Source: a virus
DNA: 47,686 nt
IMG/VR virus record: IMGVR_UViG_3300007537_000001
Location: 1 to 47,686 of that record
Direction: 5' to 3' (one strand)
Shown in pieces: positions 1 to 47,686 of this stretch. Every line of letters begins with the position of its first letter. The stretch's first letter is position 1. Under the pieces are notes generated by a model. That model did not search any database and was not told where the DNA came from. It saw only the letters and a list, made by a program, of their open reading frames with translations. The position numbers and the translations under genes were made by a program.

Positions 1-123
1 ACATTCACATTCAGTATTTCTTTGGGATGGCTCGGTTGCTTGTACAATATTAGCTAATACTATTACATGATGTTCATTTTCTAACAATACTGGTGGTAAG
101 ATTTCTATAGAAAAAGATTATAA
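1..123. repeat. Terminal direct repeat, left copy
   Basis: The first 123 bases are identical to bases 47564-47686. The repeat lies inside one reading frame that runs off the right end and continues here in phase. It is therefore either the overlap left by assembling a circular or circularly permuted genome or a short terminal redundancy. Unique length would be about 47,563 bp. Confidence 0.95.
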
Positions 124-370
124 TGTAAGCTCTGGTAATGCTTTTCAAAATATAGATGTAGACTTAATTTGATCTGGCATAGCTCTTACTGGTAATAGTA
201 GGGTTTGAGACTTAATTATAAGTTGAGATAATTCGTCTATAACATGAAATAGCGATTTAGGTACTGTAACATTTAATACTTGAGCCGATAATAATATATT
301 ATTAGCAAATACAGATGTATCAACAGTAACTGATAATGGGTCTGGGAATGTTAATGTTAATAACACATAG
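1..370 (+). CDS. Tail spike, C-terminal part (continues from right end)
   Basis: This is the 3' part of the gene that starts at 46596. Base 1 is the last base of a TGA glycine codon, codons resume at base 2, and the frame ends at TAG 368-370. Joined across the ends the protein is 445 residues. This part is rich in Gly, Asn, Ser and Thr with short beta-prone runs, as in the later coils of a beta-helix spike. The frame has several in-frame TGA codons and is open only under code 25. Host receptor binding or glycan cleavage is inferred from the N-terminal half; no catalytic residues were identified. Confidence 0.85.
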
Positions 371-411
371 ATAGTATATAACAATATAATTTACTTAAAT
401 AAACAATCTAA

Positions 412-1797
412 ATGGCTTGAACACCTAAAAGAATAGATGAACTAACAGAGATAGTATCAATCGCAGATGATGATATTTTAGTAGTAGTACAGGATTGAGA
501 AACTGAAGCTAAGAAAATAAAGAAATCAAACGCTATAACTTGATGAAGTGGAGCTGTAGATAGTGTTAATTGACAGACTTGAACAGTTGTATTGGATGCT
601 GATGATATAAGCGACACTACTACAACTAATAAGTTTGCTACATCTGCAGAGCTTACACAAATATCAACAAATACAAGCAATATATCTACTTTAGATACTG
701 ATAAAGCAGATAAAAGTAATGTATTAGAATTAAACAATACAACAGCATTCACTCCTGACGCAGATTACGAACCTGCTACAAAAAAATATGTAGATGATAA
801 TGCTGGTAGTGGTTGAGTTACTTGACCTGCTACTAGTACAGATAGTGCTATAGTATTATTTGATTGAACTACTTGAGATACTATAAAAGATAGTGTAAAG
901 ACTATAGTTACTTCTACCACTTGATTGGGTAGTGACGATACTACAGTACCTACATCTAAAGCAGTAGCAGACGCTATAGGTAGTTCTTGAGGTTGAGATA
1001 TGTTATCTAGTACCTATGACCCTACCAATGTTTCAGCAGACGCTTTTGATATGGATAATATGGTAGAATGAACTACTAATAAAATATTAACATCTGCAGA
1101 AAGAACTATCTTAGGCAATACATCTTGAACAAATACTTGAGATGAAGTAGTAGCAACTGGTGCAGAGGTAGATACCTGAACAGATGACACTAAAATGGTT
1201 ACACCTAAAGCTATAGCAGATAGTAAAGTCAGCTATACTGACTGAACAGAAACACTAACAAATAAAACGCTTACATCTCCGAAGATAAACGAAAATGTGG
1301 CAGTAACATCTACAGCTACAGAACTTAATATATTAGATTGAGCAACTCTTTCAACAACAGAGCTTAATTATGTAGATTGAGTTACAAGTTCTATACAGAC
1401 ACAACTAGGTACTAAGCTAGAAAATATATCAGAAGATACTACACCTCAACTAGGAGGAGAACTAGACGCTTGAGCTAATAGTATAGGGTTTACACAAGGA
1501 ACAGCTACAGGAGATGGTACTACTACTATTGACTGGGGGAATGGTAATAAATTCAAATTCACATTTGGAGCACAAAACGAAACATTCACATTCACAGCAC
1601 CTGCTAAACCAGGTAACTTCTTATTAGTATTAGTACAAGATGCTACAGGTAGTAGAACTGCTACACGACCTGCCACAGTAAAACGACCATGAGGAACAGC
1701 GCCTACACTTACTACAGATGCAAGTGCGGTAGATATAGTTTCTTTCTATTATGATGGGACTAACTACTACGGACAAGCAGGACTAGATTTTAGTTAA
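412..1797 (+). CDS. Tail fibre protein with phage tail repeat motifs
   Basis: 461 residues with many TGA glycine codons. The N-terminus (M-A-G-T-P-K-R-I-D-E-L) resembles that of the spike at 46596, suggesting a common virion-attachment segment. Around residues 46-62 is VNGQTGTVVLDADDI, a motif typical of the start of phage tail-fibre shafts. The centre has repeated T-A-T-E-L-N-I-L-D-G and N-T-G-D-E type units, and the last 110 residues form a Gly/Thr-rich beta tip ending in G-L-D-F-S. It lies in the adhesion cluster between the spike and the LamG proteins and is probably a trimeric fibre that contacts the host surface. Confidence 0.8.
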
Positions 1798-1809
1798 TAA
1801 AATATACCA

Positions 1810-2100
1810 ATGGCTATATATAAATACACAAGACCAGAAATAAATGAAAACTATTACGCAGATCCAGAGGTAAACTATGGTGATACTACTATAGAACAAA
1901 CAGCATTTAATAAAGATCAAGACTATATTTGCTATGTTAATTGAGACACTAGTGTATTGCCAGACAACTTTAATTTTGTATCTATGACTGATACAGAAGC
2001 AATAGAATGGTGTAATACAAACATAGAACATAACGAGGGAGAAGAGTTTACCATACAAGACGGTAGAATCCAAGATAACAGAGTTTTAGAAATAATTTAA
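1810..2100 (+). CDS. Small hypothetical protein in the fibre cluster
   Basis: 96 residues, acidic, starting MAIYKYTRPEINENYYADPE, with one TGA glycine codon. It follows the fibre gene by 12 bases and precedes the LamG gene by 6, so it is co-transcribed with them. No family is recognised. Position and size would fit a fibre accessory or assembly protein, which is only inference. Confidence 0.7.
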
Positions 2101-2106
2101 TAAACT

Positions 2107-2781
2107 ATGGCTTTAAAAGACAATATAGTATGATACTGGAAGGCTGACACCAATGGGAGCTTTCCTGATAGTGTAGGTTCTAATAATGGTACAATAAATG
2201 GGGCAACATATACAGCTAGTGGTAAGATAAATTGAGCTTATTCCTTTGATTGAACTAATGATAAAATCACAATTAATACTTCTTTCCCGTCTGAATGATG
2301 AATATCCTTCTGGTTTACTGCTGATGTTTTTGGTACTGGTTGATATGCAAGTACTAATACAAATAATAATACATTATTAAATGATACCACTGCAGGTTAT
2401 CTTTGGATAAGTAGTGGTTTATCTTGAGAAATATCAGTTAATCTCTACGATACAGAGTTTAAAATAACAACTATTACCTCATTATCGGTTGATACTTGGT
2501 ATCATTTAGTAGCGACTTGGGATACTTCAAACTATTATGTATATTTAAATGGGTCTTTAGAATGAAGTTGAGTATTTTCTGGATTGTCAGCATTATCAGA
2601 TTGAGTTGTTATAGGGAGTACATATGAAAACAATAGATATTGGGATTGAAATTTTGATGAATTTGGAATATTTGACAGCTTATTATCACAAACAGACGTT
2701 ACAAATCTATATAATGGGTGAGCTGGTAATCAATATCCATTTATTGAAGGTAATCCAATATTCTTCGGTGCTAATTTTTAA
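2107..2781 (+). CDS. LamG / concanavalin A-like lectin domain protein
   Basis: 224 residues. The order of motifs is that of a LamG-like jelly-roll: G-Y-W-K-A-D near the start, D-S-V-G-S-N-N-G-T, Y-S-F-D-G-T-N-D-K-I, T-W-Y-H-L-V-A-T-W-D, Y-V-Y-L-N-G and a final D-E-F-G-I-F. Such domains bind glycans and are common in phage tail proteins. Glycine is often TGA (for example in SFDGTND), unlike the larger LamG genes downstream. Likely a small adhesin or fibre tip. Confidence 0.75.
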
Positions 2782-2870
2782 TCTTAACTAATATACTAAT
2801 GTGATGTAAATGAGGGAAAAGAAAATAGATTAAAACAACATAAACCTTTTATATAATATATTTTAAAAAG

Positions 2871-3929
2871 ATGAAAAATCAATTATCTTTATACGGGATA
2901 AATTCTGACACTTATGTTGGAAAACCTACTAATGGAGATTTTATTACAGCATATCATTCTCAAAATGCTATTGCTATATCAAGTCTTCCAGACGAAATAT
3001 CTGCAATGAAAAACTATGATATTGCAGGTATAGAAGTATACGACGCAGAAGGAAATCTGAGGTCGGTATTCACAAGAAATGGACACGCTATTTCTGTAAC
3101 AAACGGAAAAATTCAGATTAAAGGGTTAACACCTGCAGAAGTTGAAAGAGGCTTCGAATCTGATGACAATTTTATTGTATACACAAACATTCCTAGAGAA
3201 GCTAGTGGATCAAGTTCAAGTACATCTACATCAAGTGGTGTATCAGGAGCAGGTATAACTGTTGGAGTAGAGGATTGAGGATATACCTTCGATGCTTCTG
3301 CACAGACTGTAGAAATTACAGGACTAGGAACTATCAAACAAGAACAGATAGGTGTGATTGTGAATATTACTGATTGAGAGGTGATATATTCTCCTACTGT
3401 TTCTAACAAAGGAGGTACGCTATCAGGGAATGTTTTGACCCTAGACTATGATACAACAAGTATGTCTGATGACGATTTGATAGGTATTAGTCTATCATAC
3501 GATGTAGTAACTGACTACGATGTACAAGCAGAAAGAAATATTGAAATCAATCCTGAATACGCACAAAGGACAGATTTCCTTCCTCTAGTAACTGCACAAG
3601 ATTTAACTACTTCTTATGCTGATTTTGGTGATGTGATTGATGCAAGAGAAAAGAAATCATTACTCTTGAAAGTAGGATATGACGTCAATGATTCTTGACC
3701 TGTAAAACTTAAAGTTCTTGGGCTTAAAACAGCTGACGACTCTAGTCCTGCAGACCTTAGTAGTTATGTCTCTGAGGTTACAGTATTCGATTCTGGGGAT
3801 GATGATTGATTCAAAGGATATATAGTAAATACTGAATGACGACCATACCTACAAATACAAGCAAAAGATGAAGCAACTGGACAAGCAACTTTCGGTGACT
3901 TAACAATAGACTATTCTTTAGTATACTAA
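2871..3929 (+). CDS. Putative virion surface protein
   Basis: 352 residues from ATG at 2871; standard-code reading would break it at several TGA codons. Composition is rich in Asp, Thr, Ser and Val with alternating hydrophobic residues, suggesting beta structure. A Ser/Thr-rich linker (around residues 108-125, S-S-S-S-T-S-T-S-S-G) separates an N-terminal from a C-terminal half. No family is recognised. It starts about 90 bases after the LamG gene, behind an AACCTTTTATATAA leader also seen before the membrane peptide at 9391, so it may begin its own transcript. A structural or adhesion role is inferred from context. Confidence 0.7.
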
Positions 3930-3980
3930 TACTTGTAATACAGTATTAGTACCTTTTTACTGATGTAAACAAAACAACTA

Positions 3981-4544
3981 ATGGTATTTTGATTTAGTCC
4001 ATATACTGTTGCAGACGCTAATAGTGCAGACAACAAAACAATTAGAGACGCTATAGGGAATAAAGAAGATTGGGTAAGTGTACCATATAATCAAGGGATT
4101 AATTCTCTAATGGCACATATGAATACAGCTTATTACCACGTTCATGGTAAGCCTTTTTGTTATCCAACAACAGCAGTAAGTGTTACTGTAACTTCATGAG
4201 CTGGTGCTTGGGGAACATGAGGGTCAATCACAGAAGTAATACCAGCAGATACGCTTACTGATGCAGCTTTTGATTTGCATTGGATAAACTTAATTAATGG
4301 AGATGATGACGGAGAGTATTATATAGAAATATATGCTGGTGAGTCAGGTAGTGAGGAATTGATAGGTTGCACAAGATATTGGCAAGATAGCTCTTTCTTT
4401 GGTGGTATTACTGGTAATACTACAAAAAGAATACAAATACCTCAACAACCTTCAGGAACAAGAATAAGTTGTAAAATATATTCAGAAGCAGCTGATGCTT
4501 CTAATATTGATATTAGTTTTGAATGACATTATTATACTTCTTAA
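3981..4544 (+). CDS. Hypothetical tail-region protein
   Basis: 187 residues starting M-V-F-G-F-S-P-Y. The N-terminal half carries D-N-K-T-I-R-D-A-I-G-N-K; the C-terminal half looks like a beta-sandwich, with E-Y-Y-I-E-I-Y-A-G-E and T-R-I-S-C-K-I-Y. It has seven TGA glycine codons mixed with GGT. No family is recognised. Position among receptor-binding genes suggests a tail or fibre-associated structural protein. Confidence 0.7.
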
Positions 4545-4568
4545 TTTTAATTTATTATACTTAAACAA

Positions 4569-4898
4569 ATGTTAAATTTTGAACCAAAACCAACAACAAG
4601 TACAGCTCCATTGACTGTGGAACTAGGTACTGCAATCTATAATCTTATAAAACAAGAGGGGACAGCACTAAAAGCTATACAAGCTTCTATATATGACCCT
4701 GAAAATATATTAAGAATAGAAAAAGAAGTAGAAAGAATTGTAAAACTTATAGACAAAAAAGAGGTAGTAACTCCTGCTGAATTAGACGAACAAGGGAATG
4801 TAGTAACAGAGGAAGTGAAAGACTATGTAGAGCTTACAAGCGACATTATAGATGTTGATGTAGTGCTAGCAGATTTCCCTAGAACTGTAGAAGAATAA
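4569..4898 (+). CDS. Small acidic helical protein
   Basis: 109 residues, Glu/Lys/Ile-rich and probably alpha-helical through the middle (E-K-E-V-E-R-I-V-K-L-I-D-K-K). It contains no TGA; its three glycines are GGT or GGG. It sits 24 bases before the first TGA-free LamG gene. No function can be assigned; it could be a linker or chaperone of the adhesion proteins. Confidence 0.7.
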   Translation: MLNFEPKPTTSTAPLTVELGTAIYNLIKQEGTALKAIQASIYDPENILRIEKEVERIVKLIDKKEVVTPAELDEQGNVVTEEVKDYVELTSDIIDVDVVLADFPRTVEE

Positions 4899-4922
4899 TT
4901 TACTTATAACCCATAAAAAATT

Positions 4923-6536
4923 ATGGAAAAAATAATAACTAAACCACAAGCAATATTTCGTGAGGACTTTCGTAGTAGAGCGAATGTTATCCGTAACGGT
5001 GGAACACCTAACAATGTAACCTTTGAGGATGGCAAGGCTGTTTTTGATGATACCATAGGTAATAATATTAACTATGGTTGTTATAAATATTTAGCTACCA
5101 AAGGAAAATTCAGTATTAGAGCAAGGTTCAAGTTTACCACTCTTAACCAAGGTAATGTCGTTCGTATTGATAATTTCGGTATAATAAGAGTTATTGATGG
5201 TAAGATATTCACTTGGGGTCAAGGTATTAGTAGTAGTTTTTCAACTGGTGGTACTTACAATGATGGTCAATATAAAGATGTTATAGTCACTGTTGATGTA
5301 GATTATGGTGTTAGAATTTTCGTTGATGGTGAGTTTGTTAAGGAAAATCTTGGTACTGGAGATTTAACTATTATAGATGGTCTTTTATATGTAGGCTCTT
5401 TAAGTACTGGTAGTGAACCTTTTGATGGAACTATTGATTTCGTTGAAATCTACAACCGCACTCTATCCGCTGAAGAGGTTTCTCTTCTTAATAGTGGTTC
5501 TTACTCTCAAGGTTTGAGTTCTAGTGTTAAGGAGCAGCTTGGTGATGAGTTAGTTGTTAATGGTACTTTCGATACTGATAGTGATTGGACTGTAGGGTCT
5601 AATTGGTCTATCGAGAATGGTAAGGCTGTCGCTTCTGGCGTTTCCGGTGATGCTATAAAACAATCCATTAATACAAGTTTGGGAATAAAATATCGTATTA
5701 CTGTTGATGTTACTATTGAAAGTGGTAGCATTAGCGGTTATCTTGGTTCTAATGGCGGTATCGACCGTTTCATGGATATAAGTTCATCAGGTTCTTATCA
5801 ATTTGAACATAATATATCTGTTAATAATAACCAGATTTTCATTTATGGGTTTGATGGGTTTGTAGGTAGTGTTGATAATATATCAGTAAAAGAAGTTTTT
5901 AACACTGATACTACTACACTCCTCGACTACCAAAGTATTAATGGAGTTATTGAGGATAAGAGTGGGTTGAATACACTAACACCTACTGATGTTTCAGTTA
6001 AAAAGAACGGTGCTTTATGGAGTGGAGAGTTTAACGGTTCATCTAGTAAGATTGATTGTGGCTCTGACTTTATTGGAACAAAAGCAATCACTATTATGGG
6101 TTGGATTAATCCTTATAGTTTTGGTGAAAATAATTTTGGTTCTATAATCCATAATTGTGCTTATAATGGGGATAGTTTGAAGATTAGGATGTACGATGAT
6201 AATAAAATGCAATTAACTTCTGATAGTGTTTCTTATGCACTATCTGGTAATGACAGTATAGAAATTAATAAATTGAAGTTTATAAGTATTACTCGTGATG
6301 AAAGTGGTGTAGTTAATTTCTATTTCGGTGATAAGGAGAACGCTCCTGAATTAACAGGAGATGCTAACCAAGATAGTGGAACACCTACTGCTGGTGAAGA
6401 AAATGTTATTATAGGTAACGATACAACAATTATAAGAACCTTCGACGGTCAAATACCTATACTCACAGTCAAGGAAGGAATTTTATCACTAGAACAGATA
6501 ACCCAAGAACGAAGCAATACAAGGTGGAAAGTATAA
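4923..6536 (+). CDS. LamG-domain adhesion protein, TGA-free
   Basis: 537 residues with two LamG-like jelly-rolls (about 30-195 and 350-520) around a domain at about 205-320 that begins ELVVNGTFDTDSDW, as carbohydrate-binding modules of the CBM4/9 kind do. Repeated signatures include D-G-T-I-D-F-V-E-I-Y-N-R-T-L-S and W-S-G-E-F-N-G-S-S. Despite dozens of glycines it has no TGA codon: glycine is mainly GGT, arginine is often CGT, and GAC, AAC and GTC are commoner than in neighbouring genes. This codon use resembles a standard-code gene and suggests recent import. Likely role: glycan-binding tail adhesin. Confidence 0.85.
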   Translation: MEKIITKPQAIFREDFRSRANVIRNGGTPNNVTFEDGKAVFDDTIGNNINYGCYKYLATKGKFSIRARFKFTTLNQGNVVRIDNFGIIRVIDGKIFTWGQGISSSFSTGGTYNDGQYKDVIVTVDVDYGVRIFVDGEFVKENLGTGDLTIIDGLLYVGSLSTGSEPFDGTIDFVEIYNRTLSAEEVSLLNSGSYSQGLSSSVKEQLGDELVVNGTFDTDSDWTVGSNWSIENGKAVASGVSGDAIKQSINTSLGIKYRITVDVTIESGSISGYLGSNGGIDRFMDISSSGSYQFEHNISVNNNQIFIYGFDGFVGSVDNISVKEVFNTDTTTLLDYQSINGVIEDKSGLNTLTPTDVSVKKNGALWSGEFNGSSSKIDCGSDFIGTKAITIMGWINPYSFGENNFGSIIHNCAYNGDSLKIRMYDDNKMQLTSDSVSYALSGNDSIEINKLKFISITRDESGVVNFYFGDKENAPELTGDANQDSGTPTAGEENVIIGNDTTIIRTFDGQIPILTVKEGILSLEQITQERSNTRWKV

Positions 6537-6557
6537 TTTATTTATAAATACATATAG

Positions 6558-8663
6558 ATGAAAAAAATATTCAGTTTCAATAACAAAAGAAACGGCTCCT
6601 ACATCGACTCAATGAGCGGTGTGCAAGGCGTTAACACTAACGGTGAATTCAAACAAACTATTAAAGGATTGGCTTATAAATTAGATACTTCAACATCGTT
6701 ATCTTTCACCGTTGATAGTTTTGATGCTGTTAATCTTATAACAATGGCTGGTGGTAACGGTACATTAAGAGTTGCTATTGGTTCTACAAACACAGATATT
6801 GTTCTTACTGGATGGTCTTTCGATAAAACTATTCTATCATTAACAGATGAAACTACTGTTACATTTTCTTGTACTTCAGGGACTGTTTACTTATCACGTT
6901 GTCTTATTTTTGATGAGAGTATTTCTACAGATGAAGAAAATGATTTAGAAAAACAATTCCTTAGAGCAAGTCCTATCACTCGTGGTAACGCAGGGACTAA
7001 GTATGCTAATCCTGCTAGTATGATTACTAACCTTGAGCGTGAGAAAGAAGCTTATTTAAAAGATATTACTTATAACGATTTTAAAAACAGTGATAGCTTT
7101 CCATATACAACATTTACAGGAGACGGTACTAACGGGTTTAGTGTTTCAAGTGAGGTTAGTGATATTTACATTGCTGGACTTGAAAATCTTAACCTTGTCG
7201 AGGGTGAGAAATATCATGTCACTTATAACGCTAGTTTAAACTGTTGTGAACCTCCAATCGCTAGATTTCAGGACGGTGTCGCTGGTAATTTTGCAAGTGA
7301 TAACGATGATTACCATTCTGTAGAAGGGTTTAACGATGTCACTTATACAATAACAAACACTACATATGCGGATGGTGTCTTTAGTTTTTTACATATTAAT
7401 GATACAGCTGATTATACAATAACAGACTTTACCTTACAAAAACTAACAGGTCTAGTCGCTGCTTATAATTTCAACAAGGACACAGTGAAGACTAACAAGG
7501 TGCTTGATATTTCTGGTAATCAGAATGACGCTACTTACGTTGGTAATCCGTTACTTACAATGGATGGTTTGAAGTTTGACGGTGTTGATGACGAAGTTGT
7601 TGTTAGTGATGACAGTTCTCTTGATTTCGGTACTGGTAGCTTCTCATTATTAATGAGAGGTTGTTTCACAAAAAATACTGCTACACAAGGTTTATTAAAT
7701 AAGAAACCTGATGATAGTGATGGTGTTGGTTGGCAGTTAGTAAAGTCATTTGGTAGTTCAGGATTTTTCAGAATTGCAGATGGCACTAACGAAGTGAATA
7801 CTTTCTTTGGTGATTTATCTAATCCTGTTGCAACTGATATTGCTGTTGTTGTTAATCGTGATACTGACGAAGCGTATTTTTATCAGGATGGTGAGTTAGT
7901 AGAAACTCTTGATATTAGTTCTATTACTGGTTCAGTATCTAATGCTAATGACTTATATTTGATGAGTAGGCGTGGTGTTAGTAATTATGCAGAAGGTGCT
8001 TTATTAGACGTTAGAACTTTAAACAGACCACTCTCAGAACAAGAGGTTAAAGACTACCACAACAGTTTCGTACAAACAGTTGTTAGTGAGAAGTTTGAGG
8101 ACGACGCTGTTGGAGAGACTGACCCTATTGGTCGGCTTAAAGGTACTGGTAGTTATGAGGTTAAAGAAAAAACTGATGGGACTAAATACCTTGAATGTAC
8201 AAGTGCAGGGACTAAGCCTTTCCAAAGCGACACTGCTTACGGTGAGTGGGAGTTTTATGCGTATGTTAATGCTGGAAGTCCTTCTATCACAATATTAAGT
8301 GATAGAAATGCTGCGTATCAACAATCTAATTCATATAATTTATACCTGTTTAATGGTGATGACATTAGGTTATATCGTTCTACTGTTGGTGGTAATGTAT
8401 TATTATTCAGAACAGCCCCTTCGTATATTTCAACCAACACGTGGTATAAAATCAAAACAACCCGTACCACTGACGGAGAGTTTACAGTTTATATCAAAGG
8501 AGGAGACTTTGGAGACACTTATCAGTTAGTAGACGTTACTGAAGGTTCAGGAACTAATCCTGTGACTGATACTACTTACACAGAGAGTAAATTCTTCGTA
8601 GTTGATAACGATGTTGGAGATTCTATAGCAAATATCAACATAAAAAATTGAGTAAGAAAATAG
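6558..8663 (+). CDS. LamG-domain adhesion protein with one terminal TGA
   Basis: 701 residues under code 25. A LamG-like domain lies at about 300-480, beginning L-V-A-A-Y-N-F-N-K-D and containing L-K-F-D-G-V-D-D-E and D-V-R-T-L-N-R-P-L-S. A second beta domain follows at about 500-690. Glycine is almost always GGT or GGA. The only in-frame TGA is at 8649-8651, after which just three sense codons remain before TAG. The TGA looks like the original standard-code stop, now read as glycine, giving a four-residue extension. Probably paired with the preceding gene as a tail adhesin of foreign origin. Confidence 0.85.
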
Positions 8664-8689
8664 TTTTATTTATATTTTATTTCGCACAA

Positions 8690-9007
8690 ATGTGTAGTAA
8701 CGATAATCTTAAACTTATGATTGACACTCTAAAAGAACAAAACGCTAAAGAGCATAAGGAGGTTTTTGAATGAATAAAAGATATTAAGGAAGACCTCAAA
8801 GATTTTATAGAAAAAGCAGACCAGAAATATTCAACAAAACAGGAGAACATATCTATGTACAAACTCCAAGAGCAGAAAAATAAAGTTATAGAAAAAAAAG
8901 TGGATAAACATCAAAGTATTATTGAAAAATTATCTCGACTTATTATAACTGGGGTATTGGTGACTGCTTGATCTTGATTAATATTAATAATAAAGACATT
9001 CTTCTAA
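8690..9007 (+). CDS. XhlA-like lysis-associated membrane protein
   Basis: 105 residues from ATG 8690. The body is a charged coiled coil (K-D-I-K-E-D-L-K-D-F-I-E-K, then K-K-V-D-K-H) and the C-terminus is one hydrophobic segment (L-I-I-T-G-V-L-V-T-A-G-S-G-L-I-L-I-I) followed by K-T-F-F. This matches the architecture of XhlA-type haemolysin/holin-accessory proteins. An alternative TTG start at 8648 would add an N-terminal hydrophobic stretch; it overlaps the end of the previous gene and is less favoured. It opens the lysis cassette. Confidence 0.65.
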
Positions 9008-9049
9008 TATAAGATTTTAACTCACAAACTTTATGCTCTAACTAAATAT

Positions 9050-9361
9050 ATGAATAATAACTACCAAAGGTCGTATATCAATAGACAGGACTGAGGGAGT
9101 AGGAACGAAAAAGAAACTAAACATCATGTGATACCTACTTCAAGAAATTGACCTGATGTCCCTCAAAACAAAATAAAACTCTATTGAAGTATACACGATG
9201 CGTTGCATAGGTTATTTACTAATGGTACTCCAGTAGAAAACCTTAGAAAGCTATGAGAGTTACAATCACAGGTATTTAGCGAATCATTCAAGAAAGAGTT
9301 ATTCCATATGCTCAGCTCAGACGACCAACGGTATTATGAGAAAGGGGTATGGAGGAAATAA
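9050..9361 (+). CDS. Small HNH-like protein
   Basis: 103 residues. The centre has T-K-H-H-V-I-P-T-S-R, then P-Q-N-K-I, then H-D-A-L-H-R-L-F. This is the spacing of a compact HNH fold (HH, N, HxxxH) without zinc-knuckle cysteines. Four to five TGA glycine codons fall inside the domain. It lies inside the lysis cassette, 42 bases after the XhlA-like gene, so it could be a homing or packaging nuclease or a recruited non-catalytic fold. Nuclease activity is inferred only. Confidence 0.6.
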
Positions 9362-9390
9362 AAACAAAACCTTTTATATAACTATATAAT

Positions 9391-9465
9391 ATGGTTGAAG
9401 ATTATATTTTATTAACAATCACATTACTATTTATAGTATGGATTGCACGAATACTATCAAAATAA
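9391..9465 (+). CDS. 24-residue membrane peptide
   Basis: The peptide M-V-E-D-Y-I-L-L-T-I-T-L-L-F-I-V-W-I-A-R plus I-L-S-K is a single transmembrane helix with acidic N-terminal and basic C-terminal flanks. It follows an AACCTTTTATATAA leader and stands 25 bases before the holin gene. Small hydrophobic peptides next to holins may tune lysis timing; that role is inferred. Confidence 0.5.
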   Translation: MVEDYILLTITLLFIVWIARILSK

Positions 9466-9490
9466 TTTTAATTTATAAAAATATACACAA

Positions 9491-9697
9491 ATGGAAAACT
9501 CTAAAAAGTTTACACTAAATTCAATAGACTGGAAAAAAATTGGTAGATGAGCTATTGTTGCTGTACTAGGTGCAGTTGCTACATATCTTATGGACACTAT
9601 TCCTAACCTAGATTTTGGACAATTCACACCTGTAATAGTTGCTTTAAACTCAATTTTAGTAAATTCTATAAGAAAATTTATTACTTGACTAAAATAA
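9491..9697 (+). CDS. Phage holin
   Basis: 68 residues. After a polar N-terminus with D-W-K-K-I-G-R-G there is one hydrophobic helix (A-I-V-A-V-L-G-A-V-A-T-Y-L), a short loop, a second hydrophobic stretch (V-I-V-A-L-N-S-I-L-V) and a basic tail R-K-F-I-T-G-L-K. This pattern is that of small phage holins. It ends one base before the endolysin start, which supports the call. It would permeabilise the membrane to release the amidase. Confidence 0.8.
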
Positions 9698-9698
9698 T

Positions 9699-10724
9699 AT
9701 GAGAGCAATAAATAAGGTAGTTATACATCATTCAGCTGTAGAGCAACCAGACACACAAAAAATGTTGCAATCAATAAATAGGTCTCACAAAAGTAGGTTT
9801 AATAGAAAATTATGATATGAGTGAAGTGAATATATTCAGTATCATTATATGATTGCTACAGATTGAGAGATTATACCACTTTGTGACCATAAACATTCAT
9901 TATGGCATGCTTCTGATTTTGATGTTAATGAAGAATCTCTTTGAATATTAATTTCAGGAGATTTAGATAAGCGTGCTCCATATAATAAACAAAATAAATC
10001 TTTATATGAGCTATTAAGAAAACTTGATAGAGAATATAATTTTACTATACATCTACATAGAGAGTTTGCTGACAAAAGTTGCCCTTGAGATATGTTTAGT
10101 TTAGATATGCTTGACCCAGAAAATCATACAGATTTACAGACAAAACTAACAGGGACTCCTAAGAATGTAAGATGACACATAAAAAGAGAATATAACCAAA
10201 CATCTTCTGATTGTACAAAATATGCTAGTTGAACAATACTATCTCATACATTAAATAAACGTACAAAAGAAAGTGGTTTTAATAATATAAAAGAATATTC
10301 AGCTAGTAGATGAGAACCAGCAGGAGAATGAACAAGCTATATATTACAATGAGAGATTACATTAGATTGTTATAACAAGAACAACGAACAAGATAAACTT
10401 GAATGATTAGCATTGCCTATAGTTTCTGAAGACACAAAGAAATTATTATCTCTTGGATATATGGGTATGATAAGTAGAAAGACATGAAGAGAAATAGTTA
10501 TGGAATGGTTGACAGGAATATTTAAGGGTAAAACACTTAAAAAGTATTCATCTAATCATGCGTCTACTATTTACTTCGATTTTGATACTTTAAAGATAGT
10601 TGAACAGAATGTAAAGAAATGAGTATTTAGTAGAAATAGAACAACATATCATTCATCTATGAAAAGTTTGATAAAGAGATGATTTGTTAAACCAATTGTT
10701 ATTTTTTATGTAAAATATGAGTAA
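9699..10724 (+). CDS. Endolysin: N-acetylmuramoyl-L-alanine amidase with possible cysteine peptidase domain
   Basis: 341 residues. The N-terminal 140 residues are an Amidase_2/PGRP-type zinc amidase: V-V-I-H-H-S (His10/His11), H-Y-M-I-A-T-D-G, then H-L-H-R-E-F with His118 and C-P-G with Cys128, the usual zinc ligands. The C-terminal half contains N-Q-T-S-S-D-C-T-K-Y-A-S (Cys172) and S-N-H-A-S-T (His287), the order of a papain-like cysteine peptidase, so the enzyme may cut peptidoglycan at two bonds. The second activity is inference. It is the last gene of the lysis operon, before a strong terminator. Confidence 0.85.
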
Positions 10725-10778
10725 TATCTTACCATAATACAGTTCTCATTGTTGTAAATATAACTTTAAGCGATATAA

Positions 10779-10820
10779 AAAACCTCTACTGGTAGTTGAT
10801 ACCATATAGAGGTTTTTTTA
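10779..10820. terminator. Bidirectional rho-independent terminator
   Basis: AACCTCTA (10781-10788) pairs with TAGAGGTT (10806-10813). A T-run follows on the plus strand (10813-10819) and an A-run precedes it, so the minus strand also has a T-run. It closes the lysis operon and any transcript coming from the minus-strand early arm. Confidence 0.85.
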
Positions 10821-10849
10821 TTTAAATTAGCTTAGTTTTAATTCTAAGA

Positions 10850-11108
10850 ACCTTGCACAATGGCCACATTTGTGGGAGAAGGTATCTGACCACACAAATT
10901 ATATTGTGCTAGTTTTCGATGTAAAATATTTTTTTAAGAGAGAGATGGATTTTCAAGACCCCCGTGGTATAGTCATTTTTCGTTTATATCACACAGGCAT
11001 TACTCTCAAGGGAATTTCTATCTCTATTTTTGATAATGACATCTTTTAGAGATTAGCTCTCTCCACCACAACCTTAACCCAGTTATTACCAAGTGGATGC
11101 TTGGTATT
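10850..11108. ncRNA. Candidate structured RNA between converging operons
   Basis: About 260 bases without a credible frame in either code, clearly richer in G+C than the surroundings. Pairings seen: GCACAAT (10856) with ATTGTGC (10904), CCACA-TT-TGTGG inside it, GAGAGAG (10938) with CTCTCTC near 11060, and a perfect end hairpin TACCAAG/CTTGGTA (11088-11107). The strand is uncertain: it could be the 3' end of the minus-strand transcript ending at 10779 or a separate plus-strand RNA. No known RNA family is recognised. Confidence 0.45.
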
Positions 11109-11125
11109 ATTTATATTAGTTTTTA

Positions 11126-11338
11126 TTAACCATCTAAAAAACTTTTAACATAGTGCATAGGAACTCCATATCTTGGGAGCTTCTTTCACATTACGTTTCT
11201 ATCAATTATATGATTAAGGAATTTATAATATTGAGTTTCTGTAAGATAATCCATCATATCTTCCCATCTATAATATGGTGTAGTATTTTTCCTTCTTAGT
11301 TTATATCTATTTTGAAAATCTTCATAGTTTTGTTGCAT
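11126..11338 (-). CDS. Small hypothetical protein
   Basis: 70 residues, basic and aromatic-rich (M-Q-Q-N-Y-E-D-F-Q-N-R-Y-K-L-R-R-K), with one TGA glycine codon. It is the most distal gene of the minus-strand arm, 12 bases beyond the phosphoesterase gene. No family is recognised. The high content of Arg, Lys, Tyr and Trp would suit a small nucleic-acid-binding protein, but nothing more specific can be said. Confidence 0.65.
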
Positions 11339-11349
11339 CTTATTTATTA

Positions 11350-12741
11350 TTATGTAAATCTCTTAATTAGAATATCTGGCGTTCAATCTTGATTCTTTGT
11401 TACTATTACTACTCATGGCTCACTATGTAAGTCTAATCTTTTATCATAAATTCATTGTCACGCCATAGCTGGTAATCAAATTATAGTAGCTCATTTAGTT
11501 TCTTTTACACTTATATTGTGTTTATCTCAATAAATAATAATATTATATTTATTCTTGTTTCAATTCTTCCACAGTATATCTTCTGGTCTTGACAATGCCT
11601 TTTGTGAGAATCAGTCATCTCAATGATGTAGTATATAGTGGAAATTATCTCAACTAATTCATGTTATATTTTCTTTATAATATCATATGTCTAGTTTAGG
11701 TAATGTTCTTTTTAATAATTCATATATTACTAATGCTCATGTTCTTGCATTATCTTGTCAGTGATCTTTACCTAGCCTATCATGATTTCATCACATACCT
11801 CTGAACATAATCCTTTTACCACTACTATGTAGATCCAACAAGAAAGAAGAAAATACGTCTACTGTATACATCATAAGCTCAAATCAATTAAATTCCATCT
11901 CCTCTATTTGTCATGGGTGCATTCATCATTCCACTAAACATTCTGCCAAATCTCACAAGAACATTATATTTACAATAGATTCTTCTCTGGATATTAAATA
12001 GTTTTTTAGTTTATTTAATCTTTTAATCACCCCATCAGTATTTATTTTTCATATATGTATATCAGAGAATGCTACATCTATAACTTTATTATTATATTTG
12101 TACTTCTTATTGGGCATTTTAATTTCCAATCATTGTTTATTATCTAACATTTTCTCAAGATTGGAAAGAAACCAATCAAAGTTATTTTCTATTAAAGACA
12201 GCCTAGTGATTTCTCTTTTCTTTTTATTGTCTCGTTTTTTATCAAATATTCTTCTATACCTATCTTGTGTGGTTTCATCTACTATATTCTCTATAAATCA
12301 TTCTAGCTCTCATTCTTCCATATTATCAAGTGTGTGTGGACTTATAACATGAGATGATTTATATAATCTTAGTCTATTCTTTAATAATGTAAATACTTCT
12401 GGTTTTAATTTATACTTCTGAATTATTTCTTCTCAAGATAAATTATTTCAGTGTTTAGAATAATCTTTAAATATATTATCTATTGTCTGAATAAGTACTT
12501 TAACTGTTTCATCTTCTCAATAGTTGTCTTTAGTTTCAAACACATAATATCATCAATCAATATTATAAGTTTTTACAGTATCGGTAACTTCATTTAATTT
12601 TCACAATCAATCATCATCTCATTCATTCCTAATTTTAGATATTGTCCCCAAAGACACTCCAGTTTTTTTGTTTATATCTCTATGAGAGTATCAATGCTCT
12701 AAATAGTCTAATATTCTTTCTTTCATTCCTTCTGGTATCAT
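11350..12741 (-). CDS. Calcineurin-like phosphoesterase (Mre11/SbcD-like) with N-terminal HTH
   Basis: 463 residues. Residues 1-45 look like a helix-turn-helix (H-R-D-I-N-K-K-T-G-V-S-L-G-T-I-S-K-I). The C-terminal half has the metallophosphoesterase motifs in order: F-S-D-I-H-I-G, F-L-G-D-L-A-E, M-G-G-N-H-D-R-L-G and L-H-H-G-D, then I-Y-G-D-K-H. Two of these glycines are TGA, strong evidence for the recoding. The family includes Mre11/SbcD nucleases. Its position in an arm with a Cas4/RecB-like nuclease and an SSB-tailed protein suggests DNA recombination or repair, although RNA processing is possible. Confidence 0.8.
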
Positions 12742-12830
12742 ATAGTTTTTATTAAGAACTAAACCTCTATAAGGAAAGAAAGCAGGCTACTAACTTTCAA
12801 TCCATATAGGGGGCTAACCCCTATAACCTT

Positions 12831-13352
12831 TTATTTATTCTTTTTTTTGATTGGTTCAACGAACTGTAAGAGTTGTTGTAATATAGTGTCTTTTTCTATA
12901 TCTTTATTTAGTTCTTTAATTAATTGTAACATTCTTTTTACTGATTCAACATTTCTATTATCTGCATTCTCTTCTAGTGCTTCATTTAGATCGTCCATAT
13001 CATATATGAACCTATAGATATAATTAGCAACAATTCATAGCTTCCCTATTAACTCTTCATTATCTTCTATAATGTCTGTAATGCTATCAAGTTTCTTTTC
13101 TGTAAAGAATCTTTTTACTTTTCTGCCTTGGATAGTTTCCATTTGTTTGGTTTCGTTAATATTATAAAATGAATTGGATACAAGCTCTAACTCACTCTCA
13201 TCATACCGCCATGTTTCATTTTCATATTCAACACTATATCAGAAATAGGTTATTTTAACTATAACTCAAACAGTTCCTAATGGGTGTTCTCCGAGATTTT
13301 CATTGCTAATTATTTTAACTCTATCTCCGATTTTAAATTTAGTTTCATTCAT
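12831..13352 (-). CDS. KOW/SH3-like plus coiled-coil protein
   Basis: 173 residues. The first 60 read like a small SH3/KOW barrel (F-K-I-G-D-R-V-K-I-I-S, G-T-V-G-V-I-V-K-I, V-E-Y-E-N-E-T-W-R). The rest is charged helix with a basic end P-I-K-K-K-N-K. The start codon directly follows the TAG of the upstream nuclease gene, so the two are translationally linked. A partner role in DNA metabolism is inferred from that linkage. About 90 bases separate it from the next gene. Confidence 0.65.
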
Positions 13353-14126
13353 CTATTTACTATGTTTATTAAATAAATCCTTCATTTCATTGATAATTGG
13401 CATATACTTATCAGTCATTCTTTTATCAAACTTTTTATCCATTGTAAATGTTATTACCTGTCATGGGTTTTTTCTTGGCTCATACTTAGCAACTATCTTA
13501 GCCATTGTTAACTTTTCATCTCCCTCTTGAAAGTTTTCACATAAACTAATTAAGTCATCTTTCTTTATTCTTGTTTTCTCTGTTATAGTTGTGTCTTTAT
13601 TAAGCACTTCTATAATATAGCATTTTTTCTTTCCTGTTGCTCTCATATATATCCAAGCCTGAAACTCGTATTGATCCCAATTGTTTTCTGCTTGTCGCAT
13701 AGCAACATTACTATCTTGTTCTGACAACGAACTAGACGATTTATACTCTATAACAGCGTCTTCTGTTTGTCAATCTATATACCCTTTCCAGAATATTCAG
13801 TTGTCGAATATATCTACGTTAAACTCTTCCTCGTTCTTAATAGATGTAGGTACATCAACAAGCCTACATAATCTTTCATAGTTATCCTCTAGGTTGTTAA
13901 ACTTCTCTATAGCTTCTTCTTTAATAGATTCATCTGCTTGATGTATAATCAACATTCAATCAGCTTTATTATTAGTTTCTCTTACCTTATGAAATGCGCT
14001 TCATGAGGTAATACTAGAGTTTACTAGTTTTGTGTATATTCATAATATCTTTTGTCAAGCCCACTCTGCAGGCGACTTCATATATGTCTTAACTTGAGAT
14101 ACGCTTATTCTTAAATTTTTAGTCAT
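13353..14126 (-). CDS. PD-(D/E)XK nuclease (Cas4/RecB-like)
   Basis: 257 residues. Motifs in order: S-G-S-A-F-H, F-W-K-G-Y-I-D-G, A-V-I-E-Y-K-S-S (catalytic E-x-K), then Q-Y-E-F-Q-A-W-I-Y-M. This is the layout of the RecB/Cas4-type PD-(D/E)XK nuclease domain. No C-terminal iron-sulfur cysteine cluster is seen, so it is more like a phage exonuclease than a true Cas4. It overlaps the preceding gene's stop by 8 bases. With the SSB-tailed protein two genes upstream it probably forms a phage recombination module. Confidence 0.8.
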
Positions 14127-14472
14127 TAGGTATTTTAGTTGCTAAATCTACTAAGTCTGATACTCTTTTTCTTTCCTCTAAATAGAGCTTCATTATGATA
14201 GCATAATTAGCTAAATCTAGGAGTGTGTCTTCTATTTTTTCATCTAATACTTTTTGTTGTCACGATTTCAATAAATTATTTAAACGTGACATTTTGTCTG
14301 TCATTCTTGTTATAAATCATGTTTCAGTATCACACACTCACAGCTTCTCTACTAACTTAAAACTACTAAACGCATCTTCTTGTCAAGAGTAGTCAGCATT
14401 CTTTTTTTTAGTAAGCTCTAACATATCTTGTAGAGTGTCTGAAAATTTATCTAAATATTCTTGTTGTTGCAT
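14119..14472 (-). CDS. Nucleotide-modification-associated domain protein (DUF1599-like)
   Basis: 117 residues. K-K-K-N-A-D-Y-S-G near residue 25, F-I-T-R-M-T-D-K-M-S-R-L in the middle and D-E-K-I-E-D-T-L-L-D-L-A-N-Y-A near the end match the small all-helical family often named Nucleotide modification associated domain 1. It lies between the SSB-tailed protein and the nuclease gene. A link to nucleotide metabolism or modified DNA is family knowledge; no modifying enzyme was recognised here. Confidence 0.65.
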
Positions 14473-14495
14473 AAATATAGTTTAGTTAGTAAAGG

Positions 14496-15170
14496 CTAGA
14501 ACGGGAGACTATCGTCTATTTCTTTAGCTTGTTCATAAGCTTTTCTTTTCTCTTTTACTGCGTTCATATAGATTTCCCAATCCTTTTTATATTCATCTAC
14601 TTTTTTAGTATCTTCTTCTGTTTTCTTTTCTCCTATTTTGAATGTAGGCACTTCATACATAGCATCTTCATTAGGGAACTCTTTACCAGTAACTTCTACC
14701 CAATAGTCGTATCTATCAGAGAATGGTCTCCATTTATCTCATTTTTTATAGATAAACTTCAAAGATTTAGCTTGTGATGGAATTAGTTTTACTTGTACAA
14801 GTTCTCAATCCATTAGCGCTAACACATAAGTTACTAGTCTAGCTCCTGCAGGACAATCTTTATAATCCCATACTTTATCAAACACAACATCTCAAGTTTC
14901 TTTATCTTTCAATGTTATTTTATCTTCTTTAAGTTTTTCTATAAAATTAGAGTGACTGAAATAACCTTTCTTTTCACCTCCCTCTGTTTTTGTAAACATC
15001 TCTAATCTATAGCTTTCACTAATCATTAGAAACTTCTCTACCTTTACTGGTACTTCTTGTTCTAGTTCTTTAGACCAAGAAATAAATTTGTAATCAGGAT
15101 CTCTTTTAGTTCCTTTGTTTCTGAATTCTAATCTAGTTTTTACTGGACTAATTACTTCTTCGTTACTCAT
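14496..15170 (-). CDS. Putative ssDNA-binding protein with SSB-type C-terminal tail
   Basis: 224 residues ending in D-D-S-L-P-F, which matches the acidic DDxxPF tip with which bacterial SSB proteins recruit partner enzymes. A charged linker precedes the tip, and the N-terminal 150 residues are beta/alpha mixed with several Trp and Tyr. No OB-fold signature can be confirmed by eye. It is the first gene after a house promoter (15203-15230), ahead of the helical protein and the PD-(D/E)XK nuclease, so it could be the ssDNA-binding or annealing partner of that nuclease. Confidence 0.6.
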
Positions 15171-15202
15171 GGTTGTTATAAATATAATATAAAGTTATAT
15201 TC

Positions 15203-15230
15203 CTTATAAGGATTTCTTTTCTAAAATCAA
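15203..15230 (-). promoter_or_regulatory. House promoter for the recombination genes
   Basis: On the minus strand TTGATT (15230-15225) and TATAAG (15208-15203) are separated by 16 bases. A 28-base stretch covering the promoter (15204-15231) is repeated exactly at about 25271-25298, in front of the replication genes. Transcription would start about 25 bases upstream of the SSB-tailed gene. Confidence 0.7.
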
Positions 15231-15264
15231 GGGATAATTCGTTAAATCTTTTTTATATAAGTTC

Positions 15265-15663
15265 CTAGTTATGCTTTATCTTTTCATAAAGTTCTTCGTA
15301 TTTTACGTACAATTCTTCCATCCATCATATAGGGATAGTTCATTTTCATTTATTATTCTTATGTTGTTCTTTTAAATATTCGCTTCTTTCTGGAAAAGTA
15401 TCTTCAAACCATTTACCAGCTTCTAATGGGTTCTTGTGCCACCAATTAAGATGACAATGATAGCACATTACTTTCATATTAAGTATATCATATTGAAGTC
15501 TCCTATCAGCACTAACTGGTATAACATGACTAGCTTGGTAATCTTTATAGTCCTGCTTTCAGCAATGTTGACACTTATATTCGTCTCTTATATATACTAT
15601 CTTCTTGGATAGTTTTAATAGTTTTTCTCATAATATTTTCTTTGGAGTCTTTTTAGATGCCAT
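15265..15663 (-). CDS. HNH endonuclease (NinG-like)
   Basis: 132 residues. C-Q-H-C-G-K near residue 30 and C-Y-H-C-H further on are the two zinc knuckles. Between them S-H-V-I-P-V-S and D-I-L-N-M supply the HNH His and Asn, the order seen in NinG/Rap-type phage recombination nucleases. The first 25 residues are very basic. The start codon lies inside the end of the phosphoesterase gene (11-base overlap). Role: probably DNA junction or nick processing in recombination or packaging. Confidence 0.75.
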
Positions 15664-16192
15664 GATCTATATTTTCATTATTAATTAAAATCTCTTTTAT
15701 TTCTTCTAGCGTTACTGGTCTCCACATATCTTTAAAGGTTAATCCAACATCAATGCGTCATTTTCTTCTAATGGAATTTCAATGACTATGTCCATGTATA
15801 TGGAAAAACCTTCCATCTTCTTTATGGTGTGAATGAAACCACTCTTCCATAGGATAGTGACACAACACAACTTTAGCTTCCTTGTCTATGTGCATAAGTC
15901 ATAGATTAGTCCATCATAAGTTTTCGTATATCTTGAGATATTTGGTAAAGTCATGGTTACCTTGTATAAAGAACACATTATTACATTTTATTTCTTTCAA
16001 TGTTTCTATTCATTTATTAGGTTTCCAACATATATCTCAAAGAATATACAATTGGTCGTCCTTATTTACATATTCATTTATTACTTCTACAATATGTTCA
16101 TCATGTTCTTCAATTGAATTGAATGGTCTATTGTCATATTTGAGAATGTTGTTATGTTGTAGATGTAAGTCTGATGTGTATCGTTTAGTCAT
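15653..16192 (-). CDS. Small calcineurin-like phosphoesterase
   Basis: 179 residues carrying the full metal-binding set: T-S-D-L-H-L-Q-H, Y-I-L-G-D-I-C-W, I-Q-G-N-H-D-F, L-C-H-Y-P-M and H-I-H-G-H-S-H-G. The size and the C-H-Y-P/H-G-H-S-H signature resemble the small YfcE/YmdB-like bacterial phosphoesterases rather than Mre11. It overlaps genes on both sides. The substrate cannot be told from sequence; cyclic or signalling nucleotides are possible. Confidence 0.8.
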
Positions 16193-16358
16193 CTGAATCT
16201 AAAAAATCTAAATTATCTGGTTGCCAAGTTGCAAATATCATTATTGTTTTAAATACATCTTTCCAATCATCTATACTACTATCAGGATGAAATTTTAAAG
16301 TCATATCTCTTCAGGTATATCAATCTTTAAATGTTATTGTGTGCATTTCTTTTTGCAT
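16185..16358 (-). CDS. Small acidic-tailed hypothetical protein
   Basis: 57 residues starting M-Q-K-E-M-H-T-I-T-F-K-D-G and ending D-F-L-D-S-D-D. Two TGA glycines occur near the N-terminus. It overlaps the phosphoesterase start by 8 bases, indicating translational coupling. No family is recognised. Confidence 0.6.
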
Positions 16359-16566
16359 TATTATTAATTATATTATAAAAGTCTCAATCCTTCACAAACT
16401 CTGCGTTGAAATTTACCATTTGTCAATCATCTGTAAACCATTGTCAATACATTCAATCCATCTTTTTGAATGTCAAAACTTCAAAAGATTTATCTCAACT
16501 ATCTTCTATCCATTGTTTTGTTTTAGCTCATTTAGGTAGCTCTCGTATTTTAAATATTCTCTCCAT
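16327..16566 (-). CDS. Small hypothetical protein
   Basis: 79 residues starting M-E-R-I-F-K-I-R-E-L-P-K-G, with six TGA glycines. It overlaps the next gene by 32 bases in another frame. No family is recognised. It is followed only by other small early genes, so a host-takeover or regulatory role is a guess. Confidence 0.55.
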
Positions 16567-16632
16567 AGGTAGTTTATGTTTTAGGTAAATAAATTATTTT
16601 TAATAAAATCTAATACAATTAAATATATAAAA

Positions 16633-16887
16633 CTAATAATAATGTTCTTTTAATGTTTTCTCAAACATTTCTCTTCAATGCTTTTTTGCTGATATTTGGT
16701 CTAACGTATAATCAATCATCATTGCTATTGCTCAATATTCTTCAGGCAATAAATCTAATCATCATACGGAATTTAGGTGTCTTTCTGCTATTGCTACTTG
16801 TAATCATTTACTCCAATAACAATATGAATTTTGACCTAATGGTAATTCTTCATAAGACTTATTTTTACCTTTTTCAACTATAGTCAT
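16633..16887 (-). CDS. Small hypothetical protein
   Basis: 84 residues, starting M-T-I-V-E-K-G-K-N-K-S-Y and ending K-E-H-Y-Y. Trp, Tyr and His are frequent, and the middle L-P-E-E-Y-G-A-I-A-M-M-I-D-Y is probably helical. Two bases upstream of the start is AATTGTATTAGA, a leader element shared with the neighbouring zinc-ribbon gene. No family is recognised. Confidence 0.6.
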
Positions 16888-16914
16888 ATCTAATACAATT
16901 AGGAGGGTAAAATT

Positions 16915-17079
16915 CTATTCTTCTTTTATAATATTTATTCATCAACATAATGCGCATTTTTCATTTCTTTGCATTTCTTTTTGTAGTGCTTCTAATGATA
17001 TTCAAGCAGGTATTCTTCACTCATATCAACATTCTTTACAAATATATTTTACTCATTTTTCATAATCTAATTTATTCAT
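16915..17079 (-). CDS. Small zinc-ribbon protein
   Basis: 54 residues with two Cys pairs: C-K-E-C-G near residue 15 and C-A-L-C-G near residue 44, a zinc-ribbon arrangement. Glycines inside both knuckles are TGA. The start is preceded by the AATTGTATTAGA leader. Small zinc ribbons of this type are common in phage early regions; the partner is unknown. Confidence 0.65.
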
Positions 17080-17151
17080 CTCTAATACAATTATATAATT
17101 AAAAGAACTATTTGAACTCTACTACGACATTGACGTTGTATTGTTCATATT

Positions 17152-17238
17152 GGAAGAGGGTGGGATTTGAACCCACATTAGGTAATTCACTTACTTAACC
17201 CAACATTATGCTTAACTAGTCGCATAACGTCCCTCTCT
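17152..17238 (-). tRNA. tRNA or tRNA-like RNA, anticodon unclear
   Basis: On the minus strand the T arm is perfect (GTGGG-TTCAAAT-CCCAC) and is followed by CCTCTTCC, which pairs with AGAGAGG at the 5' end (six good pairs and one mismatch). The rest is unusual. Instead of a normal D arm there is an 8 bp stem CGTTATGC/GCATAATG with the loop GACTAGTTAA, and then a long 27-base segment before the T arm. No standard anticodon loop can be placed. It shares GTTATG-N2-ACTAG and GGGTTAAG with the element at 17439-17503. Confidence 0.45.
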
Positions 17239-17354
17239 ATATATAGGGATTAACTACAATCCCCAACGGGAAGTTTATCGTTCACTTCCAACGAAGCATA
17301 TTCCTTAATACCGTTCCCGGTATTTAGTTTCTATACGCTTGCTTAGTCGTATAA
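17239..17354 (-). other. Hairpin-rich spacer inside the tRNA cluster
   Basis: On the minus strand this stretch holds ATACCG-GGAA-CGGTAT (GNRA-type tetraloop) and GGAAGT-N9-ACTTCC, both clear hairpins, then GGGGATT...AATCCC. No frame is present. It could be a processing spacer, an intron remnant or a small RNA; no family is recognised. Confidence 0.4.
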
Positions 17355-17431
17355 TGGGTGAAAGAAGTATCGAACTCCCTATCTAAAATGATTATATAAT
17401 CATTCTCGCATTCCATATGCTATACTTACCC
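17355..17431 (-). tRNA. tRNA, possible Ile(UAU), with 8-nt anticodon loop
   Basis: Read on the minus strand: acceptor GGGTAAG/TTCACCC (one mismatch, one wobble), spacer TA, D arm TAGC-ATATGGAAT-GCGA with the conserved GG, then anticodon stem AATGA/TCATT around TTATATAA, and T arm GGGAG-TTCGATA-CTTCT. The overall plan and 77-base length fit a tRNA. The anticodon loop has 8 bases and is self-complementary, so UAU is only the best guess. No CCA is encoded. Confidence 0.55.
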
Positions 17432-17438
17432 ATATCGG

Positions 17439-17503
17439 GAGGAGGGAGGATAACACCCCTACAAGCTTAACCCTATTTCTAGTTACATAACGACTCCTCC
17501 ATA
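17439..17503 (-). tRNA. Degenerate tRNA-like element
   Basis: The ends GGAGGAG and CTCCTCC pair perfectly over 7 bp, and the length is close to a tRNA. The internal sequence has GTTATG-N2-ACTAG and GGGTTAAG in common with the tRNA-like RNA at 17152-17238, but the T loop (about TGTTAT) departs from the consensus. Either a decayed tRNA or a tRNA-like RNA with another purpose. Confidence 0.3.
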
Positions 17504-17536
17504 TAAAGCCTCGTATAGTGAGGCTAGGCTTTCTTT
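17504..17536. repeat. tRNA-flanking hairpin repeat, copy 1
   Basis: CCATATAAAGCCTCG, a 5-base loop, then GTGAGGCTAGGCTTT. A near-identical copy follows the other tRNA at 18422-18455. AGCCTC pairs with GAGGCT and a T-run follows on the plus strand. On the minus strand the hairpin lies just upstream of the tRNA 5' end, so it may be a terminator for upstream transcription or a processing signal. Confidence 0.6.
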
Positions 17537-17570
17537 ATTTTATCCATCTCTATAGTATATAATATAAAAT

Positions 17571-17780
17571 CTATTTAATAAACTCTAAATCTCAACTCGC
17601 TACCCAAGCTACTGGAAGTTCTTCTGTTATTCGTGCAGTCTCTCAAGCATATGCTATCCTATCTTCTTCTGTTATTTCCCATCATTTCGTAAACTCATAT
17701 ATACCTCAATCATAATCTTCCATTTCAGGTCTTACTGGTCAAAACTTTTTGTCTCTTCTTATTCTTAGTTTTGCTTTCAT
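17571..17780 (-). CDS. Small hypothetical protein
   Basis: 69 residues starting M-K-A-K-L-R-I-R-R-D-K-K-F-G, with five TGA glycines, ending D-L-E-F-I-K. The start follows the TTTTATATTATATACTAT leader found before several genes here. No family is recognised. Confidence 0.6.
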
Positions 17781-17802
17781 TGTATAGTATATAATATAAA
17801 AT

Positions 17803-17970
17803 CTATCTTTTAGATAGCCAAATAAATATTCTATTTAGACTATTTATGAGTTCTTTTGCTTCTTTTGTTTCTTTATCTTCTTCTTTATAAATGCGAAACT
17901 TTACGCCTCCCTTTTCTTTTGAGATATTTTTTCGTTTTTTTATATCAAATCAAGACTTATCTTTATCCAT
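17803..17970 (-). CDS. Small basic hypothetical protein
   Basis: 55 residues, Lys/Glu-rich (M-D-K-D-K-S-G-F-D-I-K-K-R-K-N), ending in I-F-I-W-L-S-K-R. It is preceded by the same AT leader (17973-18000). A third copy of this leader, with ATGGATAAA after it, stands at 17545-17573 but leads only to a seven-codon stub ending at the tRNA hairpin, apparently a remnant of a related gene. No family is recognised. Confidence 0.55.
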
Positions 17971-18006
17971 CTCTATAATAGTATATAATATAAAATCTAT
18001 TTTAGG

Positions 18007-18240
18007 TTACTTAATCAAATTATATATAAACTCTATACACTCGGTGGATTGGTCTCCTATTGGTTTTCTTTTATGTTCTCGTAATCATAATATAAATTCT
18101 CTTATTTCTGTATATTCTTTATTTGTCTGTACCCTCTTATCTATATTTTCTCGCCAATCCAACACATCTCATATCATTACTGTAAGTGTCTTATCTGCCA
18201 TTACTTCATAAATTTTATCTATCATTTCTTGTTTAGTCAT
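18007..18240 (-). CDS. Small hypothetical protein
   Basis: 77 residues starting M-T-K-Q-E-M-I-D-K-I-Y-E-V-M, mostly helical and charged, with D-V-L-D-W-R-E-N-I and R-K-P-I-G-D-Q-S in the body. It has two TGA glycines. It is the first gene after the tRNA at 18292. No family is recognised. Confidence 0.6.
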
Positions 18241-18291
18241 ATCTGTTATATTATAGTAGTAAAATCTATTTAAGTTACTTAGTTTTATTTG

Positions 18292-18422
18292 GGAGAGAGG
18301 AAGGAATCGAACCTCCGACACACTATGATGACTAGTCATTAGTCTTGCATAGCCCTAACAGTCATTAGTATTCTGCTATCTCCCCGCAATGGCAGGGGCT
18401 CTACCAACTGAGCTACTCTCTC
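18292..18422 (-). tRNA. Oversized (131 nt) tRNA gene, possibly interrupted
   Basis: The 5' half is canonical: acceptor GAGAGAG, spacer TA, D arm GCTC-AGTTGGTA-GAGC. The 3' half is also canonical: T arm GGAGG-TTCGATT-CCTTC followed by CTCTCTC, which pairs fully with the acceptor, and a discriminator C. Between them are about 80 bases instead of about 25. They start with CCCC-TGCCATTGC-GGGG and contain a direct repeat ACTAATGACT and a hairpin built on ATGACTAGTCAT. Either a short intron in the anticodon arm, a very long variable arm, or a fusion of two tRNAs. GCC (Gly) is the only anticodon that fits the first loop, and weakly. Confidence 0.6.
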
Positions 18423-18455
18423 CATATAAAGCCTCGTTAAGTGAGGCTAGGCTTT
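18423..18455. repeat. tRNA-flanking hairpin repeat, copy 2
   Basis: CCATATAAAGCCTCG, loop TTAA, GTGAGGCTAGGCTTTTT. It matches copy 1 at 17504-17536 except for the loop, and again lies directly upstream of a tRNA 5' end on the minus strand. The stem differs from copy 1 only in unpaired positions, which supports a conserved RNA or terminator role. Confidence 0.6.
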
Positions 18456-18517
18456 TTATATATTTTAGTTATCTTAACTTCTTTAGTAGAGGGAGCTTAT
18501 ACACCCCCTCTATAGTT

Positions 18518-18763
18518 CTACTTGGTTCGCCTTGGAAAAGGTATCGTTTCCTTTTTACAAGTGCATCTTTCAATCTTCTCATCGCACCGCATACAGAATT
18601 TACCTTTTCTTGCGAGTTCTTTCTTGAACTCATAGGTAATCCTGTTTCGGTGGAATAGTCTGACGTATACATCAAAGCTGATGTATTTAGACTCTAACAT
18701 TTTTATGTACCCACGCTCTCGTGAGTAATACTTGTCATACGATTTGCTTTGTAAGTCTTTCAT
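18518..18763 (-). CDS. Small zinc-binding protein, TGA-free
   Basis: 81 residues, basic. Near the C-terminus F-C-M-R-C-D-E-K-I-E-R-C-T-C supplies four cysteines in a compact zinc-finger spacing. It contains no TGA, uses CGT and GGG/GGA codons, and is less AT-rich than its neighbours, like the next gene, so the pair may be a recent acquisition. The start overlaps the stop of the upstream gene by four bases (ATGA). Confidence 0.65.
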   Translation of the reverse strand: MKDLQSKSYDKYYSRERGYIKMLESKYISFDVYVRLFHRNRITYEFKKELARKGKFCMRCDEKIERCTCKKETIPFPRRTK

Positions 18764-19008
18764 TTTCTGTGTCCTTTCTTTGCAACATATGTGTTGCGTT
18801 CTACTTTCCTCTCAGCTCGTTTCTGTGCATCTCCCAATAAGGCTATACACAGTGAAGATTTTGTACAAGCACCACATCTTTTTTCGATACTCTCTTCACC
18901 TTTTATGAAGTCTAAGTATTCGTTTACGATAGTAGTGTTATCAAGCTTCCAACACTTAGGGTTATGCTCTAAGTGTTGTCCGTTTCCGTACTCTTCTAAT
19001 GTTTTCAT
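18760..19008 (-). CDS. Small cysteine-containing protein, TGA-free
   Basis: 82 residues. Cysteines occur in N-P-K-C-W, R-C-G-A-C and S-L-C-I-A-L, a pattern suited to zinc or an iron-sulfur cluster, loosely like WhiB-type proteins; that likeness is weak. The C-terminus is very basic (K-R-A-E-R-K-V-E-R). No TGA codons are used. It is coupled to the zinc protein through a 4-base overlap, and the two may act together. Confidence 0.65.
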   Translation of the reverse strand: MKTLEEYGNGQHLEHNPKCWKLDNTTIVNEYLDFIKGEESIEKRCGACTKSSLCIALLGDAQKRAERKVERNTYVAKKGHRK

Positions 19009-19043
19009 AGTGCATCTGATTTAGTTTTTAAGGTTAGGTTAGA

Positions 19044-19265
19044 CTACTTAAATTCATAATATTCAAATAATTTATCTTCTATAAGTTCATCCACAAAAGC
19101 CTTAACTTCTTTTTCAAGAGAGACTTCTTTGTTTTTGTTATATAATTCTGTATATTGCCTTGTAAATGCTAATAATCAAGTTCCATCAATACTAAAATCT
19201 TTGAGTAATATTTTTTTTAGTTTCTTTGTTTCTTTATCTAATTCTTTTAATACTTCATCTTTCAT
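19044..19265 (-). CDS. Small helical hypothetical protein
   Basis: 73 residues, Lys/Glu/Leu-rich (K-E-L-D-K-E-T-K-K-L-K-K), probably coiled coil at the N-terminus, with one TGA glycine, ending E-Y-Y-E-F-K. Its start lies within the end of the next upstream gene. No family is recognised. Confidence 0.6.
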
Positions 19266-19393
19266 TCTTCTTTATCTTTACTATCTAAAAGCTTTAATAG
19301 TTCCCTCTTCCTGTCCTCAAGAGCTTTGGTATATTTGTATATGTTATGGTCTATTGCATACTGTATCGTTTCTAGTGATTCTTTTATTCACAT
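19247..19393 (-). CDS. Very small hypothetical protein
   Basis: 48 residues (M-G-I-K-E-S-L-E-T-I-Q-Y-A-I-D-H-N), helical, with a charged C-terminus. The second codon is a TGA glycine. It overlaps the downstream gene by 19 bases, which supports translation. No family is recognised. Confidence 0.5.
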
Positions 19394-19420
19394 CTTCTCT
19401 TTAGTTTATAGGTTAAAAGG

Positions 19421-19813
19421 TTAGGCTATAATTTCCCAATCATTTCAAGTTTCAACTATTTCATAATCTATGGTATTTGCTTCATCTCAATTTATGAAAT
19501 ATCGTCAATTACATTCATCTCAATATTCTTCCATATATTCAGCTATCCATCATAATTGCTTATGTTTATATTTCTTTACTCAAACTCTCTCCTCTGTTGG
19601 TTCTTGGAGTGATTTCTTCCCCTCTTCGTATGCTTTGGTGATGAGAGAGTCGATGAAGTCTTTGATATCTTCCAAAATAATTGCATCATCTGTAGTTCCT
19701 TTATGAATAACCCTCAATCCTACTCCCCATTTGCTCCCATCAGGTGCAAATTCAACAAATTTCTCATCAAACTCTTTCCTCGCCTCTTCTTTTAGTTGTT
19801 GTAAGTTAGTCAT
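19421..19813 (-). CDS. Hypothetical protein, acidic
   Basis: 130 residues. The N-terminal part has a helix L-Q-Q-L-K-E-E-A-R-K-E-F-D-E-K and K-D-F-I-D-S-L-I; the C-terminal 60 residues include W-I-A-E-Y-M-E-E-Y-G-D-E-C-N-G and Y-F-I-N-G-D. TGA glycines occur only in the C-terminal half. The start is 37 bases downstream of the tRNA-like element at 19850. No family is recognised. Confidence 0.65.
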
Positions 19814-19849
19814 TGTTATTTAGGTTATATATGGTTAAAAAGTTTAATT

Positions 19850-19914
19850 CGGGAGAGAAAGGAGTTCAACCTTTTGAGGATAGTATTTCTCAGCTAGCTA
19901 CTATCCACCCTCCC
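19850..19914 (-). tRNA. D-armless tRNA-like element
   Basis: On the minus strand GGGAGGG pairs with CTCTCCC (7 bp, one wobble). Inside is an 8 bp stem GGATAGTA/TACTATCC with the 13-base loop GCTAGCTGAGAAA, a 4-base linker, and a T arm AAAGG-TTGAACT-CCTTT stacked on the acceptor. There is no D arm. The T loop has G where C56 normally pairs with the D loop, which fits its absence. Either a minimal tRNA or a tRNA mimic. No CCA is encoded. Confidence 0.5.
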
Positions 19915-19930
19915 ATAGTTAGCTAGATGG

Positions 19931-20242
19931 TTAGTCTAGCCATTCAATTCAAGGTACACTATAGTCTTTATCTCGTACTATTAATACTCGTCAATCGTGT
20001 TGTTGATTAGTTGCTTTCTTTACTCAATATCATTTGTCTAAGAAATGATTGGCTATAATCTCTGTATGGTTCGCAGGAAATCATCATTTAACAATATATC
20101 CATATCACTTCTGTGCTCTCTCTTCCATATCTGATTTAATATTAGATATTGTATTATAGAGAACGTTATTTTTGTTCTCTTGATATATTTCTTTTATAGT
20201 TTTTTCTTCTTGTTTGTTTTCCTGTTTCTTTTTCCAAAACAT
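19931..20242 (-). CDS. Hypothetical protein
   Basis: 103 residues with a basic start M-F-W-K-K-K-Q-E-N-K and a C-terminal half G-Y-G-Y-I-V-K-G-G-F-P-A-N-H-T-E-I-I-A-N rich in TGA glycines. The pattern of a long helix followed by a small alpha/beta part is visible, but no family is recognised. It stands between a membrane protein gene and the tRNA-like element. Confidence 0.6.
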
Positions 20243-20260
20243 TATATATGTGATAAAGAA

Positions 20261-20473
20261 TTAAAATGTTAGTCTAGCTTTTGTTAATAATATATCCTCT
20301 ATATTATAGAGTGTGTTCCCTTGATCTGCTATCATCATCTCTAAGGATTGTTGCATTTCTGATGGAGTACAATAATCTGTTTGAGATTTTAATTTTATCC
20401 CAAAGAAATATACACTAGCAATTGTCACAATAGCAATCCATATAAATATTCATATCGCTTCTAATCGTTTCAT
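20261..20473 (-). CDS. Small membrane-anchored protein
   Basis: 70 residues. After M-K-R-L-E-A comes one transmembrane helix (I-G-I-F-I-W-I-A-I-V-T-I-A-S-V-Y-F-F), then a polar tail with T-D-Y-C-T-P-S-E-M and helical residues. The topology would place the tail outside if the basic N-terminus stays inside. It is transcribed just after the NlpC/P60-3D protein, so a role at the envelope is plausible. Confidence 0.65.
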
Positions 20474-20500
20474 CTAGTTAGTTGTTATATATCTAAAAGT

Positions 20501-21589
20501 TTACTCTACTAAATACACTTTCCTAGTAGTTTGATTTCGTTTTATCTTTGGTGTTCACATTCATCAGAACAAATCTAGACGATTCATACTACTCACATTT
20601 CCTCTACTATTTGTTTCTCATTTCATCACTATCAATCAACCCCTATCACTACATTCTACTATTCAATGTCATTCTATATATAGTTTTTGCTTAGGTTCTC
20701 AATTCAAACCTATACTAAACTGTTTAGGACAAGCCACTATCTTTCAAGCGTAACTATCATTTAAGGGAAGTCCACTCGCTGTGTGAGCACAACTGCCACC
20801 TCAACAATTTATCTTGTCTCAATTGTTTGGAATATAAGAAGAGATAAGGAACTCTCAAAGATATTTTCTTCCATCTAGTAATTCGTTAGATGTTATCTTG
20901 AAATCATATACACTTCATTTATATTCAATAAATATCCCATTAGTATCTTGGATAAATCTATACTCATAGAGATTTACTCAACTATCTAGGTTTGCTTCTA
21001 TTGTATGTATTATATTATCTTCTACATAGTTTACGTACATAATATGTACTGCTTTTCCTCACTTCATAAGATATAAGAAGTCTCCATTACCAATATCCTC
21101 AAACGATTTTTCGTTGTTTCTTTGTCTAATATTCTCTGCTGAATAATGGTTTATCAATGTGTTGTAGTCAATACTTCATAATTTGTAATGAGCATACGTA
21201 CCAAACAATCAACTACAATCTAAGAATCAGTTACCTTTTCCTCATAATTTATATGGTATACCTATCTTGCTTTCTAATCGTTTATACATTTCTAGTTCTG
21301 TTTCCTTATCATAATCAGAATAGTTTTCTTTTAGTTCATAGTTTTCATTAAAGTTCTCTGCCATCAATTCAATTTTCTCTAATCTCAACACTTCTCTTTC
21401 TTGTGCTAGTTCGTTTATCTCTTGTTGCACTTTATCAATTTTGATTTGTTGTGCTTCAAGTCTTTCTTCAACTGTAGGTTTCTCAACCCAAAGTGTTATA
21501 GCTATCAATGGAATTACTATCGCTAGTATATATATCCAATGATTTACTTTTGTAGAGTTTATTTGCATTTTTTTTATACATACCACCAT
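20501..21589 (-). CDS. Membrane-anchored cell-wall hydrolase: NlpC/P60 plus 3D domain
   Basis: 362 residues. An N-terminal transmembrane helix (I-Y-I-L-A-I-V-I-P-L-I-A-I) is followed by a coiled coil (about 45-95). An NlpC/P60-type peptidase follows: G-F-L-D-C-S-G with Cys125 and A-V-H-I-M-Y with His182. The last 120 residues resemble a 3D (three-aspartate) barrel: Y-I-E-G-H-G-I-V-E-C-S-D-R-G-G and N-R-L-D-L-F. It would cut wall peptides from the membrane side. Its place in the early arm, not the lysis cassette, suggests host-envelope remodelling. A shorter start at the eighth codon (Met8) is possible. Confidence 0.75.
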
Positions 21590-21628
21590 TCCTCAATTAG
21601 TGGCTAAAAAGTGTTTAGTGAGGAGTTT

Positions 21629-22003
21629 TTATTTTAATAGTTCAGGATTTTCGTAGATGTTTCAGATTATTTCATATGTTTCCATATGTTCTTGATCAGA
21701 CCATACGTGAAAATCAGGTATACTGACTATATCATAATTGTCTTCTCTATAGAATCTATCATCTTTATCTTGTAATATATCCCCCTCATAAATCTCCTTT
21801 CAGTTCTTATCTTTAAGTCAAGTGTATTGCATAAGGTTTCATTCTTTATGTGATATGAATATAATAGGGTCTTTCATTCAAAATTTTGTATTTTGTATAC
21901 TTCGTCATCATCAATCAATAATAAGAAAATTTCATTTTGAAATTCAATTTGCATATATCATATTTTCTCAATTCCAAGCTCTAAATTTTATTTCTCTATT
22001 CAT
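21629..22003 (-). CDS. yopX: YopX family protein
   Basis: 124 residues with the YopX signature: K-F-R-A-W-N-G at the start, L-M-Q-Y-T-G-L-K-D-K-N-G and E-I-Y-E-G-D-I-L in the middle, and I-I-G-N-I-Y-E-N-P-E-L-L at the end. Most conserved glycines are TGA. YopX proteins are common in phages of Firmicutes and Bacteroidetes; the biochemical function is unknown. Confidence 0.85.
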
Positions 22004-22042
22004 TTCTATATATAATTAAGTAAAATATACAAAGCTTTTATT

Positions 22043-22274
22043 TTATAATTCAATTTCCTTACCAATAATCTGTACGTCAAAATCTCAATAAACTCAACAT
22101 AAATCTTTAGCTTGTCATTGGTTCATATCAAATAATTCTGGACATAATTTTTCCATATCTCATCGCTTTCATATTGTACTTAAACAAACTCGTGTATAAA
22201 TATCTTCTATTCAATCTACTTGGATATACTCTCACTTATACTTTACTGTAAATAATTTAATTATTGTTTTCATT
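22043..22274 (-). pseudogene. Frameshifted small gene
   Basis: Starting at ATG 22274 the frame reads M-K-T-I-I and meets TAA. Skipping one base there opens a clean frame that continues K-L-F-T-V-K-Y-K-G-E-Y-I-Q-V-D-G and runs to TAA at 22043, with TGA glycines throughout (for example C-G-V-Y-G-D-F-D-V-Q-I-I-G). The 232-base span is one base too long for a single frame. Either an inactivating insertion, a sequencing error in the AT run, or a non-AUG start downstream. No family is recognised. Confidence 0.55.
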
Positions 22275-22327
22275 TCTCTATTTAAGTAGTGGCTAAAAGA
22301 GTTTAGTGAGGATTATATTATAGTTTA

Positions 22328-22355
22328 TATATAAGGATTTAATTTGATTTTTCAA
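22328..22355 (-). promoter_or_regulatory. House promoter
   Basis: Minus strand TTGAAA (22355-22350), 16-base spacer ending ATCCT, then TATATA (22333-22328). The ATCCTTATA core is shared with the promoters at 15203, 25272 and 30743. It would drive the small gene at 22274, yopX and the wall-hydrolase gene. The rest of the interval to 22515 holds no gene or clear hairpin. Confidence 0.65.
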
Positions 22356-22515
22356 GGGAAACTTCATTAAAACTTTTTTATATAATTATGAGTTATAATG
22401 AGGGATTATTATACATCTTCTCAAAATCACAGTTAAGATTTCTTGTTATTTATTAAATTAAATAATCAATTTATACTTAATTTGTAAATGAATTTTACTA
22501 TTTGTCTTTTAATGT

Positions 22516-24168
22516 CTAAAAGATGTCTAGTTTTCTATTAAATTTAAAGTTATTTTTATCATAGTCTACATCCAACACAAACTCCAATCAGTTGTATCAG
22601 AATTTATTCTTTTGAATCTTAACATATATCTCATTAGAGTAATCTCATTTAGACAATATCAATATAACATCGCTACTTGCAAAATATTCACCACTTCATT
22701 TCAAAGAAACAAACTCAGTTCTTCCTGCTGCTACATCCCTTCAAACAGAATTACTTAGCTGAGATAAACAGAATATAGTGGATCATGTTTTTATGGCTGT
22801 TCTTTGAATAGTTTTTGCTATACTAGCGTTCTGTTCGTAATCTCATCACCCCTTTCATTGTATATTCTGTACAAAGTCTATAAATACAATATCAGGACTT
22901 ACTTTTTCTATCTCCTCTATAATTTGATCTAACATATATAAATCACTTCTTATTATTAATTTACTATATTTATTTTGTGCTGGTTTATATCATTCTATCA
23001 TATCTTGTGTTCTTTTACCCTCATAAGATTGTATTATATTCATCAAACAAGTTGGTTCATCTACCTCAAGATTAAGAAACAATACAGATTTATTTTCTTT
23101 AAGGAAATACTGTACATGGTGATATGCAAACTTAGATTTACCTACGTTAGAGTATGCTCCTATTGTATATACCTTTCAAGGTATAACTCAACTAGTGTTA
23201 TCATAAATTTTAGGGAAGGGTCAATCAAATCATAGTTTACCCCTTTCTTTCATAATATCTTGCATAGTATATAGCTGTTCAAATGTTGATGATATTGGTA
23301 ATATATCTTTAGCTTCCTCCCTTATTGCTGTTATTATTTCATCATTACCAATATCCTTAAACATATCATTAATATCTTTATAATCTCAGAACTTAGATAA
23401 ATCAAATAAAGCATATCTCACTCAGCTAAATTTCTCTATAGTTTTCTGTCAAGCTTCATCATTGTCAGGTATGAATATTAATCTATAATTGTTAGCGTAT
23501 TTAATAACTTCATCTATTCAGCTTTCTGCACTCTTTAATCATATAACATTTGAATCAAACTGTCTTAATGTTAAGAAATCAATCAATCATTCTACAATGA
23601 TAAGATAATCTTTGTTTGTATCAATATTGTGTTGGTATATTCATTTTGTAGGATAACCAGTTAATGCAGCAAATCTATATTTATGATCTTCTTTTAGAGT
23701 TCTAGCCATAAGTCATTTTGGTGTATTTGTTTCATATATCAAACATCATATTCATCAATTATAATCCTTTACAATGTCTTTAACTTTCTCATATTCTATT
23801 CATCTTCATTTTAGATATTCTTTTTGATTATCTTGAAGCTCTCATAACTTATCCCAAACAATCCTTATTGGTTTTTTATTGTCTGTCATAGTATTAGATT
23901 GTAAGTAAGTAAAATTTTCTTCAAACCATTTAAATGTTTGTATGTCATTCATACTGTTCCAAGATTTAACAAATCAGAATTGGTCTCAACTAGGTCTATC
24001 TTTACTAAAATCTGATACAATATTTTTTCATACATTGAAAGATCGTCAAGAAGTTTTTCATCATTCATCTTCTATTCAATATTCATCTCATGTCTTCTTA
24101 TAATATTTAACACCCAATTTATCCATTATCTCTAATAAAGGAATTGTTTTTATTTTTTGTATATTCAT
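22516..24168 (-). CDS. Bifunctional DNA primase-helicase (T7 gp4-like)
   Basis: 550 residues. The N-terminal part shows a primase-like start without zinc cysteines (V-S-D-F-S-K-D-R). The TOPRIM domain follows, with I-I-V-E-G-L-I-D-F-L and F-I-P-D-N-D-E-A-G-Q. A DnaB/RecA-type helicase comes next, with Walker A Y-S-N-V-G-K-S-K-F, Walker B D-I-V-F-I-D-F-V-Q, then G-S-T-I-F-C-L-S-Q-L and a K-N-K-F-G finger. It opens and primes the fork. The start overlaps the end of the replication-initiator gene by 19 bases, so the two are coupled. Primase catalysis is inferred from TOPRIM alone. Confidence 0.85.
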
Positions 24169-24854
24169 TTAGGTTTTCTGTTAGTGTCTAAAAACTTACT
24201 AACTCAATTTTTATGTCATTTTACCTTTATTCATTTTCATTCAACCCAATCTTTCCATTTATTAAAACACGTCAACATACTCATCCAATCAATTTCTCAT
24301 CACGGTAATAAATGCTCATACAATTTCGCTTTATTTTTCATCCATTGTATTAATTTATATATATTATCCGCTTTTTTTTCTATATTATATCAAAGTTCTA
24401 TCATTATTCGTACACATTTAATAGCATTCTTATTATTCTGTATATATTGAATATCTAATATTTCTTCTATGTCTTTTTTATTCTCTATATATATATTCTT
24501 TAGTAGTGGTGGTTCGTCGGTGCTTTGGCTGGTGGTTTTTTTTATGTCTGATTGATATTTGTCATATTCTAACACGGTTATAAGAGAATGTTCGTTGGTT
24601 GGTTTGCTGGCGATTTCTTTAGTTGATTTTAATTTGTCCAGTGATGATCTGACTTGATATTCTGACAATCATGTTTCTTGCGATAGTTTATATCTTCACG
24701 TAATTAATTGTCATCTTTTTATATTTTTTCATCTCCAATTCTTATCTTTCCAATTTGCTTTCAATAAAAGATGTAAGAATAAAATTTTAGTATTTATGTC
24801 ATCATACCATTCCCATTCAAGGAATTTATTATGTAGCTTTATTCGTCCTTCCAT
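24150..24854 (-). CDS. Replication initiator-like protein (winged-helix)
   Basis: 234 residues. The N-terminal 110 residues (F-L-E-W-E-W-Y-D-D, L-F-L-H-L-L-L-K-A-N-W, R-G-Q-L-I-T-G, S-Q-E-T-G-L-S-E-Y-Q-V-R) match the winged-helix domain of phage replisome organiser/initiator proteins that precede a helicase gene. The middle is a polar linker, and the C-terminal part is Trp/Lys-rich (F-N-K-W-K-D-W-V-E-G) and may load the helicase. It is coupled to the primase-helicase gene. Confidence 0.75.
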
Positions 24855-24855
24855 C

Positions 24856-24990
24856 TTAATTAATAAATAATAAAAATACAAGTAATCCTAACAATCCAAA
24901 AGCTCAGAATATTGCACAACATATTCGTATATATAGTGCAAGCATTCAAATGCCTAATATAATTCATAAACATCATCATAAACCATTCAT
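24856..24990 (-). CDS. Small two-helix membrane protein
   Basis: 44 residues, almost entirely hydrophobic (G-I-I-L-G-I-G-M-L-A-L-Y-I, then A-F-G-L-L-G-L-L-V-F-L-L), with seven TGA glycines giving GxG-rich helices. It ends one base before the initiator start. A membrane tether for replication is one possibility; holin-like action is another. Confidence 0.6.
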
Positions 24991-24991
24991 T

Positions 24992-25156
24992 CTATCTTTT
25001 TTTAGAAACTAAATATTCACTTGTAAGATGTCGTTTACCACATACTGGACACTTATAACATCTTCTTGGTATTGTACTCTTTCAAGAGTATCTTTTTATT
25101 TTGTTTATCTCCGTTCTTGCTTCTTTCTCTGATTTAAACCCTCTCTTAAGGCACAT
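24992..25156 (-). CDS. Small basic zinc-knuckle protein
   Basis: 54 residues, strongly basic, with C-Y-K-C-P-V-C-G-K-R-H near the C-terminus: three cysteines and a histidine in zinc-knuckle spacing. It is the first gene after the pseudoknot terminator at 25185-25250 and starts the replication operon. It may bind nucleic acid, possibly the leader RNA; the latter is speculation. Confidence 0.65.
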
Positions 25157-25184
25157 TTTATTTGGTTATAATATAAAATATTGT

Positions 25185-25250
25185 ATTAAAAAACTGCTGG
25201 GCGGTCGCCAAACCTTGCATACCCAGCAGTTCCATAGTTGGCGACCATTA
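25185..25250 (-). ncRNA. H-type pseudoknot with intrinsic terminator in the replication leader
   Basis: Reading the minus strand, GGTCGCCAA (25246-25238), 6-base loop, AACTGCTGGG (25231-25222), 10-base loop, TTGGCGACC (25211-25203), one base, CCCAGCAGTT (25201-25192), then a U-run. Stem 1 is 9 bp and stem 2 is 10 bp, all Watson-Crick and interleaved, so both can form as an H-type pseudoknot. Stem 2 plus U-run is a terminator. A house promoter lies just upstream, giving an RNA of about 80 nt or an attenuator for the replication genes. Confidence 0.75.
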
Positions 25251-25271
25251 AATGCTGTTATGCGTAATTAT

Positions 25272-25299
25272 CTTATAAGGATTTCTTTTCTAAAATCAA
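25272..25299 (-). promoter_or_regulatory. House promoter of the pseudoknot RNA and replication operon
   Basis: Minus strand TTGATT (25299-25294), 16-base spacer, TATAAG (25277-25272). The element is an exact 28-base duplicate of the promoter at 15203-15230. The predicted start near 25264 gives a short leader, then the pseudoknot. Confidence 0.75.
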
Positions 25300-25305
25300 C
25301 CCTTT

Positions 25306-25839
25306 TTATCAATAAATCTTTCTTCCATCATCATCCATTCATTTGTATTGTCTTCTTCTAGGGCTTATTGCTGTTTCAAAGTCTTCTCATTTTCTTATTC
25401 TAACCATCATAGCAGAGTATGTTATCTTATCTCATTTATAATCCTCTCGCTTTCTTTTTAATCAAGTACCTTTATTATGTCATCATAATCAATTGTATGG
25501 CTCTCTTAATATCTTTTCATCATCCCATCATGCATTTATTCTATATATTATTGTTGTATATGTTATAGAATTTTCTCAATGTCTTTTGATATACTCATCA
25601 AACAATCATTTAGCATATCAACGCTTTCTATTTGTTTTTTCACATAGTATTACATTTTTTACTGGCATATCTGGATCATAGTTCAGTTTAGAAGATATAG
25701 AATTAATATGTAAAGCATTGTCTCATGCGTATTCTTTATGTTTTTTATAAATATGTCTTCTTCTATATCATTCTTTCTTTAGTTCGTTGTATGATTTGTT
25801 TAAGTCTAATCACTCAAGTGTATATTTTTTTGTAGCCAT
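25306..25839 (-). CDS. Basic protein with two intron-endonuclease-type HTH repeats
   Basis: 177 residues, Arg/Lys-rich. Two similar units, T-I-I-Y-R-I-N-A-G-W-D-D-E-K-I-L-R-E-P and A-M-M-V-R-I-R-K-G-E-D-F-E-T-A-I-S-P, match the DNA-reading helix-turn-helix repeats found in homing endonucleases and phage DNA-binding proteins. A possible third unit is degenerate. No nuclease motif is seen. It lies between the two RNA elements at 25185 and 25934 and could regulate them, which is inference. Confidence 0.65.
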
Positions 25840-25899
25840 TTCTAATAGTTATTAAGTAAAGTTTCAAGGTTTTATGGTATACTTTTTTTGATATTGGAC

Positions 25900-25927
25900 T
25901 TGATTTTTGTATTGATTTAGTTATAAT
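25900..25927 (+). promoter_or_regulatory. House promoter pointing into the plus-strand RNA
   Basis: TTGATT (25900-25905), 16-base spacer, TATAAT (25922-25927). It is on the plus strand inside the minus-strand gene arm and has no coding sequence downstream, only the structured region ending at a terminator near 26276. Confidence 0.7.
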
Positions 25928-25933
25928 TCCATT

Positions 25934-26276
25934 AATGCTTAAGTTTCCACTGGGCAAACAAGGCAGGACCGACAGGAGTCGATATACGAAAACAAGGTAT
26001 ATCTCAATAGGGAAGTACAACCTATTGTCGAGGAAATAACAATCAGTTATAAAGTATTGAACAAATGACTTTTACAATTTTGTAATACGTCATAAACAAA
26101 TAACAAAAGTTCTTTACTTATTATATAACTGGGAGTTATAACCTCTAGTAGTCTCAACCGAAAACATAATATATCTATATAAAGAGTATGTGTATATATA
26201 TTCTTTAGATAGACATATAACTGTATGTTATTAATCCCAGTAAAAAAGATCTCGCCTCGTGTGGGATTTTTTTTAT
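25934..26276 (+). ncRNA. Candidate structured non-coding RNA, about 340 nt
   Basis: No plausible frame exists on the plus strand. Visible pairings: an outer stem ACTGGG (near 25951) with CCCAGT (near 26236), CGAC-AGGA-GTCG, GATATAC-N9-GTATATC, AATAGG-N9-CCTATT, TTACAA-TT-TTGTAA within a TGAC/GTCA stem, and ATAACT-GGG-AGTTAT. It ends at a hairpin (GATC...GAT) in an A-run/T-run that works as a terminator in both directions. With the promoter at 25900 this makes a complete RNA gene. It resembles no RNA family that I recognise; tmRNA, RNase P and group I intron cores were looked for and not seen. Confidence 0.6.
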
Positions 26277-26521
26277 ATTGCCAATTCTTTTGAATACTCT
26301 TTAACAAACTCCTTGTTTGCTTCCATAAAATGGTTGGTAGCTTCAAAGTCTCTTTTGCATTTACAATCTCCTTTAAATCGTTTTCTACTATAAAACTCTG
26401 CTTTCTTTCAAGTGTTGTAATGTGAGACAGGACGTAAATAACCCATCACACGAGTGTAGACCTGGCATCTCTGTCTTTCTACTTCTTTTCATTCTTTGTT
26501 GATAAATTTTTTCTCTTCCAT
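26273..26521 (-). CDS. Stand-alone NrdD C-terminal (glycyl-radical-like) domain
   Basis: 82 residues. C-Q-V-Y-T-R-V-M-G-Y-L-R-P-V-S-H-Y-N and T-G-K-K-A-E-F-Y-S-R-K match the C-terminal end of anaerobic ribonucleotide reductase, where R-V-x-G-Y carries the radical glycine, and a C-K-C pair follows. The rest of NrdD is absent from the window. Small proteins of this kind occur in other genomes; a radical-domain replacement, as YfiD does for pyruvate formate-lyase, is a reasonable guess. The putative radical glycine is GGT, while two other glycines are TGA. Confidence 0.7.
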
Positions 26522-26611
26522 GGTTATATAATTCAGGGGATAAAAAAAGAGTAGTAGCAATCTACTCGATGATTGCCTGCATTATATATATATACCATCA
26601 AATTTCAACTT

Positions 26612-26773
26612 CTACAACATAGGATAGTTATTTGAAATACACTCAATCTTTAGGTTTTCAAGCTCCTCTTTTGTGCAATTCAATACTTTTTCTATAAACT
26701 CCTGCCCATCCTCGCAAGAGTGTTTATTGTTTTCTTCTATTCTTTTTAGTTCTTCTGGTGTTGGTGTTTCCAT
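26612..26773 (-). CDS. Very small acidic protein
   Basis: 53 residues (M-E-T-P-T-P-E-E-L-K-R-I-E-E-N-N), with two or three cysteines and only one glycine (GGG). The frame would close at TAG in either code. No family is recognised. About 90 bases between it and the NrdD-like gene contain only a short hairpin, GCAATC...GATTGC. Confidence 0.5.
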   Translation of the reverse strand: METPTPEELKRIEENNKHSCEDGQEFIEKVLNCTKEELENLKIECISNNYPML

Positions 26774-26796
26774 TTTATATATAAAGAAATAAAATA

Positions 26797-26853
26797 CTAA
26801 TCAATTAATGCAATAAGTATACAAACTACAACTCAAACTATAGCGTATAACAT
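26797..26853 (-). CDS. 18-residue membrane peptide
   Basis: The frame M-L-Y-A-I-V-G-V-V-V-C-I-L-I-A-L-I-D is a single hydrophobic helix with one TGA glycine. Its brevity makes chance possible, but its position in the small-gene series and the transmembrane composition make it worth listing. Confidence 0.35.
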
Positions 26854-26870
26854 ATTTAATATATTACAAT

Positions 26871-26993
26871 CTAAAACATAGTTCTTTCTATCTTACAAAT
26901 AATTCTAAGCGATGCAAATATACAAAAAGGCATATTGTATCGTTTTTGTTTTTCTATCTCTCTTAAAGTTATTTTCACAAAAGAGAGAAGCAT
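26871..26993 (-). CDS. Possible small basic protein
   Basis: 40 residues (M-L-L-S-F-V-K-I-T-L-R-E-I-E-K-Q-K-R), no glycine. A CTCTCTT/AAGAGAG hairpin overlaps its first codons, which could control translation or mean that the region is a leader rather than a gene. No family is recognised. Confidence 0.35.
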   Translation of the reverse strand: MLLSFVKITLREIEKQKRYNMPFCIFASLRIICKIERTMF

Positions 26994-27029
26994 ACTATAA
27001 GAGATTATTTCAATCTATATTGTTTTGAT

Positions 27030-27383
27030 TTAGTGTCTTTCTTCTATTTCTCTTATTCTATTTTTCATTGTTTTTAATTCTGTTTCAAGTTTTTGTTTTT
27101 CTTCTTGCTTTTTTTGATATTCTTTTAGAAATAATTTAGCATCTTTTTTATTATCAAAAATAAATTTTTCGTCTAATCGTAAATTGATATCACTTAATAA
27201 ATACTCTATATGTGTATCTCAATTTGACGTTATTGTATACTTAATGATTTTGTATTTTTTAACAACAAACTCATCATACAAATAATAGTCATGAAAATAA
27301 TACCTTTCTTTTGTGTGTTTTATACGTGTAGGTAAATAAACATGATCTCATGTTTCAAACTTTAATTCAATTTTTTTTTGCAT
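27030..27383 (-). CDS. Hypothetical protein with C-terminal coiled coil
   Basis: 117 residues. The N-terminal 80 residues are beta-rich and aromatic (D-H-V-Y-L-P-T-R, R-Y-Y-F-H-D-Y-Y-L). The last 40 form a Lys/Glu coiled coil (Q-K-K-Q-E-E-K-Q-K-L-E-T-E-L). Two TGA glycines. No family is recognised. The 120 bases upstream of it hold an AGGAGG without a following start codon and no gene. Confidence 0.6.
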
Positions 27384-27502
27384 TTATAAAATATGGTAAG
27401 AAGTAAAATAAAATCTAAATCTCTCTCTAATATAGCTATGTATATTTCTCTTTCAAGTATTAATACTAGTACGTAGTATTTCCTCCTCGTTTATGTAGAA
27501 TA

Positions 27503-27784
27503 TTATAGTCATGCACCATCGTTATGACATAAACCATCAGAGGCTTCATCTATGTCATACATATCCTCTATACAAGATCAAGATCTTTCTAGGTTATACT
27601 CTAACAAGTCGAGATCTGTTTGCGTTTCCATTGCTTCCTCTTCCTCTTGTTTTGTATATTTCTTGTCTTGTACGTCTTTTACTATTTGCATAAATTCCCT
27701 CTCTTCTTTGGTTGTTTGAAAAGGCTTCAGTTGTTTTCTCATTTTATCGTATAACTTATTTTGTTTCTCTCGATCCATTGGCAT
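27503..27784 (-). CDS. Acidic hypothetical protein
   Basis: 93 residues, highly charged (D-R-E-K-Q-N-K-L-Y-D-K-M-R-K-Q at the start, K-Q-E-E-E-E-A in the middle) with an acidic tail D-M-Y-D-I-D-E-A-S-D-G. Two TGA glycines lie in the last third. It looks like an anti-restriction or DNA-mimic type protein in composition, though that is only an impression. Confidence 0.6.
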
Positions 27785-27811
27785 TTTTAAGTAGTTTAAA
27801 AACTAAAAAAT

Positions 27812-28045
27812 TTATCTCATACAAATGACGATCTCATTTTTTGTTTGTGTTTGTTTCCAGTGACAAACATATCAATCATTCAAAAGGTTGTCTTTTTCTT
27901 GTATATACATTTTGTAAGGTATTTTTATATACTCGCTTTGTACTGGTTGCTTTCTTATAAGCGTAAACCATATAAGGAAAAACACAAATAAAGCAATAGA
28001 AACCCAAATATAAAAGTTTTGCTTTTGTTTTTGTGTGTTTGACAT
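27812..28045 (-). CDS. Single-pass membrane protein
   Basis: 77 residues from the internal ATG at 28045, giving M-S-N-T-Q-K-Q-K-Q then one transmembrane helix (I-W-V-S-I-A-L-F-V-F-F-L-I-W-F) and a polar C-terminal tail. A longer frame from 28096 exists but would add a second hydrophobic run, and its start has no leader. No family is recognised. Confidence 0.6.
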
Positions 28046-28103
28046 TCTAAAGAATAAATAAATAAAAAGACTACGAACACCTCTTGCATATTGCAAGCAT
28101 AAA

Positions 28104-28325
28104 CTATATAATACAACTATTTTTAATTATATCAAAGAATTTTTTTTCTGTTCTCCTTCAAATATTTTTATCTGTATTTTCGATTGTTCTTATGTGTTCT
28201 TTCACATACTTGTCACCAAATGGGATAAAATGCACCTCTTCAATAACATATCAATCTGTATATAATTTACAATCAAATTTATTATCAATAAGTCGATTCC
28301 AATCTGATAGTTTTTTTATATTCAT
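28104..28325 (-). CDS. Small hypothetical protein
   Basis: 73 residues starting M-N-I-K-K-L-S-D-W-N-R-L-I-D, with V-I-E-E-V-H-F-I-P-F-G-D in the middle and a basic end. Two TGA glycines. No family is recognised. It is separated from its upstream neighbour by a hairpin region. Confidence 0.55.
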
Positions 28326-28385
28326 AGTATAACATATAAATAAATAAAAAGGTTGAAAGGTTTGGTTTTACTGGTTTTTGTTTTG

Positions 28386-28450
28386 TAGAGGTGCAAAACC
28401 TCGCAAATGTCCTCTACCTTACACAAGCCGTCAAGCCATCTTGTGTTATA
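28386..28450 (-). other. Double hairpin between early genes
   Basis: GTAGAGG (about 28386) pairs with CCTCTAC about 19 bases later, and ACACAAG pairs with CTTGTGT at 28424-28446. The second overlaps the stop of the upstream gene. It is richer in G+C than its surroundings. It could be a transcript-stabilising or attenuating structure; no U-run follows directly. Confidence 0.45.
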
Positions 28451-28757
28451 CAATATGTACATTATAATCTAATCAATTAGATATTTTTTTTGTTTTAAAC
28501 TCTTTTTCTCATTTATCAAGTTTTTTCTTTATCTCATCATAATTAAATCAAATTTTTTCAATAAACTGTTTGAAATACTTTTTTGTTGTTCTTGAATGGT
28601 CTCGATCTGGATAGATGTAGATTATGCGTTCAGGTCGGCTTATCTTGCATATCTTGCTGTTGTAAGACTGAAATACCTCGTTTTTGTAGTCGGTAATATG
28701 AAACTGATTAGCGACTGGATTCCCAGTTCTAGGTGATAAAAGGTTTGATACTTCCAT
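28446..28757 (-). CDS. Hypothetical protein
   Basis: 103 residues. The first 68 residues lack TGA and include I-S-R-P-E-R-I-I-Y-I-Y-P-D-R-D; the C-terminal part is a charged helix (D-E-I-K-K-K-L-D-K-G-E-K-E-F) with TGA glycines. No family is recognised. Confidence 0.6.
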
Positions 28758-28791
28758 TTTTTTTAAATAAGAATATAAAAAGGGTTTTTAA

Positions 28792-28851
28792 TTAGATAAG
28801 TTGTAGATCTATAAGATCTTGAGTGTCTCAATCTGAGAGTACAAATCACAT
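28792..28851 (-). CDS. Possible 19-residue peptide
   Basis: The frame M-G-F-V-L-S-D-G-D-T-Q-D-L-I-D-L-Q-L-I has two TGA glycines and stands behind a TTTTATAT leader like its neighbours. The D-L-I-D string recurs in the next gene. Too short to be sure. Confidence 0.3.
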
Positions 28852-28883
28852 TTTTGGATTGGTTAAGATATAAAAGGGTGTTT

Positions 28884-29033
28884 TTAATTGGCAAAAAAGG
28901 CTGTGTCTTCCTTAACTCGTTGATCTAGTTCATAAGTTCATAAATAAGCAACTAGCTCATCAAATAACTGTTCTTTTGTGAAAACTCACTCATCAATAAG
29001 ATCTTGTACTTGTGCAAAGTTTGATAGTTCCAT
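28884..29033 (-). CDS. Small acidic protein, first gene of the early arm
   Basis: 49 residues, acidic (V-Q-D-L-I-D-E-G-V-F-T-K-E-Q-L-F-D-E-L), ending F-F-A-N. It is the promoter-proximal gene of the minus-strand arm, about 130 bases from the promoter at 29163-29190. A first-expressed acidic peptide would suit host takeover, but nothing in the sequence shows this. Confidence 0.55.
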
Positions 29034-29162
29034 TTTTATAACATAATAATATAAAAGGTTGTTTTAATAATACTAATATCAATCGTTAATGCAAGAGATT
29101 TTTAAGTCTATATTTTTATTCGGTTGACTGTGCCGAGATTTCCCTTGCTTGATTGTGTTGTC

Positions 29163-29190
29163 ATTATAATCAGAAAAAGACAAAAATCAA
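29163..29190 (-). promoter_or_regulatory. Promoter of the leftward early arm, in the divergent region 29034-29433
   Basis: Minus strand TTGATT (29190-29185), 16-base spacer, TATAAT (29168-29163). The 400-base gap between the two arms also holds TTGACT (29212-29217) with an inverted AGTCAA (29237-29242), a possible operator or rightward -35, and a long A-rich run to the small terminase gene. No frame is seen in the gap. Confidence 0.7.
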
Positions 29191-29433
29191 GGGATAAATC
29201 AAAAAAACTTTTTGACTTGAAATATGCTTGATAACTAGTCAAATAAGAAAACGCTATACACTTTTTTGTCAAAAGCACTACAAAAACAAAAATAAATACT
29301 TATAAAAAAGATATAAAGAAAAACAAACAATACACACAATAATAATAAACAATATATTTATTGTTAATTGTGACGACAGTGAGTATTACTTCAACATCTA
29401 TTAAATGCATTTACCATCACATATATATAAGTA

Positions 29434-30015
29434 ATGAATAAACATAATACAAAGATAGATCCAAAAACAAACGATGATACACAAAAAGATAATAAAACAA
29501 TAAAGACATCCCAAACATGGGATACTTTCCTCAAAAAGAAATCAGTTAAAAGAGTGTGACGTCCTTTGGCTGTTAGATCAGTAAAAGAGCTTTCAGAAAA
29601 GATGCAAGAATATATAGAACTATTGTATGAATATAACAACAATGAGGCAAGCCTTAACAAAAAATTCCCATCATTGGAATGATTTGCTGTTATGTCCTGA
29701 ATATCAGTTAGCACCTTGTATAGGTATGCTGATGACGAAAAATATTGAAGGGTTATTGAAGCGTTTAAATCCTTACAAGGCGAGATATTATTAGATAAGA
29801 TCAGTGATAAGAAGACATTTACGCCCTGACAGCAGTTCTTGCTTAAGAACATACTGAAAGACCACTATAAAGACAAAATAGAGACTGAAACAACGCACAC
29901 TCACACGCTTGAAGCGGGGGAAAGCCTACGTAGTCTTGTTGAGGAAAAGGATAATATGCTCGGTAATACTCAAGAGTGGGAAACAATACCATCAGAAGAC
30001 ATGAACGACGCTTAG
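29434..30015 (+). CDS. terS: Terminase small subunit
   Basis: 193 residues. A basic N-terminus (V-K-R-V-G-R-P-L) leads into a helix-turn-helix (S-L-E-G-F-A-V-M-S-G-I-S-V-S-T-L-Y-R-Y-A). A helical central part follows, and then Q-Q-F-L-L-K-N-I-L-K-D-H-Y-K-D-K, the sequence that commonly closes the oligomerisation domain of small terminases. Five TGA glycines. It starts the rightward arm, upstream of the large subunit. It recognises the packaging site. Confidence 0.75.
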
Positions 30016-30124
30016 AATTCAGTATACAAAGCCTCTTGATAGTGTTTCCACCTTGCACAAGACTCATTGTGCAAAGTGTCCCCCCAAAGCATAGGTATCT
30101 CCTAGGTTTAGTTATGCCAAAGCA

Positions 30125-30153
30125 TTGACAAAACAGCCATATTATGGTATAAT
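30125..30153 (+). promoter_or_regulatory. Consensus promoter and non-coding leader (30016-30435)
   Basis: TTGACA, 17-base spacer, TATAAT: a textbook vegetative promoter, unlike the 16-base house type. The 420-base gap around it also contains TTGCACAA-N6-TTGTGCAA (30053-30074), two G-rich tracts (30163-30178 and 30250-30261), and a perfect 18-base palindrome at 30225-30242. No frame is present before 30436. Being next to the small terminase, the gap is a natural place for a packaging site. Confidence 0.7.
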
Positions 30154-30435
30154 CACAACGACGGGAGGGAGGAGGATGGAGACGGCGAATATTTATTTAT
30201 AATCATCACTTCCCAACCATAGAATTTCCAAAATTTTGGAAACTTCATAGGGAGGGAGGGGTATTTGCAGAGATAAGGAGAATAAAACATAAGAAAAGTA
30301 AAAAAAATTTTACAAAAAAATTGAGATATTTACCCCCAATAGTTGACATTTCAAAAAAGTGGGTATCAGGTGAATAGATAGTTAGCCAAAGATTTACTGT
30401 ATGTAGGGAATGATTTATAAATTAATATATAAAAA

Positions 30436-30642
30436 ATGTCAAGTATAAAAGTAAAACATAAGATAGGAGATATTGTGCAGCACTCATTTAATGATGAAAA
30501 ATTTAAGGTAATTGGATATACTTATATAGATGGTGATTGAGTGCAATATATATGTATGTGAAATTCTGCTTGAGATTTGTATAATTTCAGGGATATAGAA
30601 TTAGTAAGTAGTAATGAAACAACTATAAACTTTAAGATATAA
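30436..30642 (+). CDS. Small hypothetical protein
   Basis: 68 residues, K-V-K-H-K-I-G-D-I-V-Q-H at the start and G-D-G-V-Q-Y-I-C-M-G-N-S-A-G-D in the middle, a beta-rich SH3/KOW-like pattern, with TGA glycines. It probably uses the promoter at 30125. No family is recognised. Confidence 0.6.
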
Positions 30643-30643
30643 A

Positions 30644-30723
30644 CAGTCGGGTCGCTTAAGTGCTAGGTAGACGGGGAGATTGGGTGAAAACCTGAAGTCC
30701 TGGGGTGGGAGTTCGTGGGAGCG
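30644..30723 (+). ncRNA. GC-rich RNA-like island
   Basis: Eighty bases that are well over half G+C in a genome that is about two-thirds A+T, with no frame. It starts after the TAA of the small gene and ends in GGGAGCG before an A-run. CGCT near the start can pair with AGCG at the end. GGGTGAAAACCT is the only obvious internal hairpin (AGG-type stem). A structured 3' UTR or small RNA is likely; the family is not recognised. Confidence 0.4.
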
Positions 30724-30742
30724 AAAAAAAATAAAGAATCTC

Positions 30743-30770
30743 TTGATTTTTGAAAAAATATCCTTATAAC
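30743..30770 (+). promoter_or_regulatory. House promoter before the CAP protein and terminase genes
   Basis: TTGATT (30743-30748), 16-base spacer ending ATCCT, TATAAC (30765-30770). It shares the ATCCTTATAA core with the minus-strand promoters. The predicted start is about 25 bases before the CAP-domain gene. Confidence 0.7.
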
Positions 30771-30799
30771 ACTAGTATTTAATTTATAATAATATTATT

Positions 30800-31252
30800 A
30801 TGAAGAAACTATTCTTAGTGTTATTGTTTTTATGTATTGTTGGTGTATGATTTAGTTTCACTAATGAGTGGGATGTAGCGAATCAGGATTACACTGCAGA
30901 TGAATGAGAGATATTAGAATTACACAATTTTGTTAGAGGGTATATATGATTAGAAGAATTGGAGATAGATAGCGATTTAACGGATCTAGCTTTAGAGAGA
31001 TGTAAGTATGTGTATAGAACAGAGAAATTAACGCATTGATGGCATTTCAATAATTTAGCTGATGAGTATATTGCTGAAAAAGATGTAAACTTTGTGTGAG
31101 AGAATCTTGGGCAGTTTTATTTTAACAATCTGTCTTTAATGATGGCATGGATAAAGAGTCCTACGCATTTAGATAATATTCTATTTAAAGAGTATAGATA
31201 TATAGGAATTGTAGATTATTGACCTTACACATGTGTAAGTTTTAGTACATAG
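30800..31252 (+). CDS. Secreted CAP/SCP-domain protein
   Basis: 150 residues. A signal peptide (M-K-K-L-F-L-V-L-L-F-L-C-I-V-G-V-G) is followed by a CAP (cysteine-rich secretory/PR-1) fold: L-H-N-F-V-R, L-A-L-E-R-C, L-T-H-G-W-H, V-G-E-N-L-G, A-W-I-K-S-P-T-H-L-D-N-I-L and Y-I-G-I-V. The CAP His, Glu and His positions are present. Bacterial CAP proteins are exported and of mostly unknown function. Its place just before the large terminase, with its own promoter, suggests an accessory gene that alters the host surface. Confidence 0.75.
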
Positions 31253-31265
31253 TGATAGATAGCGA

Positions 31266-31439
31266 ATGAAGTGTCATGATTGTTTAGAAAGACGAACAGA
31301 AGAATGAGCTGTTGGTTATGAGTGTGAGATATGTTGAGAAAGATACATAAGTATTGGTAATCTAAAGCCTAAGATTTGTATGAAATGCTCTGAAGAGAAT
31401 AATTTATGTATGATATGTAAATCAGATGGAGGAGAATAA
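31266..31439 (+). CDS. Small four-knuckle zinc protein
   Basis: 57 residues with four C-x2-C pairs: C-H-D-C, C-E-I-C-G, C-M-K-C and C-M-I-C. This allows two zinc ribbons. Its last codons overlap the start of the large terminase by 14 bases, so translation is coupled. Such proteins next to terminases may help packaging or late transcription; that is a guess. Confidence 0.7.
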
Positions 31440-33078
31440 TGCTATAAATGAGATCTGGGACATTGATAAGGTTACTAATCCTTTAACAAAGAAGCTATTA
31501 GCTTCATGGTTAGAGGAATTAAATAAAGAGCATCCCAAGAAATCGGATAAAGACAAAAAAGAGATACTTAATAAAAAGTTAAGAGATTTTTTCAAAAAGA
31601 ACATAAAGAATAGAATATGGAGACTAGTTAGCTGACATGTATATATGATTAAAGATAAAGATTGATTTATAGTGCCATTTAAGCCAAATAAACAACAGAT
31701 ATACTTATTAAAAAACCAACACCATAGAAATGTGATATTAAAAGCTAGGCAATTAGGGTTTTCTACACTTATAGAGATACAAGTTGCTGATGCTATAGTG
31801 TTTAATGATAACACTACGACATGAGTTATAGCTGATACACTATCAAACGCACAGTCATTATTTAGAGATAAACTTAAGTTTGCTATAGATAATATACCAC
31901 ACTGAGTAAGGGAAGAATTATGATTACAAGCACAAACAGATAGTAAATCAGAGTTGTTTCTTAGTAATGGAAGTATGACAAGTGTTAGCACATCGTATAG
32001 ATGAGGAACATTGCAAGTAGAACACATATCAGAGTTCTGAAAAATATGTGCTAACGATTCAAAGAAAGCAAGAGAGATAGTAACAGGTGCGTTTAATGCT
32101 GTGCCTAAAAATTGAATGCTATTTATAGAGTCTACAGCAGAAGGTAATAGTTGATATTTCTACGATATATTTAAAAAAGCTTGGGAATATAAAGAAAAAT
32201 GAAAGAAACTATCTCCATTAGATTTTAAGCCATTCTTTTTTCCTCGACATGAAGAGGAGTCTTATAGATTAGACGATGAAGATATTATTATCACATCAGA
32301 AGATGAGTTATATTTCAATAAACTAGCTACAAGATGAATTGAGTTAGATGAATCACAGAAAAAGTGGTACGTTAAAATGAAAGAGACACAATGAGATGAT
32401 ATGTGAAGAGAGTATCCTAGTTATTGGGAAGAAGCGTTTGATTTGGCAGTAAAATGAGCTTTTTATGAGAGAGAACTATCTTTAGTAAGGAGACAAGATA
32501 GGATATGTAAAGTACCTTATGATAGTAATCTTGATGTATATGCTGCTTGGGACTTGTGATGAGCAAGTAAGGCTTGAGATGAGACAGCTATATGGTTCTT
32601 CCAGTTGTTTGGTAATGAGATAAGGATAATAGACTACTGGGAAGGTAATTGATATAGTATATTAGAAATATTGAATCATATTATTAGTAAAAAGCCATAC
32701 AAGATAGAGAAACACTATCTCCCACACGATTCAGAAGTAACAGAGATGAGCACAGGAGTTAGGAGAACGCAAATATTCAAAAAACTATGACATACATATC
32801 AAGTTATAAAGAAAGCAGCTATTTCAGACTGAATAGACGCTGTAAGAACAATATTTAACAGATGTTACTTTGATGAAGAGAAAACAGCACAATGAATAAA
32901 GTGTTTATCTCATTATCAGAGGGAATGGGACGAGAAAAATTGAGTATTTAAGCCTCAACCATTACATAATCGAGCTTCACATGGTGCAGATGCGTTCAGA
33001 TATTTAGCCACAGCACTTATGAAGATAGAAAAAAGAAAAAATAAAAAATTTAAGGTTGCAAAAGCTAAACGAGTATAG
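31426..33078 (+). CDS. terL: Terminase large subunit
   Basis: 550 residues. ATPase: Walker A variant L-K-A-R-Q-L-G-F-S-T, then E-H-I-S-E-F and F-I-E-S-T-A-E-G. Nuclease: A-A-W-D-L-G-G-A-S-K-A-G-D-E-T-A, E-K-H-Y-L-P-H-D and S-H-G-A-D-A-F-R-Y-L-A. Two adjacent TGA codons supply the G-G after D-L, and others fall at conserved glycines; a Trp reading (code 4) would destroy these motifs. It cuts and pumps DNA into the prohead through the portal. Start at 31426 overlaps the zinc-protein gene. Confidence 0.95.
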
Positions 33079-33105
33079 TATTTTAAATTATAATTATTAT
33101 AAAAG

Positions 33106-33402
33106 ATGAATTATTTCAAAATTAGTTCAGAAGACTACAGCAAAATCCTTAATATGTTTAAGGATAGAGAAGAAAAAGTGCTAAAAGTTATTGATGATTT
33201 ACTAGGAGATGGAGATGAAAGAGGTATTAACGCTCTTTTGGATGTACAAAAGTATAAAATCCACACAGAAAGTGAATTATTTACACTTAAAAAGAACGAA
33301 GAAGACATGGAAAAACAAAAAGAGCTTAAAGAAGCAGAAGAAAAAGAAAAAGAAGAGGCTGAAGTAGAAGAAGATGAAGAAGAAAGCTCAGATGATGAGT
33401 AA
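33106..33402 (+). CDS. Acidic coiled-coil protein
   Basis: 98 residues. A helical N-terminus (I-L-N-M-F-K-D-R-E-E-K-V-L-K-V-I) precedes a long Glu/Lys run ending in E-E-D-E-E-E-S-S-D-D-E. No TGA; the three glycines are GGA and GGT. It follows the large terminase by 27 bases. Likely virion-assembly related, family not recognised. Confidence 0.65.
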   Translation: MNYFKISSEDYSKILNMFKDREEKVLKVIDDLLGDGDERGINALLDVQKYKIHTESELFTLKKNEEDMEKQKELKEAEEKEKEEAEVEEDEEESSDDE

Positions 33403-33422
33403 TTTATATCCTAATTACAAGG

Positions 33423-33692
33423 ATGAGAGGTAATAAACACATTACAAACCCATTTATTGTTACTATGACAAGAGAAGAATACTCAGAAATGGTATCTATA
33501 CTGATAAATAGAATAGATAAAGTCTTAAATGATATTGATAAATATGATACAGGCTATGTTTTGAGCGTTATTAGTTGTTTATCAGACTTAACTACTCTAT
33601 TAATAGAGTGTAAAGAATGAGAAATCAATGTAAATCATTATAACAATCTCATAGACGAAATGGTTGAAAGGCTAATGAAATTGCAAAAATAA
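33423..33692 (+). CDS. Small helical protein
   Basis: 89 residues with T-R-E-E-Y-S-E-M-V-S-I-L-I-N-R-I-D-K-V-L, structurally similar in pattern to the start of the preceding gene (E-D-Y-S-K-I-L-N-M). The two may be distant relatives. One TGA glycine. It ends the terminase transcript before a terminator. Confidence 0.6.
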
Positions 33693-33717
33693 AAACGCCT
33701 AAATAATACTACATTAG

Positions 33718-33750
33718 AAGCATATCCAAAAACAAGGGTATGCTTTTTTT
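33718..33750 (+). terminator. Rho-independent terminator after the terminase operon
   Basis: AAGCATATCC, a short A-rich loop, then GGGTATGCTTTTTTT. The stem has one mismatch or wobble and the U-run is seven bases. It separates the terminase genes from the head operon. Confidence 0.8.
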
Positions 33751-33760
33751 GTTATACCAG

Positions 33761-33788
33761 TTGATTTTGTCGTAAAAATAGTTATAAT
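33761..33788 (+). promoter_or_regulatory. House promoter of the head operon
   Basis: TTGATT (33761-33766), 16-base spacer, TATAAT (33783-33788), directly behind the terminator. The leader to the portal gene holds the small hairpin TGGTA-TAAAC-TACCA (33809-33823). Confidence 0.75.
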
Positions 33789-33909
33789 TGCTTTAGAATT
33801 TTATAATGGTATAAACTACCAGTGATAAAAACTAATAACGCTTATTTCCATTTATAGAACAATGAGAACTACAATTAAGTGGTTGATTTTTTATTTATAA
33901 GATTAATTA

Positions 33910-35946
33910 ATGGCTGTTAATCATCAAAGTATAATGATAGACAAATGGGAAAAAAGCTTGGGTAAAAAGTGGTCTAAAATCAAAGAATCTAAATCAGATA
34001 GATGATTAGATTGGTATAGAAGGACATGAGAGCAAATAAAAGCTGAAGATATATTAAAATATACTGAATTACAGAAAGATATTGTTTGAGCTTTATCACA
34101 ATATAAAACTCAAGCAGAATCAAACTCAAAAAAGAAGCATAAACTATTTGTAGAGCGAGAAAGAGCAAGAACAAAGCCAGAAGTTTTTGATACAAACCAT
34201 ATTAAAGAGTATCTCCTACACCAACACATAAAAGCTGCTACAGGTACTTATTATGATTCATGACTTAATGTAGAATATACTGGAGAGGAGTGAATATTAG
34301 ACCAAGAGCAAGCACAAGTGTTTGCTGCACTAGCCAAGAATAGAAAAAAGGTTATGCAAAAGGATAAGAAAGATATGAAGTGGTTAGATAATGTATTATT
34401 TTATGGTTGTGGTATTGAGTGGAAGACTTGATATGATAAAAACGCAGATGTTCTTACATATGAAGTGGTTAATCCAAAATATTGGATGCCAGACCCACAA
34501 GGTGATGTACTTACTAATAAGTTCTTATATCATATTCTATCTACAAAATCAACAATAGAAGAATTGGTATATAATCCTAAACTATTCAACTTACAAAATC
34601 TTACAACATCATATAAAGACCCTAATTGGACTGCTACTGATGCTACAAGATATTTAAGTTCAAGCGAATGAAACGATAATTTCTATCAAATATATAATTG
34701 GTCTGTACAAATAGGTAAATGGAAATATAGATGTGCGTTGTCTAATGATAATGGTAACATAATATTCCGAGAACCTATACAACCAATAAACCAAGAAGAA
34801 AGAAACGATCCTTCAAAGATACCTCACGATGTAAATGTTACTAATTTGTTTTCTTTGGAAGGCGACCCTTTTGGAATGTGATATGCAGAGCTTATCTTAT
34901 CTTTCCAAAATGCTAAGAATAGATTAAATAATTACGCAATTATAAAAGAACAAAGATATGCTGGTTTTGGTAACTACTTAGTAGATAATAATATCATACC
35001 AGATATAGATATGTTACTTGAAAGAAGCGAGAAGTGACCTATCTTTGTACCTACAGATAACCCTGATTGAGCACCATTAAGTAATGCTATAGCTCCTGTA
35101 CAGGAGGAATGAGCAGATGGTAGCACGCTTAATATAGCAGATAGAATTGATGTATTAGCAGGAAACCAAACTTGACAAACATCTATGAATAGATGAGCGA
35201 GCCCAGGAGCTGAAACGTTATGACAGTCAAAGATTATGGCTGTTAACTCAAACATCTCTTTCATGATTGATATGACAAATATATGATTTGGTTATGAGAG
35301 ATTCTGGAAAAACTTCTTTAATAGAAGTCTCGTAGAGAATCGACCAACATATAAAGAGATATGGTTCAATATGGGAGAAGGGTTGATGACAAGAAAAGTT
35401 AAATTAAAGAAACCTAAATTCTTATATGGACAAAACCTTGATGTTAGAGTATACTCTAAAGCATTAAGAAGACAAAAAAGGGAAGAAGAAATATTATACA
35501 TGAGAGAGAAGTTGCAAAACTTAATGGTTAACCCAAACACACCAGAGTTTTCTAAAAAGTATTTCCAAAGGAAGTATGACGAACTCAATGGTATGGATAT
35601 GTATGATATAGAATTAGCAAACCGAACAGACCCTTCAGAAAGACATGCAAGAGGTATAGTAGAGTTGCTTAATAGAGATATAGAAGTAAAGAACCCATTC
35701 AGACCGTGAATGGATTTGAAAACAATGTATGTTATTATAAATGAAGCTAACGATTCTGAGCAGAAAACAAAGATATTAGCACAGTTAGATCAACTTATGA
35801 TAGATGAATGACTAACTACTCCTCAACAAGTAGAAGGAGAATGATTCAATATGAATAACTCTATGAACGCAGCTATTACAAATAATAATATACAAAGAAA
35901 GCAACAAAATACTGATGTACCTACAAAGGCTGATTTAATGCAATAA
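33910..35946 (+). CDS. Portal protein
   Basis: 678 residues, the right size and place for a portal. Features fitting the family: a helical N-terminus, N-V-L-F-Y-G-C-G-I-E-W-K-T and V-N-P-K-Y-W-M-P-D-P (wing), F-S-L-E-G-D-P-F-G-M-G-Y-A-E-L, then a helical stem/crown region and a Gln/Asn-rich C-terminus. Many TGA glycines. It forms the dodecameric ring through which DNA enters and leaves. Confidence 0.85.
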
Positions 35947-35956
35947 CAAACACAAT

Positions 35957-36307
35957 ATGAAAGACATTATACCAAATCTTACTGATGAAAATATAGAGTA
36001 TGCAGAAGAAGTTGCTGAATTTATTAAGACAAAATGATTTGATATATTCTATAGACAGATATTATTATGATTATATGAGTCGTATTGTGTTGATGTATTA
36101 GCAGACAAAAACCAAGAAGAATCTAGGATGTATATGCAAGTAATCAAAACAATGTTAGATATACCAAAAAAGACTTTAGACAAGTTAAAAATAGGTAACA
36201 GAGACAATAGAAAATATAACGATTATTTAGATATAATAAAAGAACAAATAAAAATAGATATTAATGGTAGCACAAAGAATGCTATCAAACAAGATGTAGA
36301 GAAGTAA
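35957..36307 (+). CDS. Hypothetical head-region protein
   Basis: 116 residues, helical and charged, starting M-K-D-I-I-P-N-L-T-D-E-N-I. It lies 10 bases after the portal and about 80 bases before the scaffold. No family is recognised. Could be a head assembly or completion factor. Confidence 0.6.
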
Positions 36308-36386
36308 CTCTAAAATACGTTTCTTTGTGTACGAAAACACATTGTTCGGACTATAAAACCGATATTTTATAAATAATACTACTATT

Positions 36387-36971
36387 ATGGTTATTGAAAA
36401 AGAAACTTTAGAAAAGCTATCTTCAATTAGTGAAGATAACGTTGAAAATCTTGATGTGAATGCAATTAAAGAACTTGCGAAAGGCTATCAAGAAAAAGAA
36501 AGCCAAGCACAGGGTCTTACAAGTGCTTTACAAAAAGACAGAGAAGAACTTAAAATTGTTAAAAAACAATTAGAGGCTTTATCTAAAGAACAGAAACCAG
36601 AAAGTGGTGGTTCTGAAGAAGAAAAACAAGCTAACAAGAAAAATCAAGAAACTCATGAGGAGTTAGTTAAAAGACTTCTGAAAGAACAAAAAGAGGCAGA
36701 AGAAAAAGCTGCCAAACAAAAAGCAGATGAAGAGTTTTTTGCAAACAATCCTAGGCTTAATAAAGAAGAGGTTATGGATATTGTAAACAAACACAACTTT
36801 ACTGCAAAAGAGGCTGTAGAATTTTTAGCTGCTAAAGATGGTGTAAATGTATCTACTATGATATGAGCACCAGAGGAAGCACCAAAAAAAGATGAAGCTC
36901 TTGAAAGAGCTGCAAACATTGCTGGTATTTCTATTGAAGAAGCTAAAAAACTAAGAAAGCCTAGAAACTAA
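36387..36971 (+). CDS. Scaffolding protein (putative)
   Basis: 194 residues, almost all charged helix (A-L-Q-K-D-R-E-E-L-K-I-V-K-K-Q-L-E, E-E-K-A-A-K-Q-K-A-D) with a basic C-terminus A-K-K-L-R-K-P-R-N. Composition, size and position between portal and capsid genes fit a scaffolding protein. Only one TGA glycine is used (36864-36866). Confidence 0.75.
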
Positions 36972-36996
36972 TTTTATTTTATTTTTATCTTATCTG

Positions 36997-37767
36997 ATGA
37001 AAGCTTTAAAATCAAAACACGGTGTAAGAACATACTCTCTTGAGAAAGATTCTTCTACTGTTATTCCTGCTGATAGTTTTGTTACTCTCAGTTCTGGGCT
37101 TGCTGTTGTTGCTGTTGCAGCATCTAGTGCTCTAGGATATACAAGAGGAGGTGCTGGTGAAGGAGAAACTGAAGTTCTTATCGACGCAGATGTAGATGTA
37201 GTATACGAAGGTACTGGAGATGCTGTTTTTGCAAAAACACAAAGAGGTACTGAAGTTGACCTAGTAATCGAACCTGCTTATTTAGAAACTGGAGTTGTTA
37301 CTGAAACTGACGCTGATGTATGGGAACTAATCACAGACGGTTCATTTAGAATCTCTATTGATGGAACTGCATACAATGTAGATGGAATAGACTTTGACAC
37401 TGATGCTGATATGGATGATGTTGCTGCTTCAATCCAAACTGCATTACAATCTGCTACTTCTGGTTCAGAAACTGTAACTTGGGACTCAACAAACTCTAAA
37501 TTCGTAATTAGCTCTGTATCTGCTACTGCTTCTAGTGAAATAAGTGTATTAAGCACTTCTACTGGAACTGTTGGTACTGATATTAGTGGTTCTGACTACC
37601 TAAATGGTAGAAATGGATCTGGTACTGTATTTAATTATGAACAAAAAGTTGATGTTGGTGCATCTTCTACAGATGTATTCAAAATTCAACCTACTAACGA
37701 CGCTGGAACTGTTGGTTCTGCTGATGGAATTAGATTCCAAATCAACAAACCACTTTTCGCTAACTAA
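36997..37767 (+). CDS. Capsid-associated structural protein, TGA-free
   Basis: 256 residues. The first 60 residues (V-I-P-A-D-S-F-V-T-L-S-S-G-L-A-V-V-A) look like a head-decoration protein start. The rest is a Thr/Ser/Asp-rich beta domain with repeats resembling flagellin-type or Ig-like sheets (G-T-A-Y-N-V-D-G-I-D-F-D-T-D-A-D-M). It uses no TGA although glycine is frequent, probably because it is made in large amounts. It directly precedes the capsid gene. Confidence 0.7.
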   Translation: MKALKSKHGVRTYSLEKDSSTVIPADSFVTLSSGLAVVAVAASSALGYTRGGAGEGETEVLIDADVDVVYEGTGDAVFAKTQRGTEVDLVIEPAYLETGVVTETDADVWELITDGSFRISIDGTAYNVDGIDFDTDADMDDVAASIQTALQSATSGSETVTWDSTNSKFVISSVSATASSEISVLSTSTGTVGTDISGSDYLNGRNGSGTVFNYEQKVDVGASSTDVFKIQPTNDAGTVGSADGIRFQINKPLFAN

Positions 37768-37794
37768 TTTTATTTTTTTTTAAATTAAATAACG

Positions 37795-38747
37795 ATGCTA
37801 TCTACAGAAACTGTTGTTGCACAAAAGAAAGACATCAGCGATTTGTTCGAATCGTTAGCAGACATTACTATGTCTAACACTTATTTCTCTAAAGTATTTA
37901 GAGTAATGGATGATCTAGAATGGACTACTAACTACGCACAATTCGAAGGTGGAACTGGTACAACTTGGTTGGAAGAAGCAGAACCTTATCCTGAAGTTAA
38001 ACCAAACGATGGATATGAAACTAGCTTAACTCCAGAAAAGCTTGGTAACCAAATCATTGTAACTAAAACAATGAGAAGAAAAGCTATGGATTCTACTCAA
38101 AAAATGAGAGAATTTGTAGAACTACAAATGAGAAATCAAATCAATGATATGGCAAGATTCTTGGAAAAAGAAACTCATAAAATGTTTACTGATTATTCTA
38201 GTTATTTAGCTCCAGATACTAAACCTATCTTTGCTAATAACCACAAATGGAATAATGATGTTGCATGAGATTACACTTTCGATAATCTACAAACCGCTGC
38301 TTCATTTAGTGATTCTGCTGTACAAGCTGTTAAAAAGTATGAAGGTACTTTAACAGATTCTACTGGAACACCAATTGATATCGAATTTACACTATCATAA
38401 CTGGACATGGAACTGCTGCTGCTACAAAAGTAAGACAATACTTACAAGCTAATGGTGGACAGTATGAAACAAACTCTCTTTCTGGTGTAGTTGTTTACAA
38501 TAATGGACGAACTCATATTGAAGACAAATACCTTAAAGATGATGATAACTATGATAATATGTATATATTTAGAGCTTCAAGAGGACGAAAAGGTGAAAAT
38601 TCTCTAGTTGTAGTCTTCCAAGAAAGACCAACTATGGGTGAACCTGTTGTTCAATCTAACGAATCAGTAGTATTCCCATACTCTGGATTTGTGAAGTATG
38701 GATGTGTATATATGCCATTAGATTATATCTATAATGCTGGTGCATAA
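37795..38747 (+). CDS. Major capsid protein with apparent -1 frameshift
   Basis: The frame from ATG 37795 codes for 201 residues (V-A-Q-K-K-D-I-S-D-L-F-E-S-L, M-R-R-K-A-M-D-S-T-Q, L-E-K-E-T-H-K-M-F-T-D-Y) and stops at TAA 38398. The remaining capsid-like sequence (I-I-T-G-H-G-T-A-A-A-T-K-V-R-Q-Y-L, F-Q-E-R-P-T-M-G-E-P) is in the -1 frame and ends at TAA 38745. Together they give about 317 residues, a normal size for an HK97-fold capsid protein. Glycine codons are nearly all GGN, with one TGA (38267). Either a sequencing indel near 38385-38398 or a real frameshift. Confidence 0.75.
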
Positions 38748-38751
38748 ACAT

Positions 38752-38786
38752 AGGGATGGGGAGATTAAGTTCTCCCCCTTCTTTCT
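38752..38786 (+). terminator. Terminator after the capsid gene
   Basis: GGGGAG, loop ATTAAGTT, CTCCCC followed by CTTCTTTCTTT. A stable GC stem with a pyrimidine/U tail just 8 bases after the capsid stop. It may partly uncouple capsid synthesis from the downstream tail genes. Confidence 0.75.
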
Positions 38787-38806
38787 TTATAAAATAAACA
38801 TAAAAC

Positions 38807-39106
38807 ATGGGAACTATGCAAAGATTTAGATACAAGGGACATTGGCTATCAGCTCAACAACTAAAAACTCTTAAAGAAAGAGAACTAAAAGAGGAAACTT
38901 ATTTTGAGGATGCCAAACTTGAAGAAAAAGAAGATGAACAAGTTGTTGATGAAGTCAAAGAAGTAGAAGAGATAAAAGAAGATGAACAATCTATTGAGGA
39001 GTTAAAAAAAGAATATGAAGACTTAACTAACAAAAAAGCTGTTGGTAAATACGCAAAAGATAGAGAATGGCTTACTAAAAAAATAGAAGAAGCTAAAGCT
39101 GAATAA
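38807..39106 (+). CDS. Acidic head protein with C-terminal HeH-like end
   Basis: 99 residues. The start M-R/F-R-Y-K-G-H-W-L-S (after M-G-T) is followed by a long acidic helix. The end (D-L-T-N-K-K-A-V-G-K-Y-A-K-D-R-E-W-L-T-K-K) resembles the small helix-extended-helix tail found on phage head genes after the capsid gene. No TGA. Function unknown; possibly head-tail joining. Confidence 0.6.
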   Translation: MGTMQRFRYKGHWLSAQQLKTLKERELKEETYFEDAKLEEKEDEQVVDEVKEVEEIKEDEQSIEELKKEYEDLTNKKAVGKYAKDREWLTKKIEEAKAE

Positions 39107-39117
39107 TCTAAAGATTC

Positions 39118-39144
39118 ATAGACCTGTTTATGGGTCTATTAGAT
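39118..39144 (+). terminator. Weak hairpin, possible terminator
   Basis: ATAGACC, loop TGTTTAT, GGTCTAT. The stem is seven pairs with only a loose U-rich tail (TAGATTGTTT), so it may act as a processing or partial termination site. Confidence 0.45.
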
Positions 39145-39176
39145 TGTTTCGTAATTTATTTTTCTGACACTAATAC

Positions 39177-39872
39177 ATGACGCCTCAAGATTTGAAGAAT
39201 TTACTGATAAAGGTAACACATACTGACTTAAGCGATGATGATGCTTATCTATATTTGAATATGGCATATAAAGAATTTCGAAACGCTATAGTAAATTCAA
39301 AAAAGAACTATAACTTTGAATTTTGGGTAACAAATGTATTATCTTGATTGAGTGAATATACGTTAAAACAACCAGACGTAACAGAAGTAAATCAAAGAGA
39401 TAAACGATGACAACAAGCTGTTGAGAAAGTATTTATAAAATACGATACTGACAGTGATTTTGTTGAACTTAAACCTAGAACACGAGATACTATAGAAGCA
39501 ACTCCTGAATACTTAAAAGAAAACCAATCACAATCAGACCCGATAGTGATTATATCAGATAACTCTTTGTTTATATATCCTACTCCTGATACTGTTGTAA
39601 CAGATTGATTATTGTTTTACTGATACAGGAAACCATATAATTTATCTGACACAACAACAAGTTCAGATGACATATTAGTACCTGAACAATGGAGGAAAGT
39701 AATAGTAACTGGAGCAAAGAAACGAGTATACGAAGCTCAACAACTACAAAACGAAGCAGAGAAAGCTGAAACTGATTATGTACAACAAAAGAGAGTGGCG
39801 TTATCTAGTATGGCAATGAGAAGAACATCTGTTACACAGGGTATAGTACCAAAAGTAAGAGATATGGAGTAA
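39177..39872 (+). CDS. Head-to-tail adaptor protein (putative)
   Basis: 231 residues. The opening (T-P-Q-D-L-K-N-L-L, D-D-D-A-Y-L-Y-L-N-M-A-Y-K-E-F) is the helical start typical of adaptor/tail-tube-A proteins. The C-terminus (V-P-E-Q-W-R-K-V-I-V-T-G-A-K, then a long helix) fits too. Position after the capsid gene and before a 497-residue protein parallels gp11 then gp12 in T7-like phages. It would bind beneath the portal. Confidence 0.6.
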
Positions 39873-39893
39873 TTTATTTCATTAACGAAGTGT

Positions 39894-41387
39894 ATGCAAC
39901 GAAATAGACGATATGGCTGAATGAGTGATACAAACACCTTCGTTGGTGATGCTCAATACGTATATTCAGAAAACATAGAAGTAAGAAAAAACCCAGAATA
40001 TTTAAGACTATCAAATAAGAGTAAGAACCGAATAACTACTGATTACAATGTAGTTAATATGCTAACCTTCACAGACCGAAGAGGTATTTTTCTATTTTGA
40101 GAATGATGACAAGTAAGCGATTTGTGAGTTCCTCTATATACTTTATCTTGATGAGAGGAAATATTAGATGCTATTGCGTTTAATGATTACTATTTGTTAT
40201 TTTACGTAAGAAGTAATAGGATAAGGATGGCTAGTATTGATATTGGCTCTGCTAATGCTTGAAACTGGACAGGTAATGTAACAGAAGATATACAAGACTG
40301 AACTGGTACGGTTATAGAATATGATATATGATATAATTCAAGCAATCAAAGAAAAATCTGACTACAGAATAGAGCAAACCAAATATTATATATAGCATCA
40401 TGAAAATCTACACATAGATTGTTTGTTAGTTCTGGTTGAGATCGAGTTAGTGAAGCTCTAATAGAAAATATAGATAATGATTTCGTATGAATAACACAAC
40501 ATGGAAATTACTTCCACTTATATTTAAATAATTGAAGAAAATATTTATGGGATTGACAATGATGAGAAACTAAACAGTTAGCACTGTTAAATACAGAATT
40601 AAACATTACCAATGTAATAGAAACGCCGACTGTTGATTATATAGTTTGAGATAACGCAAGTCAGGATACAACATTATATTATTCTGCTTGATTGGATATG
40701 TTTAAGAAGGTAAAAAAAACTATTAAAATAGCAGAACCTGAAGAGAAGTATAAATTTCTAATTGAATCATGAAGCATAAGTAATCATTTTGCCAAATACT
40801 ATGATGATATAACATATTTTACTGGTAAATGCTGAGATGATGCAGATACTTGAGCTTTAATATCTATATGACAAGAATATGATTGATTTCAGACATCAGT
40901 AGTTAATAGTATTACAGGTTGTGATTGATGAAATGGAACAATCAGTGCAATAAACTGTATAACTACATTTGGTAGTTGATTCTTATATTATGCTTGGGAA
41001 TGAGATTTGTGATGAGAAAGCTATTGAGTTGATTACATATATTTATGAGAATGAAAACAATCTAGCCAAGAATACCAAAAACAATGAGAATTATGGTCTA
41101 AAAGAGAGAATTACTGAAATAATGCTCTAACTAAGAAGATAATCAACTCTTACATAAGAGCAGATGTAGATACATCAAACTATATTAATGTATACTACTC
41201 TATAGATTGAGGTAGCCGAACCTTATGGAAAAGACTAGATGATAGTACTAAAAAAAGACATAAACTATTAGACTTAAACAAGAAATTCTATGAAATACAG
41301 ATAAAACTTGAATTTGTAGGAACATGAACATCAACACCTAAACTATATCAATTTAATTTATTACCACAAGTGATAAATGAGCCTTAG
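39894..41387 (+). CDS. Tail nozzle-like protein (putative)
   Basis: 497 residues, very rich in TGA glycine and beta-prone sequence (M-S-D-T-N-T-F-V-G-D-A-Q near the start, repeated Y-I-V-G-D-N, L-Y-Y-S-A-G, F-H-L-Y-L-N-N-G-R-K-Y-L-W-D-G). The N-terminal layout and repeats suggest a beta-propeller, as in the gp12-type nozzle of short-tailed phages. Overlaps the next gene by 11 bases. Assignment is by position and fold impression. Confidence 0.55.
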
Positions 41388-41751
41388 AGATAATATAGAT
41401 AAGATAAATGAAGATTTCAAAGTTGATGTTGATAAAATGAATAAAGACTTTGAGAAAGATTTTTTATCTTTAGATGGTACTGAGGTAGATATATCAAAAA
41501 ATGTAGAGGTTGATGAAGATAAAAAAGAATATGGGTATTCTAAACAAGCATTAGACCCTTATATAGCACTTGATAGAGATAAATTAGAAGAGTTTATTGA
41601 AGATTATTTAGAGGGAAACTCATATATGAGATATAGAGGTACATCATTACCTACATCAGACATAAGAGAATGAGATACATACACAACAGGTACAGGTACA
41701 TTATTCATTTATAACTGAACAAGTTGGGTAAAAGTAGAAGAAAATCCTTAA
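41377..41751 (+). CDS. Hypothetical tail protein
   Basis: 124 residues. Charged helical N-terminal 60 (D-K-I-N-E-D-F-K-V-D-V-D-K-M-N-K), then a short Gly/Thr/Tyr-rich C-terminus (Y-T-T-G-T-G-T-L-F-I-Y-N-G-T-S-W-V-K-V-E). The C-terminal motif is common on phage virion proteins as a small beta cap. Translationally coupled to the nozzle-like gene. Confidence 0.6.
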
Positions 41752-41773
41752 TTTATTTTAAAAACAATAAAAT

Positions 41774-44344
41774 ATGGTATCAAAAGCTAGACAACAGGAA
41801 ATAGCTGCAAACATACAAGAAGCTGTAGACTCTTGAAGAATATCTCAAGAAGATGTTGCACAAGCTAAAGCAGATTTATGATTTGAGGGTAAAACTACTC
41901 AAGATGTTCAGCAAACCCAAACAACACCTCAACAACCTAGTCAATGAAAACCTCAACAAGAACAATCTCAACAACAAAGAGATACTTGATTAGACCCTGT
42001 TGAAGATATAACTGTAAGACAACCAGAGATACAACCTAAGGAATGAGAAAGAGTAGAATGAAAGGTGCAAGATAGAGTAGAACCTATGCAACTAGAAGAA
42101 TGAGAAACAACTCAATTCTGACAAGCTGTTAAACAGATGTGACCTGACGCAAAACAATTTATGAATAGAAGAAATCAAGCGCTTGCAGATGAAACGCTTA
42201 ATTCTTTGATGCCTAAAATAAATTCTGGACAAATAGATTTAACAGAAGAATCTTTAATATCCTCTATTACTAATACTATCACAAGACGTGGTGGTGAAGT
42301 TGTAAATATAAAAGACCGACAAGATACAATAAACGATATTAGAGATAGAATGTGATTTAGTGTTGGTACTGACTTAGATAAAATAAATCAAGAAACAAAA
42401 TATGATAGATATAATGCTAATGTTTCATGAGAGAGAGCTGGATGACCTGAAGAAATATCTACATTAAAACAGAAAGTTACAGACTATCTTGAACAAGAAG
42501 GTATAGATTACGACGAAGCTAAATCTCAGATAGATATAGATGCAAGATATGAAGAGATAATCAATAATCCTGACTATAAGAATGCTAACTCAATGATGAA
42601 TGAGAGTAAAAAGGTTGTTGACGACTTAGAGGAACAGAAATTTAATCTATTATGAGAGATAGACGAAGCTTTTCCTTGAGAGCCTTCTTTTGTGATAGAC
42701 GCAGTATATTCCGATAGACTTGAAGATATTAATAAACAACTAAGAACAGCCACTATTACACATAACAAAAATGTTGCTAATTACCAATTTCAAGAAAAAC
42801 TAGCACAACAAAAGTTATCAAACTATATACAAGAATATCAAATAAACCAAGACCAGTTATGGAAAACAATTTCACAAGAAACTGGTATTGCAAAAGCAGA
42901 CCGAAACCAAGATTGGACAAATTTCTATAAACAACAAGATAGAGAAGACCAGAAAGAATTACAACAACTATCTTTGTTAAGTCAATTAAATCTTAAAGGT
43001 ATGAGCGATAGTAATATAGATTGATTAGATACAACAAGTTTTGTTAAAGATATATTGAAATTTAAAAGTCAAGTAGATTCTAAACAGAAAGAACAAACAA
43101 ATATGTATTACGATGAAAACTCAAAGAATATGGTCTTCTACGATAATTATGGAAACGTTATAAATACATATAGTCCACAATGATGATGAACTACTACATC
43201 AGAATGAACCTCAATGTGGGTTAGTCCAGAGAATATACCAGAATGATGACTAAGAACAGATAGACACAGAAATCCAACAGCCTTGATGTATACAGAATGA
43301 GTTGCCAAATTCTTTAAAAACAAGTGATATAACGTATCTAAATGAGATAAATTTCCAGATAGTAACAACTATACTTTAGATATGAGTAATATAGATGACC
43401 CTGTACAGGCTACTATAGATTATATAGACGCATATTGATTTGATTATAAAGGACAAAACAGACGAACACATACATCAATGTCAGACGAATCTCGAAACAA
43501 CTTAAATAATCAACAAAAGAGATGAGTAATTAAAAAGATGTATTCAAGAGAATTAGGTAGTTGAGAATTGTTCTGAGAAAATTATATTGCATGAGCACAA
43601 AGAAGTAACTCTTATAATAAAAACCTTTCAACAACATATAGAGAGTTTATTGTTAATGGTAAATCCCCTTCTGTTGCTGTATTAAAATCAGACTTTGGAT
43701 GAAGTGCAGAGGAATTATGAAGACAAGCAAATAATTGGTTTAAAGATAATATATGAGAAGTATTAGGTGGTTCTAATGTTAATATGAAGAACCCTCAATT
43801 ATTTACTTTTTGGACTAAAGAACAAAGAGATTGATCTATTGAATGAATGAAGACAATTAACAAAACATTATGATGAATAGAACAGGTTGTTGATTATATA
43901 GAAAATAACTTTGAAGATTGAAAAATTATGTATGATTGATGAAGAAGTAAACTTAAAACATTAAGAGGTAAGATTACGAATTTACAATTATGAGTAAAAG
44001 ATAAATGACTATATAACTTATGAGTATTAAACTGACCTGACCTTGAGCTAATAGAGTCAGTAATACCAAATGTAAATTTCTTTAACCCAATCCCAATTGA
44101 TAACGATAATTACATAACAAAAGAAGAAATGATTGAGAGGATGAAAGAAACTGCAAAAACTTTTGTTGAATGATATGATGATGAAAATATATTATACTGA
44201 ATAAATGTTACAAACCCGTTCGCATTAGATGATACACAAGGTGGTAATGTAGTATGACAAAGTAATCCTCAAATAAATGAAGAAGAGATATTGAAAGAAA
44301 CATTAAATAGTACATCATATAGTGGGGCAATAGAATGATTCTAA
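41774..44344 (+). CDS. Large internal virion protein with possible wall-degrading domain
   Basis: 856 residues. The first 130 are Gln/Pro-rich and disordered-looking (Q-T-T-P-Q-Q-P-S-Q-G-K-P-Q-Q-E-Q). Helical segments follow. At about 480-560, R-N-P-T-A-L-M-Y-T-E-G-V-A, G-D-K-F-P-D, D-P-V-Q-A-T-I-D-Y-I-D and G-F-D-Y-K-G resemble a lysozyme/transglycosylase-like module of phage ejection proteins; that match is tentative. TGA is the main glycine codon. It may be ejected to open the host wall during DNA entry. Confidence 0.6.
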
Positions 44345-44374
44345 TATTAATAATTTAATTATATATATATAAAT

Positions 44375-46294
44375 ATGGCACTAAATACTTGATTACAGAA
44401 CACTTGATTACAGAATACCTGACTACAGGGTATATGATTAAATAATACTTGAACAAATACTCCAACACAACAAAATAATCAAAAAGATTGAATGAGGAAC
44501 GCTTGAACATCTTCATTTAACAAAAAATCAACACCAATTAAGTACATAACATTAGAAGATTTCTACAAAAAAGCAAAGCCACTAACAGAGAAATACAACA
44601 AATCTTATACACAAATAATGAAAGACGTTGAGGATTCTTGAACAATGGTTATTGGTTCTGAAGTATTTAAACAAAAGATAACAAAAACAAATGTAGAAAA
44701 AACAGAAAGTCAACCATGACAATGATTACAAAACTTCATGGACTCAGGTGTTTGAAAATTTGGAACAGAATTAGGAAATATATTTAAAAACGCAGTTGCA
44801 TCAGCGCCAACAACCGTAACAAATACTGCCGCATTTCTTCAGGAGATAAATCCATTAAGACTTGTAGATAAGGCTGTTGACGCAATATTGCCATGAGATC
44901 AACCAGACTATTTAAAAGAACAAGCAGATGATTTAAGAAATCTATGAGAAAATGCTAAAGTTGAGATACAAGATTTTTTAGATGCTGATAAAGAATGACG
45001 AAGTGCAACTGTATGAGCATTTATACCTGAAGTAGTTGCTTTTTTCGCTTGATGAGAAGCTGTTCAATGAGCTAAATTTGTTAAAGCATTAAATAATTCA
45101 ATTCGTTGAACTAAAATACTATCAAAGACACCTAGATTGGCAAAGTTTTTATGAGCTTTATCTAATGTAACATTAAGATGAGCTTGATGAGCAGAGGCAG
45201 GTAGTATTGTGTGAGAATGAAGAACAGCAACACCATGAGAGCTTGCATTATGAGTTTGAGCAGAAGTTGGTATTGGAGCTGTATCTACTTTAATAGGTAA
45301 ACCATTAAAATCATTATTTGCAAAGAAAATTCCTAAACAAGCTAAAACAGCATTTAAAAGATTAGGAATAAAAAAATATGATGATTTAGTCAACGCATGA
45401 GAGAAATCATCTTTAGATAGAACAACAACAACACCAGCAGAGCTTGTTGCAAAAAATATAGAAGATTCGTTCGATAAAGCTCAGAAAGAGTTATTATGAG
45501 AATGAAAGAAACTTTGAGACATAAGAAAATGATTTACAGATATAGTTGCTTGAAACGAAATAAATTGAAATAGATTTGCAGACGAATTTGCTGATACAAT
45601 AGAAGATAGATTATGAGCCAGAATAATTGACTGAGATAAGCTTGATATAGTAGACGCACCCAATAGAACAAACCAAATATTTAAGGAGGCAGATGAAAGG
45701 CTTATTAAGAAGATATATAAAAAGGTTAATAGTCTTTGACCTAATACAAAGTTAAGTGAATTAGATGATATAGCACAACTTTTCTGAAAAATGGAAGATA
45801 AATCAACTAAATGAGCATTTGCTAAATTAAAGAAAGACATTCTAAATAGGGTTGATGAATTATGAGGAAAAGAATTTAAACAAGCTAAATCACAATATAA
45901 AGAACTAATGGATTTCTTAGATGAATCAACAGAATGAAAAAAATCAATACAACTACAAAAAGAGTTCTTTAGTAGTAATCCTACAAGATCTAAAAAGATT
46001 TTTGAGGATATTGAAAAGATTACTTGAATAGATCTAGTCCCAGAGATGGAAGCAGCTAGGTTTGTTATGGATTCATTGCAAGATCCTCAGTTTTCTAAGT
46101 TCTATCCTTCTGCACCTGGAATTAAAGAAAAAATTATAGAATCATTACAATCAAACTTAGATAAACCAATTAAAAGATGAAGAAAATTTGTTGAATGATA
46201 TGAACCAGATAGAAAAATATTCTTAGAATGATTAAAATCATTAAAGTCTACTTTAATAGGTCAGGCGTCAACTTTAAATGATAACCAAGACTAA
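44375..46294 (+). CDS. Large virion protein with hydrophobic centre
   Basis: 639 residues. The start is a repeat of N-T-G-L-Q (four imperfect copies in residues 4-25). The centre (about 195-310) is Ala/Gly-rich and apolar (T-V-G-A-F-I-P-E-V-V-A-F-F-A-G-G, G-A-E-V-G-I-G-A-V-S-T-L-I-G), then a long helical C-terminus. A helical protein with a membrane-active centre next to the internal protein suggests an ejection protein that forms a channel in the host membrane. Family not recognised. Confidence 0.6.
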
Positions 46295-46296
46295 CG

Positions 46297-46587
46297 ATGG
46301 TAACAACAGAATGGAGACTTGTTAGGGAAGATAGATGAGATGCTGTTCAGTTAGCTTGGAATACTTGAGATGATGATTTATTATTACGAAATACTGGAAC
46401 TGAAGATGTTTTGACATATCAGCTCTTATGATTTACAGAATGGGAGTCTTATAACAACACTATAGTTGTTTGAATGCCATTAGAAACAGATTGATGATTA
46501 TTATTACAAAACGAATCTTGACAAACACTCGTAGGTAACGTTGCATATACTAAATGATGAACAGAATGGGGTGTATTTAATTCTTAA
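46297..46587 (+). CDS. Small beta-rich tail protein
   Basis: 96 residues with repeated L-L-L-R/Q-N-x-G/E-S/T units (D-L-L-L-R-N-T-G, G-L-L-L-Q-N-E-S) and several Trp (T-E-W-R-L-V, F-T-E-W-E-S-Y), a pattern of short sheet repeats. Two bases after the previous stop and 8 bases before the spike gene. Probably a tail or spike accessory. Confidence 0.6.
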
Positions 46588-46595
46588 TATAAAAT

Positions 46596-47686
46596 ATGGT
46601 AAAAGTTAACGATCTTCCAGAAAAAGATACGATTGTAGCTGCTTGAGATGAGTTGGTTATAATTGATAGTGGAGATAGCGATAAAACTAAAAGAATAGCT
46701 GCTAGCAAATTTAAATGAAATAGCTGAATAACAGGAGAGGAAACAACTATAGTTGATTCTTTCTGAAATTGAGATTATACAACTATATGAGCTGCTCTTA
46801 CTGCTGGTGCTAATCGTATTTTTGTTAATGATTGAAATTACACAGAAACTTATTGGGATTTAACTAATAAAGATGTTAGAGTAAATTGTGCTTCTTATAA
46901 TGTAAATATTAATTTCAACAACACAGATGTACATGGCTGAACTTATATATTAGCAGATGATGATACTACTGTTATTATACAGGATGGTACTTTCAATTTC
47001 ACTATGAATAGTGTAAACACATTTTGATTAGACGGAGGTTTATCGGATGGTACTTTTATCTGGAAAGATTCTATTATAAATGTTAATTGAGACGATGTAG
47101 CTGGTAGGGCTTTTACAGATTTATTTATGGATAGAGGCTGAGAAAATTGACGACATTATTGTAAGTTTAAATTCTTAAATGCTACAAATACTAACCCTAT
47201 AAAATTAACTGATGCTAGGACAAATTTTAGTTTTTGTGATTTCTATTGAGGTAAAGTAATATTTTGAGGTAACTCATCAACAGAAATGAAAAGTTGTAGA
47301 ACTACGGATTTAGTATGAATATGATTTGATTGAGGTAGATATATAGATTGTTCGATGTCTAATTCTTCAGTAACAACTATATATGATAAAAACTGAACAC
47401 AGACAGATTCTTCTGTAATAGATTGGTCTGAAAATAGTGCTATTTCTTTTTTTAACGCTACAACAGTTCCTGCTTGAATAACAATAGAGTGAAGTTCATC
47501 AAGTATATTTAATTTTGATTCAACACCTATAACATTAGAAGATGGTACACTTTCATATGCTTGACATTCACATTCAGTATTTCTTTGGGATGGCTCGGTT
47601 GCTTGTACAATATTAGCTAATACTATTACATGATGTTCATTTTCTAACAATACTGGTGGTAAGATTTCTATAGAAAAAGATTATAA
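46596..47686 (+). CDS. Tail spike with beta-helix domain, N-terminal part
   Basis: Continues at 1-370; 445 residues in all. The N-terminus (V-N-D-L-P-E-K-D-T-I-V-A-A-G-D-E-L-V-I-I-D) resembles that of the fibre at 412 and probably attaches to the tail. From residue 60, Y-T-T-I-G-A-A-L-T-A-G-A-N-R-I-F-V-N-D-G-N-Y-T is the start of a pectin-lyase-type parallel beta-helix, followed by Asn/Ser/Thr coils. Such spikes bind or cleave surface polysaccharide. Many glycines are TGA. Confidence 0.8.
47564..47686. repeat. Terminal direct repeat, right copy
   Basis: Identical to bases 1-123. It lies inside the spike gene, whose frame runs through it without break, so it is not a gene boundary element. 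It marks where the linear record of a circular or circularly permuted molecule was cut. Confidence 0.95.

Follow-up and report, generated by a model that had tools for sequence, protein, structure and literature searches.

Which product, if any, does a phage make from an intergenic segment that carries a promoter and a terminator on one strand and lies among genes transcribed from the other? This question is raised by positions 25900-26276 of IMG/VR record IMGVR_UViG_3300007537_000001, the whole of which (47,686 nucleotides) is the window analyzed here. The original prediction had described this segment as an undescribed plus-strand structured RNA that may represent a new phage RNA class.

Phage genome and genetic code

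Both ends of the 47,686-base viral record carry the same 123 bases, from which the phage genome is taken to be complete. Counting TGA as a sense codon raises the open-frame coverage from 0.33 to 0.84. In an alignment of the terminase with six standard-code homologues, glycine occupies 82 of the 121 aligned residues in TGA columns, and TGG columns contain mostly tryptophan. The phage therefore uses genetic code 25 (TGA = Gly), which is the code of Gracilibacteria, Absconditabacteria, and many of their phages (PMC10746230). The use of in-frame TGA is uneven among genes, with 0-1 in some large plus-strand genes (4569-8663 and 36387-37767) versus 38-47 in others (39894-46294). The minus-strand arm of the genome encodes a primase-helicase and a DnaD-like helicase loader.

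A predicted plus-strand transcription unit and its neighbours

The layout of the locus is as follows.

25306-25839, minus strand: 177-aa protein, divergent from the RNA (phrog_3377, E 6.6e-5)
25900-25927, plus strand: promoter, with the -35 element TTGATT at 25900-25905, a 16-nt spacer, and the -10 element TATAAT at 25922-25927
25934-26275, plus strand: predicted non-coding RNA of ~340 nt, its ends set by the promoter and the terminator
26241-26275, plus strand: intrinsic terminator with a U8 tail
26276-26524, minus strand: 82-83-aa NrdD-like protein, convergent with the RNA (PF13597, E 1e-7)

Both flanking genes lie on the minus strand, in agreement with the claim that the unit runs against its neighbours. 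The weak match of the 177-aa protein falls in the C-terminal part of an HNH-endonuclease family and likely reflects DNA-binding repeats. The match of the free-standing 82-83-aa protein to PF13597 is confined to profile positions 532-562 of 562; the matched part, RVMGYLRPVSHYN, covers 31 positions at the very end of the profile and corresponds to the glycyl-radical end of anaerobic ribonucleotide reductase, and one viral relative of this ORF was detected (L014, 56% identical).

The promoter was present exactly as predicted (TTGATT-N16-TATAAT). A bare sigma-70-like match is weak evidence because the DNA is AT-rich, and 21 such matches were found in the genome versus 18.5 in shuffled sequences, that is, without enrichment. 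Two 10-of-12 sigma-70 matches elsewhere, however, have hexamers identical to those of the promoter at 25900 and share a longer motif with it. This extended motif, TTGATTTT-N13-TTATAA, occurs in six exact copies in the genome versus 0.01 expected:

15204-15230, minus strand: exact copy
25273-25299, minus strand: exact copy
25900-25926, plus strand: exact copy, driving the structured-RNA unit
29164-29190, minus strand: exact copy
30743-30769, plus strand: exact copy
33761-33787, plus strand: exact copy

Each of the five other copies is followed by an ORF on the same strand. Such an excess strongly suggests that TTGATTTT-N13-TTATAA defines a promoter family of the phage to which the promoter of the RNA belongs, and this membership is the strongest evidence for plus-strand transcription at 25900-26276. 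The motif should also serve as a handle for locating other transcription units in this genome. Several copies of the family have a T-rich stretch upstream (AAAAAGTTTTTTTGAT..ATCCC). A different sequence, ATAGTATATAATATAAAATCTATTT, is found in three minus-strand copies (17552, 17784, and 17978) just upstream of the starts of small minus-strand ORFs, and is perhaps another promoter type.

The start of the RNA was placed at ~25934, 7 nt past the -10 box, and its end in the T-run of the terminator. The predicted closing terminator was recovered at -13.5 kcal/mol on the plus strand and at -3.6 kcal/mol on the minus strand; its strength is limited to the plus strand because of its G-U pairs. No plus-strand gene lies beyond it, the next gene (26276-26524) being convergent. 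A leader or riboswitch was therefore rejected, and the product of the transcription unit should be the RNA itself.

Coding potential

A stretch of ~340 bases without a reading frame had been claimed, and six-frame codon scoring bore this out: all six frames of the region gave -0.16 to -0.43 bits per codon, compared with +0.42 (sd 0.17) in the genes of the phage, and no credible frame under code 25 was found at 25900-26276. The closest approach to a gene is an ATG one base past the inferred start followed by 33 more sense codons, from which it could be argued that the unit serves as a short mRNA whose leaderless frame encodes a basic peptide of 34 residues (25935-26039) and whose folded 3' region confers stability. 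The codon score of this frame is -0.30 versus +0.42 bits per codon in phage genes, it lacks a ribosome-binding site, and such short frames are often expected where TGA is no stop, all of which makes the peptide very improbable. In contrast, we are highly confident that a real plus-strand non-coding RNA is encoded at 25934-26275.

Predicted fold of the RNA

The segment 25930-26276 has a minimum free energy of -91.8 kcal/mol, compared with -58.7 (sd 4.8) for shuffled sequences (z -6.87), and none of 100 shuffles folded as well. When both strands of the genome were scanned in 310-nt tiles (306 in all), the three lowest z values (-7.0, -6.2, and -6.1) all fell on this RNA, followed by -4.25 for the next tile. 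The helices predicted with high pair probability, all on the plus strand, are listed below.

25949-25954 with 26236-26241: outer closing stem P1, ACUGGG on the 5' strand and CCCAGU on the 3' strand (mean pair probability 0.95)
25957-25966 with 26221-26229: closing stems AACA/UGUU and GCAG/CUGU (0.84 and 0.92)
25981-26003: hairpin A, 7 bp (GAUAUAC/GUAUAUC) with the 9-nt loop GAAAACAAG (0.99)
26005-26027: hairpin B, 7 bp (CAAUAGG/CCUAUUG) with the 9-nt loop GAAGUACAA (0.99)
26030-26145: long irregular arm C, 116 nt, from GAGG to CCUC (each helix at least 0.93)
26169-26218: arm E, a long AU-rich hairpin of 4+5+12 bp (0.85-0.98)

The outer stem that had been proposed to join the two ends is thus found as P1. 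Hairpins A and B are consecutive and have a common design with unrelated stem letters, and arm C is built of the helices GAGG/CCUC, AUAAC/GUUAU, UCAGUUAUA/UAUAACUGG, AAGUA/UACUU, GAAC/GUUC, AUGAC/GUCAU, and UUACA/UGUAA. Pair probability is above 0.9 in nearly all arm helices. Taken together, a closed multi-branched structure is predicted, consisting of an end-joining stem, two matched hairpins, an irregular arm, and an AU-rich arm.

The complementary strand of the region also folds well (z -5.8), as expected of any DNA rich in inverted repeats. Fold energy alone therefore does not settle the strand, and the plus strand was assigned because of the promoter and the strand-specific terminator. 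The folding of the minus strand, which precedes the minus-strand gene 25306-25839, could also be taken to mean that the fold belongs to the replication operon as a minus-strand leader or spacer, with the plus-strand unit being accidental. Such an accident would have to account for a plus-strand promoter that reproduces the phage motif exactly and for a terminator that fails on the minus strand (-3.6 versus -13.5 kcal/mol), and no comparable minus-strand promoter is present between 26272 and 25839; little probability is thus left to a minus-strand leader.

The folding of both strands, as well as the position in an intergenic gap ~1-2 kb from the genes for the DnaD-like loader and the primase-helicase, is also what a replication-origin DNA element or primer transcript might show. 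Iteron-like direct repeats are, however, absent from the segment; the repeats within 24.9-30.8 kb cluster at 28.7-29.1 kb, and the minimum of the cumulative GC skew, which also tracks gene strand, lies at ~28-29 kb rather than 26 kb. Because both signals are 2-3 kb away, and an origin has no need of a strand-specific terminator, we regard this explanation as distinctly unlikely.

Search for known families and relatives

The absence of a known family, as claimed in the original prediction, holds for Rfam 15: no family was found in the region at gathering thresholds, and a search with E up to 10 gave only unrelated low-scoring chance matches. Across the whole genome, the sole sequence to pass the gathering threshold was a tRNA outside the region.

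Homologues of the RNA, for which a search had been proposed as well, were found neither with patterns in IMG/VR, nor in phage and plasmid records, nor in host-class genomes. Two exact DNA patterns from the 5' domain gave six chance matches in GC-rich or repetitive IMG/VR contigs and then none, and blastn against phage and plasmid records returned chance matches of 30-35 nt or nothing. The host-class set comprised 353 code-25 genomes, all from the class to which a Gracilibacteria MAG belongs; this MAG was found through an EF-Tu-type TGA pattern. A DNA search of these 353 genomes with the RNA gave two matches, both short and AT-rich, which were attributed to chance, and a single-sequence covariance model of 25965-26147, which recovers its own genome at E 5e-52, had no match among them.

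Near relatives of the phage itself were sought with the primase-helicase, the NrdD-like ORF, the terminase, and an alignment of the terminase. The sole close match, at 99.99% identity, was the same phage assembled a second time, on a contig that begins beyond the RNA, and the remaining relatives were distant and nearly all used the standard code. Searches with the primase-helicase, the NrdD-like ORF, and the terminase revealed no TGA-recoded near relative. In the host-class genomes, the primase-helicase had no match at E 1e-20, and the terminase had one recoded relative (47% identical) on an 8.4-kb contig that does not include the replication region. Because these collections are almost devoid of near relatives of this phage, the missing homologues say little about how widely the RNA is spread.

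Several observations were also made in the tRNA region. A tRNA with a CAU anticodon (18291-18422, minus strand; Rfam tRNA score 40 bits) appears to be interrupted by 60 nt at the intron position of the anticodon loop, as detected by ARAGORN with introns allowed. A self-splicing intron would need more space than this insert offers, and a search of 341 host-class genomes returned only short generic arm matches. In addition, a 45-nt minus-strand hairpin (AAAGCCTAGCCTCAC..GAGGCTTTATATGGAG) is present in two copies that are 89% identical: the copy at 18420-18464 precedes the tRNA at 18422, and that at 17497-17541 stands before a degenerate stretch that resembles a tRNA and is closed by GGAGGAG/CTCCTCC.

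Identity and possible mode of action

The locus fits the general kind of a stand-alone structured phage RNA because its own promoter, a same-strand terminator, a fold beyond chance, and non-coding character are all found, and its identification as an undescribed RNA of this kind is well supported. Thus, the fold, promoter, terminator, coding, and Rfam analyses uphold two parts of the original prediction, namely a plus-strand structured RNA and the lack of a known family. The new class, in contrast, is not shown: a class needs a second member, none was found, and the RNA is therefore best called a new orphan of a known general kind. That it is the founding member of a new class of RNAs in code-25 phages (those of Gracilibacteria or Absconditabacteria), ornate and assembling with protein or with itself during infection, is a tentative suggestion that we think rather doubtful.

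With regard to mechanism, one explanation is a plus-strand regulatory RNA that pairs in antisense with phage or host mRNAs. A promoter followed by a terminator is the typical layout of trans-acting sRNAs, and 16 nt of the RNA (26193-26208) equal the plus strand at 24488-24503 and are thus complementary to the DnaD-like helicase-loader mRNA; a match of 16 nt or longer occurred in 5 of 500 shuffled RNAs. This stretch (TATATATATTCTTTAG), however, is of low complexity, its target lies in the middle of a coding region, and it is buried in a 12-bp stem with a pair probability of 0.98. It was also the single long match in a comparison of the RNA with phage mRNA, in which loops and exposed strands had no long complementarity. 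Moreover, the closed multi-armed fold of ~340 nt is unlike typical sRNAs with exposed seeds, and antisense action is considered unlikely.

We slightly favor the reading as a whole that this is a stand-alone plus-strand phage RNA of ~340 nt with a closed multi-armed fold, acting in trans by being bound. According to this model, the RNA would be transcribed on the plus strand from the phage's own promoter and stopped by the strand-specific intrinsic terminator, probably during infection, and its sealed ends would make it stable. It may then be bound in trans, serving a phage or host protein as scaffold or decoy, or alternatively form part of an RNA-protein or RNA-only particle, and it would act neither by base-pairing with targets nor by control of a downstream gene. 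The trans-binding step is drawn entirely from elimination and from analogy in principle with 6S, CsrB, GOLLD, and ROOL, and the chance that the RNA works through protein binding or assembly may be put at about even.

Comparison with known structured RNAs

Several other RNAs fall in the same size range or have closed ends, such as introns, RNase P RNA, and tmRNA. Introns and RNase P RNA were rejected because no Rfam match was obtained at E up to 10, and tmRNA because none was found by ARAGORN or, at the same E, by Rfam. A CRISPR or retron RNA was dropped as improbable, since no such gene was seen among the proteins examined.

Like 6S RNA, the RNA described here appears to be an independent structured RNA with paired ends that may act by binding protein. 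6S RNA consists of one long hairpin (~180 nt) interrupted by a central bubble, whereas this RNA is multi-branched, ~340 nt long, and without a match to 6S models. CsrB and CsrC are similar to it in length. They also resemble it in their many hairpins, and one possible hairpin here presents GGA (CGAC-AGGA-GUCG); however, there are only five GGA motifs in 318 nt, rather than the many of CsrB and CsrC, and no Rfam match was obtained.

The nearest comparison in phages is with GOLLD and ROOL, the best-known stand-alone structured phage RNAs, which are large, ornate RNAs of phages and prophages without known function; GOLLD is often longer than 800 nt, the ROOL studied has 659 nt, and both are usually located near tRNA islands (PMC12286853). 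As in GOLLD and ROOL, the RNA is phage-encoded, stand-alone, non-coding, and highly structured, although it is only ~340 nt long and has no covariance-model match to either family. Phages seldom encode large structured RNAs, and what such RNAs do is an open question even in the case of GOLLD and ROOL (PMC12286853). An RNA that is compact, well bounded, and equipped with its own promoter and terminator would offer a tractable new example and would extend the range of structured phage RNAs to the poorly sampled, recoded bacteria of the candidate phyla.
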